64,000 nt of DNA from Rhodobacter sp. SGA-6-6. GTDB lineage: Bacteria > Pseudomonadota > Alphaproteobacteria > Rhodobacterales > Rhodobacteraceae. The notes below the pieces were generated by a model that had not been told where the DNA came from, ran no database searches, and was given only the letters and a program-made list of their open reading frames with translations. Numbering within the stretch: position 1 is the first letter of the stretch; every line of letters begins with the position of its first letter. A program made the position numbers and the translations under genes. Of this stretch, positions 1 through 64,000 are shown piece by piece. The stretch covers positions 434,001-498,000 of the forward strand of contig NZ_JAAKGP010000001.1 in the NCBI RefSeq assembly GCF_011043545.1, given 5' to 3'.

Positions 1-240
1 CGGCTGCAGGGCATGGGGCTTCGGCGGATCACCCTGCGGCGGCTGCACCGCTTCGACCTGCTGACCAGCCGCGAGCGCGAAGTGGCGCGCGAACTGGCAG
101 AGGGGAAAAGCGCCAAGGAAGTCGCGCGCCATCTGGGGCTGGCCCCGGCCACGGTGCGCAACCAGACCCAGTCGATCTACCAGAAGCTGCAGGTCGACAA
201 CCGGGCGGCGCTGGCCGCCATGGTGAACACGCTGGGCTGA
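1..240 (+). CDS. LuxR-type transcriptional regulator, C-terminal part (5' end outside window)
   Basis: The reading frame is open from the first base, so the gene starts upstream; only the last 79 codons are present. The visible part is a GerE/LuxR-type helix-turn-helix: an L-T-S-R-E-R-E-V-A start, the A-K-E-V-A-R-H-L-G-L turn, then A-P-A-T-V-R-N-Q and a Y-Q-K-L recognition helix. Such domains bind DNA as dimers; what the missing N-terminus senses cannot be seen. The pst operon follows on the same strand after about 110 bases containing a Pho-box-like array, so this gene is probably separately transcribed. An internal ATG at position 13 exists but would begin inside the fold. Confidence 0.85.
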   Translation, partial: RLQGMGLRRITLRRLHRFDLLTSREREVARELAEGKSAKEVARHLGLAPATVRNQTQSIYQKLQVDNRAALAAMVNTLG

Positions 241-255
241 CCCGCGAAAGCCGGT

Positions 256-306
256 TTGTCACACAGGCTTTACAAAACCCGCACATGACTGTCACGCAGC
301 GCGCTT
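256..306 (+). promoter_or_regulatory. Pho-box-like 11-bp periodic array upstream of pstS
   Basis: Two near-identical heptamers, TTGTCAC (256-262) and CTGTCAC (289-295), lie exactly 33 bp (three 11-bp turns) apart. The intermediate positions 267 and 278 carry GCTTTAC and CCCGCAC, and 300 carries CGCGCTT. PhoB boxes are 7-bp CTGTCAT-like half-sites separated by 4 bp, that is, an 11-bp period. Position and spacing fit PhoB control of pst; the middle half-sites are degenerate. Confidence 0.5.
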
Positions 307-351
307 ATCCGGGGCGCGTGCCGATCTGCCGGCCAAATCCAGGAGACACTC

Positions 352-1407
352 ATGAAACCCGTGTTGCTTTGCACTTCGGTGCTTGCCATCGGCGCTATGA
401 CCGCAGGCGTGGCGCAGGCCCGCGACAACATCCAGATCGCCGGGTCCTCGACCGTGCTGCCCTATGCCACCATCGTGGCCGAGGCCTTCGGCGAGAACTT
501 CGACTTCCCGACCCCGGTGGTGGAAGGCGGCGGCTCGGGCGCGGGCCGCAAGAAGCTGTGCGAGGGCGTGGGCGAGAACACCATCGACATCGCCAACTCC
601 TCCAGCCGGATCAAGCAGTCGGACATCGACCTCTGCGCGCAGAACGGCGTGACCGAGATCATGGAAGTCCGCATCGGCTATGACGGCATCGTCTTCGCCT
701 CCGACATCGCCGGGCCGGACTTCGCCTTCACCCCCGAACAGTGGTTCAACGCGCTGGCCGCCGAAGTGGTGAAGGACGGCGCGGTGGTCGCCAACCCGAA
801 CAAGACCTGGGCCGACGTGGACGCCGCGCTGCCGGCGCAGAACATCCTGGCCTTCATCCCGGGCACCAAGCACGGCACCCGCGAGGTCTTCGACCTGAAC
901 GTGCTGGAGCAGGGCTGCAAGGGCTCGGGCGCCTACGACGCCTTCGTCGCCGCCTCCACCGGGGCCGACGACGAGGCCAAGAAGGCGGAAGCCGCCGAGA
1001 AATGCCTGGCGCTGCGCACCGACGGCGCCTCGGTCGACATCGACGGCGACTATACCGAGACGCTGGCCCGGATCGACGCCAACAAGAACGCCATCGGCAT
1101 CTTCGGCCTGTCGTTCTACCAGAACAACACCGACAAGCTGAAGGTCGCCGCCATGTCGGGCATCACCCCCTCGGTCGAGACCATCGCCAGCGGAGAATAC
1201 CCGGTGTCGCGTCCGCTGTTCTTCTACGTCAAGAAGGCACATATCGGCGTGATCCCCGGCCTGAAGGACTACATCGAGTTCTTCGTCAGCGACGACATGG
1301 CCGGCCCCGACGGCCCGCTGGCCGCCTACGGCTTGGTGTCGGACCCGGAACTGGCCGCGACCCAGGCCGCCGTCGCCGCCGAAACCCCGATGGGCCCGCT
1401 GGAGTGA
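352..1407 (+). CDS. pstS: Phosphate ABC transporter, periplasmic phosphate-binding protein
   Basis: 351 aa. Residues 1-23 form a signal peptide with an A-Q-A cleavage site before R-D-N-I. The mature start I-A-G-S-S-T-V-L-P-Y is the phosphate-binding loop typical of PstS proteins, and a second glycine-rich loop E-G-G-G-S-G-A-G-R follows at about residues 58-66. It binds inorganic phosphate in the periplasm and delivers it to PstCA. The start is set by AGGAG eight bases upstream and by the signal peptide. It is the first gene of pstSCAB-phoU; a 10-bp stem-loop after the stop (1427-1453) could give it more mRNA than the membrane genes. Confidence 0.93.
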   Translation: MKPVLLCTSVLAIGAMTAGVAQARDNIQIAGSSTVLPYATIVAEAFGENFDFPTPVVEGGGSGAGRKKLCEGVGENTIDIANSSSRIKQSDIDLCAQNGVTEIMEVRIGYDGIVFASDIAGPDFAFTPEQWFNALAAEVVKDGAVVANPNKTWADVDAALPAQNILAFIPGTKHGTREVFDLNVLEQGCKGSGAYDAFVAASTGADDEAKKAEAAEKCLALRTDGASVDIDGDYTETLARIDANKNAIGIFGLSFYQNNTDKLKVAAMSGITPSVETIASGEYPVSRPLFFYVKKAHIGVIPGLKDYIEFFVSDDMAGPDGPLAAYGLVSDPELAATQAAVAAETPMGPLE

Positions 1408-1426
1408 TCCGGCGCTAGCCCGACCC

Positions 1427-1453
1427 GGTGGCGGCACGCTCCCTGCCGCCACC
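1427..1453 (+). terminator. Stem-loop between pstS and pstC (processing/partial terminator)
   Basis: Perfect 10-bp stem GGTGGCGGCA / TGCCGCCACC with a 7-nt loop, followed by a pyrimidine-rich stretch. Hairpins between a binding-protein gene and its permease genes often stabilise or attenuate transcripts. The T-run is weak, so read-through into pstC is expected. Confidence 0.5.
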
Positions 1454-1479
1454 CCCCTTTCCCCTTCGGACGCAGGACC

Positions 1480-2937
1480 ATGAGCATCGCTCTCCTCTCG
1501 CTGATCGTTCTGGGCCTTGCCGCCCTGGGATATCTTCTCGGCCGCCAGCGCGCCCTTGCCGCCGCCGGCGGCGACATGCGCAGGCTGCATTCGCTGCCCT
1601 CCTACTACGGCGCCTCGGTCTTCCTGTTCACCGCCGTGCCGGCCTTCCTGGCGATGGTGCTGTGGCTGCTGGTGCAGCCGGTGGTGGTGGACCGCAGCAC
1701 CGCCGCCATGATCACCGCGGCGGATGTGCCGCAGGGGTCCAGCCATGCGCTGGTGATGGCCGACGTGCGCCGGATCGCCGCCGGGCTGGACATCCTGGTC
1801 GCCCGCGGCATGGACGAGGACCTGCTGGCCACCATGCGCGCCGACCTCAGCGACATCCGCGGCCGGCTGGGCGGCGTCGGCGTCGCCGTGGCGGAAACCG
1901 TCAGCCCCAATGTCTTCGAGGCCGCCAAGTCCTACCGCAGCCTCGCCAACACCGGCCGGCTGGCGATGGCCGCCGCGGTGCTGGCGCTGGCGGTCGGCGG
2001 CCTCCTCTACGCCGCCTTCCGCATCACGCCCGATCTGCGCGCCCGCAACATCGTGGAAAGCTTCATCCGCGTGCTGCTGATCGGCGCCTCCACCATCGCC
2101 ATCCTGACCACGCTGGGCATCGTGCTGTCGCTGGTCTTCGAAAGCTGGCACTTCTTCCGGCTCTACCCCGCGAAGGACTTCTTCTTCTCGCTGACCTGGA
2201 ACCCGAAGTTCGGCGGCGGCTCCAGCCTCGGGGTCTGGCCGCTGGTCTGGGGCACGCTCTATGTCTCCTTCGTGGCGCTGGTCGTGGCGGTGCCGCTTGG
2301 CATCCTCGCCGCGATCTACCTGTCGGAATATGCCTCGCCCACCGTCCGGGGCCTCGCCAAGCCGGCGCTGGAGATCCTGGCCGGCATCCCCTCCATCGTC
2401 TACGGCCTCTTCGCGCTGATCACCGTCGGGCCGCTGTTGCGCGACTGGCTGGCGATGCCGCTGGGGCTGGGGGACAGCTCCTCCTCGGTCGCCACCGCCG
2501 GGCTGGTGATGGGGATCATGCTGATCCCCTATGTCTCCTCGCTGTCCGACGACATCATCAACGCCGTGCCGCAGGCGATGCGCGACGGCTCCTTCGGCCT
2601 GGGCGCCACCCCGTCCGAAACCGTGCGGCAGGTGGTGCTGCCCGCCGCCCTACCCGGCATCGTCGGCGCCATCCTTCTGGCCGCCAGCCGCGCCATCGGC
2701 GAGACCATGATCGTGGTGATGGGCGCGGGCGCCGCCGCCAAGCTGTCGATGAACCCGTTCGAGGCGATGACCACCGTCACGGTGAAGATCGTCAGCCAGC
2801 TGACCGGCGACACCGAATTCGCCAGCCCCGAGACGCTGGTCGCCTTCGCCCTCGGCCTGACGCTCTTCGTCTTCACCCTGGGCCTGAACGTCCTGGCGCT
2901 GTTCATCGTGCGCAAATACCGGGAGCAATACGAATGA
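1480..2937 (+). CDS. pstC: Phosphate ABC transporter permease PstC
   Basis: 485 aa inner-membrane protein. The N-terminus has two early membrane segments and a periplasmic stretch of about 120 residues before the six-helix permease core, an extension common in alphaproteobacterial PstC. The cytoplasmic coupling loop is seen near residues 366-390 ([18 protein letters not shown]), the EAA-type motif that docks on PstB. It forms the channel with PstA. Its TGA overlaps the ATG of pstA (ATGA), indicating translational coupling. The start follows CGCAGGACC. Confidence 0.93.
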
Positions 2938-4277
2938 CCGACCTTTCCGCGGGCCTTCCCCACGCGCCGCGCTCGCTGTTCGAGGCCGACGCCCGCACCC
3001 GCCGCCGCAACGCTGCCGAGGCCCGGTTCCGCTTCTACGGCATGGCCGCGGTGGCGGTCGGCATCCTGGCGCTGGTGTTCCTGCTGGTCTCGATCCTGGG
3101 CAACGGGCTGTCCTCCTTCCGCCAGACCGGGATCGAGCTGCAGGTGACGCTGGACGCCGCGGTGCTGGACAAGGCCGGCAACCGCAACCCGGAAGATATG
3201 AAGAAGGTCACCACCGTCGGCTACGGCAAGATCATCGGCGCCGCGCTGGTCGAGGGGCTGGCCGGGGCCGGGATCGACACCTCGGCGCTTACGACCAAGC
3301 AGGTCTCCGCCCTGCTGTCGGACGAGGCGCCGCGCCGGCTGCGCGACATGGTGCTGGCCGACCCCTCGCTGGTGGGCCAGACCGTGCCGTTCAGGGCGCT
3401 GGCCAGCGGAAGGGTGGACGGCTTCCTGAAGGGCCGCGTCACCATGGAAAGCGCCCGGCTGGACAGCAACGTCTCGCCCGAGCAGCTGGAGGTGGTGCAG
3501 GCGATGAAGGACCACGGGATGCTCTCCCTAGCCTTCAACCCCTCGTTCTTCACCAATGCCGACGCCTCGGAACTGCGGCCCGAATCGGCGGGGCTGGGGG
3601 TGGCCATGCTCGGCTCGCTCTACATGATGATCATCGTGCTGGTGCTGTCGCTGCCCATCGGCGTCGCCGCCTCGATCTACCTCGAGGAACTGGCGCCGCA
3701 GAACCGCTGGACCGACATCATCGAGGTGAACATCGCCAACCTCGCCGCGGTGCCGGCCATCGTCTACGGCATCCTGGCGCTGGCGCTGTTCATCAACTTC
3801 ATGGGCCTGCCGCAATCGGCGCCCGTCGTCGGCGGGCTGGTGCTGACGCTGATGACGCTGCCGACGATCATCATCGCCACCCGCGCCGCGCTGAAGGCGG
3901 TGCCGCCCTCGATCCGCGATGCCGCGCTCGGCGTCGGCGCCAGCCGGATGCAGACGATCTTCCACCACGTCCTGCCGCTGGCGATGCCGGGCATCCTGAC
4001 CGGCACCATCCTGGGCCTCGCCCGCGCCCTGGGCGAAAGCGCGCCGCTCTTGCTGATCGGCATGGTCGCCTTCGTCAAGGACTATCCCTCCGCCCCGCCG
4101 CAGGGGTTCATGGAGCCCGCCTCGGCCCTGCCGGTGCAGGTCTACCAATGGACCCAGCGGGCCGATCCGGCCTTCGTCGAACGGGCCTCGGGGGCGATCA
4201 TCGTCCTTCTGGTCTTCCTGATCGCCATGAACGCCACCGCAATCCTCCTCCGCCGCCGGTTCGAGCGCCGCTGGTAA
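2934..4277 (+). CDS. pstA: Phosphate ABC transporter permease PstA (DUF3333-type N-terminus)
   Basis: 447 aa, longer than the roughly 300-aa enterobacterial PstA. After one membrane segment at about residues 35-58 comes a soluble region of about 150 residues, as in DUF3333-containing PstA proteins. The permease core follows with the coupling loop [15 protein letters not shown] near residues 322-336. The ATG overlaps the pstC stop. A much longer frame reading in from 1428 is only out-of-frame pstC sequence. It pairs with PstC to pass phosphate across the inner membrane. Confidence 0.93.
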
Positions 4278-4291
4278 AACACGACAGGCAA

Positions 4292-5095
4292 ATGGACATG
4301 AACGCCATGCAAACCCCCGTCATCGACGCCGCCGCCCTGAAGCCCCGCATCGCGGCCTCCGGCGTGCAGGTCTACTACGGCACCAACCATGCGCTGAAGG
4401 ACGTGTCGGTCGACATCCTCGACCGCACCACCACCGCCTTCATCGGCCCCTCGGGCTGCGGCAAGTCCACCTTCCTGCGCTGCCTGAACCGGATGAACGA
4501 CACCGTGGCCAGCGCCCGGGTCGAAGGGAAGATCCTGCTGGACGGGCAGGACATCTACGACAAGCGGGTGGACCCGGTGCAGTTGCGCGCGCGCATCGGC
4601 ATGGTGTTCCAGAAGCCCAATCCCTTCCCGAAGTCGATCTACGACAACGTGGCCTATGGCCCGCGCATCCACGGGCTGGCGCGGACCCGCGCCGATCTGG
4701 ACGAGATCGTGGAAACCTCGCTGCGCCGCGCCGCGCTGTGGAACGAGGTGAAGGACCGCCTGCAAGCCCCCGGCACCGGCCTGTCGGGCGGCCAGCAGCA
4801 GCGGCTGTGCATCGCCCGCGCGGTGGCGACCGGGCCGGAGGTGCTGCTGATGGACGAGCCCTGCTCGGCGCTGGACCCGATCGCCACCGCGCAGGTGGAG
4901 GCGCTGATCGACGAGCTGCGCGAGCGGTATTCGGTGGTGATCGTCACCCATTCGATGCAGCAGGCCGCCCGCGTCAGCCAGAAGACCGCCTTCTTCCACC
5001 TCGGCAACCTGGTCGAATACGGCGACACCCAGCAGATCTTCACCAACCCGCAGGACCCGCGCACCGAAAGCTACATCACCGGGCGCATCGGGTAA
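4292..5095 (+). CDS. pstB: Phosphate ABC transporter ATP-binding protein
   Basis: 267 aa ATPase. Walker [10 protein letters not shown] is at residues 52-60, the signature L-S-G-G-Q-Q-Q-R at about 165, and Walker [12 protein letters not shown] just after, all as in PstB. It energises PstCA on the cytoplasmic face and, with PhoU, relays phosphate status to the Pho two-component system. Two ATGs lie close together (4292 and 4298); the first, after ACAGGCA, is used here but the second is equally possible. Only 14 bases separate it from pstA. Confidence 0.94.
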
Positions 5096-5106
5096 GGAGC
5101 CGGACC

Positions 5107-5823
5107 ATGACCACCGACACCCCCCACATCGCCCCCAGCTTCGACCGCGAGATCGAGGCGCTGCTGGCCCAGCTGGTGCTGATGAGCGGCCTGGTCGAAC
5201 GCGCGCTGGTCGACAGCGCCTCGGCGCTGGAGGCGCAGGACATCGCGGCGGCCGAAAAGCTGATCGCCGCCGACAAGGCCATCGACGCACTGGACGAGCA
5301 GATCAATCTCGATGCCGCGGGGCTGATCGCCCGTCGCGGGCCGACGGCCAGCGACCTGCGGCTGATCCTGGCGGTGATGCGCACCTCGGCCAGCCTGGAA
5401 CGGGTGGGCGATCTGGCGAAGAACGTCGCCAAGCGCACCCTGCCGCTGGCGCAGGCGCGTCAGGTCGAGGGCGCCACCGGCACCATCCGCCGGATGGCCA
5501 AGCTGGTCGCGGTGATGCTGGAAGAGGCGATGCGCGCCCTGACCCGCAAGGACGCCAGGCTGGCGGCCGAGGTGCGGGGCCGCGACGTGGACATCGACCA
5601 GATCTACAACACGCTGTTCCGGTCGCTGCTGACGCATATGCTGGAGAACCAGTCGAACATCACCCCCTCGATGCACCTGCATTTCATCGCCAAGAACATC
5701 GAGCGCGCGGGCGACCACGCCACCGGCATCGCCGAACAGGCGATCTACCTCGCCACCGGCAGGATGCCCGAGGAGGCCCGGCCGAAGGCGGATTTCCCTT
5801 CGGCCTCGAAGACGGTCAGCTGA
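5107..5823 (+). CDS. phoU: Phosphate transport system regulatory protein PhoU
   Basis: 238 aa, almost entirely helical, with two related three-helix halves (about 15-110 and 120-215), the second carrying H-F-I-A-K-N-I-E-R-A-G-D-H, the usual PhoU metal-binding motif. PhoU dampens PhoR-PhoB signalling and Pst activity when phosphate is plentiful. The start is fixed by AAGGAG seven bases before the ATG. It is the last gene of the operon; no phoB or phoR follows, unlike many relatives, so those must lie elsewhere. Confidence 0.93.
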   Translation: MTTDTPHIAPSFDREIEALLAQLVLMSGLVERALVDSASALEAQDIAAAEKLIAADKAIDALDEQINLDAAGLIARRGPTASDLRLILAVMRTSASLERVGDLAKNVAKRTLPLAQARQVEGATGTIRRMAKLVAVMLEEAMRALTRKDARLAAEVRGRDVDIDQIYNTLFRSLLTHMLENQSNITPSMHLHFIAKNIERAGDHATGIAEQAIYLATGRMPEEARPKADFPSASKTVS

Positions 5824-6110
5824 GGCAGTCGGAGCGTCCGGCCAAGAACCGATCAACGGCTTGGCCGGGCGGGATCAGGCGAGGCACTGCCTCGCCCCGC
5901 CCGTGCGCAACGGTTCAACCGCAGACGGTGGGCAGCACGAGACCCGAGAGGCCAGCGCCCGACCCGGCGGGCGAGAAGCGCCCGCCGAGGGCGGGGCGGG
6001 CGCTGGCCGGGCCTTTAAGGCCCGGCCGGTCCAGTTGAAGCGGTGCGCCATGGCGAAGGCGATGGCCTTCGCCAAGCCCACCGGGCAAGGCGCTCCGGGT
6101 GCCGATCCGC
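5824..6110. repeat. Palindrome-dense intergenic block between convergent phoU and nfeD-like gene
   Basis: No gene is credible in these 287 bases. At least five perfect or near-perfect hairpins are packed here: CCGGCCAAG/CTTGGCCGG (5838-5868), GGCGAGGC-act-GCCTCGCC (5878-5896) nested in CGGGCGGG/CCCGCCCG, GGCGGGCG/CGCCCGCC near 5970-5985, 11-bp arms GGCCGGGCCTT/AAGGCCCGGCC (6005-6027), and TGGCGAAGGC-gatg-GCCTTCGCCA (6051-6074). The block could terminate both convergent operons and may be a REP/BIME-type repeat. No T-run marks a simple terminator. Confidence 0.55.
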
Positions 6111-6392
6111 TCAGGGGCTGTCGTTGATGTCGCGGTCCCAGATCTTCACCTGGCCCTCGCGCACGCCCATCACCTTGCGCAGCACCAGCCAGGCGACGAC
6201 CGAGGCCACCGCGAAGATCAGCAGCAGCAGCGGCAGAGAAGTGGTCAGCCCGAGCGCCGCCACCACCGCGGTCAGCACCGCGCCGATGGCGAAGCCCAGG
6301 AAGATGTAGCCGGGCGCGATGATCTCCAGGATTCCCAGCAGGAACCCCAGCACGACCCAGGCCCACCATACGGTCCAGATCTGTTCCGGCAT
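6111..6392 (-). CDS. NfeD-like short membrane protein (SPFH partner)
   Basis: 93 aa with two or three hydrophobic segments (about 8-28, 33-48, 52-72) and a charged C-terminal tail ending G-Q-V-K-I-W-D-R-D. This matches the short NfeD/YbbK type that accompanies stomatin-like SPFH proteins in membranes. The ATG immediately follows the stop of the SPFH gene, so the two are co-transcribed and probably act together. The full OB-fold domain of longer NfeD proteins is reduced here. The exact role (membrane quality control or microdomain organisation) is inferred from the family. Confidence 0.8.
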   Translation of the reverse strand: MPEQIWTVWWAWVVLGFLLGILEIIAPGYIFLGFAIGAVLTAVVAALGLTTSLPLLLLIFAVASVVAWLVLRKVMGVREGQVKIWDRDINDSP

Positions 6393-7274
6393 CTATCCCC
6401 GTCCTTTCAGCATCTTGAAAGCATCTCCGAAGGCTTCCAGCATGTTGGCCGGCACCAGGATGGTCTGTTTGCCGTGGCCCACGGCGATGGCCTGCATCGC
6501 CTCCACCTGCTTCAGCGCCACCTGGTATTGCGCCGCCTCCAGCCCGCTTTCCTTGATGGTCTCGGCAATGACGCCGGTGGCATAGGCCTCGGCATCCGCC
6601 GTCACCCGCTTGGCCTTGGCCTGCTGCTCGGCGGCGTAAAGCTCCGCATCCGCCGCCAGTTCGACCGAACGCTTCTTGCCCTCGGCCTCCATCACCTGCG
6701 CCCGCCGCGCCCGTTCGGCGTTCAGCTGCTGCAGCATCGCGGCGCGGGTGGCCTCGTCCAGGTTCACGTCCAGGATCTCGGCCCGCGTCACCTCGACGCC
6801 CCAGTCGTCGACCATGGCGGTGACCTGCTCGCGCACCCGCTCGATCAGTTGCGCCCGGTTCGACTGCACCTGGTCCAGCTCCAGCTTGCCGATCTCGGAG
6901 CGGACGATCCCGGCCACAGTCGTCGCGATCGCGCCGTCCACGTCCCGGATGCGGTAGACGGTCTTCTCCGGCTCGGTGACGCGGTAAAAGACACTGGTCT
7001 CGACCTTCACCAGCACGTTGTCGGCGGTGATGGCGTCCTGGCTGGCGGTGGGGAGCTGGCGTTCCAGCACCGAGACCTTGTGGGCGATCCGGTCGAGGAA
7101 GGGCACCACGAAGTTGATCCCCGGCCCGAGGACCTTGTGCAGCCGTCCGAAGCGTTCGACCACGTGTTTCTCGCTTTGCGGCACGATCCGCACGCCGAGG
7201 AAGATGCAAAGGATGATGAATGCGGCGATGGCAAGGAACACCGCGTTCCCGCCGATCAGGTCCTGAAAATCCAT
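6393..7274 (-). CDS. SPFH/Band 7 (stomatin/prohibitin, QmcA-like) membrane protein
   Basis: 293 aa: an N-terminal membrane anchor (about 10-28), then the SPFH domain starting V-R-I-V-P-Q-S-E-K-H-V-V-E-R-F-G-R, containing P-F-L-D-R-I and D-A-I-T-A-D-N-V, then an Ala/Glu-rich coiled coil (about 185-250). This order is standard for paraslipins/QmcA. The start at 7274 is chosen because AGGAGG lies just upstream; an upstream in-frame ATG at 7346 lacks one. Together with the following NfeD-like gene it likely forms membrane scaffolds that affect proteolysis or lipid order. Confidence 0.9.
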   Translation of the reverse strand: MDFQDLIGGNAVFLAIAAFIILCIFLGVRIVPQSEKHVVERFGRLHKVLGPGINFVVPFLDRIAHKVSVLERQLPTASQDAITADNVLVKVETSVFYRVTEPEKTVYRIRDVDGAIATTVAGIVRSEIGKLELDQVQSNRAQLIERVREQVTAMVDDWGVEVTRAEILDVNLDEATRAAMLQQLNAERARRAQVMEAEGKKRSVELAADAELYAAEQQAKAKRVTADAEAYATGVIAETIKESGLEAAQYQVALKQVEAMQAIAVGHGKQTILVPANMLEAFGDAFKMLKGRG

Positions 7275-7448
7275 GTCTGGCCTCCTGCCGGAAAAAAGCC
7301 CGCACCGGGCAGCCCGCAGTCTGGCCCCGGACGCCCCCTCGCGCAAGTGCCGTTGCCCCGACCCGCGCGCCCTCGCCGCATCGCGGCACCTTTCGCCCGG
7401 GGCCGCTTCGGTCTACCCTGCGCGGCATTGGAACCACCCGAGGCAAAA

Positions 7449-7691
7449 ATGACCCAACGCCTTCACCTCGTCTTCGGCGGAGAGCTTGTCGATCCGCAGA
7501 AGAACGTCTTCCGGGACGTGTCGCAGATCCATATCGTCGGCATGTTCCCCGATTACGACAGCGCCTTCCGGGCCTGGAAGGCCGAGGCGCAGCGCACGGT
7601 CGACAATGCCCACATGCGCTATTTCATCGCCCACATCCACCGGCTGCGGGACGAGGGCAAGGCCGCCTCGCCGACCGAGGAACTGGGCTGA
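7449..7691 (+). CDS. Small DUF4170-type protein
   Basis: 80 aa, soluble, no signal peptide. The pattern L-V-F-G-G-E-L, F-R-D-V-S-Q-I-H-I-V-G-M-F-P-D-Y, A-F-R-A-W-K-A and the M-R-Y-F-I-A-H-I-H-R-L end is that of the small alphaproteobacterial DUF4170 family, whose function is unknown. It is commonly found next to waaA and lpxK, as here: waaA begins 13 bases after the stop. Co-transcription hints at a role linked to lipopolysaccharide synthesis, but that is only inference from position. Confidence 0.8.
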   Translation: MTQRLHLVFGGELVDPQKNVFRDVSQIHIVGMFPDYDSAFRAWKAEAQRTVDNAHMRYFIAHIHRLRDEGKAASPTEELG

Positions 7692-7704
7692 CCGCGGGCC
7701 CGCC

Positions 7705-8898
7705 ATGGCGCTGAAACTCGGCCTCACGCTCTACGGGCTCGGCCACCGGCGCGAGGCGGGCAAGGACGTGCCCCGCCCGGCGCGGCCGACCGGCCAGCTG
7801 GCCTGGCTGCACGCGCCCGAGGCCGCGGCGGCCCGCGGCCTGCGCGAGCTGGCGCGGCGGCTGTGGCTGGAGGACGGGGTGCCCTGCCTGGTCACCTGCC
7901 CCGACCCGCTGCCCGACCAGCCCGGCGCGCTGGTGCAGCCGCCGCCGCCGGATACGCCGGCCGAGGCGCGCGCCTTCCTCGACCACTGGCGCCCCGACCT
8001 CTGCCTCTTCGCCGAGGGAGAGCTGCGCCCGGCGCTGGTGCGCGAGGCCGCGCTGCGGCGGCTGCCGCTGCTGATGGCCGATGCCCGCGCGCCGCGGCTG
8101 CCGCGGGACCGCGACGGCTGGTTCCCGGGGGTGATCCGCGGGTCGCTGACGCCCTTCCGCTGGATCGGCGCGCTGGACGAGGCCTCGGCCCGCGCCTTCC
8201 GCCGCGCCGGAGCGCCGCCCTCGGCGGTGGCGGTGACCGGACGGCTGGAGGAGCCCTCGGCCGTCCTTAGCTGCAACGAGGCCGAGCGGGCGGCGCTGGC
8301 CGCCACCTTCGCCACCCGCCCGGTCTGGTTCGCCGCCGCCCTGCCGGAGGCCGAGGAGGAGGCCGTCTTCACCGCCCACCGGGCGGCGCTGCGCCAGTCG
8401 CACCGGCTGCTGCTGATCCTGCTGCCGGAACGCCCCGACCGGGCCGAAGCCATCGCCGCCCGCGCCGAGGCCGAGGACTGGGCCATCGCCCGCCGCGCCC
8501 GCGAGGAGGAGCCGGAGGCGCAGACCGAGCTGTTCCTGGTCGACAACCCCGACGAGATCGGCCTGTGGTATCGGCTGGCCCCGATCACCTTCCTCGGCGG
8601 CAGTCTCTCCGGCACCGGCGCGATCCGCGACCCGATGGAGGCCGCCGCGCTCGGCTCCGCCATCCTGCACGGGCCGCGGGCCGGGGTGCATGGCGCCGCC
8701 TTCGGCCGCCTCGGCGCGGCGCGGGCGGCGCGGGCCGTCGCCTCGGCGCAGGACCTGGCCGAGGCGATGGGGGACCTGCTGTCGCCCGACCGTTCGGCCC
8801 GGCTGGCGCATGCGGCCTGGACCGTGGCCTCGGACGGGGCCGAGGCGACCGAGGCGCTGTTGTCCCGTATCCGCGGCACGCTGGAGGGAGACGGCTGA
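7705..8898 (+). CDS. waaA: 3-deoxy-D-manno-octulosonic acid (Kdo) transferase
   Basis: 397 aa, near the family's usual 420. The N-terminal half has W-L-H-A-P-E and the pattern P-C-L-V-T-C-P-D, and the C-terminal half ends in the glycosyltransferase motif [10 protein letters not shown] (about 294-303) followed by D-P-M-E-A-A-A-L-G. It transfers Kdo from CMP-Kdo onto lipid IVA at the inner membrane. The N-terminal membrane helix of enterobacterial WaaA is weak here. Its TGA overlaps the ATG of lpxK by one base. Confidence 0.88.
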
Positions 8899-9896
8899 TG
8901 CGCGCGCCCGGCTTCTGGTTCACCCCGCCCGACCGGCCCGCCCTGGCGGCACGGCTGCTGGCGCCCCTCGGCTGGCTCTATGCCGCCGCCACCGCAAGGC
9001 GGCTGGCGCGGGGGCCGGGCTATCGGGCCGCAGTCCCGGTGATCTGCATCGGCAACCTGAACGCGGGCGGCACCGGAAAGACCCCCACCGCCATCGCCCT
9101 GGCGCAGCGCCTGCTGGCGTGGGGGCTGACGGTGCACATCGTCAGCCGCGGCCATGGCGGCAGCCTGCCCGGCCCGGTGCAGGTGGATGCCGCCCGCCAT
9201 ACCGCGGCTGAGACCGGGGACGAGCCGCTGCTCTTGTCCGCCTTCGCGCCGACCTGGATTTCCCGCGACCGCGCCGCCGGGGTGCGGGCAGCCGAGGGTG
9301 CGGGGGCGCAAGTCGTTCTGCTGGACGACGGCTTCCAGAATCCCTCGGTGGCCAAGGACCTGTCGCTGGTGGTGGCGGATGCCGAACGGGGGTTCGGCAA
9401 CGGCCGCTGCCTGCCGGCGGGGCCCCTGCGCGAGCCGGTGGCGAAGGGCCTCGCCCGCGCCGACGCGCTGCTGACCATCGGCGAGCCGGCGGCGCAGGAG
9501 CGGTTCCTGGCCGCCTGGGGCGGTTCGGTCGCGCTGCCGCATCTGAAGGGGCGGCTGGCGCCGTTGCAGATGGGGATGGACTGGCAGGGCGAGCGGGTGA
9601 TCGCCTTCGCCGGCATCGGCCACCCCGAGAAGTTCTTCGCCACCCTGCGGGCCGAGGGCGCGCAGATCACCCGCGCGCTGGCGCTGTCGGACCACGAGCC
9701 GTTCCAGGACGCGATGCTGCGGCGGCTGGAGCACGAGGCGCGGACCATCGGCGCGCAGCTGGTGACGACCGAGAAGGACGCCGCCCGCCTGCCCGCCTGG
9801 TTCCGCCCCAAGGTGCTGGTGCTGGTGGTGCGGCTGGAGCTGGAAGACTGGGCGCCGCTGGATGCGCTGCTGGATCGGCTGGGGCTGGCGCGGTAG
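8898..9896 (+). CDS. lpxK: Tetraacyldisaccharide 4'-kinase
   Basis: 332 aa. The P-loop A-G-G-T-G-K-T lies at residues 56-62 after a short N-terminal membrane-associated helix, and the LpxK motifs S-R-G-H-G-G, D-E-P-L-L-L and L-L-D-D-G-F-Q-N follow in order. It phosphorylates the 4' position of the lipid A disaccharide to give lipid IVA, the acceptor used by the WaaA encoded just upstream. The start codon overlaps the waaA stop (TGATG). The convergent dxs gene ends two bases after this stop. Confidence 0.94.
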
Positions 9897-9897
9897 A

Positions 9898-11811
9898 TCA
9901 GGCCCGCTTGCCCACCATCGAGACCCCCAACACCTCCAGCACTTTCGCCTCGATCTGCGCCGCGTCCATGCCGGCGACGCGATACATCGCCTCGGGGCTG
10001 GCCTGGTCGATGAAGATGTCGGGCAGGACCATCGAGCGGAACTTGAACCCGCGGTCGAAGATGCCATCCTCGGCCAGCAGTTGCGCGACGTGGGAGCCGA
10101 AGCCGCCGATGGCACCCTCCTCGATGGTGATCAGCGCCTCATGCCCGCGCGCCAGCCACAGGATCAAGTCGCGGTCCAGCGGCTTGGCAAAGCGGGCGTC
10201 GGCCACGGTCGGCGCCATGCCGCGGCCGGCCAGCGCCTCGGCGGCCTTCAGCACCTCGGAAAGCCTGGTGCCGAAGGACAGCAGCGCCACCCGCGACCCT
10301 TCCCGCATCACCCGGCCCCGGCCGATCTCCAGCGGCACGCCGCGGGCGGGGAGTTCCACCCCACAGCCCTCGCCGCGCGGGTAGCGGAAGGCGATGGGGC
10401 CCTGGTCCCAGGCGGCGGCGGTCGCCACCATGTGCCGCAGCTCGGCCTCGTCCGCCGCAGCCATCACCACCATGCCCGGCAGGTTGGACAGGAAGGCCAC
10501 GTCGAAGGACCCGGCATGGGTCGCCCCGTCCGCGCCCACCAGCCCGGCGCGGTCGATGGCGAAGCGCACCGGCAGGCGCTGGATCGCCACGTCATGCACC
10601 ACCTGATCGTAGCCGCGTTGCAGGAAGGTGGAGTAGATCGCGCAGAACGGCTTCATCCCACCCGCCGCGAGGCCGGCAGAGAAGGTCACCGCATGTTGCT
10701 CGGCTATCCCTACGTCGAACATCCGGCGCGGGAAGCGCCCGGCGAACAGGTCCAGCCCGGTGCCGTCCGGCATCGCCGCGGTGACGCCGACGATCTTCTC
10801 GTCGCGCTCGGCCTCCTGGATCAGGCTTTCGGCGAAGACCCGGGTGTAGCTGGGGGCATTCGACGGCACCTTCTTCTGCTCGCCCGTCATCACGTCGAAC
10901 TTCGCCCGGGCATGGCCGCGGTCGGCGGAGTTCTCGGCGGGGGCGTAGCCCTTGCCCTTCTTGGTCAGCACATGGATCAGCATCGGCCCGGTCGCCCGCG
11001 CCTTCGCCGTGCGCAGCACCGGCAGCAGCTGGTCGAGGTCGTGCCCGTCGATGGGGCCGACATAGGAAAAGCCCAAAGCCTCGAACAGGGTCCCGCCGAT
11101 GGCCATGCCCTTCAGCATCTCCTTCGCCCGCCGCGCACCTTCCTGCAGCGGCTCCGGCAGCAGGCCGACGAAGCCCTTCGCCACCTGCTTCAGGTCCTGC
11201 ATCGGCGCCTCGGCATAGAGGCGGCTCAGATAGCTGGACAGCGCCCCCACCGGCGGGGCGATCGACATCTCGTTGTCGTTCAGGATGACGAACAGCCGCT
11301 GGTTCAGGTGGCCGGCGTTGTTCATCGCCTCGAAGGCCATGCCGGCGGACATGCTGCCGTCGCCGATCACCGCGATGGCATCGCCCGGGTCGCCGCCCAG
11401 ATCGGCGGCCACGGCGAAGCCGAGCGCGGCCGAGATCGAGGTAGAGGAATGCGCCGCGCCGAATGGGTCGTAGGGCGATTCGCTGCGCCGGGTGAAACCG
11501 GACAGCCCGCCCTCCATCCGCAGGGTGCGGATGCGGTCGCGCCGCCCGGTCAGGATCTTGTGCGGATAGCACTGGTGGCCGACATCCCAGACCAGCTTGT
11601 CGCGCGGGGTGTCGAAGACCGCGTGCAGCGCCACCGTCAGCTCCACCACGCCGAGCCCGGCGCCGAGGTGGCCGCCGGTGACGGAAACCGCGCTGATGGT
11701 CTCGGCCCGCAGCTCGTCGGCCAGCTGGCGCAATTCGCGGTCCGACAGCGCCTTCAGGTCCGAAGGCACGGTCACGCGGTCGAGGATCGGCGTAAGGGGT
11801 CGCTCGGGCAA
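9898..11811 (-). CDS. dxs: 1-deoxy-D-xylulose-5-phosphate synthase
   Basis: 637 aa from a TTG start at 11811. AGGAGG sits five bases before this TTG, and the resulting N-terminus ([12 protein letters not shown]) is what Dxs proteins usually show; an in-frame ATG at 11835 overlaps ispA and lacks a site. Thiamine-diphosphate motif G-D-G-S-M-S-A-G is at about 150-157 with N-N downstream, and the transketolase-like pyrimidine domain follows. It condenses pyruvate and glyceraldehyde-3-phosphate, the first step of the MEP isoprenoid route and a precursor of thiamine and pyridoxal. It is co-oriented with ispA. Confidence 0.95.
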
Positions 11812-11824
11812 GGCGCCCTCCTGT

Positions 11825-12694
11825 CTAGCTGTCACGCGAAATAGAGAACCGCGCCGCCGCGATCAAGTTTCCTGCCGCAGGTCCATAAGGCGCAAGCGCC
11901 GCCTCCGCCTCCGCCACCAGCGCCGCCGCCCGCGCCCGCGCGCCGTCCAGGCCGAGCAGGGAAACGAAGGTGGCCTTGCCCGCCCGGGCATCCTTGCCGA
12001 CCCGCTTGCCCGCGGTGGCGGCATCGCCGGTCACGTCGAGGATGTCGTCGGCGATCTGGAAGGCGAGGCCGAGCGCGTCGGCATAGGCCCGCAGCGGCCC
12101 GGGGTCGGCGCCGGCCAGAATCGCTCCGGCCTCGGCCGAGAAGCGGATCAGCGCGCCGGTCTTGCCGGCCTGCAATTCGGTGATCTCCGCCAGCGTCAGG
12201 CTGCGCCCGGCGGTCTCGGCCGCGATGTCCAGCGCCTGTCCCAGCACCATCCCCTCGGCGCCCGAGGCGCGGGCGAGGCCGGCAACCAGCGCGATCCGGG
12301 CCTCAGCCGGGCCGATGGCGGGATCGGCCAGCAGGCCGAAGGCCAGGGTCTGCAAGGCGTCGCCGGCCAGGATCGCCGTGGCCTCGTCCCATTTGACATG
12401 AACGGTGGGCTGGCCCCGGCGCAGGTCGTCGTCGTCCATCGCCGGCAGGTCGTCATGGACAAGGGAATAGGCGTGCAGCGCCTCGACCGCCGCCGCCACC
12501 GGCAGGGCGCGGGCCTCCTCCACCCCCAGCATCCGCGCCGAATCCAACACCAGGAAGGCGCGCAGCCGCTTGCCGCCCTGCACCGCATAGCGCATGGCAT
12601 GGACCACCGGCCGGTCGGCCAGCCCGGAAAGCGCCGCGTCCAGCCGCGCCTGAACCAGCGCGGCATCCGCCTTCAGCCGTTCGGGAAAGGTCAC
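11825..12694 (-). CDS. ispA: Polyprenyl (farnesyl/geranyl) diphosphate synthase
   Basis: 289 aa from a GTG start that overlaps the xseB stop (GTGA). First aspartate-rich motif D-D-L-P-A-M-D at residues 81-87 with L-R-R-G following, second motif D-D-I-L-D at 216-220; both bind Mg-diphosphate. Size and motif spacing fit the FPP/GGPP synthase IspA type. It chains IPP onto allylic diphosphates for quinones, undecaprenyl carriers and possibly carotenoids. Product chain length cannot be read with certainty. Its location between xseB and dxs is the same as in many gram-negative genomes. Confidence 0.93.
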
Positions 12695-12930
12695 AGCCCG
12701 GTCACCGGCTCCGTGCCGACGGCACGGCCCTCGGCCAGGCGGATCTTCTCGACCTTTTCCTCGGCCTCGCGCAGCAGCACCTCGCAACGGGCCTTCAGCG
12801 CGGCGCCGCGTTCGTAAAGCGCGATGGATTCCTCCAGCTTCACCTCGCCGCGTTCCAGCTGGGTGACCACGGCCTCCAGCGCCGCCATCGCCTCCTCGAA
12901 CGCCATTTCCGCCGGGGGTTTGCCTGTCAT
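12691..12930 (-). CDS. xseB: Exodeoxyribonuclease VII small subunit
   Basis: 79 aa, a helical hairpin with the family pattern F-E-E-A-M-A-A-L-E-A-V-V-T-Q-L-E-R-G-E-V, then L-E-E-S-I-A-L-Y-E-R-G. It binds the large subunit XseA (not in this window) to form the single-strand-specific nuclease. It overlaps its neighbours on both sides by four bases (ATGA with the upstream hydrolase, GTGA with ispA), so its translation is coupled to both. Confidence 0.93.
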   Translation of the reverse strand: MTGKPPAEMAFEEAMAALEAVVTQLERGEVKLEESIALYERGAALKARCEVLLREAEEKVEKIRLAEGRAVGTEPVTGL

Positions 12931-13835
12931 GCCGAAAGCCTCGCCATCTCGTCCACATAGGCCCTGACGCTTTCGGACAGGGCCGGGAGATCATAACCGC
13001 CTTCCAGACTGGACACCACCCGCCCGCCCGACACCTCCCACAGCCGGGCGGCGAGCCAGCGGAAATCCTCCGCCTCCCACTCCAGCCCGGCCAGCGGATC
13101 GGCCCGATGCGCGTCGAAGCCGGCGGAGACCAGCAGCAGGTCGGGCTTCCAGTCGGCAACGGCGGGCAGGATGACACGCTCGTAAGCCGCGCGCATCGCC
13201 GCGCCATCGGTGCCACCCCGCAGGGGGACATTCAGCACCTGCCCATGGGCGCCGCGTTCCTCGGGACGGCCGGAGCCGGGATAGAGCGGCATCTGGTGGC
13301 TGGAGGCGAAAAGGCAGCGCCCCTCGTCCCACATCAGGTCTTGGGTGCCGTTGCCGTGGTGCACGTCGAAATCGACGATGGCCACCCGTTGCAGCCCATG
13401 GCCCTCCAGCGCCCGCATGGCGCCGATGGCCACCGTGCCGAACAGGCAGAAGCCCATGGCGCGGCGCGCCTCGGCATGGTGGCCGGGCGGGCGGCAGCCG
13501 ACGAAGGCCGCCCCGGCCTCGCCGCCCAGCACCGCCGCCACCGCCGCGCCGATACCGCCGACCGCCCGCATCGCCGCGGTGTAGGAGCCGGGCGACAGGA
13601 AGGTGTCGCCGTCCAGCTGCGCCCAACCCTCCGCAGGCACCGCCGCCGCGATCCGGTCGTGATGCGCCGCCGGATGGCACAGCAGCACATCCTCACGCGT
13701 CCCCGGCGGACAGTCCCGCCGCTCCACCGGCAGCCCCTGCAACCCCGCCTCCACCGCCGTCATCCGCTCCACCCGCTCGGGGTGGCCCGGCGGGGTCACA
13801 TGGGTCGCAGAGTCAGGATGGGAAAAGACGATCAT
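12927..13835 (-). CDS. Histone deacetylase-like metal hydrolase (acetylpolyamine/AcuC-type)
   Basis: 302 aa arginase-fold hydrolase. The active-site pair H119-H120 (in R-P-P-G-H-H-A) and the zinc ligands D155, H159 (D-F-D-V-H-H-G-N-G-T) plus a later aspartate in A-G-F-D-A-H are present. Bacterial relatives deacetylate polyamines, acetylated acetyl-CoA synthetase or other small amides; the substrate is unknown here. It starts seven bases after a GC-rich intergenic repeat and overlaps xseB by four bases, placing it first in the xseB-ispA-dxs chain. Confidence 0.88.
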   Translation of the reverse strand: MIVFSHPDSATHVTPPGHPERVERMTAVEAGLQGLPVERRDCPPGTREDVLLCHPAAHHDRIAAAVPAEGWAQLDGDTFLSPGSYTAAMRAVGGIGAAVAAVLGGEAGAAFVGCRPPGHHAEARRAMGFCLFGTVAIGAMRALEGHGLQRVAIVDFDVHHGNGTQDLMWDEGRCLFASSHQMPLYPGSGRPEERGAHGQVLNVPLRGGTDGAAMRAAYERVILPAVADWKPDLLLVSAGFDAHRADPLAGLEWEAEDFRWLAARLWEVSGGRVVSSLEGGYDLPALSESVRAYVDEMARLSA

Positions 13836-13840
13836 CCGCT

Positions 13841-13897
13841 TTCATCTGTCCATAAATATCCCGGGGGGTCCGGGGGGCTGGCCCCCCGGCCGCCGGC
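13841..13897. repeat. GC-rich intergenic repeat, copy A
   Basis: Begins TTCATCTGTCCATAAATATC and continues with a CGGGGGGTCCGGGGGG block and its near complement CCCCCCGG. Read on the minus strand it is a strong hairpin behind petR followed by an A/T-rich tail that ends next to the start of the hydrolase gene at 13835. It shares layout with copies near 31211, 39950 and 59461. Confidence 0.7.
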
Positions 13898-13902
13898 CGC
13901 AG

Positions 13903-14601
13903 TCAATCCGGCGCCAGCATGTAGCCCTCGCCCCGCACCGTCTGCAGGTAGCGCGGCGACTTCGGGTCTTCCTCGATCTTCCGCCGCAGCCGGGTGATCT
14001 GCACGTCCACCGCGCGTTCCTGCGCCACATCCTCGCGGCCGAGGTCGCCGACCAGCCTCTCGCGGCTGACCGCCACACCGGGGGCATTGGCGAAAAGCCG
14101 CATCAGGGCCGCCTCGGTCGCCGTCAGCCGCACCAGCGACTCGCCGCGCCACAGCTCGCCGCGGTCCATGTCGTAGCGCACGCCGCCCAGATGCAGCACC
14201 TTCGGCGCCGCAGCCTCGGGGCGGGCCTGCGGCACCCGGCGCAGGATGGCGTTGATCCGCAAGAGCAGTTCCTTCGGCTCGAAGGGCTTGACCAGGTAGT
14301 CGTCCGCCCCGGCCTCCAGCCCCTCGATCCGGTTCGCCGCCTCGCCCTTGGCGGTCAGCAACAGGATCGGCACCTGCATCCGGCTGCGCAGGTCGCGGGT
14401 CAGGCTGATGCCGTCCTCGCCCGGCATCATCACGTCCAGCACGATCAGGTCGAATTCCAGCCCCGCCAGCAGCCGCCGGGCCTGCGCCGCATCGCGCGCC
14501 ACCGTCACCACGAAGCCGCTGCGGATCAGGAACTTCTGCAACAGGCCGCGGATGCGCTCGTCGTCGTCGACCACCAGCAGATGCACGTCGCCGGAATTCA
14601 T
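13903..14601 (-). CDS. petR: OmpR/PhoB-family response regulator (PetR-like)
   Basis: 232 aa. Receiver domain 1-120 with acidic pocket D12-D14, phospho-acceptor D56 (L-I-V-L-D-V-M-M-P) and the K-P-F switch, then a winged-helix DNA-binding domain (about 135-230) with V-D-V-Q-I-T-R-L-R-R-K-I. A MarR-type partner overlaps its start by four bases; this pair is the PetP-PetR arrangement described in Rhodobacter capsulatus, where PetR is needed for growth. No sensor kinase gene is adjacent. The symbol rests on the pairing as well as sequence. Confidence 0.85.
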   Translation of the reverse strand: MNSGDVHLLVVDDDERIRGLLQKFLIRSGFVVTVARDAAQARRLLAGLEFDLIVLDVMMPGEDGISLTRDLRSRMQVPILLLTAKGEAANRIEGLEAGADDYLVKPFEPKELLLRINAILRRVPQARPEAAAPKVLHLGGVRYDMDRGELWRGESLVRLTATEAALMRLFANAPGVAVSRERLVGDLGREDVAQERAVDVQITRLRRKIEEDPKSPRYLQTVRGEGYMLAPD

Positions 14602-15095
14602 GCCCCGCCCTCCCTCAGCCGGTTGTAGGCGTTGCGCATCTCCGGGTCCATCATCGCCTCCAGCACCTGCCGGAAGCCGGCCACCGCCGCCGGGCCCGCG
14701 GCGCGATAGGCCGCCCGCATCCGCGCCCGCTGGGCGTCCGACAGCTGGCGTTCCAGCGCCTCGCCCTTCTGGGTCAGGTAGAGATGCCGCTCGCGCCCGT
14801 CCACCCTTCCCTTCTCGCTGCGCACCAGCCCGTCGTCGATCAGCGTCCGCAGCACCCGGTTCAGGCTCTGCTTGGTGACGCCCAGGATCGACAGCAGGTT
14901 CGACACCGTGGTGCCGGGGGAGCGGTGGATGAAATGGATCGCCCGGTGATGGGCGCGGCCGTAGTCCAGCCCCTGCAATATCCGGTCGGGATCGGCGGTG
15001 AAGCCGCGATAGGCGAAGAACATCGCCTCGATCCCCTTCCGCAACTGCTCGTCCGTCAGGAAAAGCAGGCTTTCGCCCCCGGCGCGTTCGGCCAT
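14598..15095 (-). CDS. petP: MarR-family transcriptional regulator (PetP-like)
   Basis: 165 aa. Winged-helix core at about 55-125 with V-S-N-L-L-S-I-L-G-V-T-K-Q-S-L-N-R and the wing E-K-G-R-V-D-G-R-E-R-H. The start at 15095 is chosen because GGAGG stands five bases before it; an ATG six codons upstream has no such site. The stop overlaps petR (ATGA), so the two are translated together. In Rhodobacter the pair affects growth and cytochrome expression; its ligand is unknown. A promoter candidate (TTGGAA-17-TAAATT) overlaps the divergent ilvE promoter. Confidence 0.85.
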   Translation of the reverse strand: MAERAGGESLLFLTDEQLRKGIEAMFFAYRGFTADPDRILQGLDYGRAHHRAIHFIHRSPGTTVSNLLSILGVTKQSLNRVLRTLIDDGLVRSEKGRVDGRERHLYLTQKGEALERQLSDAQRARMRAAYRAAGPAAVAGFRQVLEAMMDPEMRNAYNRLREGGA

Positions 15096-15117
15096 CGCAA
15101 CCTCCATCTTCAAGCCG

Positions 15118-15146
15118 AATTTACGTCAGCCTTGTTGACATTCCAA
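15118..15146 (-). promoter_or_regulatory. Candidate petP promoter
   Basis: On the minus strand TTGGAA (15146-15141) and TAAATT (15123-15118) are separated by 17 bases, ahead of petP. It overlaps the divergent ilvE promoter, so polymerases could compete here. Confidence 0.4.
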
Positions 15147-15163
15147 GACACAACCCGTAACAC
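15135..15163 (+). promoter_or_regulatory. Candidate sigma-70 promoter of ilvE
   Basis: A perfect TTGACA (15135-15140) is followed after 17 bases by TAACAC (15158-15163), about 75 bases before the ilvE start codon. It is the best-looking housekeeping promoter in the window. Confidence 0.55.
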
Positions 15164-15238
15164 GGCGACGATTTGGCGCAAGAATCTGTCCGGTGCGGAC
15201 CTTTCAGGCGCAAGATTCGCAAAGCAAAAGGTGTCCTC

Positions 15239-16105
15239 ATGGCTGGATATGACGATCGCGACGGATTCATCTGGATGGATGGCGCGCTGGTGAACTGGCG
15301 CGACGCCAAGGTCCACCTCCTGACCCATGCGCTGCACTATGCCTCTTCGGTGTTCGAGGGCGAGCGTTGCTACAACGGCAAGATCTTCAAGTCGACCGAG
15401 CATTCCGAGCGGCTGATCAAGTCCGGCAAGCTCCTGGACATGGACATCCCCTGGAGCGCCGCCCAGATCGACGCCGCCAAGGAAGAGGTGCTGAAGGCCA
15501 ACGGCCTGACCGACGCCTATGTCCGCGCCATCGCCTTCCGCGGCGCGGGCGAGGAGATGGGCGTCGCCTCGCTGGGCAATCCGGTGCGGCTCGGCATCGC
15601 CTGCTGGACCTGGGGCGCCTATTACGGCGATGCCAAGTTCAAGGGCGCCAAGCTCGACATCTCGAAATGGAAACGCCCCAGCCCCGAGACCATCCCGTCG
15701 GAGGCCAAGGCCGCCGGCCTCTACATGATCTGCACCATGTCGAAGCACGCGGCGATGGCCAAGGGCTGCTCGGACGCGATGATGTATGATTACCGCGGCT
15801 ATGTGGCCGAGGCGACCGGGGCCAACATCTTCTTCGTCAAGGATGGCGAGGTGCATACGCCCAAGGCTGACTGCTTCCTGAACGGCCTCACCCGGCAGAC
15901 CGTGATCGGGATGCTGAAGGACATGCAGATCAAGGTCCACGAGCGCCACATCCTGCCCGAGGAACTGGAAGGCTTCGAGCAGTGCTGGCTGACCGGCACC
16001 GCCGCCGAGGTCACCCCGGTGGGCGAGATCGGCCCCTGGCGGTTCGAGGTGGGCGAGCTGACCAGGCGCGTCGCCACGGAATACGAAAAGCTGGTCCGCG
16101 CCTGA
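15239..16105 (+). CDS. ilvE: Branched-chain amino acid aminotransferase
   Basis: 288 aa fold-type IV PLP enzyme. K157 (in I-P-S-E-A-K-A-A-G) aligns with the PLP lysine, and E191 in V-A-E-A-T-G-A-N-I-F follows; F-E-G-E-R and L-T-G-T-A-A-E-V-T-P-V are also conserved. It interconverts Leu/Ile/Val and their 2-oxo acids in the cytoplasm. The start M-A-G-Y-D-D is chosen over an upstream ATG at 15173 on position behind the promoter and the AGGTG site. A terminator follows at 16132. It is a single-gene unit. Confidence 0.93.
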   Translation: MAGYDDRDGFIWMDGALVNWRDAKVHLLTHALHYASSVFEGERCYNGKIFKSTEHSERLIKSGKLLDMDIPWSAAQIDAAKEEVLKANGLTDAYVRAIAFRGAGEEMGVASLGNPVRLGIACWTWGAYYGDAKFKGAKLDISKWKRPSPETIPSEAKAAGLYMICTMSKHAAMAKGCSDAMMYDYRGYVAEATGANIFFVKDGEVHTPKADCFLNGLTRQTVIGMLKDMQIKVHERHILPEELEGFEQCWLTGTAAEVTPVGEIGPWRFEVGELTRRVATEYEKLVRA

Positions 16106-16131
16106 GCGGATTTCCCGGCCCGAAACTCCGG

Positions 16132-16168
16132 TCCCGGCCCTCTGTGCGGGGCCGGGATTCTTCGTTTG
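16132..16168 (+). terminator. Rho-independent terminator of ilvE
   Basis: Perfect 9-bp stem TCCCGGCCC / GGGCCGGGA with an 8-nt loop, followed by TTCTTCGTTT, 27 bases after the ilvE stop. Confidence 0.75.
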
Positions 16169-16281
16169 CTGCCCGAACCGGATCACAAAAATTTTTAGTG
16201 CTGCGATAATTGTTGTTGCATCCGCAAAATCTTTGGGATCAACCTGCCCCCGATCTGCTGCTCTGCCTGCCACGGGGGAAC

Positions 16282-16908
16282 ATGGCTCGGAAGGCTACGA
16301 ACGTCCCGGTCGCCCTTGGCACGCGGGTGCGCCGGCGCAGGCAGGCCATGGGCCTGACCCTGCAGGAACTGGGCGGCATCTGCGGCGTCTCGGCGGGCTA
16401 CCTGAGCCAGGTCGAACGCGACAACGCCGTCCCCACCCTGGGCACCCTGGCCGAGATCGCCGCGGCGCTGGACGTGCCCATCGACCATTTCATCGCCACG
16501 CCCCGGCAGGCCGACAGCGTGACCCGCGCCGGCCAGCGGCCCGGCTTCTCGCTGGCCGGCACCTCGATCGTCTACGAACAGATCGGCGCGGAATTCCCGG
16601 GGCACGAACTGACCTCGTTCATCCTGAACATGCCGCCGGGCTACCGCTCGGAAACCGTGCAGCATTCCGGCGAGGAGCTGATCTTCGTGCTGGAGGGCGA
16701 GGTGCTGCAGGTCGTCGGCGGGCAGGAGTTCCTGCTGCGGGCGGGGGACAGTATGCATTACCTGGGCCAGCACCCGCATTCCTGGTCGAATCCCGGCCCC
16801 GGCCCGGCGCGGCTTTTGTGGACCGGCAAGATGCTGCACGGGGCCACCGTGTCGGACTACATGTTGCGGGGCGCGGTTGCCGTAAGGGAATCGGCTGACG
16901 AGCGATGA
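16282..16908 (+). CDS. XRE-family regulator with C-terminal cupin domain
   Basis: 208 aa. Residues 10-65 form an XRE helix-turn-helix (R-R-R-R-Q-A-M-G-L-T-L-Q-E-L, S-A-G-Y-L-S-Q-V-E-R). Residues 125-195 form a small-molecule-binding cupin with H-S-G-E-E-L-I-F-V-L-E-G-E and H-P-H-S-W. This PuuR/SutR-like build usually senses a metabolite and represses neighbouring uptake or catabolic genes. The start at 16282 follows a GGGGGA site; an upstream ATG at 16210 lies in the AT-rich leader. It stands 84 bases before the peptide transporter and is its likely regulator. Confidence 0.88.
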   Translation: MARKATNVPVALGTRVRRRRQAMGLTLQELGGICGVSAGYLSQVERDNAVPTLGTLAEIAAALDVPIDHFIATPRQADSVTRAGQRPGFSLAGTSIVYEQIGAEFPGHELTSFILNMPPGYRSETVQHSGEELIFVLEGEVLQVVGGQEFLLRAGDSMHYLGQHPHSWSNPGPGPARLLWTGKMLHGATVSDYMLRGAVAVRESADER

Positions 16909-16992
16909 AATTCGCGCCACAAAGGGCGCACCGATGCACATGCCGGATCAACGGCAGGCGAACACCAACGATCCAATAAGGAGAGAGTGCAG

Positions 16993-18591
16993 ATGAAACA
17001 TCTTCCCGTTCTTGCCTCGGCGCTGACCATGGCGCTGGCGGCCCAGGTGGCGGAGGCCAAGACCTTCGTCTATTGCTCGGAAGCCTCGCCCGAAGGCTTC
17101 GACCCCTCGCCCTATACCGCGGGCGGCACCTTCGACGCCTCGGCCCACCCGGTCTACAACCGCCTGACCGAGTTCAAGAAAGGCACGACCGAGGTCGAGC
17201 CGGGCCTGGCCGAAAGCTGGGAAGTGTCCGAGGACGGGCTGGAATACACCTTCCACCTGCGCAAGGGCGTGAAGTGGCATTCCAGCGACAAGTTCACCCC
17301 GTCGCGCGAGTTCAACGCCGACGACGTGATCTTCTCGTTCGAGCGTCAGGGCAAGGCCGACCATCCCTGGCACCAGTATATCGCCGGGATCACCTACGAA
17401 TACTATACCTCGATGGCGATGCCCGAGCTGATCAAGTCGATCGAGAAGGTGGACGACTACACCGTCAAGTTCACCCTGAACACGCCGGAAGCGCCGTTCC
17501 TGGCCAACATCGCCATGCCCTTCGCCTCGATCGTGTCGAAGGAATATGCCGATACGCTGGACGCCGCCGGCACCAAGGAGGACCTGAACAACGCGCCCAT
17601 CGGCACCGGCCCGTTCAAGTTCGTCGCCTATCAGAAGGATGCGGTGATCCGCTACCAGAAGAACCCCGACTACTGGGGCCCGGCGCCGCTGATCGACGAC
17701 CTGGTCTTCGCCATCACCCCCGATGCCGCGGTGCGGCTGCAGAAGCTGAAGGCCGGCGAATGCCACCTGATGCCCTATCCGGCACCGGCCGACATCGAGG
17801 CGATCAAGGCCGATTCCAACCTGAAGCTGGATGAACAGGCGGGCCTGAACGTCGGCTACCTGGCCTACAACACCACCATGGCGCCCTTCGACAATCCGAA
17901 GGTCCGCAAGGCGCTGAACATGGCCATCAACAAGCAGGCCATCGTCGACGCGGTGTTCCAAGGCGCGGCCGAGCCGGCGAAGAACCCGATCCCGCCGACC
18001 ATGTGGTCCTACAACGACGCGATCCAGGACGATCCCTACGATCCGGAAGCGGCCAAGAAGATGCTGGAAGAGGAAGGCGTCACCGATCTGTCGATGAAGA
18101 TCTGGGCGATGCCGGTTCAGCGTCCCTACATGCCGAACGCCCGCCGCACCGCCGAGCTGATGCAGGAAGACCTGTCGAAGATCGGCGTCTCGGTCGAGAT
18201 CGTCAGCTACGAATGGGGCGAATACCTGTCCAAGTCGATGGAGCCGGGCCGTGACGGCGCGGTGATCCTGGGCTGGACCGGCGACAACGGCGACCCCGAC
18301 AACTTCCTGTCGGTGCTGCTGTCCTGCGACTCCGCCGGCGAGGGCGGGGCGAACCGCGCCTTCTGGTGCAACGAGGAATTCTCGAAGCTGCTGAAGGACG
18401 CCAAGGTCACCGCCGACCCGGCCGAGCGCACCGCGCTTTACGAACAGGCGCAGGTGATCTTCAAGGACCAGGCGCCCTGGTTCACCATCGCCCACTCGAC
18501 CCAATACGTGCCGATGTCGGCCAAGGTCTCGGGCTTCGTGATGAGCCCCTTGGGCGACTTCACCTTCGAGACCGTGGATATCGCCGAGTAA
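16993..18591 (+). CDS. ABC transporter substrate-binding protein, family 5 (dipeptide/oligopeptide type)
   Basis: 532 aa with a signal peptide (residues 1-22, cleavage after V-A-E-A). The mature N-terminus [15 protein letters not shown], the motif [11 protein letters not shown] and [10 protein letters not shown] are hallmarks of SBP_bac_5 (DppA-like) proteins. It binds its ligand in the periplasm for the permeases encoded next. The ATG at 16993 has AAGGAG at nine bases; a GTG six bases upstream is too close to that site. The ligand is probably a short peptide but could be another amino-group compound. Confidence 0.9.
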
Positions 18592-18619
18592 CCGGGGCAT
18601 CCTATCGAATGAAACCGGG

Positions 18620-18650
18620 CGCGCGGGGGCTGGTCCCCCGCGCGTCTTTC
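18620..18650 (+). terminator. Stem-loop between binding-protein and permease genes
   Basis: Perfect 10-bp stem CGCGCGGGGG / CCCCCGCGCG with a CTGGT loop, then TCTTTC. It probably stabilises the upstream binding-protein mRNA and lets only part of transcription continue into the permeases. Confidence 0.55.
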
Positions 18651-18663
18651 AAGGGACAGGTCC

Positions 18664-19671
18664 ATGGTCCGGTTCATCCTATCCAAGTTGCTCTATCTGG
18701 TGCCGACCTTCCTCGGCATCACCATCATCGCCTTCAGCTTCGTGCGCATCCTGCCCGGCGACCCGGTGCTGCTGATGGCGGGCGAACGCGGCGTCACGCC
18801 CGAGCGCCATGCCGAGCTGACGGCCCAGCTGGGCTATGACAAGCATGTGGTGCTGCAATATTTCGATTTCCTCGGCCGGCTGCTGCAGGGCGACCTCGGC
18901 AATTCGCTGGTGACGAAGAAGCCGGTGCTGACCGAATTCCTGGCCCTGTTCCCGGCGACGGTGGAACTCGGCCTCTGCGCCATCATCATCGCCACGGTGA
19001 TCGGCGTGCCGGTGGGCGTGCTGGCCGCGATCAAGCGCGGCAGCTGGTTCGACCAGGTCTCGATGACCACCGCCCTTGTCGGCTTCTCGATGCCGATCTT
19101 CTGGTGGGGTCTGCTGCTGATCATCTTCTTCTCCGGCATCCTGGGCTGGACGCCGGTGTCGGGCCGGATCAGCCTGATGTATTTCTTCCCCGACGTGACC
19201 GGCTTCATGCTGATCGACAGCCTGATCTCCGGCCAGTCGGGCGCCTTCCGCTCGGCGATCAGCCACCTGATCCTACCCTCGGTCGTGCTGGCGACGATCC
19301 CCTTGGCGGTGATCGCCCGGCAGACCCGCTCGGCCATGCTGGAGGTGATGGGCGAGGATTACGTCCGCACCGCCCGCGCCAAGGGGATGCCGGCCAGCCG
19401 CGTGATCGGCATCCATGCGCTGAGGAACGCGATGATCCCGGTGATCACCACCATCGGCCTGCAGATCGGCGTGCTGATGGCGGGGGCGATCCTGACCGAG
19501 ACCATCTTCTCCTGGCCCGGCATCGGCAAGTGGATGATCGATTCGATCAGCCGCCGCGACTATCCGGTGGTGCAGTCCGGCCTCCTGCTGATCGCCGGCC
19601 TCGTCATGCTGGTGAACCTGCTGGTGGACCTGACCTACGGCCTGATCAACCCGAGGATCCGCAACAAATGA
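18664..19671 (+). CDS. Dipeptide-type ABC transporter permease (DppB-like)
   Basis: 335 aa with six membrane spans. N-terminal F-L-G-I-T-I-I-A-F-S-F-V-R-I-L-P-G-D-P is the DppB/OppB signature, and the coupling loop E-D-Y-V-R-T-A-R-A-K-G-M lies at about 232-243. It forms the channel with the DppC-like protein, whose ATG overlaps this stop (ATGA). Transcription probably continues through the upstream stem-loop from the binding-protein gene. Confidence 0.92.
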   Translation: MVRFILSKLLYLVPTFLGITIIAFSFVRILPGDPVLLMAGERGVTPERHAELTAQLGYDKHVVLQYFDFLGRLLQGDLGNSLVTKKPVLTEFLALFPATVELGLCAIIIATVIGVPVGVLAAIKRGSWFDQVSMTTALVGFSMPIFWWGLLLIIFFSGILGWTPVSGRISLMYFFPDVTGFMLIDSLISGQSGAFRSAISHLILPSVVLATIPLAVIARQTRSAMLEVMGEDYVRTARAKGMPASRVIGIHALRNAMIPVITTIGLQIGVLMAGAILTETIFSWPGIGKWMIDSISRRDYPVVQSGLLLIAGLVMLVNLLVDLTYGLINPRIRNK

Positions 19672-20570
19672 GCGACGCAACCGTGAAACTTTCGGACGCC
19701 GCCATCCGCCGCCGGATGCTGGCCGAGTTCTGGTTCTACTTCAGCCAGAACCGCGGCGCCGTGCTCGGGCTGGTGGTCTTCCTGCTGCTGGTGCTGGTCG
19801 CGGTCTGCGCCTCGCTGCTGGCGCCGCACGACCCGACGATGCAATACCGCGACGCCCTGCTGGTGCCGCCGGTCTGGGAGGACGGAGGCCGCGCGGGCTT
19901 CATCCTCGGCACCGATGCGGTGGGGCGGGACATGCTGTCGCGGCTGATCTTCGGCGCGCAGTATTCGCTGTTCATCGGCATCGTCGTCGTCTCCATCGCG
20001 CTGGTCGGCGGAATCGTCATCGGCCTGATCGCCGGGTTCTTCGGCGGCTGGGTGGACACCGTGATCATGCGGGTGATGGACGTGATCCTGGCGTTTCCGT
20101 CCCTGCTGCTGGCGCTGGTGCTGGTGGCCGTCCTTGGCCCCGGGCTGACCAATGCGATGATCGCCATCGCCATCGTCTACCAGCCCCACTTCGCCCGGCT
20201 GACCCGCGCCGCGGTGATGTCCGAGATGAAGCGCGAATACGTCACCGCCGCCCGGGTGGCCGGCGCCGGCAACCTGCGGCTGATGTTCAGGACCATCCTG
20301 CCCAACTGCCTGGCCCCGCTGATCGTGCAGGCGACGCTCTCCTTCTCCTCCGCCGTGCTGGACGCCGCCGCGCTCGGCTTCCTCGGCATGGGGGCGCAGC
20401 CGCCGGCGCCGGAATGGGGCACCATGCTGGCCGAGGCGCGCGAGTTCATCCTGCGGGCCTGGTGGGTCGTCACCTTCCCCGGCCTCGCCATCCTGATCTC
20501 GGTGCTGGCGATCAACCTGATGGGCGACGGCCTGCGCGACGCGCTCGACCCCAAGCTGAAGCGGAGCTGA
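19668..20570 (+). CDS. Dipeptide-type ABC transporter permease (DppC-like)
   Basis: 300 aa. A cytoplasmic N-terminus leads into the DppC-type first helix and the pattern L-G-T-D-A-V-G-R-D-M-L-S-R-L, then the coupling loop K-R-E-Y-V-T-A-A-R-V-A-G-A near residues 186-198. The end G-D-G-L-R-D-A-L-D-P is typical of DppC/OppC. It overlaps dppB-like by four bases and is followed after three bases by the first ATPase gene. Confidence 0.92.
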   Translation: MSDATVKLSDAAIRRRMLAEFWFYFSQNRGAVLGLVVFLLLVLVAVCASLLAPHDPTMQYRDALLVPPVWEDGGRAGFILGTDAVGRDMLSRLIFGAQYSLFIGIVVVSIALVGGIVIGLIAGFFGGWVDTVIMRVMDVILAFPSLLLALVLVAVLGPGLTNAMIAIAIVYQPHFARLTRAAVMSEMKREYVTAARVAGAGNLRLMFRTILPNCLAPLIVQATLSFSSAVLDAAALGFLGMGAQPPAPEWGTMLAEAREFILRAWWVVTFPGLAILISVLAINLMGDGLRDALDPKLKRS

Positions 20571-20573
20571 CCG

Positions 20574-21413
20574 ATGGCGCTTCTGAACATCCGCAATCTG
20601 ACGGTGCGCTTCGCCACCGCCACCGGCAGCTTCACCGCCGTGGACGGCATCGACGTGTCGGTCGACAAGGGCGAGGTGCTGGCCATCGTCGGCGAATCCG
20701 GCTCGGGCAAATCCGTGTCGATGCTGGCGGTGATGGGCCTTTTGCCCGACACCGCCACCATCACCGCCGACGAGATGACCTATGACGGGCAGGACATCTC
20801 GAACCTGGCCCCCTGGCAGCGCCGCAAGCTGATCGGGCGCGAGATCACCATGATCTTCCAGGAACCCGTGGCCTCGCTGAACCCCAGCTTCACCACCGGC
20901 TTCCAGATCGAGGAGGTGCTGCGGCTGAACCTGGGCATGTCCCGGGCGCAGGCCCGCGCCCGCGCGCTGGAGCTGTTCCGCGCCGTCGGCATCCCGGAGC
21001 CGGAAGAGAAGCTGAACGCCTACCCGCACCAGATGTCGGGCGGGCAATGCCAGCGGGTGATGATCGCCATCGCCATCGCCTCCAACCCTCGGCTCCTGAT
21101 CGCGGACGAGCCGACCACGGCGCTGGACGTGACGATCCAGAAGCAGATCCTCGACCTTCTGATGAAGCTGCAGGAGGATTACGGCATGGCGCTGATCCTG
21201 ATCACCCACGACATGGGCGTGGTGGCAGAAACCGCCGACCGGGTGGTGGTGCAATACAAGGGCAAGAAGATGGAAGAGGCCGATGTGCTGAGCCTGTTCG
21301 AGGCGCCGAAGCATCCCTATACCCGCGCGCTGCTGTCGGCGCTGCCGGAGAACGCCACCGGCGACCGGCTGCCCACCGTCTCGGACTTCTTCCAGCAGGA
21401 GGCTGCGCGATGA
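20574..21413 (+). CDS. Dipeptide-type ABC transporter ATP-binding protein (DppD-like)
   Basis: 279 aa. Walker A G-E-S-G-S-G-K-S at about 39-46, Q-loop in I-F-Q-E-P, signature M-S-G-G-Q-C-Q-R at about 147-154 and Walker [13 protein letters not shown]. At 279 aa it is shorter than the usual 320 because the C-terminal oligopeptide-binding extension with its Fe-S cysteines is missing. It works as a heterodimer with the next protein; the genes overlap by four bases. Confidence 0.9.
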
Positions 21414-22249
21414 GCCCCGTCGTCGAAGGCCGCGCCATCGTGCAGGACTACCACGTCCCCGGCGGCATGTTCGCCCGGGCCAAGACCGTCCGCGCGCTGA
21501 AGGGCGTCAGCTTCAAGGTCGAGAAGGGCAAGACCCTGGCCATCGTCGGCGAAAGCGGCTCGGGCAAGTCGACGCTGGCGCGGGTGATCGCGCTGATCGA
21601 CGCGCCCTCGGGCGGCGAATTGCTGATCGAGGGCAAGCCGGTGGACATCCGCCGCCAGCGCCCGGGGCCGGAGATGCGGTCCAAGGTGCAGATGGTGTTC
21701 CAGAACCCCTATGGCAGCCTGAACCCGCGCCAGAAGGTCGGCGACGTGCTGATGGAGCCGCTGGTGATCAACACCAAGGTCCCCGCGGCGGAACGGCGCG
21801 AGCGGGCCGAGGCGATGCTGGCCAAAGTCGGCCTGCAGCCCGAGCATTTCAACCGCTACCCGCACATGTTCTCGGGCGGGCAGCGGCAGCGGATCGCCAT
21901 CGCGCGGGCGCTGATGCTGAACCCCTCGCTTCTGGTGCTGGACGAGCCGGTCTCGGCGCTGGACCTGTCGGTGCAGGCGCAGGTGCTGAACCTGCTGGCC
22001 GACTTGCAGGACGAATTCGGCCTCACCTACGTCTTCGTCAGCCACGACCTGTCGGTGGTGCGCTACATCGCCGACGAGGTGATGGTGATCTCGAAGGGCG
22101 AGGCGGTGGAGCAGGGGTCGCGCGAGGCGCTGTTCGCCGATCCGCAGCACCCCTATACCCGGCAGCTGTTCGCCGCGACCCCGGTGACGGATGTCGAGGC
22201 GATCCGCGCCCGGGTGCAACGGCGCAAGGCGGCGCGGGCGCTGGCCTGA
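21410..22249 (+). CDS. Dipeptide-type ABC transporter ATP-binding protein (DppF-like)
   Basis: 279 aa. Walker [10 protein letters not shown] at about 46-54, the F-Q-N-P-Y-G-S-L-N-P-R motif of DppF/OppF, signature F-S-G-G-Q-R-Q-R at about 154-161, and L-V-L-D-E-P-V-S-A-L-D. It is the last gene of this transporter. A LysR gene begins 40 bases later on the same strand and may belong to the following catabolic cluster instead. Confidence 0.9.
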   Translation: MSPVVEGRAIVQDYHVPGGMFARAKTVRALKGVSFKVEKGKTLAIVGESGSGKSTLARVIALIDAPSGGELLIEGKPVDIRRQRPGPEMRSKVQMVFQNPYGSLNPRQKVGDVLMEPLVINTKVPAAERRERAEAMLAKVGLQPEHFNRYPHMFSGGQRQRIAIARALMLNPSLLVLDEPVSALDLSVQAQVLNLLADLQDEFGLTYVFVSHDLSVVRYIADEVMVISKGEAVEQGSREALFADPQHPYTRQLFAATPVTDVEAIRARVQRRKAARALA

Positions 22250-22289
22250 GGGGCCTTCCCCCGGCGGCCGCCGCTGCTACCATGCCGCC

Positions 22290-23192
22290 ATGGTCAAGCG
22301 GCATTACAACCTGCCCTCGCTCAGCGCGCTGGCCGCGTTCGAGGCGGTGTCGCGCCGCCTGAACGTGACCCGCGCCGCCGAGGAGCTGAACGTCACCCCC
22401 GGCGCGGTGTCGAAGCAGGTCCGCGCGCTGGAGGCCGACCTCGGCCGCAGCCTGATCCGCCGTCACTCCACCGGCGTCTCGCTGACCGCCGAGGGCGCGG
22501 CGGTGGCGGCCAGCCTGTCCGACAGCTTCGGCAGGATCGCCGCCACCCTGCAACAGGTGCGCGAATCGGGCGAGCGGGCGCATGTCTCGATCCTGTCCAC
22601 CATGGCAACGATGCAGCTTTGGCTGATGCCGCGGCTGGGGGCCTTCTGGATGGCGCATCAGGACATCGTGGTGGAACACGTCATCTCGGAACGGCGGCTG
22701 GACGCCGGGCGGCCCGACATCGACCTGCGGCTGCGCTACGGCGACGGCAACTGGCCGGGCGAGCAGGCGATGAAGATCCAGGACGAAAGGGTGCTGGCGG
22801 TGGCCAGCCCCGCCTTCCTGGAGGCCAATCCCGTCGCCACCCTGGCCGAACTGGCCGAGGCGCCGCTCCTGTCGGTCGAGGGTGCGGACTGGCCCTGGAT
22901 GACCTGGGCGGATTTCATGCGGGCCAGCGGCACGCCGTTCCGGCGGCTGAACCTGCGGCGCTTCAACAGCTATGTCATCGCCTTGCAGGCCGCCCGCGAC
23001 GGGCAGGGCGTGGCCCTCGGCTGGACCAGCTCGGTCGGGCCGCTGCTGGCCAGGGGAGAGCTGCGGCAGGTCACCGCGGCCGAGATCGCCGACCCCTTCG
23101 CCATCCATGTGACATGGAGCGACCGCCGCCCGCTCAGCCCCGAGGCAGTGGTGTTCCGCGACTGGCTGCTGTCGCAAGGGGAGTTGAGCTGA
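22290..23192 (+). CDS. LysR-family transcriptional regulator (GcvA-like)
   Basis: 300 aa. Winged helix at 7-66 with L-S-A-L-A-A-F-E-A-V, L-N-V-T-P-G-A-V-S-K-Q-V, and an effector-binding domain after residue 95 with the GcvA-subgroup features M-P-R-L-G-A-F and W-M-T-W. The start at 22290 gives a normal LysR N-terminus; an upstream in-frame ATG at 22191 lies inside the transporter gene. It precedes an MDR reductase and an MLE-family enzyme on the same strand and may control them. The inducer is unknown. Confidence 0.9.
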   Translation: MVKRHYNLPSLSALAAFEAVSRRLNVTRAAEELNVTPGAVSKQVRALEADLGRSLIRRHSTGVSLTAEGAAVAASLSDSFGRIAATLQQVRESGERAHVSILSTMATMQLWLMPRLGAFWMAHQDIVVEHVISERRLDAGRPDIDLRLRYGDGNWPGEQAMKIQDERVLAVASPAFLEANPVATLAELAEAPLLSVEGADWPWMTWADFMRASGTPFRRLNLRRFNSYVIALQAARDGQGVALGWTSSVGPLLARGELRQVTAAEIADPFAIHVTWSDRRPLSPEAVVFRDWLLSQGELS

Positions 23193-23281
23193 ACTCAACT
23201 CTGCCCGGCATCTTCCTCGCTTGATCGGGGGGCGCCCGCCGCCTCATCTGTCCGGGTCTCCAGACAGGATCGAGAAGGCCG

Positions 23282-24367
23282 ATGATACCGAAGACGATGA
23301 CCGCCGTGCTGCTGACCAGCCATGGCGGGCCGGAAAAGCTGGACTACCGGACCGACGTGCCGGTGCCGCAGCCGAAAGCGGGCGAAGTGCTGATCCGCGT
23401 CGCCGCCTCGGCGGTGAACAACACCGACATCAACACCCGCATCGGCTGGTATTCCCGGAAGGTGGAAGTGGCGACCGAGGCCGCCGACACCGCGCAGGTA
23501 GATCAGGAGGATGCCTCCTGGTCCGGCGTGCCGCTGCAGTTCCCTCGCATCCAGGGCGCCGATGCCTGCGGCCATGTCGTCGCCGTCGGCGAAGGGGTGG
23601 ATGCGGGGCGGATCGGCCAGCGGGTGCTGGTGCGCAACATGCTGCGCAGCTACGTCGGCTGGCGGCCCTACGAATGCTGGACCTACGGCAGCGAGATCGA
23701 CGGCGGCTTCGCCCAGTTCACCGTGGCGCCCTCGGCCGAGGTCTACGCGGTGGACTGCGACTGGACCGATGCGGAACTGGCCTCAATTCCCTGCGCCTAT
23801 TCGACGGCGGAAAACATGCTGCACCGGGCGGGGGTCGGGGCCGAACGGGTGCTGGTCACCGGCGCCTCGGGCGGCGTCGGCTCGGCCGCGGTGCAGCTGG
23901 CGAAGCGGCGGGAGGCGGAGGTGATCGCCCTCTGCGCCGCCTCGAAGGCGGAAGAGGTGAAGGCGCTCGGCGCCGACCGCACCCTGGACCGCGGTGCCGA
24001 TCTGGTCGCCGCGCTCGGCCGCAACTCGGTGGACGTAGTGATCGACATGGTGGGCGGCCCGGGCTGGCCGGCGCTCTTGGACGTGCTGCGCACCGGCGGG
24101 CGCTATGCCTGCGCCGGGGCCATCGCCGGGCCGATCTGCGAGCTGGACCTGCGCCGGCTCTACCTGAAGGACCTGACGCTTTACGGCTGCACCTTCCAGG
24201 AGGACGCGGTGTTCGAGAACCTGATCCGCTACATCGAGGCGGGCGAGATCCGCCCCGTGGTCGCCCGCACCTACCCGCTGGCCGAGATCGCGCAGGCGCA
24301 GGCCGATTTCCTGTCGAAGAAGCACACCGGCAAGCTGGTGCTGATCCCGCCGCCGGTGACAGCATGA
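23282..24367 (+). CDS. MDR-superfamily alcohol dehydrogenase/quinone oxidoreductase-like protein
   Basis: 361 aa. N-terminal GroES-like domain with G-A-D-A-C-G-H-V-V-A-V-G-E-G-V and a Rossmann domain with the glycine motif G-A-S-G-G-V-G-S-A-A-V-Q at about 197-208. Substrate-side zinc ligands are not convincingly conserved, so it may be a zinc-free NADPH-dependent reductase. It overlaps the downstream MLE-family gene by four bases, so both enzymes likely act in one pathway. Two ATGs five codons apart (23282, 23297) are possible; the first has GAGAAGG before it. Confidence 0.82.
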   Translation: MIPKTMTAVLLTSHGGPEKLDYRTDVPVPQPKAGEVLIRVAASAVNNTDINTRIGWYSRKVEVATEAADTAQVDQEDASWSGVPLQFPRIQGADACGHVVAVGEGVDAGRIGQRVLVRNMLRSYVGWRPYECWTYGSEIDGGFAQFTVAPSAEVYAVDCDWTDAELASIPCAYSTAENMLHRAGVGAERVLVTGASGGVGSAAVQLAKRREAEVIALCAASKAEEVKALGADRTLDRGADLVAALGRNSVDVVIDMVGGPGWPALLDVLRTGGRYACAGAIAGPICELDLRRLYLKDLTLYGCTFQEDAVFENLIRYIEAGEIRPVVARTYPLAEIAQAQADFLSKKHTGKLVLIPPPVTA

Positions 24368-25488
24368 AGATCGCCGCCATCGAACTTTACCAGGTGGAGC
24401 TGCCCTATTCCGGCGGGGTCTACCTGCTGTCCGGGGGCCGCGAATACCGCGGCTTCGAGGCCTCGATCGTGCGGATCGAGACCGATACCGGCATCGAGGG
24501 CTGGGGCGAGAGCACGCCCTTCGGATCGACCTACATCGCCGCGCACGCCCGCGGCACCCGCGCCGGGATCGAGGAGATCGCGCCGCATCTCCTCGGCCGC
24601 GACCCGCGGCAGGTGGACCGGATCAACGACGCGATGGATGAGGCGCTGGTCGGCCACCACCACGCCAAGACCGCGCTGGACATCGCCTGCTGGGACGCCT
24701 TCGGCAAGTCGGTGGGGATGCCGGTCTGCGAATTGCTGGGCGGGGCGACCGGATTCCGGATGCCGACGATCTCGTCGATCTACGCCGGCCCGCCGGAGGA
24801 GATGCGCGCCCGGGTCGCCAGCCACCGGCAACGCGGCTATCGCGGTCATTCGATCAAGATCGGGGCGCTGGACAGCGAGGGCGGCCCGGCGCTGGACGCC
24901 GAGCGTATCGCCGCCTGCCTGGCCGACCGCCGCCCCGGCGAGTTCTTCCTGGTCGACGCCAACGGCGGGATGCTGCCGGAGACCGCGCTGCGGATGCTGC
25001 GCCTGCTGCCGCCGGGGCTGGACTTCGTGCTGGAGGCGCCCTGCGCCAGCTGGCGCGAGACCGCCTCCCTGCGCAGGCGCTGCCCGGTGCCGATCATCAT
25101 GGACGAACTGGCCGAACTGGATGGCGACATCGCCCGCATCCTCGCCGAGGACATCGCCGACGGCATCGGGCTGAAGATCTCCAAGGCCGGAGGCCTGACC
25201 CGCGGCCGCCGCCACCGCGACATCTGCCGCGCCGCCGGGCTGACCGTCTCGGTGCAGGACACCGTGGGATCGGCCATCGCCTTCGCCGGCATCGTCCATC
25301 TGGGCGCCACCGTGCCGGAGCGTAACCTGCGCTGCATCCTCGACTGCCGCGACATGGTCACGCTGGTGACGGCCGACTTCGACGCGCCGGTGCAGGACGG
25401 CGGCGTGCTGGCGCCGATGGCCCCCGGCCTGGGCCTGACCGTCCGCCGCGAGGTCCTGGGCGATCCCGTCGCCCGCTGGACCGCCTGA
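24364..25488 (+). CDS. Mandelate racemase/muconate lactonizing family enzyme (hydroxyproline dehydratase/epimerase-like)
   Basis: 374 aa enolase-superfamily barrel. Catalytic lysine K165 (S-I-K-I-G), metal ligands D198, E224 and D247, and the second lysine K271 in L-K-I-S-K-A-G-G are all in place. The N-terminal capping domain with E-G-W-G-E and the pattern H-A-K-T-A-L-D-I-A-C-W-D resembles cis-3-hydroxy-L-proline dehydratases and hydroxyproline-betaine epimerases as remembered from the family. A ProX-like betaine-binding gene follows 52 bases later, which supports an amine or betaine substrate. The exact reaction is not certain. Confidence 0.82.
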   Translation: MKIAAIELYQVELPYSGGVYLLSGGREYRGFEASIVRIETDTGIEGWGESTPFGSTYIAAHARGTRAGIEEIAPHLLGRDPRQVDRINDAMDEALVGHHHAKTALDIACWDAFGKSVGMPVCELLGGATGFRMPTISSIYAGPPEEMRARVASHRQRGYRGHSIKIGALDSEGGPALDAERIAACLADRRPGEFFLVDANGGMLPETALRMLRLLPPGLDFVLEAPCASWRETASLRRRCPVPIIMDELAELDGDIARILAEDIADGIGLKISKAGGLTRGRRHRDICRAAGLTVSVQDTVGSAIAFAGIVHLGATVPERNLRCILDCRDMVTLVTADFDAPVQDGGVLAPMAPGLGLTVRREVLGDPVARWTA

Positions 25489-25540
25489 ACACCAAGAGCG
25501 CCAGAAGGCGCCATAACCCACCCGACATGGAGACAGACCG

Positions 25541-26527
25541 ATGAGACAGCTTGTTCTTTCGACCGCCTTCGCAACCCTGCTGGCGGCGATGCCCGCGCTG
25601 GCGCAGGACCGGCCAGGCGAGGGCGTCACCGTCCGCCCGGCGATCCAGCCGCTCCTGGAAGAGATGTTCCAGAGCCGCATCCTGTTCCGCGCGCTGACCG
25701 ATCTCGGCTATACCGTCGCCGATCCGCAGGAGGTGCTGGCCCAGACCGCCCATCTGGCGGTGGGGACGGGGGACGCCGATTTCTTCCCCTCCAGCTGGGA
25801 CGTGCTGCACGCCCCCTTCGTGGCAGAGGCCGGCGGCGATGCCGTGGTGACCAAGGTCGGCACGCTGATCGAGGGCGCGCTGCAGGGCTATCTGGTCGAC
25901 AAGGCCAGCTATGAGGCCGGCTTCACCAACCTGGGCGACCTGAAGGACCCGGCCAAGGCGGCACGCTTCGACACCGACGGCGACGGCAAGGCCGATCTGG
26001 CCGGCTGCGTGCCGGGCTGGGGCTGCGAGCGGGTGATCGAGCACCACCTGACCGAATACGGGCTGCGCGACACCGTCAACCACAACCAGGGCGAATACAA
26101 CGCCATCATCGCCGACACCATCGCCCGGTTCCAGAACGGCCAGCCGATCCTCTACTACACCTGGACGCCCTACTGGGTGTCGGGCGCGCTGGTGCCGGGC
26201 AAGGACGTGGAATGGCTGGCGGTGCCCTATGCCTCGCTGCCCGACGGAGCCAGCGGGGTGACCGAATATGACGGCAAGACCCTTGGCTTCGCGGTGGACA
26301 GCATCCGCATCGTCGCCCGCAACGACTTCCTTGCCGCCAACCCGGCCGCAGCGAAGCTGTTCGAGGTGGCGAAGGTCGATATCAACGACGTTTCCGCCGA
26401 GAACAAGCTGATCGCGGACGGCGAGGACAGCTCGGCCGACATCGACAAGCATGTCGAGGACTGGATCGCCGCGCATCAGGCCGAATACGACGGCTGGCTG
26501 GCCGAGGCCCGCAAGGCGGCCGAGTGA
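25541..26527 (+). CDS. Glycine betaine/proline betaine ABC transporter substrate-binding protein (ProX-like)
   Basis: 328 aa with a signal peptide (1-21, cleavage after A-L-A). The aromatic cage regions F-F-P-S-S-W-D-V-L and Y-Y-T-W-T-P-Y-W-V are those that bind quaternary ammonium groups in ProX/OpuAC proteins, and the two-lobe OpuAC fold is evident. No permease or ATPase gene for it is present nearby, so it must dock on a transporter encoded elsewhere or act as a sensor. It ends before a hairpin shared with the convergent LysR gene. Confidence 0.88.
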   Translation: MRQLVLSTAFATLLAAMPALAQDRPGEGVTVRPAIQPLLEEMFQSRILFRALTDLGYTVADPQEVLAQTAHLAVGTGDADFFPSSWDVLHAPFVAEAGGDAVVTKVGTLIEGALQGYLVDKASYEAGFTNLGDLKDPAKAARFDTDGDGKADLAGCVPGWGCERVIEHHLTEYGLRDTVNHNQGEYNAIIADTIARFQNGQPILYYTWTPYWVSGALVPGKDVEWLAVPYASLPDGASGVTEYDGKTLGFAVDSIRIVARNDFLAANPAAAKLFEVAKVDINDVSAENKLIADGEDSSADIDKHVEDWIAAHQAEYDGWLAEARKAAE

Positions 26528-26534
26528 CCGGCCG

Positions 26535-26561
26535 GCGGAGGGGCCTTGGCGGCCCCTCCGC
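26535..26561. terminator. Bidirectional hairpin between convergent ProX-like and LysR genes
   Basis: Perfect 11-bp stem: CGGAGGGGCC / GGCCCCTCCG extended by one G-C pair, with a 5-nt loop. It fills the gap between the two converging stop codons. There is no T-run, so its termination strength is uncertain. Confidence 0.45.
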
Positions 26562-27476
26562 TCAGGGCTGGCCCAGGCGTTGCGCCAGCAGCCAGTCCCG
26601 CACCTCCTGCGCCGGGCGCGACAGCGGCGCCTGCTTCGGCCAGATGACGTGGAAATCCTTGCCGGTGGCCAGCATGTGCCCGGTCAGCCGGACGAGCACG
26701 CCCTTGGCCACCAGCCCCTCGGTCAGGTGCCGCCAGCCGAGCGCGATGCCCTGCCCCTCGATCACCGATTGCACCACCAGCACATAATCGTTGATCTGCA
26801 ACCCCTTCGGCACCCGCCGCGGCTCGATCCCGCAGGAGGCGAACCAGTCCCGCCAGGTGGTGGCCGACCGGAACGGCTCTTCCAGATGGATCAGCGGATG
26901 GGCCAGCAGGTCCTCGGCCGCCTCCGGGCGGGGGTGGCGCGCCAAATAGGACTGGGCGCAGACCGGATAGATCTGTTCCGGCGCCAGCGCCTCGGCGTGG
27001 TATTGCGGCCAGTCGGCGGGGACGCCGCCGCGGATGCCCAGCGGGATGCCCTCGCCCACCAGATCCATGTCGCGGTCCGAGGTCTGGATGCGCAGGTCCA
27101 CCTCCGGCAGGTCGGCGCGGAAGCGCTCCATCCGCGGCACCATCCAGAAGGCGGCGAAGGCGGTGGAGCAGGCCAGCGTGACATGGCTGCCCGCCGCCAC
27201 CGCCCGCAGCCCCTGCGCCGAGCGCTGGATGTGCTGCAGGCCGATCGACACATCGGCATGGAAGCGCTGCCCCGCCTCGGACAGCCGCACCCGGCGGTAT
27301 TCCCGCAGGAACAGCGCCGTGCCCAGCTGATCCTCCAGCCGGGCGATGGCGTAGGAGACCGCGGCCTGCGTCATCCGCAACTCGCGCGCGGCGGCGCTGA
27401 AACTGGCCAGCCGCCCCGCCGCCTCGAACACCACGAGGCTGTTGAGCGAGGGCAAAAGCTGACGCAGGTTTTCCAT
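26562..27476 (-). CDS. LysR-family transcriptional regulator (GcvA-like), divergent to MttB gene
   Basis: 304 aa. N-terminal winged helix with L-N-S-L-V-V-F-E-A-A-G-R, S-F-S-A-A-A-R-E-L-R-M-T-Q-A-A-V-S, then a periplasmic-binding-like effector domain containing W-M-V-P-R-M-E-R-F. It is transcribed away from the MttB/oxygenase pair across about 95 bases that hold a dyad (27485-27501), the usual layout for a LysR activator and its target. The effector is probably a substrate of that pathway. Confidence 0.9.
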   Translation of the reverse strand: MENLRQLLPSLNSLVVFEAAGRLASFSAAARELRMTQAAVSYAIARLEDQLGTALFLREYRRVRLSEAGQRFHADVSIGLQHIQRSAQGLRAVAAGSHVTLACSTAFAAFWMVPRMERFRADLPEVDLRIQTSDRDMDLVGEGIPLGIRGGVPADWPQYHAEALAPEQIYPVCAQSYLARHPRPEAAEDLLAHPLIHLEEPFRSATTWRDWFASCGIEPRRVPKGLQINDYVLVVQSVIEGQGIALGWRHLTEGLVAKGVLVRLTGHMLATGKDFHVIWPKQAPLSRPAQEVRDWLLAQRLGQP

Positions 27477-27484
27477 AAATCCAG

Positions 27485-27562
27485 CTTATCAAGCTGATGA
27501 GAATTTTCCAGCGTTACAGTGCCCGCCCCGAAGGTCTATTTTCGGCACCAGCTTATGAGAGG
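27485..27562. promoter_or_regulatory. Candidate LysR operator region (dyad plus repeated half-site)
   Basis: CTTATCA-agc-TGATGAG (27485-27501) is a 7-bp inverted repeat with one mismatch and contains an inner AGCTT/AAGCT dyad. The string CAGCTTAT of this dyad recurs at 27549-27556, just before the MttB start. Both lie between the divergent LysR and MttB genes. Confidence 0.5.
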
Positions 27563-27570
27563 GGCCAGCC

Positions 27571-29127
27571 ATGCCGGACGGGGATACCAGCAAGCGCCAG
27601 CGCGGCGGACGCGACCAGCGCCGGGTGGCGCGGGCACAGGGCAACGTGGTGCACCGGCCCTATATCACCCGCGGCATCCCGACCTACGACATTCTGTCCG
27701 AGGAAAGCCTGGAACGGATCGAGGCCACCGCCGACCGCATCCTGGCCGAGATCGGCATCGAGCTGCGCGAGGATGCCGAGGCGATGCGGCTCTACAAGGC
27801 CGCCGGCGCCGAGGTGACGGCGACCGCGCCCGAGGTCTGGCGGGTCAAGTTCCCGCCCGGCATGGTGCGGGAAATCCTGAAGACCGCGCCGGCGGAGTTC
27901 ATCCAGCACGCCCGCAACCCGGCCAATTCGGTGCGGATCGGCGGCAGGAACGTGGTCTTCGCCCCCTCCTACGGCAGCCCCTTCGTGATGGACCTCGACC
28001 GCGGCCGCCGCTACGGCACCATCGAGGATTTCCGCAACTTCGTGAAGCTTTCCCAGTCCTCGCCTTGGCTGCACCATTCCGGCGGCACCGTCTGCGAACC
28101 GACCGACGTGCCGGTGAACAAGCGCCACTTGGACATGGTTTACAGCCACATCCGCTATTCCGACCGCGCCTTCCTCGGCTCGATCACCGCGGCGGAGCGG
28201 GCGGCCGACAGCGTGGAGATGGCGCGCATCCTGTTCGGCGCCGATTTCACCGACAAGAACTGCGTGGTGATGGGCAACTTCAACACCACCTCGCCCTTGG
28301 TGCTGGATGGCGTCACCGCGGCGGGCATCCGCACCTATGCAGCGGCCAACCAGGGGTCGATCCACCTGCCCTTCCTGCTGGGAGGCGCGGTGGCGCCGCT
28401 GACCACCGCCGGCATGGTGGCGCAGGGGCTGGCGGAAAGCATGTCCTCCTGCGCGCTGGCGCAACTGGTGCGGCCGGGGGCGCCGACGATCCTGGCCAGC
28501 TTCTTCTCCTCGATGAGCCTGAAGTCCGGCTCGCCCACCTTCGGCACGCCGGAACCCGCCGTCGCCTCGCTGGTGATGGGCCAGCTGGCGCGGCGGCTGA
28601 ACATGCCGCTGCGCTGCGCGGGGAACTTCAGCACCTCGAAGCTGCCGGACGGGCAGGCGATGCAGCAAAGCATGATGTCGATGATGTCCGCGGTGCAGGG
28701 CGGGGCGAACTACATCCTGCATTCGGCCGGCTTCCTCGACGGCCTGTTGTCGATGTCCTACGAGAAGCTGGTGATGGACACCGACATGTGCGGCGCGCTG
28801 CATTCCTATCTCGACGGCATGGCGGTGGACGAGGACACCCTGGCCTTCGAGGCGCTGGACGAACTCGGCCCCGGGCAGCACCTGTTCTCGACCCAGCACA
28901 CGCTGCGGCATTACGAGACCGCCTATTGGGATTCCGCGCTGGACGACAACCAGCCCTGGGAGACCTGGGACGAACAGGGCGGGATCGACTACGCGCAGCG
29001 CGCCAATGCGCGGTGGAAGCGGCTGCTGGCCGAATACGAGGCCCCGCCGCTGGACGAGGGCGTGGACGAGGCGCTGCAGGACTTCATGGCCCGCCGCAAG
29101 ACCGCGGTGCCGGACATGTGGTATTGA
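27571..29127 (+). CDS. Trimethylamine methyltransferase (MttB)-family protein, non-pyrrolysine type
   Basis: 518 aa, the length of MttB-superfamily methyltransferases. The frame contains no in-frame amber codon, so there is no pyrrolysine; such proteins (MtgB type) demethylate quaternary amines such as glycine betaine rather than trimethylamine. The family core is recognised from the N-terminal R-A-Q-G-N-V-V-H-R-P-Y, the repeating A-A-N-Q-G-S-I-H-L-P-F and F-G-T-P-E-P-A-V-A-S segments, and A-D-S-V-E-M-A-R. The usual partner, a corrinoid protein with its reactivase, is not encoded in this window. It is followed by a 2OG-Fe(II)-type oxygenase. Confidence 0.85.
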   Translation: MPDGDTSKRQRGGRDQRRVARAQGNVVHRPYITRGIPTYDILSEESLERIEATADRILAEIGIELREDAEAMRLYKAAGAEVTATAPEVWRVKFPPGMVREILKTAPAEFIQHARNPANSVRIGGRNVVFAPSYGSPFVMDLDRGRRYGTIEDFRNFVKLSQSSPWLHHSGGTVCEPTDVPVNKRHLDMVYSHIRYSDRAFLGSITAAERAADSVEMARILFGADFTDKNCVVMGNFNTTSPLVLDGVTAAGIRTYAAANQGSIHLPFLLGGAVAPLTTAGMVAQGLAESMSSCALAQLVRPGAPTILASFFSSMSLKSGSPTFGTPEPAVASLVMGQLARRLNMPLRCAGNFSTSKLPDGQAMQQSMMSMMSAVQGGANYILHSAGFLDGLLSMSYEKLVMDTDMCGALHSYLDGMAVDEDTLAFEALDELGPGQHLFSTQHTLRHYETAYWDSALDDNQPWETWDEQGGIDYAQRANARWKRLLAEYEAPPLDEGVDEALQDFMARRKTAVPDMWY

Positions 29128-29232
29128 TCGCCGCCTGACCGGCCCTTTCCGACCCCAGACGACAGCCCGACGGTGCGGCCCCCGCCGCCCCGGCCGTTTC
29201 CTTCATTTCAAAGCAAACAAGGAGTTCCGCTC

Positions 29233-30231
29233 ATGTCCAAGGATCTGGTCGCCCGGCTGGACGACAAGCTGCGCGCGAAACGCGAGAGTTTCGACCGCAT
29301 CCCGGTGGTCGACGTGGCCCCGCTGCTGGACGGCAGCGGCAAGCAGGCGGTGGCCAGGCAGATCCGCTGGGCGCTGTCGAACGCCGGCTTCATGTATGTG
29401 AAGAACCACGGCATCGAGGCCGGCTTCGTCGACGAGGTCTTCGCCGTCACCCGCCGCTTCTTCGACCTGCCGATGGAGCGGAAGATGGCGCTGCACGTGT
29501 CGAAGTCCGACGTGGCGCTGCGCGGCTATATCGAGCCCTTCGGCGAGAACACCGATCCCGGCAAGACCCGCGACCTGAAGGAATGCTTCGACATCGGGCC
29601 GGAGCGTGCCACGCTGGAAGGCCCGTTCTTCGGCCCGAACCAGTGGCCCGAAGGCTTCCCCGACTTCCAGCGGCTGGTCTACGACTACCACCAGAAGATG
29701 GTCGCGCTGTCCCGGCAGCTGCTGCGCGGCATCGCCCTCAGCCTCGACCTGCCGGAGACGCATTTCGAGCCCTTGATGAAGGACCCGATCAGCATCCAGC
29801 GCCTGCTGCATTATCCGCCGCAGAACGGCCATGTGTCGGAAGACATCATCGGCATCGGCGCCCATACCGACTACGGCAACCTGACCATCCTGGCGCAGGA
29901 CGACGTCGGCGGATTGCAGGTGATGAACCGCGACGGCGACTGGGTGGAAGGCACACCCATCCCCGGCCATTTCGTCATCAACATCGGCGACCTGATCCAG
30001 AAGCTGACCAACGATGTCTACCTGGCCAACATGCACCGGGTTATCAACACCTCGGGGCGCGAGCGCTATTCGATCCCCTTCTTCATCGACGCCGACTACG
30101 ACGCGGTGATCGCGCCGCTGCCCTCCTGCGTGACCGAGGCCAATCCGCAGCGCTACCAGCCGGTCACCTGCGGCGCGCACAAGTTCGGCCGCTTCGCCGC
30201 CAGCTATGCCCATCTGAAGCAGCCGGCCTGA
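29233..30231 (+). CDS. 2-oxoglutarate/Fe(II)-dependent (isopenicillin N synthase-like) oxygenase
   Basis: 332 aa double-stranded beta-helix enzyme. Iron ligands H211, D213 (G-A-H-T-D-Y) and H268 (M-H-R-V-I-N), and the R278-x-S280 pair that binds the 2-oxoglutarate carboxylate, are all present. The N-terminal DIOX_N part has I-P-V-V-D-V-A-P and G-F-M-Y-V-K-N-H-G. It likely hydroxylates or oxidatively demethylates the substrate of this cluster. The start follows AAGGAG; it is about 105 bases after the MttB gene. It converges with nrdF seven bases later. Confidence 0.88.
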   Translation: MSKDLVARLDDKLRAKRESFDRIPVVDVAPLLDGSGKQAVARQIRWALSNAGFMYVKNHGIEAGFVDEVFAVTRRFFDLPMERKMALHVSKSDVALRGYIEPFGENTDPGKTRDLKECFDIGPERATLEGPFFGPNQWPEGFPDFQRLVYDYHQKMVALSRQLLRGIALSLDLPETHFEPLMKDPISIQRLLHYPPQNGHVSEDIIGIGAHTDYGNLTILAQDDVGGLQVMNRDGDWVEGTPIPGHFVINIGDLIQKLTNDVYLANMHRVINTSGRERYSIPFFIDADYDAVIAPLPSCVTEANPQRYQPVTCGAHKFGRFAASYAHLKQPA

Positions 30232-30238
30232 GGCGCGG

Positions 30239-33382
<3,144 letters not shown>

Positions 33383-33398
<16 letters not shown>

Positions 33399-33811
33399 GG
33401 CGCTCCCCGGAAGGTTTCCAGCCCCATCTTCGCGAGTCCTTCGCGGATGCGGGCGATGTCGGTCTCGGTTCCCGCCAGCTCGAACTTGTAGAGCAGGGGG
33501 ACATTGCATTTCGCGGCGATCACCTCGCCGGCGCTGGCGAAGAGCCGGCCGAAGTTGCGGTTGCCGCCGGCGATGACGCCGCGGATCAGGGCGCGGCGGC
33601 CGGGATCGTTCAGGAAGCGGATCACCGGCTTCGCCACCGCGCCGCGGCCCTGGCCGTCGGCATAGGTCGGGCAGATCAGGACATAGGGGCCTTCGGGCAG
33701 CGGCATCCCGGCCTCGGGCGAGATCGGGATGCGCAGGGCGGGCAGCCCCAGCCGCGCGACAAGGCGTGCGGTGTTGCCGGAAGCCGATGAATAATAGACC
33801 AGCCCCGGCAT
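33383..33811 (-). CDS. nrdI: Ribonucleotide reductase flavodoxin-like assembly protein
   Basis: 142 aa flavodoxin-like fold. The FMN loop [10 protein letters not shown] at residues 6-15 and G-N-R-N-F-G-R in the C-terminal half are the NrdI landmarks. It supplies superoxide/oxidant for assembling the dimanganese-tyrosyl cofactor of NrdF. It starts five bases after nrdH and overlaps nrdE. A longer upstream frame from 34216 is nrdH sequence read out of frame. Confidence 0.93.
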
Positions 33812-33816
33812 CGCCG

Positions 33817-34038
33817 TCAGGCCAGCCGGCCGATCATGTCGGGCCGGAAGCCCGCCCAATGCGCCTCGCCCGCCACCACCACCGGGGCCTGCCGGTAGCC
33901 CAGGCCGGTGACCAGTTCCATCGCCGCGGCGTCCTCGGTCAGGTCGACGAGGCTGTAGGAAATGCCGCGGGCGTCCAGCGCACGGGTGGTGGCGGTGCAT
34001 TGCACGCAGGCGGGCTTGGAATAGACGGTGATGCTCAA
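33817..34038 (-). CDS. nrdH: Glutaredoxin-like protein NrdH
   Basis: 73 aa thioredoxin-fold protein with the active site C-V-Q-C (C11, C14) and the NrdH end [10 protein letters not shown]. It donates electrons to NrdE. No ATG fits; a TTG at 34038 gives the standard M-S-I-T-V-Y-S-K start, so a rare start codon is used, with only a weak ribosome site in front. It is the first gene of nrdHIEF and lies 104 bases behind a cobalamin riboswitch, so its translation or transcription should fall when B12 is plentiful. Confidence 0.9.
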
Positions 34039-34141
34039 GGCTCTGTCCCCATTTCTTGTTCTGGCAACGGGGATGCGGCGTGGACGCGGCGGGAAAACCT
34101 GCCGGAGCCACGACGCCGCGCCCGCCGCACGGTTTCGTCTC

Positions 34142-34313
34142 GGTGTCCTGGCAGGTCTCCTGGCTTGCGGGTCTCGGCTTCGCCGGCCTTCCCGGGGTGT
34201 CCCGCCCCAGTGGCATTCCGGTTTCGCTCGCCGCTTACAGTTGCGGGGGCAGCGCCGGCATCGCACCGGCTTCCCTCTTCACCCCCGAGTCGCCCCGGGG
34301 GAACCATGACACC
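34142..34313 (-). promoter_or_regulatory. Cobalamin (B12) riboswitch upstream of nrdHIEF
   Basis: On the minus strand the aptamer opens with GGTGTC (34313-34308) and closes with the pairing GACACC (34147-34142), forming P1. Between them lie the conserved pieces AGCCGGTGCGATGCCGGC, CAACTGTAAGCGG and the B12-box GCCACTG (34214-34208), in the canonical order. About 100 further bases form the expression platform before nrdH. A TTGACA at 34346-34341 is a possible -35 element; no good -10 is seen. Confidence 0.92.
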
Positions 34314-34365
34314 ACCATTGGTGGGCTTTGCGCCCGGGTTTGTCAATATCTTGTGGCGGCCAATC

Positions 34366-35400
34366 CTAGACCCGCAGCGCCGGGCGTTCCGCTGCCTCCA
34401 CCCGGCCGATCACGGCGGCCTGGGTGAAGCCGTGGCTGCGGAAGCAGTCCAGCACCGCGCCCGCGGCCTCCGCCGCGCAGGAAACCAGCAGCCCGCCGCT
34501 GGTCTGCGGATCGGTCAGCAGGGCGCGGTCCTCGTCGGAGAGGACACCTTCCACCTGCGCGCCATAGCTGTCCCAGTTCCGCGCCGAGGCGCCGGTGACG
34601 AAGCCGCCCTGCACCAGCCCGCGCGCGCCCTGCAGCACCGGCACCGAGGTCAGGTCCAGCCGCACCGCGCAGCCCGAGCCGCGAGCCATCTCCAGCGCGT
34701 GGCCGGCAAGGCCGAAGCCGGTGACGTCGGTCATCGCATGGACGCCCGGCATCCGCGCCAGTTCCGGCCCCGGCCGGTTCAGCGCGGTGGTGGTCTCGAT
34801 CATCAGCCGGTAGCCGGCCTCGTCCAGCGCCCCCTTCTTGAGCGCCGCCGAGAAGACGCCGACCCCCAGCCCCTTGCCGAGGATCAGCACATCCCCCGGC
34901 TGCGCGCCGGAGTTGCGCTTCAGGTCGCGCGGATCGACCAGGCCGAGGGCGACCAGGCCATAGATCGGCTCCACCGAGTCGATGGTATGGCCGCCCGCCA
35001 CCGGAATGCCGGCCTCGCGGCAGGCGGCGGCCCCGCCTTCCAGGATCTTGCCGATGGTGGCGGTGGACAGCACCTTTACCGGCATCCCCACCAGCGCCAG
35101 CGCCAGGATCGGCCGGCCGCCCATGGCATAGACATCGCTGATCGCATTGGTCGCGGCGATGCGGCCGAAGTCCATGGGATCGTCGACGATGGGCATGAAG
35201 AAATCGGTCGTTGCCACCAGCGCCTGCGTCTCGCTGATCCGATAGACCGCGGCGTCGTCCGAGGTCTCGGTCCCCACCAGCAGTTCGGGCGGCACCGGCA
35301 GCGCCGGGGTGGCGCGCAGGATGCTCTCCAGCACGCCGGGGGCGATCTTGCAGCCGCAGCCGCCGCCATGGGAGAGGGAGCTCAGTCGGGGTTCGGTCAT
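34366..35400 (-). CDS. selD: Selenide, water dikinase (selenophosphate synthetase)
   Basis: 344 aa, full length. The N-terminal catalytic loop H-G-G-G-C-G-C-K puts Cys15/Cys17 and Lys18 at the active site; the position that is selenocysteine in some relatives is cysteine here. Also present are D-A-A-V-Y and G-G-H-T-I-D-S-V-E-P. It makes selenophosphate from selenide and ATP. The ATG directly follows the mnmH stop (TAG-ATG), so the two are one unit whose purpose is tRNA selenation. No selA or selB lies in the window. Confidence 0.93.
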   Translation of the reverse strand: MTEPRLSSLSHGGGCGCKIAPGVLESILRATPALPVPPELLVGTETSDDAAVYRISETQALVATTDFFMPIVDDPMDFGRIAATNAISDVYAMGGRPILALALVGMPVKVLSTATIGKILEGGAAACREAGIPVAGGHTIDSVEPIYGLVALGLVDPRDLKRNSGAQPGDVLILGKGLGVGVFSAALKKGALDEAGYRLMIETTTALNRPGPELARMPGVHAMTDVTGFGLAGHALEMARGSGCAVRLDLTSVPVLQGARGLVQGGFVTGASARNWDSYGAQVEGVLSDEDRALLTDPQTSGGLLVSCAAEAAGAVLDCFRSHGFTQAAVIGRVEAAERPALRV

Positions 35401-36441
35401 CTAATCGCTCCGTATCATCCCGGCCAGCCGGTCCGCCGCCGCGGCCAGCCCATCGGGGCCAAGGGTTGCAAGGTGCAGCACCCGCCGCGGCACGTCGCTG
35501 CGCGAGCGGTGCTTCAGGTAGCGCGGATCGTAATGTGCCGCGACCAGCTGCCCGGCAAGTTCCACGAAATCGCCCCTGGCCGCCAGCGCCTGCCAGTCTT
35601 CGATCCGCTCGGCGGCGTGGTAGGGGCGCAGAAGATCGATGGTCGCCGCCAGCCGCGCCGGATCGGCGGTGACATCGGCATAGGCGCGGGCGAGGTAGGC
35701 CGCGCGCTCCTCCAGCGGCGCCTCCAGCTCGATCCGCGGCGCGGCGCAAAGCGCTTTCCACAGCGCCGGCGGCAGGCGGCAGTCGCCGACCATGGCGCTT
35801 TCGGCCTCCACCACCACCGGGCGCGACGGGTCCAGCCCGGCCAGCAGATGCGCCAGCCGCCCCTCGAACATCCGCTGCGAGGGCTGCCTCCCGCGCCCGC
35901 CGAACAGCGAGCCGCGGTGGTTGGCCAGCCCTTCCAGGTCGATCACCTGCACCCCGCGTGCCGCCAGCAGGTGCAGGAGTTCCGTCTTCGCCGTGCCGGT
36001 ATTGCCGTCCAGCACGGTCAGCCGCCTCGGCACCGCCTCCAGCTGCTGCAGCACCAGCCCGCGCCAGGCCTTGTAGCCGCCGGCGATGGTCTCCACCCGC
36101 CAGCCGATCTGCGCCAGGATGGTGGCGAAGGAGCCGGAGCGCTGCCCGCCCCGCCAGCAATAGACCAGCGGCCGCCAGCCGCCGGGCCTGTCGGCCAGCG
36201 CCCCCTCCAGATGCCGCGCCGCGTTGCGGGCAACCAGCGCCGCACCGATCTTGCGCGCGGCGAAAGGGGCGACCTGCTTGTAGATCGTGCCGACCCGGGC
36301 CCGTTCCTCGTCGTCCAGCACCGGAAGGTTGATGGCGCCGGGCAGGTGGTCCTCGGCGAATTCCGACGGCGCCCGCACGTCGATGATGTCATCGAAGCGC
36401 AGCGCGGCAAGGTCGGTCAGCGAGGCAAGCGTCAGGGCCAT
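35401..36441 (-). CDS. mnmH: tRNA 2-selenouridine synthase
   Basis: 346 aa. N-terminal rhodanese domain with the active cysteine C95 in V-Y-C-W-R-G-G-Q-R-S, then a P-loop domain with G-N-T-G-T-A-K-T at 146-153. This two-domain build is unique to MnmH (YbbB/SelU). It replaces sulfur by selenium at the wobble uridine of tRNAs for Lys, Glu and Gln. Its selenophosphate comes from SelD encoded immediately downstream. It is divergent from the Ku gene across 137 bases. Confidence 0.93.
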   Translation of the reverse strand: MALTLASLTDLAALRFDDIIDVRAPSEFAEDHLPGAINLPVLDDEERARVGTIYKQVAPFAARKIGAALVARNAARHLEGALADRPGGWRPLVYCWRGGQRSGSFATILAQIGWRVETIAGGYKAWRGLVLQQLEAVPRRLTVLDGNTGTAKTELLHLLAARGVQVIDLEGLANHRGSLFGGRGRQPSQRMFEGRLAHLLAGLDPSRPVVVEAESAMVGDCRLPPALWKALCAAPRIELEAPLEERAAYLARAYADVTADPARLAATIDLLRPYHAAERIEDWQALAARGDFVELAGQLVAAHYDPRYLKHRSRSDVPRRVLHLATLGPDGLAAAADRLAGMIRSD

Positions 36442-36578
36442 GCCGCAGGGTTAGAGCAAATCCGCCGCGGCCGGAAGCCGTCACGCCAAGGCCCCACCCC
36501 CGTCTCAGCCGGTCGCGACGGAACGATCCTGCGCATTGCGGGTTATCCGGTGGCATCGGACTGCGGAAGGCGGAAGAC

Positions 36579-37397
36579 ATGGCGCCCCGGGCGAACTGGA
36601 AGGGCACGTTGAGGGTGGCCGAGGTCACCTGCGCGGTCGGGCTTTACACCGCCGCCTCGACCTCGGAGCGGATCGCCTTCCATACCATCAACCGGGCGAC
36701 GGGCCATCGCGTCAGGCGGGAATTCGTCGATGCCGAGACCGGCAAGCCGGTCGACCGCGAGGATCAGGTCAAGGGCTACGAGCTGTCCGAAGGCCAGTAT
36801 GTCCTGCTGGAGGCCGAGGAGATCGCCGCCGTCGTGCCGGAAAGCGACAAGGTGCTGGCGGTGGAGGTCTTCCTGCCCTGCCGCGAGATCGACGATGTCT
36901 ATTTCGACAAGCCCTATTACCTCGCCCCGGCCGACCGGCTGGGACAGGAGGCTTTCGCGCTGATCCGCGAAGGGATGGCGGCGTCGAAGGTGGCGGCCAT
37001 CGCGCGGACCGTGCTGTTCCGGCGGATGCGCACGGTGCTGATCCGCGCCCATGGCCCGGGGCTGGTCGCCACCACGCTGAACTTCGACTACGAGGTCCGC
37101 CCGGCCGAGGCCGCCTTCAAGGACATCCCGGCGCTGAAGATCGAGGGCGAGATGCTGGATCTGGCGCAGCACATCATCCAGAGCAAGATGGGCGCCTTCG
37201 ATCCCTCCAGCTTCGACGACCGCTACGAGGCCGCGCTGGAAGAACTGGTCCGCGCCAAGATCGAGGGCCGCAAGATCGCGCCGCGCCGCGAGGCCAAGCG
37301 CGAGACGGTGGTCGACCTGATGCAGGCCCTGCGCGACAGCGCCAAGCTGGAGAAGAAGCCCGCGCGCAAGCCTGCCCCCCGGCGCAAGGCGGGCTAG
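36579..37397 (+). CDS. ku: Ku DNA-end-binding protein (copy 1)
   Basis: 272 aa. The bacterial Ku core barrel is recognisable: W-K-G-T-L-R-V-A-E-V, the R-V-R-R-E-F-V-D-A-E-T-G-K-P-V segment, K-G-Y-E-L-S-E-G-Q-Y-V and A-A-I-A-R-T-V-L. A lysine/arginine-rich C-terminal tail (about 235-272) is the usual DNA-contact extension. Ku homodimers thread onto broken DNA ends and recruit LigD. ligD starts three bases after the stop, so both are co-expressed. Confidence 0.94.
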   Translation: MAPRANWKGTLRVAEVTCAVGLYTAASTSERIAFHTINRATGHRVRREFVDAETGKPVDREDQVKGYELSEGQYVLLEAEEIAAVVPESDKVLAVEVFLPCREIDDVYFDKPYYLAPADRLGQEAFALIREGMAASKVAAIARTVLFRRMRTVLIRAHGPGLVATTLNFDYEVRPAEAAFKDIPALKIEGEMLDLAQHIIQSKMGAFDPSSFDDRYEAALEELVRAKIEGRKIAPRREAKRETVVDLMQALRDSAKLEKKPARKPAPRRKAG

Positions 37398-37400
37398 GCC

Positions 37401-39923
37401 ATGGCGCTGGAGACCTACCGCCAGAAGCGCGACTTCACCGCCACGCCGGAGCCGAAGGGCGCCCGGGCCCGCCGGCGCGGCAACAGCTTCGTCATCCAGA
37501 AGCACGCCGCCCGCCGCCTGCACTACGATTTCCGGCTGGAGATGGACGGCGTGCTGCGCAGTTGGGCCGTCACCCGCGGCCCCAGCCTGGTCGCCGGCGA
37601 AAAGCGCCTTGCCGTCCATGTCGAGGACCACCCGCTGGCCTATGGCGATTTCGAGGGCACCATCCCCAAGGGCGAATACGGCGGCGGCACGGTGATCGTC
37701 TGGGACCGCGGCACCTGGTCGCCGATCGGCGATGCCGCCAAGGGCTATGCCAAGGGCCATCTGGAGTTCGAGCTTGCGGGGGAAAAGCTGCACGGCCGCT
37801 GGCACCTGATCCGCATGCAGGGCCGGCCGGGCGAGAAGCGCGAGAACTGGCTGCTGATCAAGGCGGACGACGAGGCGGCGCGGCCCGAGGGCGCGCCGGA
37901 CATCCTGGAGGAGCAGCCGCTGTCGGTGAAGACCGGGCGCGACATCCCGGACGTGGCGGGCGAGGCGCCGGGCTGGTCCTCGAAGACGGGGCCTATCAAG
38001 CCCGCCCGCAAGCGCAAGGCCCCGAAACCGGAGCCGGAGGAGGAAACCGATCTTCCCCCGCCCGACCCGTCCCGGCTGAAGGGCGCGCGGACGGACCGGC
38101 TGCCCGATTTCGTCCCGCCGATGCTGGCCACCCTTGCCTCGGCCGCCCCCACCGGCCCGCGCTGGCTGCACGAGATCAAGTTCGACGGCTACCGCCTGCA
38201 GGCGCGGATCGAGGCCGGGCGGGTGAAGCTCTTGACCCGCAGCGGGCTGGACTGGACCGACCGCTTCGGCAAATCCGTGCCCGCCGCCCTGCGCGACCTG
38301 CCCGTCGGCACCGCGCTGATCGACGGCGAGATGGTGGTGGAGACCGACAGCGGCGCCTCGGACTTCTCGGCGCTGCAGGCCGACCTCAGCGAGGGCCGCA
38401 GCGACCGCTTCACCTTCTACGGCTTCGACCTCTTGCACCTCGACGGCTACGACCTGCGCGCGGTGCCTCTGGTCGACCGCAAGGAGATGCTGGAACGGCT
38501 GCTGGCCGAGGCCCGCGGCCCGCTGCGCTACAGCGGGCATTTCGCCGAAAGCGGCGCGATGGTGCTGCGCCATGCCTGCCGGCTCAGCCTGGAAGGCATC
38601 GTGTCCAAGCTGCGCGACAGCCGCTATGGCGAGGGGCGCGGCAAGTCCTGGATCAAGTCGAAATGCTCGGCCCGGCAGGAGTTCGTCATCGGCGGCTACG
38701 TGCCCTCCACCGCCTCGCGCGATGCGGTGGGGTCGCTGGCGCTCGGCGTGTTCAAGGATGGCAAGCTGGTCCATGTCGGCCGCGTCGGCACCGGCTTCAC
38801 CGCCGCGGTGGCGCGCGACCTGTTCCAGCGCCTGAACCGCATCCGCAGCGACACCAGCCCCTTCGCCGCACCGCTGACCGCCGAACAGGCGCGCGGGCTG
38901 CGCTACACCCGCCCGGACCTGGTGGCCGAGGTCGAATTCCGCGCCTGGACCGGCGACGGCCACCTGCGCCACGCCTCGTTCCGCGGCCTGCGCGAGGACA
39001 AGCCGGCGACCGAGATCGTGCGCGAGGCCGCGCCCGCCGCGGCAAAACCGGCCCCTGCCCGCCCGGCGATCAAGCTGACCCATCCCGACCGCATATACTG
39101 GCCCGACGAAGGCATCACCAAGGAGGGGCTGGCGGATTACTACACCGAGGTCTGGCGCCGCATCGCGCCCTTCGTGGTCAACCGTCCGCTGGCGCTGCTG
39201 CGCTGTCCCGAGGGGATAAACGGGCAGAGGTTCTTCCAGAAACATGCCTGGAAGGGCCTCAATCCCGCCATCCGGCTGGTGGACGACCCCAAGGACCCGG
39301 GCGATCCGCTGATCAGCATCGACGGGCTGGACGGGCTGATCGCGCTGGTGCAGTCGGCGGCGCTGGAGATCCACCCCTGGGGATCGACGCTGGACGACTG
39401 GGAGCGGCCGGACATGATCACCATGGACCTCGACCCCGGCGAGGGGGTGGAGTGGCAGCGGGTGATCGACGCCGCGCAGGAGGTGCGGCAGCGGCTGACC
39501 GATGCGGGGCTGGCGGCCTTCGTCAAGACCTCGGGCGGGAAAGGGCTGCATGTGGTGGCGCCGCTGAAACCCCATGCCGGCTGGCCGGAGGTGAAGGCCT
39601 TCACCAAGGCAATGGCCGAGGCGATGGCGGCGGATTCCCCCGACCTTTACGTCGCCACCATCGCCAAGGCCAAGCGCAAGGGGCGGATCCTGATCGACTA
39701 TCTGCGCAACCAGCGCGGGGCGACGGCGGTGTCCGCCTGGTGCCCCCGCGCCCGCCCCGGCGCCGCCGTCTCCACCCCGCTGGGGTGGGAGGAACTGGGG
39801 CCGGAGATCGGGCCGGCGCATTTCACGATTCCGAACCTGACCGCCCGGCTGGCGGCGCTGGCCAAGGACCCCTGGGACGGATTCCGGGCCGCCGCGGCGC
39901 CGCTGAAACCGGGGAAGGGCTGA
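37401..39923 (+). CDS. ligD: Non-homologous end-joining ATP-dependent DNA ligase LigD
   Basis: 840 aa with three domains in the order phosphoesterase (about 1-165, H41/D43 in L-H-Y-D-F-R-L-E, then V-E-D-H-P-L), ATP-dependent ligase (about 235-530, nucleotidyl lysine K260 in E-I-K-F-D-G-Y-R), and primase-polymerase (about 550-835, D676-x-D678 in M-D-L-D-P-G). This is the Pseudomonas-type order; Mycobacterium LigD has POL first. It trims, fills and seals double-strand breaks held by Ku. The order of domains and full length indicate a functional enzyme. Confidence 0.95.
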   Translation: MALETYRQKRDFTATPEPKGARARRRGNSFVIQKHAARRLHYDFRLEMDGVLRSWAVTRGPSLVAGEKRLAVHVEDHPLAYGDFEGTIPKGEYGGGTVIVWDRGTWSPIGDAAKGYAKGHLEFELAGEKLHGRWHLIRMQGRPGEKRENWLLIKADDEAARPEGAPDILEEQPLSVKTGRDIPDVAGEAPGWSSKTGPIKPARKRKAPKPEPEEETDLPPPDPSRLKGARTDRLPDFVPPMLATLASAAPTGPRWLHEIKFDGYRLQARIEAGRVKLLTRSGLDWTDRFGKSVPAALRDLPVGTALIDGEMVVETDSGASDFSALQADLSEGRSDRFTFYGFDLLHLDGYDLRAVPLVDRKEMLERLLAEARGPLRYSGHFAESGAMVLRHACRLSLEGIVSKLRDSRYGEGRGKSWIKSKCSARQEFVIGGYVPSTASRDAVGSLALGVFKDGKLVHVGRVGTGFTAAVARDLFQRLNRIRSDTSPFAAPLTAEQARGLRYTRPDLVAEVEFRAWTGDGHLRHASFRGLREDKPATEIVREAAPAAAKPAPARPAIKLTHPDRIYWPDEGITKEGLADYYTEVWRRIAPFVVNRPLALLRCPEGINGQRFFQKHAWKGLNPAIRLVDDPKDPGDPLISIDGLDGLIALVQSAALEIHPWGSTLDDWERPDMITMDLDPGEGVEWQRVIDAAQEVRQRLTDAGLAAFVKTSGGKGLHVVAPLKPHAGWPEVKAFTKAMAEAMAADSPDLYVATIAKAKRKGRILIDYLRNQRGATAVSAWCPRARPGAAVSTPLGWEELGPEIGPAHFTIPNLTARLAALAKDPWDGFRAAAAPLKPGKG

Positions 39924-39949
39924 CTTCGGCTCGCCCTGCACCCCGTGCC

Positions 39950-40012
39950 TTCATCTTGGTGAAAATACTCTGCGGAGGGTCCGGGGGGTGCACCCCCCCC
40001 CCCCCGGCCGCC
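39950..40012. repeat. GC-rich intergenic repeat, copy C, with a 13-base C run
   Basis: TTCATCTTGGTGAAAATACT leads into GGAGGGTCCGGGGGG, then TGCA and an uninterrupted run of 13 C (39993-40005), then GGCCGCC. It sits between the converging ligD and second ku genes. The C run exceeds the stem partner and may vary in length between cells or reflect a sequencing slip. Confidence 0.7.
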
Positions 40013-40054
40013 AGCCAAGGGCGCTGAGGGGTCCGGGAATCCGATACAACCCGG

Positions 40055-40849
40055 TCACTTGCCCTTCTTCTCGGCCGCAAGGCTGCGCTTCAGCGCATCC
40101 ATGATGTTGACCACGTTGTCCTTCGGCGGCTCGGCGGCCTTGGGCTTCGCCGGCTTGCGGGCCTTCTTCCGGGCCGCGATCAGCTCCAGCAGCCGATCCT
40201 GCACCGGGTCCGAGGCCATCTCGGGCGACCAAGGCTTCTTGCGCTCCTCGATCAGCCGGCGGACCAGCTTCATCAGCGCGGGCTCCGGCTTGCCGGCATC
40301 GACGCCGGCGAAATAGTCGCCCTCGTCTCGCACCTCGTCGCCGAAGCGCAGGGTCCAGACCACGATGCCCTTGCCCCGCGGCTCCAGCATCACCGCCCGC
40401 TCGCGCCGGTAGAGCACCAGCCGCGCGATGCCGACGGTGCCGCTGGCCGCCATCGCCTCGCGGATTACCGAGAAGGCCTCTTCCCCCACCCGGTCGGCGG
40501 GCGACAGGTAATGCGGCCGGTCATACCAGATCCAGCCGATGCTGTCGGCCGGCACGAACATGTCGATGTCGATGGTGCGGGTGCTTTCCAGCGCGACGCT
40601 GTCCAGTTCCTCGTCCTCCAGCAGCACGAAATCGTCCTCGCCGCGGGCATAGCCCTTGACCTCGTCCTCCTCGCGGACCGGCTTGCCGGTCACGGCATCG
40701 ACGTAGCGGCTGACCACCCGGTTGCCGGTGGCGGCGTTCATGGTGCGGAAGCGCACCTTCTCGCCCTCGCTGGTGGCGGGGGCCATGGTGACAGGGCAAT
40801 TCACCAGCGACAGCTTCAGATAGCCCTTCCAGAACGGTCTCGGCGCCAT
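40055..40849 (-). CDS. ku: Ku DNA-end-binding protein (copy 2)
   Basis: 264 aa. Same core as copy 1 but clearly diverged: W-K-G-Y-L-K-L-S-L-V-N-C-P, R-Y-V-D-A-V-T-G-K-P-V, I-W-Y-D-R-P-H-Y-L-S-P-A-D. The C-terminal Lys/Ala/Pro tail differs in length and composition. The start at 40849 gives a standard Ku N-terminus; an upstream ATG at 40975 is inside the adjacent gene. Convergent with ligD. It follows a small hypothetical gene by 10 bases, suggesting one transcript. It may form heterodimers with copy 1 or act under different conditions. Confidence 0.93.
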   Translation of the reverse strand: MAPRPFWKGYLKLSLVNCPVTMAPATSEGEKVRFRTMNAATGNRVVSRYVDAVTGKPVREEDEVKGYARGEDDFVLLEDEELDSVALESTRTIDIDMFVPADSIGWIWYDRPHYLSPADRVGEEAFSVIREAMAASGTVGIARLVLYRRERAVMLEPRGKGIVVWTLRFGDEVRDEGDYFAGVDAGKPEPALMKLVRRLIEERKKPWSPEMASDPVQDRLLELIAARKKARKPAKPKAAEPPKDNVVNIMDALKRSLAAEKKGK

Positions 40850-40859
40850 TCGCCCGCCC

Positions 40860-41267
40860 TCAGCAATCGTTGTCCTTGTCGATCCGGCCCGGGTGGGCGC
40901 GATCCTCGCACATCGCGCTGTCGGGATTGCGCCCGCGCGGGATCGAGGGTTCGTCGGTGCCCTGCGCGATGGCATGGCGGCGCACCTCTTCGGGCGTCAC
41001 CCGCTTCTGCTCGCGCGTCAGGCCCTCCGGTTCGGGCTTGGCTGCCTGCTCGTCGGGGCTGGTCGCCTCCCAGGCCTGGCTGCCGTAGAAGCCTTCTTCC
41101 TGCACGCCGCGCACGTTGTCGGCCGGCCTGTCGCCCTGCTGCGCCGGGTTCACCGTGCGGAACGCCTCGGGGCGATGCGCCGAGCCTTCCGGCAGCGCCT
41201 GTGCATTGCGGCCCGGCTCCACCGGAATGGAGCGCTTCTCCGCCGCCGCTTTGGGATCCAGTGCCAT
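40860..41267 (-). CDS. Hypothetical hydrophilic protein upstream of second Ku
   Basis: 135 aa, not recognised. It is soluble, without signal peptide or membrane segment, rich in Pro, Glu, Arg and Gln, and looks partly disordered, with a helical middle (L-T-R-E-Q-K-R-V-T-P-E-E-V-R-R-H-A). The start is supported by GGAGG seven bases before the ATG; an earlier ATG at 41399 has no site. It ends 10 bases before the second ku gene and is probably co-transcribed with it, which hints at a DNA-repair or stress-linked accessory role, but no motif proves that. Confidence 0.65.
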   Translation of the reverse strand: MALDPKAAAEKRSIPVEPGRNAQALPEGSAHRPEAFRTVNPAQQGDRPADNVRGVQEEGFYGSQAWEATSPDEQAAKPEPEGLTREQKRVTPEEVRRHAIAQGTDEPSIPRGRNPDSAMCEDRAHPGRIDKDNDC

Positions 41268-41412
41268 GACGGCCTCCTTCCTTCTGCCCGTATCGGGTGC
41301 AGGGACAATGCACGGGCGGCCGGATTGTTCCGCCGGACATCGGGAGAATGGCCGTGTCCTTGCCGATACAGTCCCGGCAAAGAGCGACTTGCGGCTCATG
41401 CGCGTGGATGGA

Positions 41413-42882
41413 TCAGCCGGCGTCCAGGACCCTGTAGCTGGGGGCGAAGATGTCCTCGACCGGCGGGTGATGCAGGGTGCGCAGGGGGTATTTCGCGATC
41501 AGGCCGTCGAACTGCGCCTGCGCCCGGGCGTTCCATTCCTCCAGATCGACGCCGGGCAGTTGGCGGTCGCGCATCACCACCCGGCCGTTGATGATCGAGG
41601 TGCGGAAGTCGCGGCCGGTGCCCGACAGCATCATGGTCTGGATCGGGTCGATCACCTGCCCGATGGCGAAATCCGACAGGTCGAAGAGTGTCATGTCCGC
41701 CTTCGCCCCCACCGCCAGCCGGCCAAGGTCCGGGCGGCCCAGGGCATCCGCCGCATGGACGGTCGCCGCATCGTAGAAATCCGCCGCCGAGGCCGCGGTC
41801 ACCGAATGGTCGGCCACCCGGCAGAGGCTGATGCCGAGCCGCATGTTCTCCACCATATCTGGCGGGAAGGTGTCGGTGCCGAGGCCGATGCGGATGCCCG
41901 CCTTCCGCAGCCGGGCGAAGCTTTCCATGGTGCCGCCGTAGCGCGACAGCACCAGCGGGCAATGGATCAGCGTGGCGCCGCTGGCGGCAAGGATGCCCAC
42001 GTCGTCCCCCTGCCGCGCCACCTGGCTGTGGCCGGTGAGGAAGACGCCATGCGGCAGCAGCGATCGCTCGCTGAGGAAATCCAGCGACTTCAGCCATTCG
42101 ATCGGGGTCATGTCGTAGCGGGCGACGATGGAGTCGAATTCGTCCATCGACTGGCAGCAGTGCAGCCGCACCGGCACGCCGTATTCGGCCGAGACGGCGG
42201 CAGAGCGGCGGATCAGCTCGGGCGTGCAGTTCTCGATCCGGTCGGGGGCCAGCATCCCGCGGATCAGACCGCCATGGGCGCCATCGAAGCTGCGGATGTA
42301 GCGTTCGGCATCGGCAAGGCCCTTCAGCCCGCGCGCCTCGTCCCAATGGGTGTGGAAACTGCCGTCCGCGCGCACCACCTCGACCCCGGTCATGTAGCAG
42401 GGGCCGAGATAGGCGCGGATGCCCAGTTCCGCCGCCGACTCGGCCGAGCGGGCGAATTCGTCGTAGGTCTCGGCCCATTTGCGGTAGAACATCGAGGTGA
42501 TCGGCAGGGCGGTGGTGATACCGTTGCGGATCAGCTGGGCGAAGGCATACTTCATCTTGAAGGTCTGCTCTTCGTCCGAATACATCTCGATCGGGCCGGA
42601 GGCGACGTAATCCTCGGGCCAGGTGCGGCCCTTGGCCCAGTCGGGCTGGTTGTCGAAGGCCAGAACCGTGGTGTCGAGGTCGCCGAGTGCGTTCAGGTCG
42701 ATGAACCCCGGGCCGAGGACGGCGTTGCCGCCGTCGATCTCGGCATCGACCGGGCCTTCGTAGCCGCGGCCCACGAAGATGATGGTGTCGCCGCGGAAGA
42801 CGACCTCGCCGTCCCGCAGCGTCCGGTGCGAGGTGCCGTCCCAGGCGATCACATGGCGGGCGCGGACACGGGTGGTCGTCAT
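41413..42882 (-). CDS. Amidohydrolase-superfamily protein lacking the canonical HxH metal motif
   Basis: 489 aa, cytosine-deaminase/TRZ-ATZ-like. The composite N-terminal fold, H241 (L-H-C-C-Q-S), H285 (T-G-H-S-Q) and D337 (G-L-G-T-D-T) are where metal ligands are expected. However, the first-strand motif that should read G-x-x-x-x-H-x-H is G-F-I-D-L-N-A-L-G-D: both histidines are missing (N64, L66). The protein may bind one metal differently or have lost hydrolase activity. It overlaps the previous amidohydrolase by four bases and closes a seven-gene transport operon. Confidence 0.82.
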   Translation of the reverse strand: MTTTRVRARHVIAWDGTSHRTLRDGEVVFRGDTIIFVGRGYEGPVDAEIDGGNAVLGPGFIDLNALGDLDTTVLAFDNQPDWAKGRTWPEDYVASGPIEMYSDEEQTFKMKYAFAQLIRNGITTALPITSMFYRKWAETYDEFARSAESAAELGIRAYLGPCYMTGVEVVRADGSFHTHWDEARGLKGLADAERYIRSFDGAHGGLIRGMLAPDRIENCTPELIRRSAAVSAEYGVPVRLHCCQSMDEFDSIVARYDMTPIEWLKSLDFLSERSLLPHGVFLTGHSQVARQGDDVGILAASGATLIHCPLVLSRYGGTMESFARLRKAGIRIGLGTDTFPPDMVENMRLGISLCRVADHSVTAASAADFYDAATVHAADALGRPDLGRLAVGAKADMTLFDLSDFAIGQVIDPIQTMMLSGTGRDFRTSIINGRVVMRDRQLPGVDLEEWNARAQAQFDGLIAKYPLRTLHHPPVEDIFAPSYRVLDAG

Positions 42883-44420
42883 TGCGGCAGTCCTTTCTTC
42901 GCGGAGTCGGGCAGCGCCCAGCGGTCCATGCCCACGGGCGTGGCAAGCGCACGGTCATACATGGCGCGGTAATGGGGGGCGAGTTCGTCGGCGGCTGTCT
43001 TGCAGCGCGCCATGTAGTCGGCGAATTCGGCGGCGCTGTCGCGGGCCTCGGCCAGCAGCGCCTCCTCGTCCACCCGGGTCAGGCGGCCGCCCTCCACCAC
43101 CACCTCGCCGCCCACCAGAACGGTGCGGACCGATCCGCCGGTCTCGCAATAGACCAGCTGGCGGCGGATGTCGTTCAGCGGGGTGAAGGGCAGCGTGGAC
43201 AGGTCGAGCATCGTCAGGTCCGCCTGCCAGCCGGGCGCGATGCGGCCGGTGGGCACCGGCAGCCGCATCGCCCGCGCCCCGGCATGGGTCAGCGCGCCGA
43301 GAATCTCCTGCGGGGTGATCCAGCTGCGGAACTCGGGGTCGGTGACGTTGTGCATCAGGCCGGCCACCTTGCCGACGGTCCACAGGTTGATGCCATCGTC
43401 GGTATTGGCCTCGTCATTGCCGAGGCAGACGTTGATCCCCGCCTGCCGAAGCTGCCGCCAGCGCATGATGCCGCTGCCGATCTTCAGGTTCGACACCGGG
43501 TTGTGCGCGACCGAGGCGCCGCTGTCGGCGATCAGCCGGATGTCCTCGTCGTCGACCCAGATGGCGTGGATGACCATGGCCTGCTCGGTCAGCACGCCCA
43601 TGTCGTGGGCATAGCGGACCAGCGACTTGCCGTAGACCTCCTGCCCCAGCACCCGCTGCAGCCGGGTTTCCAGGATGTGCATGTCGTAGGGGATGTCCAT
43701 CTCCTGCGCGATGCGGCCGAGGGCGCGGAAATACTCCGGCGTCACCCGCTGCGGGGCCGAGCAACTGACGGCGGCGCGCAGCCGCCCCCCGGCGCGGTTG
43801 TGCCAGCGGTCGATGTAGCGGGCGTAGTGGTCCAGCAGCTCGCGGTCCGACATCCGCGGCGCCGCCTCCATCCGGGCGCGCAGCGGCGCGGGCAGGATTT
43901 CGGACAGGAACGGGTATTTCGCCGTCTCGGCCACGTTGGGCTGGTCCAGCGTGACCGTGGCCCGCATCCCGGCATCCTGGTAGGCCTGCATCACCGCATC
44001 CACCTCGTCCCCTGTCACCACCGGAACGAAGAAGCAGTCGTCATGCACCGCGGTCACGCCCTGCTTCAGCATCTCGATGATGCCCAGCATGGTGCGCAGA
44101 TAGGCGAAGCGCGGCGTCGCCAGCCGGTCCATCAGCGGCGGCACCTCGTAGAGCATGAACAGCTCCAGCGGCCAGTTCTCCAGCGCGCCCTTCATGAAGT
44201 TGCCGGGCGAGTGGAAATGGCCGTTGACCAGCCCGGGGATGACCAGCTTCCCGGTGCCGTCGATCACCCCGGCACCGGGCGAGGCCGAGGCGGCGGTGCC
44301 CGGCCCGACGGCGCGGATCAGCCCGCCCTCGATCACCACATCGGCGCGCGGGTGCAGGCGATCGCTGTCGTCCAGCGTCAGGACGGTGGCGTTGCGGATG
44401 ACGGTGGCGGCGGGGGTCAT
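42879..44420 (-). CDS. Amidohydrolase/deaminase, TRZ-ATZ family
   Basis: 513 aa with all expected metal ligands: H68 and H70 in V-N-G-H-F-H, H248, E251, H285 and D336 (L-G-N-D-E). The pattern resembles chlorohydrolase/guanine-deaminase/N-ethylammeline-type deaminases. It probably removes an amino or similar group from a heterocycle or amide imported by the adjacent transporter. It overlaps the permease gene (ATGA) upstream and the second amidohydrolase downstream. A longer frame to 45038 is a permease shadow. Confidence 0.88.
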   Translation of the reverse strand: MTPAATVIRNATVLTLDDSDRLHPRADVVIEGGLIRAVGPGTAASASPGAGVIDGTGKLVIPGLVNGHFHSPGNFMKGALENWPLELFMLYEVPPLMDRLATPRFAYLRTMLGIIEMLKQGVTAVHDDCFFVPVVTGDEVDAVMQAYQDAGMRATVTLDQPNVAETAKYPFLSEILPAPLRARMEAAPRMSDRELLDHYARYIDRWHNRAGGRLRAAVSCSAPQRVTPEYFRALGRIAQEMDIPYDMHILETRLQRVLGQEVYGKSLVRYAHDMGVLTEQAMVIHAIWVDDEDIRLIADSGASVAHNPVSNLKIGSGIMRWRQLRQAGINVCLGNDEANTDDGINLWTVGKVAGLMHNVTDPEFRSWITPQEILGALTHAGARAMRLPVPTGRIAPGWQADLTMLDLSTLPFTPLNDIRRQLVYCETGGSVRTVLVGGEVVVEGGRLTRVDEEALLAEARDSAAEFADYMARCKTAADELAPHYRAMYDRALATPVGMDRWALPDSAKKGLPQ

Positions 44421-45337
44421 CGCTTCTCCTTCGCGGGTCGGACGAGGCGCAGGCGGGTGCGCGGGTCGAGGCTGTCGCGCAAGCTGTCGCCCAGCAGGTT
44501 GAAGGCCATCACCAGCACGGTGATCGCCAGCCCGGGGATGGCGGCGATATGCGGAGCGTTGAAGATGAAGCTGCGCCCCTCGCTGGTCATGATGCCCCAT
44601 TCCGCCGTCGGCGGCTGGACCCCGAGACCCAGGAACGACAGCCCGGCGGCGGTGATCACCACCGCGCCGATGATGGTGCAGGAATAGACCACCGAGGCGG
44701 CGACGACGTTCGGCAGCATCTCGACCAGCAGGATCTTCATATCCGGCGTCGCCATGGCGCGGGCGGCCTCGACATAGGCCTGCTCGCGCTCCAGGCAGGC
44801 GGCGGCATAGACCACGCGGGTGTTGTAGGGGATCAGGGTGACGACCAGCGCGATCATCATGTTGGCGATGCCCGGCCCCATCAGCGCGGCCAGCAGGATC
44901 GCCAGCAGCGCCATCGGGAAGGCGAACAGCACGTCCATCACCCGCATGATCACCGCGCCCATGCCGCGATACCAGGCGCCCAGAAGGCCGAGGGGAACCG
45001 AGATCGCCGCCCCGATCAGCACCGGCAGGATGCCGCACAGCAGGGTCAGCCGCGCGCCGTAAAGCAGCCGCGAGAGGATGTCGCGGCCCTGGTTGTCCAG
45101 CCCCAGCAGGTGGCCGCGGGTTCCGGGCGGCATCAGTCGCAGCTCGGGGTTGGCCTCGTTCGGCGGCCAGGGCGCGATCCAGGGCGCGAAGATCGCGGCA
45201 AGGACCATGCCGGCGATGATGGCGGCGGCGATGCGGGCGACCGGATCGCCCAGGACCCCGCGCCAGACGAAATAGAGGTTCGACCGGCGGGGAATGCGCT
45301 TCGGGGCGGGGGTGGTGTTGGCGGCGGCAATGGTCAT
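44417..45337 (-). CDS. Peptide-type ABC transporter permease (DppC-like)
   Basis: 306 aa. The DppC features are L-L-G-L-D-N-Q-G-R-D-I-L-S-R-L, six membrane spans, and the coupling loop E-Q-A-Y-V-E-A-A-R-A-M-A. Overlaps the following amidohydrolase by four bases and follows the DppB-like gene by three bases. Ends in L-G-D-S-L-R-D-S-L-D-P-R. It belongs to the operon read from 49957 down to 41413. Confidence 0.92.
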   Translation of the reverse strand: MTIAAANTTPAPKRIPRRSNLYFVWRGVLGDPVARIAAAIIAGMVLAAIFAPWIAPWPPNEANPELRLMPPGTRGHLLGLDNQGRDILSRLLYGARLTLLCGILPVLIGAAISVPLGLLGAWYRGMGAVIMRVMDVLFAFPMALLAILLAALMGPGIANMMIALVVTLIPYNTRVVYAAACLEREQAYVEAARAMATPDMKILLVEMLPNVVAASVVYSCTIIGAVVITAAGLSFLGLGVQPPTAEWGIMTSEGRSFIFNAPHIAAIPGLAITVLVMAFNLLGDSLRDSLDPRTRLRLVRPAKEKR

Positions 45338-45340
45338 CGG

Positions 45341-46291
45341 TCAGCCCTTCCGCGGGTCCAGCGCATGGACGGTGATGTCGGAGATCATGTTGCCAAGGAC
45401 GAAGACGGTGGCGACCACCAGCACGCAGCCCTGGATCATCGGGATGTCGCGGGCGAGGATGGCGTCGTAGAGCTGCAGCCCCACGCCGGGCCAGTTGAAG
45501 ATGATCTCGGTGAAAACCACGCCGCCGAACAGGTAGCCGATCTGCAGCCCGCCGATGCTGGCGAAGGTCGGCAGGGTGTTCCTGACCCCGTGCCGCAGCA
45601 CCACCTGCCGCCGCCGCAGCCCGCGGGCGCGGGCGGCCAGGATATAGGGCTCGTTCAGCACGTCGATCATGCGCGACCGGGTGACCCGGGCGACCACGGC
45701 GATGGAGGAGGCCGCGGTCACGCTGGCCGGCAGCACCATGTGGTGGATCAGGTCCCAGAACCCGCCGGGGCTGACGATGTTATACATCCCCGAGATCGGG
45801 AACAGCTTCCATTTGAAGGCCAGCAGGTAAAGCGCGACGATGCCCAGCCAGAACACCGGCAGGCTGGCCAGCACCAGCGTCAGCGCCACCACGGCGCGGT
45901 CGGTCAGGCTGCGGAAGCGCGGGGCGGACAGCACCGCCAGCAGGAAGCCGAAGACCAGCACCAGGGCCAGGCTGCCCGCCATCAGGATCAGCGAGTTCCA
46001 GATCTTCGGCACCAGGATCTGCGCCACCGGCAGCTGCTGCGCCAACGACACGCCGATGTCGCCCTGCATCAGCGCGCCGAACCAGCGCAGGTATTGCACG
46101 ACGATCGGCTGATCCAGCCCCATGGTCTCGCGCAGGGCCTGAAGCTGTTCCTGCGAGGCCATGCGGCCCAGGATCGACAGCGCGATGTCGCCGGGCACCA
46201 GCTGCACCGACAGGAAGACGACGATGGTCACGCCGATCAGCACGGGGATCGCCGACAAGAGCCGGCCGAGCGCGAAGAGGGTCAGGTTCAT
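45341..46291 (-). CDS. Peptide-type ABC transporter permease (DppB-like)
   Basis: 316 aa. N-terminal I-P-V-L-I-G-V-T-I-V-V-F-L-S-V and L-V-P-G-D-I-A, six spans and a coupling loop E-P-Y-I-L-A-A-R-A-R-G-L. The start at 46291 is preferred to an ATG six codons upstream because it gives the normal short DppB N-terminus. A short GC hairpin (46325-46341) lies between this gene and the upstream binding-protein gene. Confidence 0.92.
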   Translation of the reverse strand: MNLTLFALGRLLSAIPVLIGVTIVVFLSVQLVPGDIALSILGRMASQEQLQALRETMGLDQPIVVQYLRWFGALMQGDIGVSLAQQLPVAQILVPKIWNSLILMAGSLALVLVFGFLLAVLSAPRFRSLTDRAVVALTLVLASLPVFWLGIVALYLLAFKWKLFPISGMYNIVSPGGFWDLIHHMVLPASVTAASSIAVVARVTRSRMIDVLNEPYILAARARGLRRRQVVLRHGVRNTLPTFASIGGLQIGYLFGGVVFTEIIFNWPGVGLQLYDAILARDIPMIQGCVLVVATVFVLGNMISDITVHALDPRKG

Positions 46292-46354
46292 GGCGGGGCC
46301 TCGGGGCACAGGGACAGTAGCCGCCCCCGCATAGCGCGGGGACGGCCGGACGCG

Positions 46355-47947
46355 TCATTCCTTGGTCAGGCCGGTCAGATCGACCCAATGCTGCGGCGCC
46401 AGCACGAAGCCCGAGACATTGGGCGCCAGCGCATAGACCGAATTGGCCGCGTAATAGGTGGTGAAGGGCATGTCGGCGGCGATGATGTCGCGCATCTCGT
46501 GCAGCTTGCCGTCCAGTGCCTCCTGCGTGGCCGAGGCCCGCGCCTCGGACAGCAGCCGGTCGATCTCGGGGTTGTCGTAATAGCCCGAGTTGCAGCAGCT
46601 GGGCGGCAGCGCCGTGGTCGTCACCACCTGGTCGAGCCAGGCGAAGGTGCTTTCCCCCCAGGAGGCCGAGGTCAGGCCGGTGCCCTCGCGCATTCCGGCC
46701 GACATCATGTCCCAGAAGGTGTTGTTGTCGAACATCTCGATGCTGGCGCGGATGCCGACCTTTTCCAGGTCGCGCTGGAGCCATTCGGCATCGCCCTTGG
46801 TGTTCACGTCCGAGCCGCCGCCGAAGGTCCAGTCCATCCGCGTCTCGAACCCGTCCGGGTAGCCCGCCTCGGCCAGCAGCGCCCTGGCGCCTTCGGGGTC
46901 GTAGTCGCAATCGCGGAAGGCCGGGTCGTAGCCCGGGCCGCCGGGGTTCAGGATGCCCCAGGCCGGGATGGCAAAGCCCTTGCGCTGATACTTGGCCATG
47001 TCCTCGCGGTTGATGGCCATGCAGGCGGCCTTGCGCACCCTGGCGTCGTCGAAATGCTCGTCCTTGGTGTTCAGCCACAGCACATAGACCATGGGCGAGG
47101 GGCCGGTGACGATCTGCATCCCCTGCGCCTGCAGCGTCTCGATCGAATCCGGCGAGGGGGTGCCGATCATGTCGACCTCGCCGCTCATCAGCGCCAGCTC
47201 GCGCGTCACCACCTCGGGGATGCCGCGCAGGACGATGGCATCCGCCTTCGGGATGCGCTCGGGGTTCCAGTAGGCGTCGTTCCTCGCGATCACCAGCTTC
47301 TCGCCCACCACCCGTTCCACGAACTTGAAGGGGCCGGTGCCGATGGGATGATCCTCGATCCCGTCGTTGCCGTAGGTCTTCACCGCCTCGGGCGAGACCA
47401 TGCGCGGCGCCCCCGACCCGCCCGCGGTCAGCCGGCGCAGGAATTCGGCGTTCGGCTGCTTCAGGTCGATGCGGAAGGTGTATTCGTCCACCACCTCGTA
47501 GCCGACGAGATCCATCCAGACCCAGCCCATCAGCCCGGGCGAGGCCGGCACGAAATACTCGAACTCCGGGTTGGTCATCCGGTCGAGGTTGAACTTCGCC
47601 GCCTCGGCGTTCCAGGGGGTGCCGTCGTGGAAGGTCACGCCCTTGCGCAGGTGGAAGGTGTAGGATTTGCCGTCCTCGGAAATCTCCCAGCTTTCGGCCA
47701 GGGCGGGGACGATCTCGGGAACGGCGTCGCCACCCTTGGTCAGGTCCTCTTCCACGAAGCTTTCGAAGATGTGGCGCACCACCTTGAAGGTGTTCCAGGT
47801 GCGCGAGGCCGCCGGGTTCATCCGGCTGAAGTCGGCCTCCACCGCCATGACGATGGTGGTCTCGGCCAAGGCGGGCGCGGCAAGCGAAAGGGCGAGGCCG
47901 GTCACCGTGCCCTTGAGCAGCATTCGAAGCGAAGAAACTCTGGTCAT
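46355..47947 (-). CDS. ABC transporter substrate-binding protein, family 5
   Basis: 530 aa with a signal peptide (1-28, cleavage after A-L-A). SBP_bac_5 motifs: M-N-P-A-A-S, P-A-L-A-E-S-W-E-I-S-E-D-G and F-H-L-R-K-G-V-T-F-H-D-G. It differs clearly from the binding protein at 16993, so a different ligand is expected. Its ATG overlaps the stop of the upstream ATPase gene. Its ligand is presumably the substrate of the two amidohydrolases in the same operon. Confidence 0.9.
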   Translation of the reverse strand: MTRVSSLRMLLKGTVTGLALSLAAPALAETTIVMAVEADFSRMNPAASRTWNTFKVVRHIFESFVEEDLTKGGDAVPEIVPALAESWEISEDGKSYTFHLRKGVTFHDGTPWNAEAAKFNLDRMTNPEFEYFVPASPGLMGWVWMDLVGYEVVDEYTFRIDLKQPNAEFLRRLTAGGSGAPRMVSPEAVKTYGNDGIEDHPIGTGPFKFVERVVGEKLVIARNDAYWNPERIPKADAIVLRGIPEVVTRELALMSGEVDMIGTPSPDSIETLQAQGMQIVTGPSPMVYVLWLNTKDEHFDDARVRKAACMAINREDMAKYQRKGFAIPAWGILNPGGPGYDPAFRDCDYDPEGARALLAEAGYPDGFETRMDWTFGGGSDVNTKGDAEWLQRDLEKVGIRASIEMFDNNTFWDMMSAGMREGTGLTSASWGESTFAWLDQVVTTTALPPSCCNSGYYDNPEIDRLLSEARASATQEALDGKLHEMRDIIAADMPFTTYYAANSVYALAPNVSGFVLAPQHWVDLTGLTKE

Positions 47948-48978
47948 GCGGAAACTCCTGTTGGGATGGGCTTGCGGTTTTCTTGTGGTTGCGCGGCGAA
48001 CCGCGGGTCGTGGAGGAAACAGGCGACGGCCCTTTCGTCGCCGGCAGGCAGAAGCGCGGGATCGGCGGTCATGCAGCGGTCCAGCCGGTGGGTGCAGTTG
48101 GTGACATAGGGGCAATGCTCGCTGGCGATCGGCGGCGGCGCCCCCTCCAGATCCTCGGCCCGCTCGGCGGCGCGCTCCCACCGGCCGTCGCGGCGCAAGT
48201 GCAGCACGGTGCCGAGAAAATCCTGGGTGAAGGGGTGCAGCGGCGCGCGATAGACCTGATCGCTGCCGCCGCTTTCCAGGAGCTTGCCGCGATACATCAC
48301 CATGGTGCGGTCGCAGAACTCGCGCACGATCTTCAGGTCGTGCGAGACGAAGAGATAGGTCAGCCCCAGTTCCTTCTGCAGCCGCTGCAGCAGGTTCAGG
48401 ATCTGCGCCTGGATCGAAACGTCCAGCGCCGAGACGGGCTCGTCCAGGAACAGGAACTCCGGCTCCAGCGCCAGCGCGCGGGCGATGGCGATGCGCTGGC
48501 ATTGCCCGCCCGAGAATTCGTGCGGGTAGCGGTGCGCCTGCCGCGGGTCCAGCCCGACCATCTCCAGCAGTTCGTCCACCCGCCGGGCGGCGGCGGAGGG
48601 GGCCATCCCGAAGTTCAGCATCGGCCGGGCGACGTTCTCGGCCACCGTGCGGCGCGGGTTCAGCGATTGCAGCGGGTCCTGGAACACGATCTGCGCCCGG
48701 CGCCGGTGCTGGCGCAGCTCTTCCGCCGACAGCCGGCGCAGGTCGCGCCCGCCGTGGGTGATGCTGCCGCCGTCCGCCTCGATCAGCCGCAGGATCATCC
48801 GCCCCAGCGTCGACTTGCCCGAGCCGGAGCCGCCGACGCAGCCCAGGATCTCGCCCTTGCGGATGTCGACCGAGATGTCCCGCACCGCATGGTTCAGCAC
48901 CGTCTCGCGGGTGAAGAAGCCGCCGCGGCGGATGCGGAAGGTCTTGGAGAGGTTGCGGATCTCGATCAGGTTTTCCAT
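47944..48978 (-). CDS. Peptide-type ABC transporter ATP-binding protein (DppF-like)
   Basis: 344 aa. Walker A G-G-S-G-S-G-K-S-T at about 49-57, F-Q-D-P-L-Q-S-L-N-P-R, signature F-S-G-G-Q-C-Q-R, Walker B F-L-D-E-P-V-S-A-L-D. The C-terminal oligopeptide extension includes a cysteine cluster (C-P-Y-V-T-N-C, then C-M) that could bind an Fe-S cluster as in some DppD/F proteins. The stop overlaps the binding-protein start. Confidence 0.9.
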   Translation of the reverse strand: MENLIEIRNLSKTFRIRRGGFFTRETVLNHAVRDISVDIRKGEILGCVGGSGSGKSTLGRMILRLIEADGGSITHGGRDLRRLSAEELRQHRRRAQIVFQDPLQSLNPRRTVAENVARPMLNFGMAPSAAARRVDELLEMVGLDPRQAHRYPHEFSGGQCQRIAIARALALEPEFLFLDEPVSALDVSIQAQILNLLQRLQKELGLTYLFVSHDLKIVREFCDRTMVMYRGKLLESGGSDQVYRAPLHPFTQDFLGTVLHLRRDGRWERAAERAEDLEGAPPPIASEHCPYVTNCTHRLDRCMTADPALLPAGDERAVACFLHDPRFAAQPQENRKPIPTGVSA

Positions 48979-48985
48979 TGTCCCC

Positions 48986-49957
48986 TCACACCAGATGACA
49001 GCGGACGGACCGCCCCGGCCCCACCGCGCGCAGGGCGGGCTGGACCTTGTAACACTGCGCCTCCGCCAGCGGGCAGCGCGGGGCGAAGCGGCAGCCCGGT
49101 GGCGGATCGGCCAGGTTCGGCGGCTCGCCCTCGATGAAGAGCCGCTCGCCCCGCGGCGCGTCGGGATCGGGGATCGCGGCGATCAGCGCCCGGGTATAGG
49201 GATGCAGCGGCCGCTCCAGCAGGTCCTCGACCGGGGCCTCCTCCTGCAGCTGGCCGCCATACATCACCAGCACCCGCGTCGCCATCGCCGCCACCACGCC
49301 GATGTCATGGGTGATCAGGATGACCGGCAGGCCTGTGGCCTGGCTGCGCCGTTTCAGCAGCATCAGGATGCGCGCCTGCACCCCCACGTCCAGCGCGGTC
49401 GTCGGCTCGTCGGCGATCAGCAGCTCCGGCTTGCAGGCCAGCGTCATCGCCAGCGCAATCCGCTGGCACATGCCGCCCGACAGCTGGTGCGGATAGCTGG
49501 CCAGCACCCGCTCGGCATCCGGGAAGCCGACCTCGCGCAGCGCCTGCGCCGAGGCCGCGCGCGCCGCGGTCCGGCTCAGTGCGGGGTCGTGCCGGCGCAG
49601 CGTCTCGACCAGTTGCGCGCCGATGGTGAAGGACGGGTCCAGCGAGGCGCGGGGATTCTGGAAGATGGTGCCGATCCGGCGGCCGCGGACCTCTTCCATC
49701 TCGCGTTCGGACAGCGCCAGCAGCTGCGCCTCGCCCATGCGGACCGATCCTTCCAGGTAGCGGGCCGGGGGCACGGGCAGCAGGCGGGCGATGGCCATGG
49801 CCGTCACCGTCTTGCCCGAGCCGGATTCGCCGATGATGGCCAGGACCTCGCCCTTGCTGATCGACAGCGTCACATCCTCGACCGCGACGATCAGCCCCGC
49901 CGGAGTGGAAAAGCCCATGCGCAGATCGCGCACATCGAGAGTGGCAGCAGATGGCAT
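48986..49957 (-). CDS. Peptide-type ABC transporter ATP-binding protein (DppD-like)
   Basis: 323 aa, full-length DppD type. Walker A G-E-S-G-S-G-K-T at about 39-46, I-F-Q-N-P-R, signature L-S-G-G-M-C-Q-R, Walker [13 protein letters not shown]. The C-terminus has C-R-F-A-P-R-C-P and a further cysteine, the four-Cys Fe-S-type segment. It is the first gene of the operon. A promoter with tandem TACAATAGT repeats lies 60-90 bases upstream. Confidence 0.9.
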   Translation of the reverse strand: MPSAATLDVRDLRMGFSTPAGLIVAVEDVTLSISKGEVLAIIGESGSGKTVTAMAIARLLPVPPARYLEGSVRMGEAQLLALSEREMEEVRGRRIGTIFQNPRASLDPSFTIGAQLVETLRRHDPALSRTAARAASAQALREVGFPDAERVLASYPHQLSGGMCQRIALAMTLACKPELLIADEPTTALDVGVQARILMLLKRRSQATGLPVILITHDIGVVAAMATRVLVMYGGQLQEEAPVEDLLERPLHPYTRALIAAIPDPDAPRGERLFIEGEPPNLADPPPGCRFAPRCPLAEAQCYKVQPALRAVGPGRSVRCHLV

Positions 49958-49998
49958 TCCGTTCCTTTCGCGTGTTCGGCTACTGGAGGGATGTCACT

Positions 49999-50044
49999 AT
50001 TGTATACGAGTAAACTATTGTATCGCTCACAACTATGTATCCAA
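49999..50044 (-). promoter_or_regulatory. Candidate promoter of the ABC/amidohydrolase operon with tandem repeats
   Basis: On the minus strand TTGGAT (50044-50039) and TACAAT (50022-50017) are 16 bases apart. The ten-base string ATACAATAGT occurs twice, 18 bases apart (the second copy ends near 49998). The repeats could be a regulator binding site or overlapping -10 elements. The start codon is at 49957. Confidence 0.5.
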
Positions 50045-50282
50045 TATTTGCATCCGCCTAGTGATTCTTTCCGATCCTTGCGCGCAGAGTGCGGGTCCTC
50101 CGAGGCTCCTCTGCGGGGACCGGGCCACACAGAGGAGTTCTCGGCGCTGAAATTCATGGGAAAAGATTGGGGCCTGAGGCCAGTTGCCGAGCCTCCTCCT
50201 GCCCCCTCTCTGCTACGGATCGGCAAAGCGAAGAAAGGCTACGCTCAGGACGCCGCTGGAAGAGAAGCTCTTGGCGCAACAA

Positions 50283-50298
50283 TCATTGTATACAATGA
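50283..50298. promoter_or_regulatory. Perfect 16-bp palindrome, GntR-operator-like
   Basis: TCATTGTATACAATGA is a perfect dyad. Its core TTGTATACAA fits the GT-x-x-AC pattern of FadR-subfamily GntR operators. It shares ATTGTATAC with the site at 49999-50007. No gene starts near it and no gntR gene is in the window. Confidence 0.4.
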
Positions 50299-50533
50299 AG
50301 GCGCCCATCCTGCCACCGGCCGTGCCGGGATCGCCACCCAGCACCACCGAAGAAATGGCCTGAAGGTGAAGGCAGATTGCGCACTCGTCCGACCCGGCGA
50401 CGGAATCGGAAGAGGCCCCCCCGCAGAAAGCCATCAAAACCCGCGAAACCGCAGGATGCGTCGATCTCTGGTGCTGTCGAGAAAAATCCAGTGCCGTTTG
50501 CGACGCTTGGCAGTCGCCCGACAGGAGGTTCAG

Positions 50534-50609
50534 TGGTGAGCCCGACAGGATTCGAACCTGTGACCCACTGATTAAAAGTCAGTTGCTCTACCAACTGAGC
50601 TACGGGCCC
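50534..50609 (-). tRNA. tRNA-Lys (anticodon TTT)
   Basis: The minus strand reads GGGCCCGTAGCTCAG at the 5' end, a D-loop GTTGGTAGAGC, anticodon loop ACTTTTAA, T-loop GGTTCGAATCC and acceptor CGGGCTC followed by A and an encoded CCA. All seven acceptor pairs form (one G-U). The wobble U34 of this tRNA is a known target class of MnmH encoded in this window. Confidence 0.97.
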
Positions 50610-50704
50610 ACGCCGGGGGTGATTAGAAAGATGCGCGGCGGGGGTCAAGGGCGAAAATGCGCGGGCTCTGGCAAAATCTGAACGGCGGGCGTATGAGGGG
50701 CGGC

Positions 50705-51535
50705 ATGACCCGGATGGATACCCCGCAGGGCCTCGCCTTCATCAAGATGCATGGCGCGGGCAACGATTTCGTCGTGATCGACTCGCGCGGGCGCGGGGCG
50801 GCGGCGACGCCTGCGCTGGCTCGCGCTCTTGGCGACCGCAACCGGGGCGTGGGTTTCGACCAGCTGGCCGAGATCCGCGATGCGGAGGATGCCGACATCG
50901 CGCTGGATTTCTGGAACAGCGACGGCTCGCGCGCCGGGGCCTGCGGCAACGCCACCCGCTGCGTGGCCGACCTGGTGATGCAGGGGCCGCGGCTGACCAT
51001 CCGCACCGGACGCGGGCTGCTGCGGGCGGAGCGGATGGGGGACGGCAAAGTCGCCGTCAACATGGGGCCGCCGCAATTGGACTGGCGGGAGGTGCCGCTG
51101 GCGCACGAGACCGATCCGCTGCACCTGCCGCTGTCCGGCGATCCGGCGGCGGTGGGAATGGGCAATCCGCATTGCGTGTTCTTCGTGCCGGAGGCCGAGG
51201 CGGTGGACCTGCCCTCGCTCGGCCCGAAGCTGGAGCACGACCCGCTGTTCCCGCAGCGCACCAATGTCGAATTCGTCAGCCTGACCGGCCCCGACCGCCT
51301 GCGGATGCGGGTGTGGGAGCGGGGGGCGGGCATCACCCTGGCCTGCGGCTCGGGCGCCTGCGCCGCGGCGGTGGCGGCGCATCTGCGCGGGCTGACCGGG
51401 CGGCGGGTGGTGCTGGATCTCGACGGCGGCCGGCTGGAGGTGGACTGGCGCGAGGATGGCGTCTGGCTGACCGGCCCGGTGGCGCGGGTCTTCGACGGCC
51501 GGCTCTCCCCGGCCTTCCTGGCCGCCCATGCGTGA
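50705..51535 (+). CDS. dapF: Diaminopimelate epimerase
   Basis: 276 aa. The two catalytic cysteines are C80 in G-A-C-G-N-A-T-R-C and C214 in L-A-C-G-S-G-A-C; the N-terminal K-M-H-G-A-G-N-D-F motif is also present. It converts LL- to meso-diaminopimelate for lysine and peptidoglycan. The ATG at 50705 follows GAGGGG by six bases; an ATG at 50714 is an alternative. The gene overlaps or abuts mtaB, five bases away. Confidence 0.94.
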
Positions 51536-51540
51536 CCGCC

Positions 51541-52815
51541 ATGCGTGACGGTGCGAACTTCCGCCCCCCGGTGTTCTCCACCCTCGGCTGCCGGCTGAAC
51601 GCCTATGAATCCGAGGCGATGCGGGAACTGGCCGAGGCCGCCGGGCTGGAAGGCGCGGTGATCGTGAACACCTGTGCGGTAACGGCCGAGGCCGTGCGCA
51701 AGGCCAAGCAGGAAATCCGCCGGCTGGCGCGGGAAAATCCCGGCGCGCAGGTCATCGTCACCGGCTGCGCGGCGCAGACCGAGCCGGAGACCTTCGCGGC
51801 GATGCCCGAGGTCTCGCGTGTCGTCGGCAACCACGAGAAGATGCGGGCGGAGACCTGGAAGGGGCTTTCGGTGCCCGACCTGATCGGCACCACCGAGAAG
51901 GTGCAGGTCGACGACATCATGTCGGTGCGCGAGACCGCCGGCCACCTGATCGACGGCTTCGGCCGCCACCGCGCCTATGTCCAGGTGCAGAACGGCTGCG
52001 ATCACCGCTGCACCTTCTGCATCATCCCCTACGGCCGCGGCAATTCCCGCTCCGTCCCCGCCGGGGTGGTGGTAGAACAGATCAAGCGGCTGGTAGGCAA
52101 GGGTTTTCTGGAGGTCGTGCTGACCGGGGTCGACCTGACCTCCTGGGGTGCCGACCTGCCCGGCGGGCCGCGCTTGGGCGACCTGGTGATGCGGATCCTG
52201 CGGCTGGTGCCGGACCTGCCGCGGCTGCGGATCAGCAGCATCGACTCGATCGAGGCGGACGAGATGCTGATGCAGGCCATCGCCACCGAGCCGCGGCTGA
52301 TGCCTCACCTGCACCTGTCGCTGCAGGCCGGCGACGACATGATCCTGAAGCGGATGAAGCGCCGCCACCTTCGCGACGACGCCATCCGCTTCTGCGAGGA
52401 AGCAAGGCGCCTGCGGCCGGACATGGTCTTCGGCGCCGACATCATCGCCGGTTTCCCGACAGAAACAGAAGAGATGTTCATGAACTCACTGAAGCTGGTG
52501 CAGGACTGCGGGCTGACCTTCCTGCATGTCTTCCCGTTCAGCCCGCGCAAGGGCACCCCCGCCGCCCGGATGCCGCAGGTCTACGGCGCCGAGATCAAGG
52601 ATCGCGCCGCCCGGTTGCGGGCCGCGGGCGACGCGGCGCTGGCGCGGCATCTGACGGCCCAGCAGGGCGCGCTGCACCGGGTGCTGACCGAAGGGCCGCG
52701 GATGGGCCGGACCGAGCAGTTCACCGAAGTGGCCTTTGCCGAAGACCAGCCCGAGGGGCGCATCGTCGAGGCGCGGATCACCGGCCATGGCGGCGGGATG
52801 CTGACGGCCGGATAG
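51541..52815 (+). CDS. mtaB: tRNA t6A37 methylthiotransferase MtaB
   Basis: 424 aa radical-SAM enzyme. N-terminal MTTase domain with cluster cysteines C17, C45 and C76, then the SAM cluster C153-x3-C157-x2-C160 in N-G-C-D-H-R-C-T-F-C, and a C-terminal TRAM-like tail. The spacing and T-L-G-C-R-L-N start indicate the MtaB rather than MiaB subgroup. It adds a methylthio group to t6A37 of tRNAs reading ANN codons. A GTG at 51532 overlapping the dapF stop is an alternative start; neither has a strong ribosome site, which suggests coupling to dapF. Confidence 0.9.
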   Translation: MRDGANFRPPVFSTLGCRLNAYESEAMRELAEAAGLEGAVIVNTCAVTAEAVRKAKQEIRRLARENPGAQVIVTGCAAQTEPETFAAMPEVSRVVGNHEKMRAETWKGLSVPDLIGTTEKVQVDDIMSVRETAGHLIDGFGRHRAYVQVQNGCDHRCTFCIIPYGRGNSRSVPAGVVVEQIKRLVGKGFLEVVLTGVDLTSWGADLPGGPRLGDLVMRILRLVPDLPRLRISSIDSIEADEMLMQAIATEPRLMPHLHLSLQAGDDMILKRMKRRHLRDDAIRFCEEARRLRPDMVFGADIIAGFPTETEEMFMNSLKLVQDCGLTFLHVFPFSPRKGTPAARMPQVYGAEIKDRAARLRAAGDAALARHLTAQQGALHRVLTEGPRMGRTEQFTEVAFAEDQPEGRIVEARITGHGGGMLTAG

Positions 52816-52820
52816 GCCCG

Positions 52821-53855
52821 TCAGCGGCGGATGGTGTCGCCCAGATCCAGCGTCGGGGTCAGCTCGATGACCTCGCCGCCGATCACCCCGCCGGGCCGCT
52901 TGCCGGCGATGATTTCGGCCGATTTCTGGCCGATCTCCAGCCGGCAGGCATCCATCGTCGCCAGCTTGCGCGGCAGGCCGTCCAGCAGTTCCATACCATT
53001 GAAGCCAGCCAAACCGATCTTCCCCGGCACGTCCAGCCCCTGGTCCAGGCACCACAGCAGCCCGCCGGCGCCGATCATGTCGTTGGAATAATACAGGAAA
53101 TCCACGTCCGGCGTGCGTTGCAGCAGCGCCTCGGTCATTGCGCGGCCCTGCAGCAGCGACGATCCGCCGGCGTAGTATTCGCGGTCCACCAGCGTCAGCC
53201 CGGCCTTGGCCAGCGCCTCCTCGAACCCCTCCAGCCGCTTCTTCGCGCGGGTGTCCTGCTCCGGCATGTGGGTGCCGAGGAAGGCGATGCGGCGGTAGCC
53301 GGCGGCGATGATCGCCTCGGCCATCTGGCGACCGGCGCGGCGGTGCGAGATGCCCACGGCGGAATCCACCGGGGTGCCGTCGATGTCCATGATCTCGACG
53401 ATGGGGATTCCTGCCTGCGCCAGCATGGCGCGCGCGGCCTCGGAATGCTCCACCCCCGCCAGGATCAGGCCCGATGGCCGCCAGGACAGCATCTCGTAGA
53501 TCACCTGCTCCTCGCGGTCGTGCAGGTAGTTCGACACGCCGACCACGGGCTGAAGCCCGGTGTCCTCAAGCACTTCCGAGATGCCGGTCATCACCTCGGG
53601 GAAGACCATGTTGGACAGCGAGGGGATGATCACCCCCACCAGGTTCACCCGCTGCGAGGCCAGCGCCCCGGCGATCTTGTTCGGCACATAGCCAAGGCTG
53701 CGGGCCGCCTCCAGCACCCGTTCCCGCGTCGCGCCCGACACGTCGCCGCGGTTGCGCAGCACCCGGCTGACAGTCATTTCGCTGACGCCGGAGGCTTCGG
53801 ACACGTCCCGAAGGGTCAGGGTGCGGCGCGGGTCTGGAGTGGGCGGCTTCGACAA
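52821..53855 (-). CDS. LacI-family transcriptional regulator
   Basis: 344 aa from a TTG at 53855. N-terminal LacI helix-turn-helix L-T-L-R-D-V-S-E-A-S-G-V-S-E-M-T-V-S-R-V-L-R-N with the hinge helix A-G-A-L-A-S-Q-R, then a periplasmic-binding-like sugar domain with G-V-I-I-P-S-L-S-N. The group is closest to GntR (gluconate)-type LacI proteins. An ATG at 53927 in frame would add 24 unusual residues and run into the operator, so TTG is preferred, though not proven. An operator-like dyad lies at 53933-53946. Confidence 0.87.
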   Translation of the reverse strand: MSKPPTPDPRRTLTLRDVSEASGVSEMTVSRVLRNRGDVSGATRERVLEAARSLGYVPNKIAGALASQRVNLVGVIIPSLSNMVFPEVMTGISEVLEDTGLQPVVGVSNYLHDREEQVIYEMLSWRPSGLILAGVEHSEAARAMLAQAGIPIVEIMDIDGTPVDSAVGISHRRAGRQMAEAIIAAGYRRIAFLGTHMPEQDTRAKKRLEGFEEALAKAGLTLVDREYYAGGSSLLQGRAMTEALLQRTPDVDFLYYSNDMIGAGGLLWCLDQGLDVPGKIGLAGFNGMELLDGLPRKLATMDACRLEIGQKSAEIIAGKRPGGVIGGEVIELTPTLDLGDTIRR

Positions 53856-53906
53856 TCTCTGGCGTCCGGCAAGGGGCTTTTTCCTAGTTAGCCCCAAAGC
53901 GGCCCC

Positions 53907-53935
53907 TTGTCCAAGGACCATTTCCATGGTAATGA
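53907..53935 (+). promoter_or_regulatory. Candidate sigma-70 promoter facing right, overlapping a LacI-type operator
   Basis: TTGTCC (53907-53912), a 17-base spacer, then TAATGA (53930-53935). It points away from the LacI-family gene towards a region without any protein gene but with a strong terminator 70 bases on. The operator covers its -10 and start region, the layout of simple repression. Confidence 0.5.
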
Positions 53936-53946
53936 TAGCGCTAACA
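53933..53946. promoter_or_regulatory. LacI-family operator-like dyad
   Basis: TGATAGCGCTAACA is a 7+7 dyad around a central CG with one mismatch, the typical LacI/GalR/GntR operator build. It lies between the LacI-family gene and the rightward promoter, so the regulator may control both its own gene and the orphan transcript. Confidence 0.6.
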
Positions 53947-54047
53947 GCGACAAGCTGCCGATATCCGTTGCGTCCTGCAAGCTCTCGAACCAGGACGCAA
54001 GGGTCCCAAGGGGGAGTGGTGGGCCAAGTTCACTCCCCCTTATCTTT
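53942..54047 (+). ncRNA. Candidate small RNA between LacI-type operator and terminator
   Basis: A transcript begun at the promoter above would start near 53942 and stop at the terminator at 54008-54047, about 105 nt. It contains two independent hairpins: TTGCGTCCTG/CAGGACGCAA (53968-54000) and the terminator stem. No open frame with a ribosome site fits it and no known RNA family is recognised. The alternative is an attenuated leader for a gene that has been lost. Confidence 0.4.
54008..54047 (+). terminator. Rho-independent terminator with no upstream protein gene on its strand
   Basis: Perfect 11-bp stem AAGGGGGAGTG / CACTCCCCCTT, a 12-nt loop, then ATCTTTT. The nearest plus-strand gene, mtaB, ends 1.2 kb upstream, so this terminator serves another transcript. 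Confidence 0.75.
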
Positions 54048-54108
54048 TCCCCGACACGCCGAAGACCTGGTTGCCATGCCCGCCGTCATTGTGCATTGAA
54101 GGAACGCG

Positions 54109-54184
54109 GGCCCCGTAGCTCAACGGATAGAGCGTCCCCCTCCTAAGGGGAAGGTTGCAGGTTCAAGTCCTGCCGGGGTCGCCA
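54109..54184 (+). tRNA. tRNA-Arg (anticodon CCT)
   Basis: 5' GGCCCCGTAGCTCAACGG, anticodon loop CTCCTAA giving CCT, T-arm GGTTCAAGTCC, acceptor CGGGGTC, discriminator G and encoded CCA. All acceptor pairs form with one G-U. It reads AGG codons, rare in this GC-rich, CGN-preferring genome. Confidence 0.97.
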
Positions 54185-54203
54185 CGCAGGGCCGGAGGGG
54201 ACG

Positions 54204-54788
54204 ATGCGGGCGGCGAAGCTTCAGGATTTTCTCGATCAGTCGGCGCAGGCGCTGCGGGCCGCGCGGGTTCCGTCGGAGCGGGCGGCGCGGGCCTGCGAGC
54301 GGGCGATCGCGCTGTGGCAGGGGGCGGAGGGGACCCCGGGCACGGCGGCGGCCGACCGGCTGCCGGTCTGCCAGTGGCTCGATCCGGCGCTGGAGATCGC
54401 CGCGCAGGGACCGCGGGCGGGGCTGGCGCGGGCGTTCGCGGCCATAGAGCCGGGGCTGGTCTGGCGCCGGCGGGCCTCGGCCAATCCCTCCGATGCCGCG
54501 TTCTGGAACGGCCATGCCAATGCGATGATCCTCGGCCCCGGGGGGCTGGAGGACCGCAAGGACATCTGGATCGGCGCCACCGTGATGGCTCCCGGCACCA
54601 CCTATGCCGACCATGACCACCCGCCCGAGGAGGTCTATCTGTCGCTGGCCCCGGGCGAGTGGTGGAATGCCGAGATGGACTGGACCGACCCCGGCCCCGA
54701 AGGCGCGATCTACAACCCGCCGGGCATCCGCCACCGGATGCGCGCCGGCGACGGGCCGTTCCTGGCGCTGTGGTATCTGCCGGTCTGA
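54204..54788 (+). CDS. Cupin protein of the DMSP-lyase (DddQ/DddL-like) family
   Basis: 194 aa. The C-terminal cupin carries Y134, H137-x-H139, E143, Y145 and H177; the spacing Y145 to H177 (32) equals that of the metal-binding Tyr and His in DddQ. The helical N-terminal half with W-L-D-P-A-L and W-x-N-G-H-A-N-A is also as in this family. Members cleave dimethylsulfoniopropionate to DMS and acrylate, but many relatives are untested and another small methylated substrate is possible. The start follows GGAGGGG. It stands alone between tRNA-Arg and the convergent gyrB. Confidence 0.75.
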   Translation: MRAAKLQDFLDQSAQALRAARVPSERAARACERAIALWQGAEGTPGTAAADRLPVCQWLDPALEIAAQGPRAGLARAFAAIEPGLVWRRRASANPSDAAFWNGHANAMILGPGGLEDRKDIWIGATVMAPGTTYADHDHPPEEVYLSLAPGEWWNAEMDWTDPGPEGAIYNPPGIRHRMRAGDGPFLALWYLPV

Positions 54789-54794
54789 GCCCGT

Positions 54795-57303
<2,509 letters not shown>

Positions 57304-57325
57304 GCGCAGGACACCAGATTTTGTG

Positions 57326-57946
57326 TCAGGTGAAGGGGATCACCAGCCCGACCAGGATCAGCAGCAGGCCGGAGCCGATGTTCATCCGCCGCAGCGCCTG
57401 CGGGCTGGACAGAAGCTGCCGCGCCCGGTCCAGGAACAGCGCCAGGCCCAGGTTGCCCAGCATCGGCACCAGCGCCGAAATCGCCAGGATCGCGGCGATG
57501 TCGGGGACAGTGACGCGGCCAAGGTCGAAGAACCCGGGCAGGAAGCCCATGTAGAACAGGATCGCCTTGGGGTTGCCGATCACCGCCGCCACGCCGACCG
57601 AAAACCCCGCCCAGAGGCCGGGGCGGGTCAGCCGGCTGTCGGTGCCGGGCGGGGCGGGGCGTTTGCGGATCAACAGCAGCCCCATCGCGATGAACACCGC
57701 CGCGGCGACCCAGCGCAGCACAGAAAGGATGTCGCCATAGACCGACAGCACCCAGGCCAGGCCGAGGATGGCGCAGAGCGGCCAGATCAGGTCCCCCAGC
57801 GCCACGCCCACCGCCAGCGGCCAGGCCCCGCGCATCCCGCTCGACAGCGCCCGCGCGATCAGCGCCACCCAGACCGGCCCGGGCACCGCCCAGAGCCCCG
57901 CCATGCCGAGGGCGTAAAGCAGCAACTGCTGGCCGGTGACGGTCAT
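57326..57946 (-). CDS. LysE/RhtB-family exporter
   Basis: 206 aa with six hydrophobic segments. The N-terminal motif G-P-V-W-V-A-L-I-A-R-A-L-S-S-G and the loop G-N-P-K-A-I-L-F-Y-M-G-F-L-P at about 125-138 are the LysE family marks. Such proteins export amino acids or homoserine-type compounds. Its ATG overlaps the stop of the VOC gene by four bases. The pair sits between recF and gyrB, a spot usually empty, and is co-oriented with both. Confidence 0.88.
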   Translation of the reverse strand: MTVTGQQLLLYALGMAGLWAVPGPVWVALIARALSSGMRGAWPLAVGVALGDLIWPLCAILGLAWVLSVYGDILSVLRWVAAAVFIAMGLLLIRKRPAPPGTDSRLTRPGLWAGFSVGVAAVIGNPKAILFYMGFLPGFFDLGRVTVPDIAAILAISALVPMLGNLGLALFLDRARQLLSSPQALRRMNIGSGLLLILVGLVIPFT

Positions 57947-58368
57947 GGCAGGGTCAGGCTACCGTCTTCGGCCAAGGGCCAGAACGGGTTCATGGCAACT
58001 TCCCAGACATGGCCGTCCGGGTCGGCCCAGTAGCCGGAATAGCCGCCCCAGAACACCTTCTCCGGGGCTTTCAATGGGGTGCCTCCTGCGGCCAGCGCAG
58101 CGGCGAAGGCCGCATCCACCTCGGCCTCGGTGGCGAAATTCTGCGCCAGCGTGATGGCCCCGGTGCCGAGTTTTGCGTCGGGACGGCCCTGGTCGGCGGC
58201 AAGGTCCGCCGCGCCGAACAGCGCCAGCGCCGCGCCCTGCATCTGGTAGAAGGCCACGCCGGGCTGGCTTTCGCCATGCTCCTTCCAGCCGAGACGCTCA
58301 TAGAAGGCGCGCGCGGCCGCGAGGTCCGCAACGCCAAGGGTGATCAGGGTAACGCGCTGCGGGGTCAC
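57943..58368 (-). CDS. VOC-family (glyoxalase/bleomycin-resistance-like) protein
   Basis: 141 aa with two beta-alpha-beta-beta-beta modules (about 1-60 and 70-135). The start V-T-L-I-T-L-G-V-A-D-L-A-A-A-R-A-F-Y-E-R-L-G-W is typical, and W-A-D-P-D-G-H-V-W-E-V-A closes the second module with a metal-ligand glutamate. The substrate cannot be named. It overlaps recF upstream and the LysE-type gene downstream by four bases each. Confidence 0.85.
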   Translation of the reverse strand: MTPQRVTLITLGVADLAAARAFYERLGWKEHGESQPGVAFYQMQGAALALFGAADLAADQGRPDAKLGTGAITLAQNFATEAEVDAAFAAALAAGGTPLKAPEKVFWGGYSGYWADPDGHVWEVAMNPFWPLAEDGSLTLP

Positions 58369-59453
58369 GATTGCACCAGACTGACGCCGCCCTCCTCGGC
58401 GACGGCGAAGCTTTGCCCGCGATTCCCCAGGCTGTCAAACAGCCCCGGCTCCGTCCCGGTCATCAGCGCCTGCGCCCCAAGGCCGCAGATCTCGTCGTAA
58501 AGCGCGGCGCGGCGCCCGGCATCCAGATGCGCGGCCACCTCGTCCAGCAGCAGGACCGGCGCATGGCCCAGGTCGGCAGCCAGCGCGTGGGCATTGGCGA
58601 GGATCAGGCTGATCAGCAGCGCCTTCTGCTCTCCGGTCGAGCATTGGTCGGCCGCCACGCCCTTCGCGGTATAGACTGCCGCCAGATCGGCGCGATGCGG
58701 CCCGGCCAGCGTGCGCCCCGCCGCCATGTCGCGCCGCCGCCCCTCGGCCAGCGCCTGCGCCAGATCCTCCGGGTTGCCCTCGGGATATACGAGCGTCAGT
58801 TCGGATTGCGGAAACTGCGTCTCAGCGCCCTGCTGCGCCCCGGCGATCCGGTCCAGCGTCGCCAGACGGTTGGCGGTGATCCGGCGTCCCGCCTCCTCCA
58901 TCCGCGCCTCCAGCGCGGTATACCAATGCGGGTCCTGCACCTGGTCCTTCAGCAGCCGGTTGCGGTCGCGCATGGCCTTTTCATAGGTCAAAACCGCCTC
59001 GGCATGGTCGGGGGTGAAGGACATCACCATCCGGTCCAGGAACCGCCGCCGCCCCTCCGCCGCCTCGATCCACAGCCGGTCCATCGCCGGCACCAGCCAC
59101 AGCACCCGCAGGATGCGGCCCAGCGCGACCTGCGTCGCCGCCTTGCCGTCGATGCGGGTCTGCCGGGCCTCCTGCCCCTCGGCCCAGGTCTCGATCTCAT
59201 GGGCGCCACCGATACCGAACACCTGTGCGGAAACCTTCCAGCCCAGCGATTCCGGCCGCCTCGCCAGCTCCTCGGCCGAGGCGCGGCGCAGCCCCCGCCC
59301 TGGCGACAGCAGCGACACGGCTTCCAGGATATTGGTCTTGCCCGCCCCGTTCGGCCCGACGATCGCCGCCGGCCGGCCGTCGAAGACCAGCCGCGTCGTC
59401 CGATGGCTGCGGAAATGCGACAGGCTCAGCGTGGTGATGGCAAGCCCGCCCAA
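58365..59453 (-). CDS. recF: DNA replication/repair protein RecF
   Basis: 362 aa, from a TTG start at 59453 with AGGAAGAGGG in front; no closer ATG exists. Walker A G-P-N-G-A-G-K-T at 33-40, signature-type segment and Walker B P-V-L-L-L-D-E-V-A-A-H-L-D near the C-terminus make it a RecF ABC-type ATPase. It helps load RecA at gaps. It follows dnaN but is separated by repeat copy D, whose tail ends eight bases before the TTG. Confidence 0.93.
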   Translation of the reverse strand: MGGLAITTLSLSHFRSHRTTRLVFDGRPAAIVGPNGAGKTNILEAVSLLSPGRGLRRASAEELARRPESLGWKVSAQVFGIGGAHEIETWAEGQEARQTRIDGKAATQVALGRILRVLWLVPAMDRLWIEAAEGRRRFLDRMVMSFTPDHAEAVLTYEKAMRDRNRLLKDQVQDPHWYTALEARMEEAGRRITANRLATLDRIAGAQQGAETQFPQSELTLVYPEGNPEDLAQALAEGRRRDMAAGRTLAGPHRADLAAVYTAKGVAADQCSTGEQKALLISLILANAHALAADLGHAPVLLLDEVAAHLDAGRRAALYDEICGLGAQALMTGTEPGLFDSLGNRGQSFAVAEEGGVSLVQS

Positions 59454-59460
59454 GCCCTCT

Positions 59461-59515
59461 TCCTCTTGATGAAAATACTCCGGGGGGTCCGGGGGGCTGG
59501 CCCCCCGGGCCGCCG
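59461..59515. repeat. GC-rich intergenic repeat, copy D (between dnaN and recF)
   Basis: TCCTCTTGATGAAAATACTC leads into CGGGGGGTCCGGGGGG, then CTGG and CCCCCCGG. Same order as copies A-C. On the minus strand it is a hairpin after dnaN with a tail that also supplies the recF ribosome site. Confidence 0.7.
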
Positions 59516-59516
59516 G

Positions 59517-60635
59517 TCACACGCGCATCGGCATCACGACATAGACCGCTGAAGTATCATTGCCCTCGCGCATCAGCGTCGGGTCGCCGGAGGAGTTGAA
59601 CAGGAACACCGCATTCTCGCGGTCCACCTGGGATGCGATCTCCAGCAGATACTTGGCGTTGAAGCCGATCTCCAGCCGCTCGTCGCCATAGGCCACCGCC
59701 AGCTCTTCCTCGGCCGCCCCGGAATCCGGCGCGTTGACCGACAGCACCAGCCGGTCCTCGTCCAGCGCCAGCTTCACCGCGCGCGACCGTTCCGAGGATA
59801 CCGTGGCCACCCGGTCCACCGCCTTGGCGAACTCGCTTGCGTCCACCTCCAGCCGCCGCGTGTTGCCGGTCGGGATCACCCGGCTGTAATCCGGGAAGGT
59901 GCCGTCGATCACCTTCGAGGTCAGGGTGATCGCCGGGGTGGCGAAGCGCACCTTGGTCTCCGACACCGAAACCGCGATCTGCGCCTCGTCGTCGTCCAGA
60001 AGCTTGCGCAACTCGCCCACCGTCTTGCGCGGCACGATCACCCCGGGCATCCCCTCGGCCCCCGCGGGCAGGGGCGCGTCGATCCGGGCCAGCCGGTGGC
60101 CGTCGGTCGCCACGCAGCGCAGCACCGGCCCATCCTCGGCCGTCGCCACATGCATGTAGACACCGTTCAGGTAATAGCGGGTCTCCTCGGTCGAGATGGC
60201 GAATTTCGCCTTGTCGAACAGCCGCCGCAGCTCGGGCGCCTTGGCCGAGAAATTGGTGCTGTATTCCGACGAGGCCATCACCGGGAAATCTTCCTTCGGC
60301 AGCGTCGCCAGCGAGAAGGTCGACCGCCCCGCGGTGATGGTCAGCCGGCCCGAGGCGCTGTCTTCCGACAGGTTCACCAGCGCGCCGTCGGGCAGCTTGC
60401 GGACGATCTCGTGCAGCATCACCGCCGAAACCGTGGTCGCGCCTGCCCGTTCCACCATCGCATCGGTGCGGTCCACCACCTCGATGTCCAGGTCGGTGGC
60501 GCGGAAGGAAACCTGCGCGCCCTCGGCCTCGATCAGCACGTTGGCCAGGATCGGAATGGTGTTGCGCCGTTCCACCACGGATTGGGCCTGGGCCAGCGCC
60601 TTCAGAAGCGTGCCGCGTTCGATCGAAAGTTTCAT
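59517..60635 (-). CDS. dnaN: DNA polymerase III beta sliding clamp
   Basis: 372 aa, three similar domains of about 120 residues. N-terminal M-K-L-S-I-E-R-G-T-L-L-K-A-L, middle V-A-T-D-G-H-R-L-A, and the C-terminal V-V-M-P-M-R-V are standard. The ring holds the polymerase and other repair proteins on DNA. It follows dnaA by 120 bases. Confidence 0.96.
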   Translation of the reverse strand: MKLSIERGTLLKALAQAQSVVERRNTIPILANVLIEAEGAQVSFRATDLDIEVVDRTDAMVERAGATTVSAVMLHEIVRKLPDGALVNLSEDSASGRLTITAGRSTFSLATLPKEDFPVMASSEYSTNFSAKAPELRRLFDKAKFAISTEETRYYLNGVYMHVATAEDGPVLRCVATDGHRLARIDAPLPAGAEGMPGVIVPRKTVGELRKLLDDDEAQIAVSVSETKVRFATPAITLTSKVIDGTFPDYSRVIPTGNTRRLEVDASEFAKAVDRVATVSSERSRAVKLALDEDRLVLSVNAPDSGAAEEELAVAYGDERLEIGFNAKYLLEIASQVDRENAVFLFNSSGDPTLMREGNDTSAVYVVMPMRV

Positions 60636-60755
60636 CCCTTTTCCCCCTGCCGGACCCCGGAACCGGGGACGCCGACATTACCCGGCTTTCGCCGGTGCGC
60701 AATCGTTCCGCGCGACTTTGAGAGGCTTTCCATGGGCCGTCAAGGCCGCCGGCGG

Positions 60756-62129
60756 TCAGCCCTGCAGCATCCGCTTCAGCAGTTGCAGATCGTCCGCAAG
60801 CTGGCTGTCCAGCGCCATCAGTTCCTCGATCTTGCGCACGCCGTGCATGATCGTGGTGTGGTCGCGTCCGCCGAAGCGGCGGCCGATCTCGGGCAGCGAC
60901 CGCGGGGTCAGCTGCTTGGCCAGATACATCGCCACCTGCCGCGGCCGGGCGATGGTGCGCAGCCGCTTCGGCCCGATCATGTCGGCCAGGCGGATGTTGT
61001 AATGCTCGGCCACCTTGCGCTGGATTTCCTCGATGGTCAGCTTGCGGTCGCTGGCCCGCAGGATGTCGGCCAGGCAGTCCTGCGCCAGGTCCAGCGTGAT
61101 CTCGCGCCCGACCAGCGAGGCGAAGGCGAAGAGCCGGGTCAGCGCGCCTTCCAGCACGCGGACATTGGTGGTGATCCGATGGGCCAGGAACTCCAGCACC
61201 CCGGGGGCGATCTGCAGGCCCTTGTATTGGTTGCGGTAGACCTCGACCTTCTGTTGCAGGATGCCCAGGCGCAATTCGTAATCGGTGGGATGCAGGTCCA
61301 CCACCAGCCCGCATTGCAGGCGGGACTTGATCCGGTCCTCCAGATCCTTGATCTCGCCCGGTGCCCGGTCGGCCGAGATGACGATCTGCTTGTTCTGGTC
61401 GACCAGCGCGTTGAACGTGTGGAAGAATTCCTCCTGGGTGGAATCCTTGCCGGCGATGAACTGCACGTCGTCGACCATCAGCACGTCGACCGACCGGAAC
61501 AGCTGCTTGAAATCCATCACCTGCTTGTCGCGCAGGGCCTGGATGAAGCGATACATGAACTGCTCGGCCGACAGATACAGCACCCGCAGGTCGGGGCGGC
61601 GGGCCTGAAGCTCATGCGCGATGGCGTGCATCAGGTGGGTCTTGCCCAGACCGACGCCGCCGTAAAGGAACAGCGGGTTGAAGGTGACCGGCCCGCCCTC
61701 GGCCACCCGGCGGGCGGCGGCATGGGCCAGTTCGTTCGGCTTGCCGACCACGAAAGTGTCGAAGGTGAAGCGGGCGTCCAGCGGCGCGCCGGGCAGGTCG
61801 TCGTCCTGCGCCGGGCGGCTGCGGGCGGCGCGCGCCGCAGGCTTCGCCGGCGCCTCGGCCTGCGGCCGGGCGGCGGCCACGGCGAATTCGATCCGGTGCA
61901 CCTCGGCCCCGGCGGTGACGAGCTGGCTGCGGATGTGGTCGGCATAGTTGCGTTGCACCCAGTCACCGAAGAAGCTGGTCGGCACCTCGAAATGCGCCAC
62001 CCCGTTCTTCAGCCGGGCCAGCCGCAAGGGTTCGATCCAGGTGGTATAGTTGTTCTTGCCCACGCGCTGCATCAGCGCTTCCCGGACCTGGCCCCAAGTT
62101 TCGTTCGTCATCGTTTGCCCGACCTGCAT
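60756..62129 (-). CDS. dnaA: Chromosomal replication initiator protein
   Basis: 457 aa. Domain I (about 1-75) and a Pro/Ala linker are followed by the AAA+ domain with Walker A G-G-V-G-L-G-K-T at 157-164 and Walker B M-V-D-D-V-Q-F, then the helix-turn-helix domain IV ending G-G-R-D-H-T-T-I-M-H-G at 420-430, which binds DnaA boxes. The ATG at 62129 has AAAAAGG just before it; an ATG at 62111 is an alternative. The 500 bases upstream hold no recognisable DnaA boxes. Confidence 0.95.
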   Translation of the reverse strand: MQVGQTMTNETWGQVREALMQRVGKNNYTTWIEPLRLARLKNGVAHFEVPTSFFGDWVQRNYADHIRSQLVTAGAEVHRIEFAVAAARPQAEAPAKPAARAARSRPAQDDDLPGAPLDARFTFDTFVVGKPNELAHAAARRVAEGGPVTFNPLFLYGGVGLGKTHLMHAIAHELQARRPDLRVLYLSAEQFMYRFIQALRDKQVMDFKQLFRSVDVLMVDDVQFIAGKDSTQEEFFHTFNALVDQNKQIVISADRAPGEIKDLEDRIKSRLQCGLVVDLHPTDYELRLGILQQKVEVYRNQYKGLQIAPGVLEFLAHRITTNVRVLEGALTRLFAFASLVGREITLDLAQDCLADILRASDRKLTIEEIQRKVAEHYNIRLADMIGPKRLRTIARPRQVAMYLAKQLTPRSLPEIGRRFGGRDHTTIMHGVRKIEELMALDSQLADDLQLLKRMLQG

Positions 62130-62567
62130 ACCTTTTTCCCGGGTCCTGACGGCCCCCGGGGTCCTTCCTTGCACCCCACACGCGACCCGCACACGCCACG
62201 GGGCCTGTCCGCCGCATCGGCAGGGACAGGCCGGACTCCGGTCCTGAGGAGGCAGGAACGACAAAGGGCGCCGCAGCGGACTGCAGCCCAAGGTCCTTCT
62301 GGCCGGGATGCCACGGGCATCCTGTTAACATCTTGTCCGCAAACGAAATCCGCTATTTTCCGGCAAGCAGCCCGGCATTCTTTGGCAGCGCGGATTCAGT
62401 CTGCGACCACGATCTGTCCCCCAAGACGAAGTGAATCGCAGGCTGACGCTAGCCCGGCCCCGGCGGGCACTGCAACCGAACATCTCGCTTGACAGGGATT
62501 CCGTCGCGGCGAATCCCGGGACCCTTGGCAATTCGGCAACGGCCTGCCGAAAACGCCGTTCCGGGGG
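62130..62567. other. dnaA upstream region without a gene; leader dyads only
   Basis: About 440 gene-free bases between dnaA and the rpsT terminator. Dyads seen are GGCCTGTCC/GGACAGGCC (62202-62232) and GGATGCC-acg-GGCATCC (62306-62322). I find no TTATCCACA-type boxes in either direction, so no origin can be supported here. The section near 62321-62355 is relatively AT-rich and may hold the dnaA promoter. Confidence 0.5.
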
Positions 62568-62612
62568 CCGGAAAAACCAACGGGGACGCAGCCGGAAAGG
62601 GCTGCGTCCCCG
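62568..62612 (-). terminator. Rho-independent terminator of rpsT
   Basis: Perfect 13-bp stem CGGGGACGCAGCC / GGCTGCGTCCCCG with a 6-nt loop. On the minus strand it is followed by TTGGTTTTTCC. It lies 24 bases after the rpsT stop. Confidence 0.88.
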
Positions 62613-62635
62613 TCGATTTCCGCGATCCGAAAGGA

Positions 62636-62908
62636 TCAGGCCTTGGCGGCCAGCGCCTTCACCCGCGACGACAGCCGCGACATCTTGCGCGACACGGTGT
62701 TCTTGTGCAGCACGCCCTTGGTCACGCCGCGGGCCAGTTCCGGCTGGGCGTTCTTCAGCGCCTCGGCGGCGGCGGTCTGGTCGCCCGAGGCGATGGCCTC
62801 CTCGACCTTGCGCAGGAAGGTGCGGATGCGCGAACGGCGCGCCTTGTTGACGGCATAGCGCGCCTCGGACTGGCGGGCGCGTTTCTTGGACTGGTCGGTA
62901 TTGGCCAT
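62636..62908 (-). CDS. rpsT: 30S ribosomal protein S20
   Basis: 90 aa, very basic and helical. Contains [20 protein letters not shown] and [14 protein letters not shown], the S20 core. It binds 16S rRNA in early assembly. AAGGAG precedes the ATG and a strong terminator follows. A GC dyad in its 146-base leader near 62960 could matter for autoregulation but is unproven. Confidence 0.96.
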
Positions 62909-63054
62909 GGAAGGCTCCTTGCGGTCTGTTCGATGTCTATTGCACGAAAGACCGAAGGCCCCGATCCGGGATCGGGTTCGATTCTTGCCTAAGCGGGCCC
63001 ACGCGCATGTGGGGCGGGCCTATAAGGCATCCACCGGGGAAAGGGAACAGGGAA

Positions 63055-63831
63055 TCAGCGGTCCCGGAACTGGGGCTGCCGCTTTTCCAGGAAGGCGGCC
63101 ATGCCCTCCTTCTGGTCCTCGGTGGCGAAGGCCGCATGGAACAGCCGGCGTTCGTGCAGAAGGCCCTCGGCCAGCGTGGTCTGCTCGGCCCGGTTCACCG
63201 CTTCCTTCACCAGCATGGCGGTGATCATCGACTTCTCGGCGATCTTGGCGGCGACCTTCATCGCCTCCTCGATCAGCGACTTGGCCGGCACCACGCGGCT
63301 GACCAGCCCGCAGCGTTCGGCCTCTGCCGCCTCCATGAAGCGGCCGGTCAGGTGCATGTCCATCGACTTCGACTTGCCCACCAGCCGGGTCAGCCGTTGC
63401 GTCCCGCCCATCCCCGCGACGATGCCGAGGTTGATCTCGGGCTGGCCGAATTTCGCGGTGTCGGCGGCGATGATGAAGTCGCAGATCATCGCCAGTTCGC
63501 AGCCGCCGCCCAGGCAATAGCCCGAGACCGCCGCGACGATCGGCTTGCGCACCCGCATGATCGCCTCGGCCTCAGGGCCGAAGAGGTTGTCGAAGAACAC
63601 GTCGGCGAAGCTTTTCCCCGCCATCTCCTTCACGTCCGCCCCGGCGGCGAAGGCCTTCTCCGAGCCGGTGATGACGATGCAGCGCACCTTGTCGTTGGCC
63701 TCGGCCTGCGTCACCGCGTCGGCCAGCTCGCGCATGATGGTGGTGTTCAGCGCGTTCAGCGCATCGGGGCGGTTCAGCCGGATCAGGGTGGTGTAATCCT
63801 CGATCTCGACGATCAGCGTCTCATAGGCCAT
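63055..63831 (-). CDS. Enoyl-CoA hydratase
   Basis: 258 aa crotonase-fold enzyme. The oxyanion-hole segments are [12 protein letters not shown] at about 62-73 and G-G-G-C-E-L-A-M; the catalytic glutamates are in the G-G-G-C-E and G-Q-P-E-I-N-L-G motifs. It hydrates enoyl-CoA in beta-oxidation or related catabolism. It is located between mutM and rpsT as in many Rhodobacterales. Confidence 0.92.
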
Positions 63832-63887
63832 GGCTCTGTCCCCCGGATGTCGCGCGGACTCCTAGCAGAGGCCGCAGGATAGGCAAG

Positions 63888-64000
63888 TCACCGCTGGCAG
63901 GCGGGACAGTAGAAGCTGGAGCGGCCGGATTGCACGATCCGTTCCACCGTGCCGCCGCAGCCCGGCGCGGTGCAGGGCTGGCCCTCGCGGTCGTAGACGC
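63888..64000 (-). CDS. mutM: Formamidopyrimidine-DNA glycosylase, C-terminal end (5' part outside window)
   Basis: Only the last 37 codons are in the window. They form the C-terminal zinc finger: two cysteines four residues apart (C-T-A-P-G-C), 16 residues, then C-P-A-C, ending Q-R. This finger is characteristic of Fpg/MutM (and Nei), and the neighbouring enoyl-CoA hydratase supports MutM. It removes 8-oxoguanine and other oxidised bases. Confidence 0.85.

Follow-up and report, generated by a model that had tools for sequence, protein, structure and literature searches.

In the window, i.e. the whole stretch of 64,000 nucleotides that was analysed, a gene of the LacI family (cceR/gapR; 52821..53855, minus strand) and a tRNA-Arg(CCU) gene (54109..54181, plus strand; Rfam tRNA match) flank a candidate small RNA (sRNA) of about 104 nt, encoded on the plus strand with predicted ends at 53943..54046. 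The tRNA gene merely adjoins the sRNA unit and does not belong to it; between it and gyrB lies the gene of a cupin protein (54204-54788, plus strand; Pfam DMSP_lyase, PF16867), which is common to only some relatives. An ordinary cobalamin riboswitch with a strong Rfam match is located at 34133-34323 on the minus strand. In the related locus L139, a group I intron (4588-4783, minus strand; RF00028, 50.1 bits at a gathering score of 50) interrupts the tRNA-Arg(CCU) gene adjacent to cceR, and a similar intron sequence was recognized by eye at the matching place of locus L140.

The sRNA promoter TTGTCC-17-TAATGA (53907..53935, plus strand) was found by direct reading where the initial annotation had placed it, with the -35 element at 53907-53912, the -10 element at 53930-53935 and a spacer of 17 nt. 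The LacI-type dyad described as overlapping this promoter, TGATAGCGCTAACA, indeed lies on the -10 region and the start of the sRNA (53933..53946). The RNA comprises a short 5' hairpin, the hairpin SL2 and a terminator. SL2 (53965..54003, plus strand), the further hairpin that had been noticed between promoter and terminator, was recovered by an inverted-repeat search with arms of 13 nt (53965-53977/53991-54003) and 92 % complementarity; its loop, GCAAGCUCUC, is the predicted seed for pairing with pckA. The terminator hairpin (54008..54048, plus strand) has the loop GGUGGGCCAA and the 11-bp stem that had been announced, a perfect inverted repeat (54008-54018/54031-54041), followed by a T-rich tail with an imperfect T-run (ATCTTTT). 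Folded alone, positions 53942-54047 reached -46.8 kcal/mol (z = -3.84), and none of 200 shuffled sequences was equally stable. Neither the promoter nor the terminator was picked up by a simple consensus scan of the window, so the evidence from the single sequence is not decisive and the case was made comparatively.

Conservation and covariation of the RNA

By DNA search, the stretch was recovered from closely related genomes and, apart from the tRNA, also from others. The covariance search in relatives that had been suggested together with the annotation was performed with a model built from twelve sequences, and it revealed a family in which both hairpins and the operator are conserved. The model matched 43 of 296 Rhodobacteraceae genomes (one genome per genus), the weakest of these matches being possibly false; outside the family, a class-wide sample yielded only three weak matches, none with cceR alongside. 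Plasmid-borne relatives of the stretch were looked for, and none were found. Rfam 15 gave no match at gathering score for the sRNA in the window or in the loci of seven relatives. Upstream of cceR in locus L143, in an AT-rich genome, an apparently decayed copy of sRNA and operator was seen that the covariance model misses.

In an alignment of 64 homologues, which was fitted to the covariance model and therefore biases covariation counts towards the structure, 17 of 20 base pairs showed double-sided changes (mean of shuffled alignments 11.0). Cells of double change numbered 120 (39.4 after shuffling), and the covariation score was 0.318 (0.165 after shuffling); neither the cell count nor the score was reached by any of 500 shuffles. 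Sliding the pairing partners abolished the signal. The terminator stem was paired in 98.9 % of the cells. The most conserved part of the RNA is the terminator-loop motif GGGCCAA, present in all 64 homologues and mostly unpaired, while the SL2 loop GCAAGCUCUC was present in 51 of them and about 80 % unpaired.

The initial annotation had described a product of about 105 nt without a credible reading frame, and had named a conserved small ORF as the finding that would speak against an RNA. Two ORFs of 79 and 115 codons cross the region mechanically and might be taken as a sign that it codes for a small protein, but both start outside the RNA and have no family match. A closed ORF of at least 8 codons was present in just 15 of the 64 homologues and absent from the copy in the window, and no frame was conserved; conservation is located in the loops and paired stems. 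The small-protein reading was rejected, as no ORF is conserved among the homologues, and its probability is negligible.

Alternatively, the RNA might not be free but serve as a leader or attenuator of one of the next genes, tRNA-Arg(CCU) or the cupin gene: in 40 of the 46 named loci with the RNA, the tRNA stands behind it on the same strand. However, cceR equally has the tRNA next to it in 17 of the 34 loci that lack the RNA, and in five loci the RNA is present with no tRNA within 700 nt. A strong terminator separates the two, and conservation resides in the loops, not in any alternative antiterminator. Since RNA and tRNA each occur without the other, the tRNA-leader reading was rejected, and a role as leader is very unlikely. 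By these comparative data, the predicted sRNA very probably represents a real RNA family of the Rhodobacteraceae. The accessible literature contained no description of it and no paper that connects an sRNA with CceR or, in alphaproteobacteria, with pckA; the sRNA may nevertheless stand unnamed in a published list, such as those of the sRNA surveys in R. capsulatus and Paracoccus.

The divergent regulator and its putative operators

The start codon of cceR is placed at a TTG at 53855 on the basis of conserved N-termini; the longest ORF begins at 53927. The product matches the Pfam domains LacI and Peripla_BP, for DNA binding and sugar binding. An orthologue is present in 257 of the 296 family genomes. 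Of the family loci with the RNA, 29 were inspected, and each of them has cceR back to back with it. The back-to-back arrangement of the initial annotation was thus borne out; the idea of a dedicated local sugar repressor had to be abandoned, since the protein is, judged by its domains, the family-wide orthology and the comparison of its operator targets with a published list, the orthologue of CceR/GapR, a global regulator of central carbon metabolism. GapR (RSP_1663) and CceR are taken here to be the same protein.

In the genome of origin, the operator motif (at most one mismatch) occurs at only seven places: at the sRNA and before gap, pfkB, tal (and priA), scrK, edd and zwf, genes that were named by reading the translated sequences. 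A regulon of like kind, including zwf, edd, gap, tal and scrK, has been published for GapR, RSP_1663 (PMC4052901). CceR is reported to sense gluconate-6-phosphate (PMC5507952), and deletion of cceR in Paracoccus decreased PckA and increased the glycolytic and Entner-Doudoroff enzymes (PMC11323563).

For a comparison of operators, 80 named cceR loci were used, 46 with and 34 without the RNA. Upstream of cceR, a site agreeing with TGTTAGCGCTAACA at 12 or more of the 14 positions was located in 44 of the 46 loci with the RNA, but in only 3 of the 34 loci without it. Conservation, covariation and this co-occurrence of RNA and operator speak strongly for the original proposal, in which a small RNA is controlled by a LacI-family repressor whose gene lies back to back with it. 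The predicted control by CceR is very probable.

A weaker upstream box (GTTAGCCCC in the window, 53886..53898; GTTAGCGCC in relatives) keeps a constant spacing of 46 nt to operator 1, the dyad TGATAGCGCTAACA, in all 11 genomes in which the box was found. It is kept in some loci lacking the sRNA, which fits an autoregulation of cceR, and it is probably the autoregulatory operator of this gene. One may extend autoregulation to the whole arrangement, with operator and promoter serving cceR only and the hairpins being an incidental terminator. A CceR-type motif upstream of gapR has been explained as autoregulation in five genomes (PMC4052901), and the survival of the second box where the RNA is absent would agree with this. 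Against it stand the covariation in SL2 and the conserved loops as well as the rarity of operator 1 in loci lacking the RNA, which render a purely autoregulatory function highly improbable.

The -35 element of the sRNA sits within the near-palindrome CTTGTCCAAG. On the other strand, this sequence would give cceR a -35 element, and it is therefore perhaps shared by both promoters. CTTGnnCAAG enclosed the -35 element of the sRNA in 39 of the 46 loci with the RNA and occurred in 4 of the 34 without; in 36 cases its distance to the operator was 26-27 nt.

pckA as predicted target

The gene pckA was picked from the biology of CceR before its leader sequence was seen, and the pckA leaders of relatives were read because CceR activates pckA. 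In the genome of origin, the pckA start (contig C33, 7700-7714) reads UCGGGAGCUUGCAGG-AUG and contains the ribosome-binding site. The SL2 loop with its flank, 5'-CCUGCAAGCUCUCGA, pairs with this ribosome-binding site over 15 bp, including a single G-U pair. At -32.5 kcal/mol, this duplex is stronger than any formed with 8,480 background segments taken from the two strands of the window, of which the best reached -30.5. SL2 carries what characterizes a trans-acting sRNA, a conserved unpaired seed complementary to a ribosome-binding site encoded elsewhere. Scans of the own genome for exact complements of both loops (GAGAGCTTGC, TTGGCCCAC) and scans near gene starts did not turn up a target; a search for exact complements passes over the pckA site on account of its G-U pair. 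The word TTGGCCCAC occurs 5 times in the whole genome G000, its reversed control about 50 times, which suggests that the genome avoids GGCC-containing words.

The pckA leaders were surveyed across 80 genomes. Of the 42 genomes with the sRNA, 26 had GAGCTTGC in this leader, compared to none of the 37 without the sRNA (Fisher p = 5e-10, a value that ignores shared ancestry). Among the genomes with the sRNA, the pckA motif was present in 16 of 19 that have the exact seed and in 10 of the 23 that lack this seed (p = 0.01, again ignoring shared ancestry); some lacked both SL2 seed and pckA motif. The SL2 loop of the window pairs better with leaders from genomes with the sRNA (median -23.0) than with those from genomes without (median -16.4), and in 9 of 17 genomes with the sRNA that were tested the duplex of loop and leader was better than 200 of 200 shuffles. 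Presence of the sRNA changes about four times on a PckA tree of 32 genomes, so few transitions that an independent-pairs test cannot reach significance, and about ten times on the CceR tree. Three genomes without the sRNA have GGAGCTTGG at the pckA start, so the pckA sequence was perhaps in place first and the motif may predate the RNA. Taken together, pckA is a probable direct target of the sRNA, as predicted from complementarity and co-occurrence.

In some lineages, such as Rhodobacter capsulatus (L183) and Thioclava, the RNA is retained without the SL2 seed, hence further targets or a role of the terminator loop are likely. One could go further and regard the RNA as a CceR-controlled sRNA with a main target other than pckA, its terminator loop GGUGGGCCAA acting on other mRNAs, a protein or an RNA. 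The higher conservation of GGGCCAA in comparison to the SL2 seed points in this direction, as do other candidate target starts: GGAGCTTGC stands just before ATG at two places in genome G000 (C65:79697-79711, L416; C12:254236-254248, L413), and the iolD-like and sulfotransferase-like genes concerned, classified by reading the protein, are possible secondary targets. On the other side, the seed pairs with pckA over 15 bp at the ribosome-binding site, more strongly than with any background segment, and the pckA motif is absent from all 37 genomes without the sRNA. A main target other than pckA is therefore rather unlikely, and silencing of pckA by SL2 is the preferred reading.

UUGGCCC, the complement of the terminator loop, was present in the pckA leader of 18 of 42 genomes with the sRNA and of none of 37 without. 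As 31 % of the background segments paired equally strongly, the pairing of the terminator loop with the leader lacks energetic support and was kept out of the main claim.

Proposed circuit and known systems

From the computed RNA family and its structure, its linkage to operator and cceR, the CceR-type regulon and the complementarity to pckA, we infer transcription of the RNA, binding of CceR, a response to 6-phosphogluconate in this species and repression of pckA. A trans-acting sRNA that is repressed by CceR, induced by sugar and silences pckA is a fairly likely interpretation of the locus. At low concentrations of 6-phosphogluconate, CceR would bind to the operator on the -10 region of the sRNA. 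Sugars entering the Entner-Doudoroff pathway would raise 6-phosphogluconate, CceR would leave the DNA and the RNA would be made. The SL2 loop would then pair with the ribosome-binding site of pckA and block translation of PEP carboxykinase. At the same time pckA would be deprived of its activation by CceR, so that both effects would form a coherent feed-forward loop against futile cycling.

The proposed circuit would add a post-transcriptional arm to the main carbon switch of the Rhodobacteraceae, including Rhodobacter and Paracoccus, and would offer a testable account of the quick shut-off of gluconeogenesis by sugar, in which RNA, operator, inducer and target site are all defined.

More tentatively, both loops may grip the pckA leader, SL2 on the ribosome-binding site and GGGCCAA on UUGGCCC about 60 nt upstream. 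In much of the family, the RNA would then switch between gluconeogenesis and sugar use, triggered by 6-phosphogluconate, and cceR and the sRNA would have one palindromic -35 element in common. If this doubtful extension holds, the terminator hairpin would also be a target-recognition element.

The proposed circuit has a parallel in enterobacteria, where Spot 42 and SgrS respond to sugar and back up a carbon regulator of transcription, their regulators being CRP and SgrR. They differ from the sRNA described here in regulator, RNA and target, and no Rfam match connects them with it. The CceR/GapR regulon of the Rhodobacteraceae offers the same regulator and operator type and a CceR-dependent pckA; in the accessible parts of these publications, no sRNA is mentioned and the site near gapR is explained as autoregulation (PMC4052901, PMC5507952, PMC11323563).

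The initial annotation had judged an sRNA under a sugar-type repressor to be an unusual circuit. Unusual it is, but not without precedent, since CcpA, a LacI-family protein, represses RsaI and RosA. RsaI of S. aureus is CcpA-repressed and blocks translation through pairing with Shine-Dalgarno sequences (PMC9266662). It is a stand-alone sRNA under a LacI-family global carbon regulator, and both this arrangement and the Shine-Dalgarno pairing are predicted here as well. In contrast, RsaI is on when glucose is scarce, whereas the sRNA of the window is predicted to be on during sugar use; regulator, targets and phylum are different, and RsaI is not known to lie divergent to its regulator gene, as the sRNA of the window does. 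RosA of B. subtilis, also repressed by CcpA (PMC8216469), resembles the predicted sRNA in being stand-alone, in the LacI-family operator at its 5' end and in the tie to central carbon metabolism, but it acts as a sponge for RoxS and FsrA, while an mRNA target is predicted here. The likeness to both RNAs is one of outline, drawn from their descriptions. The proposed circuit, if true, would give the alphaproteobacteria a counterpart of the CcpA-controlled sRNAs known from Firmicutes, but one of opposite sign.
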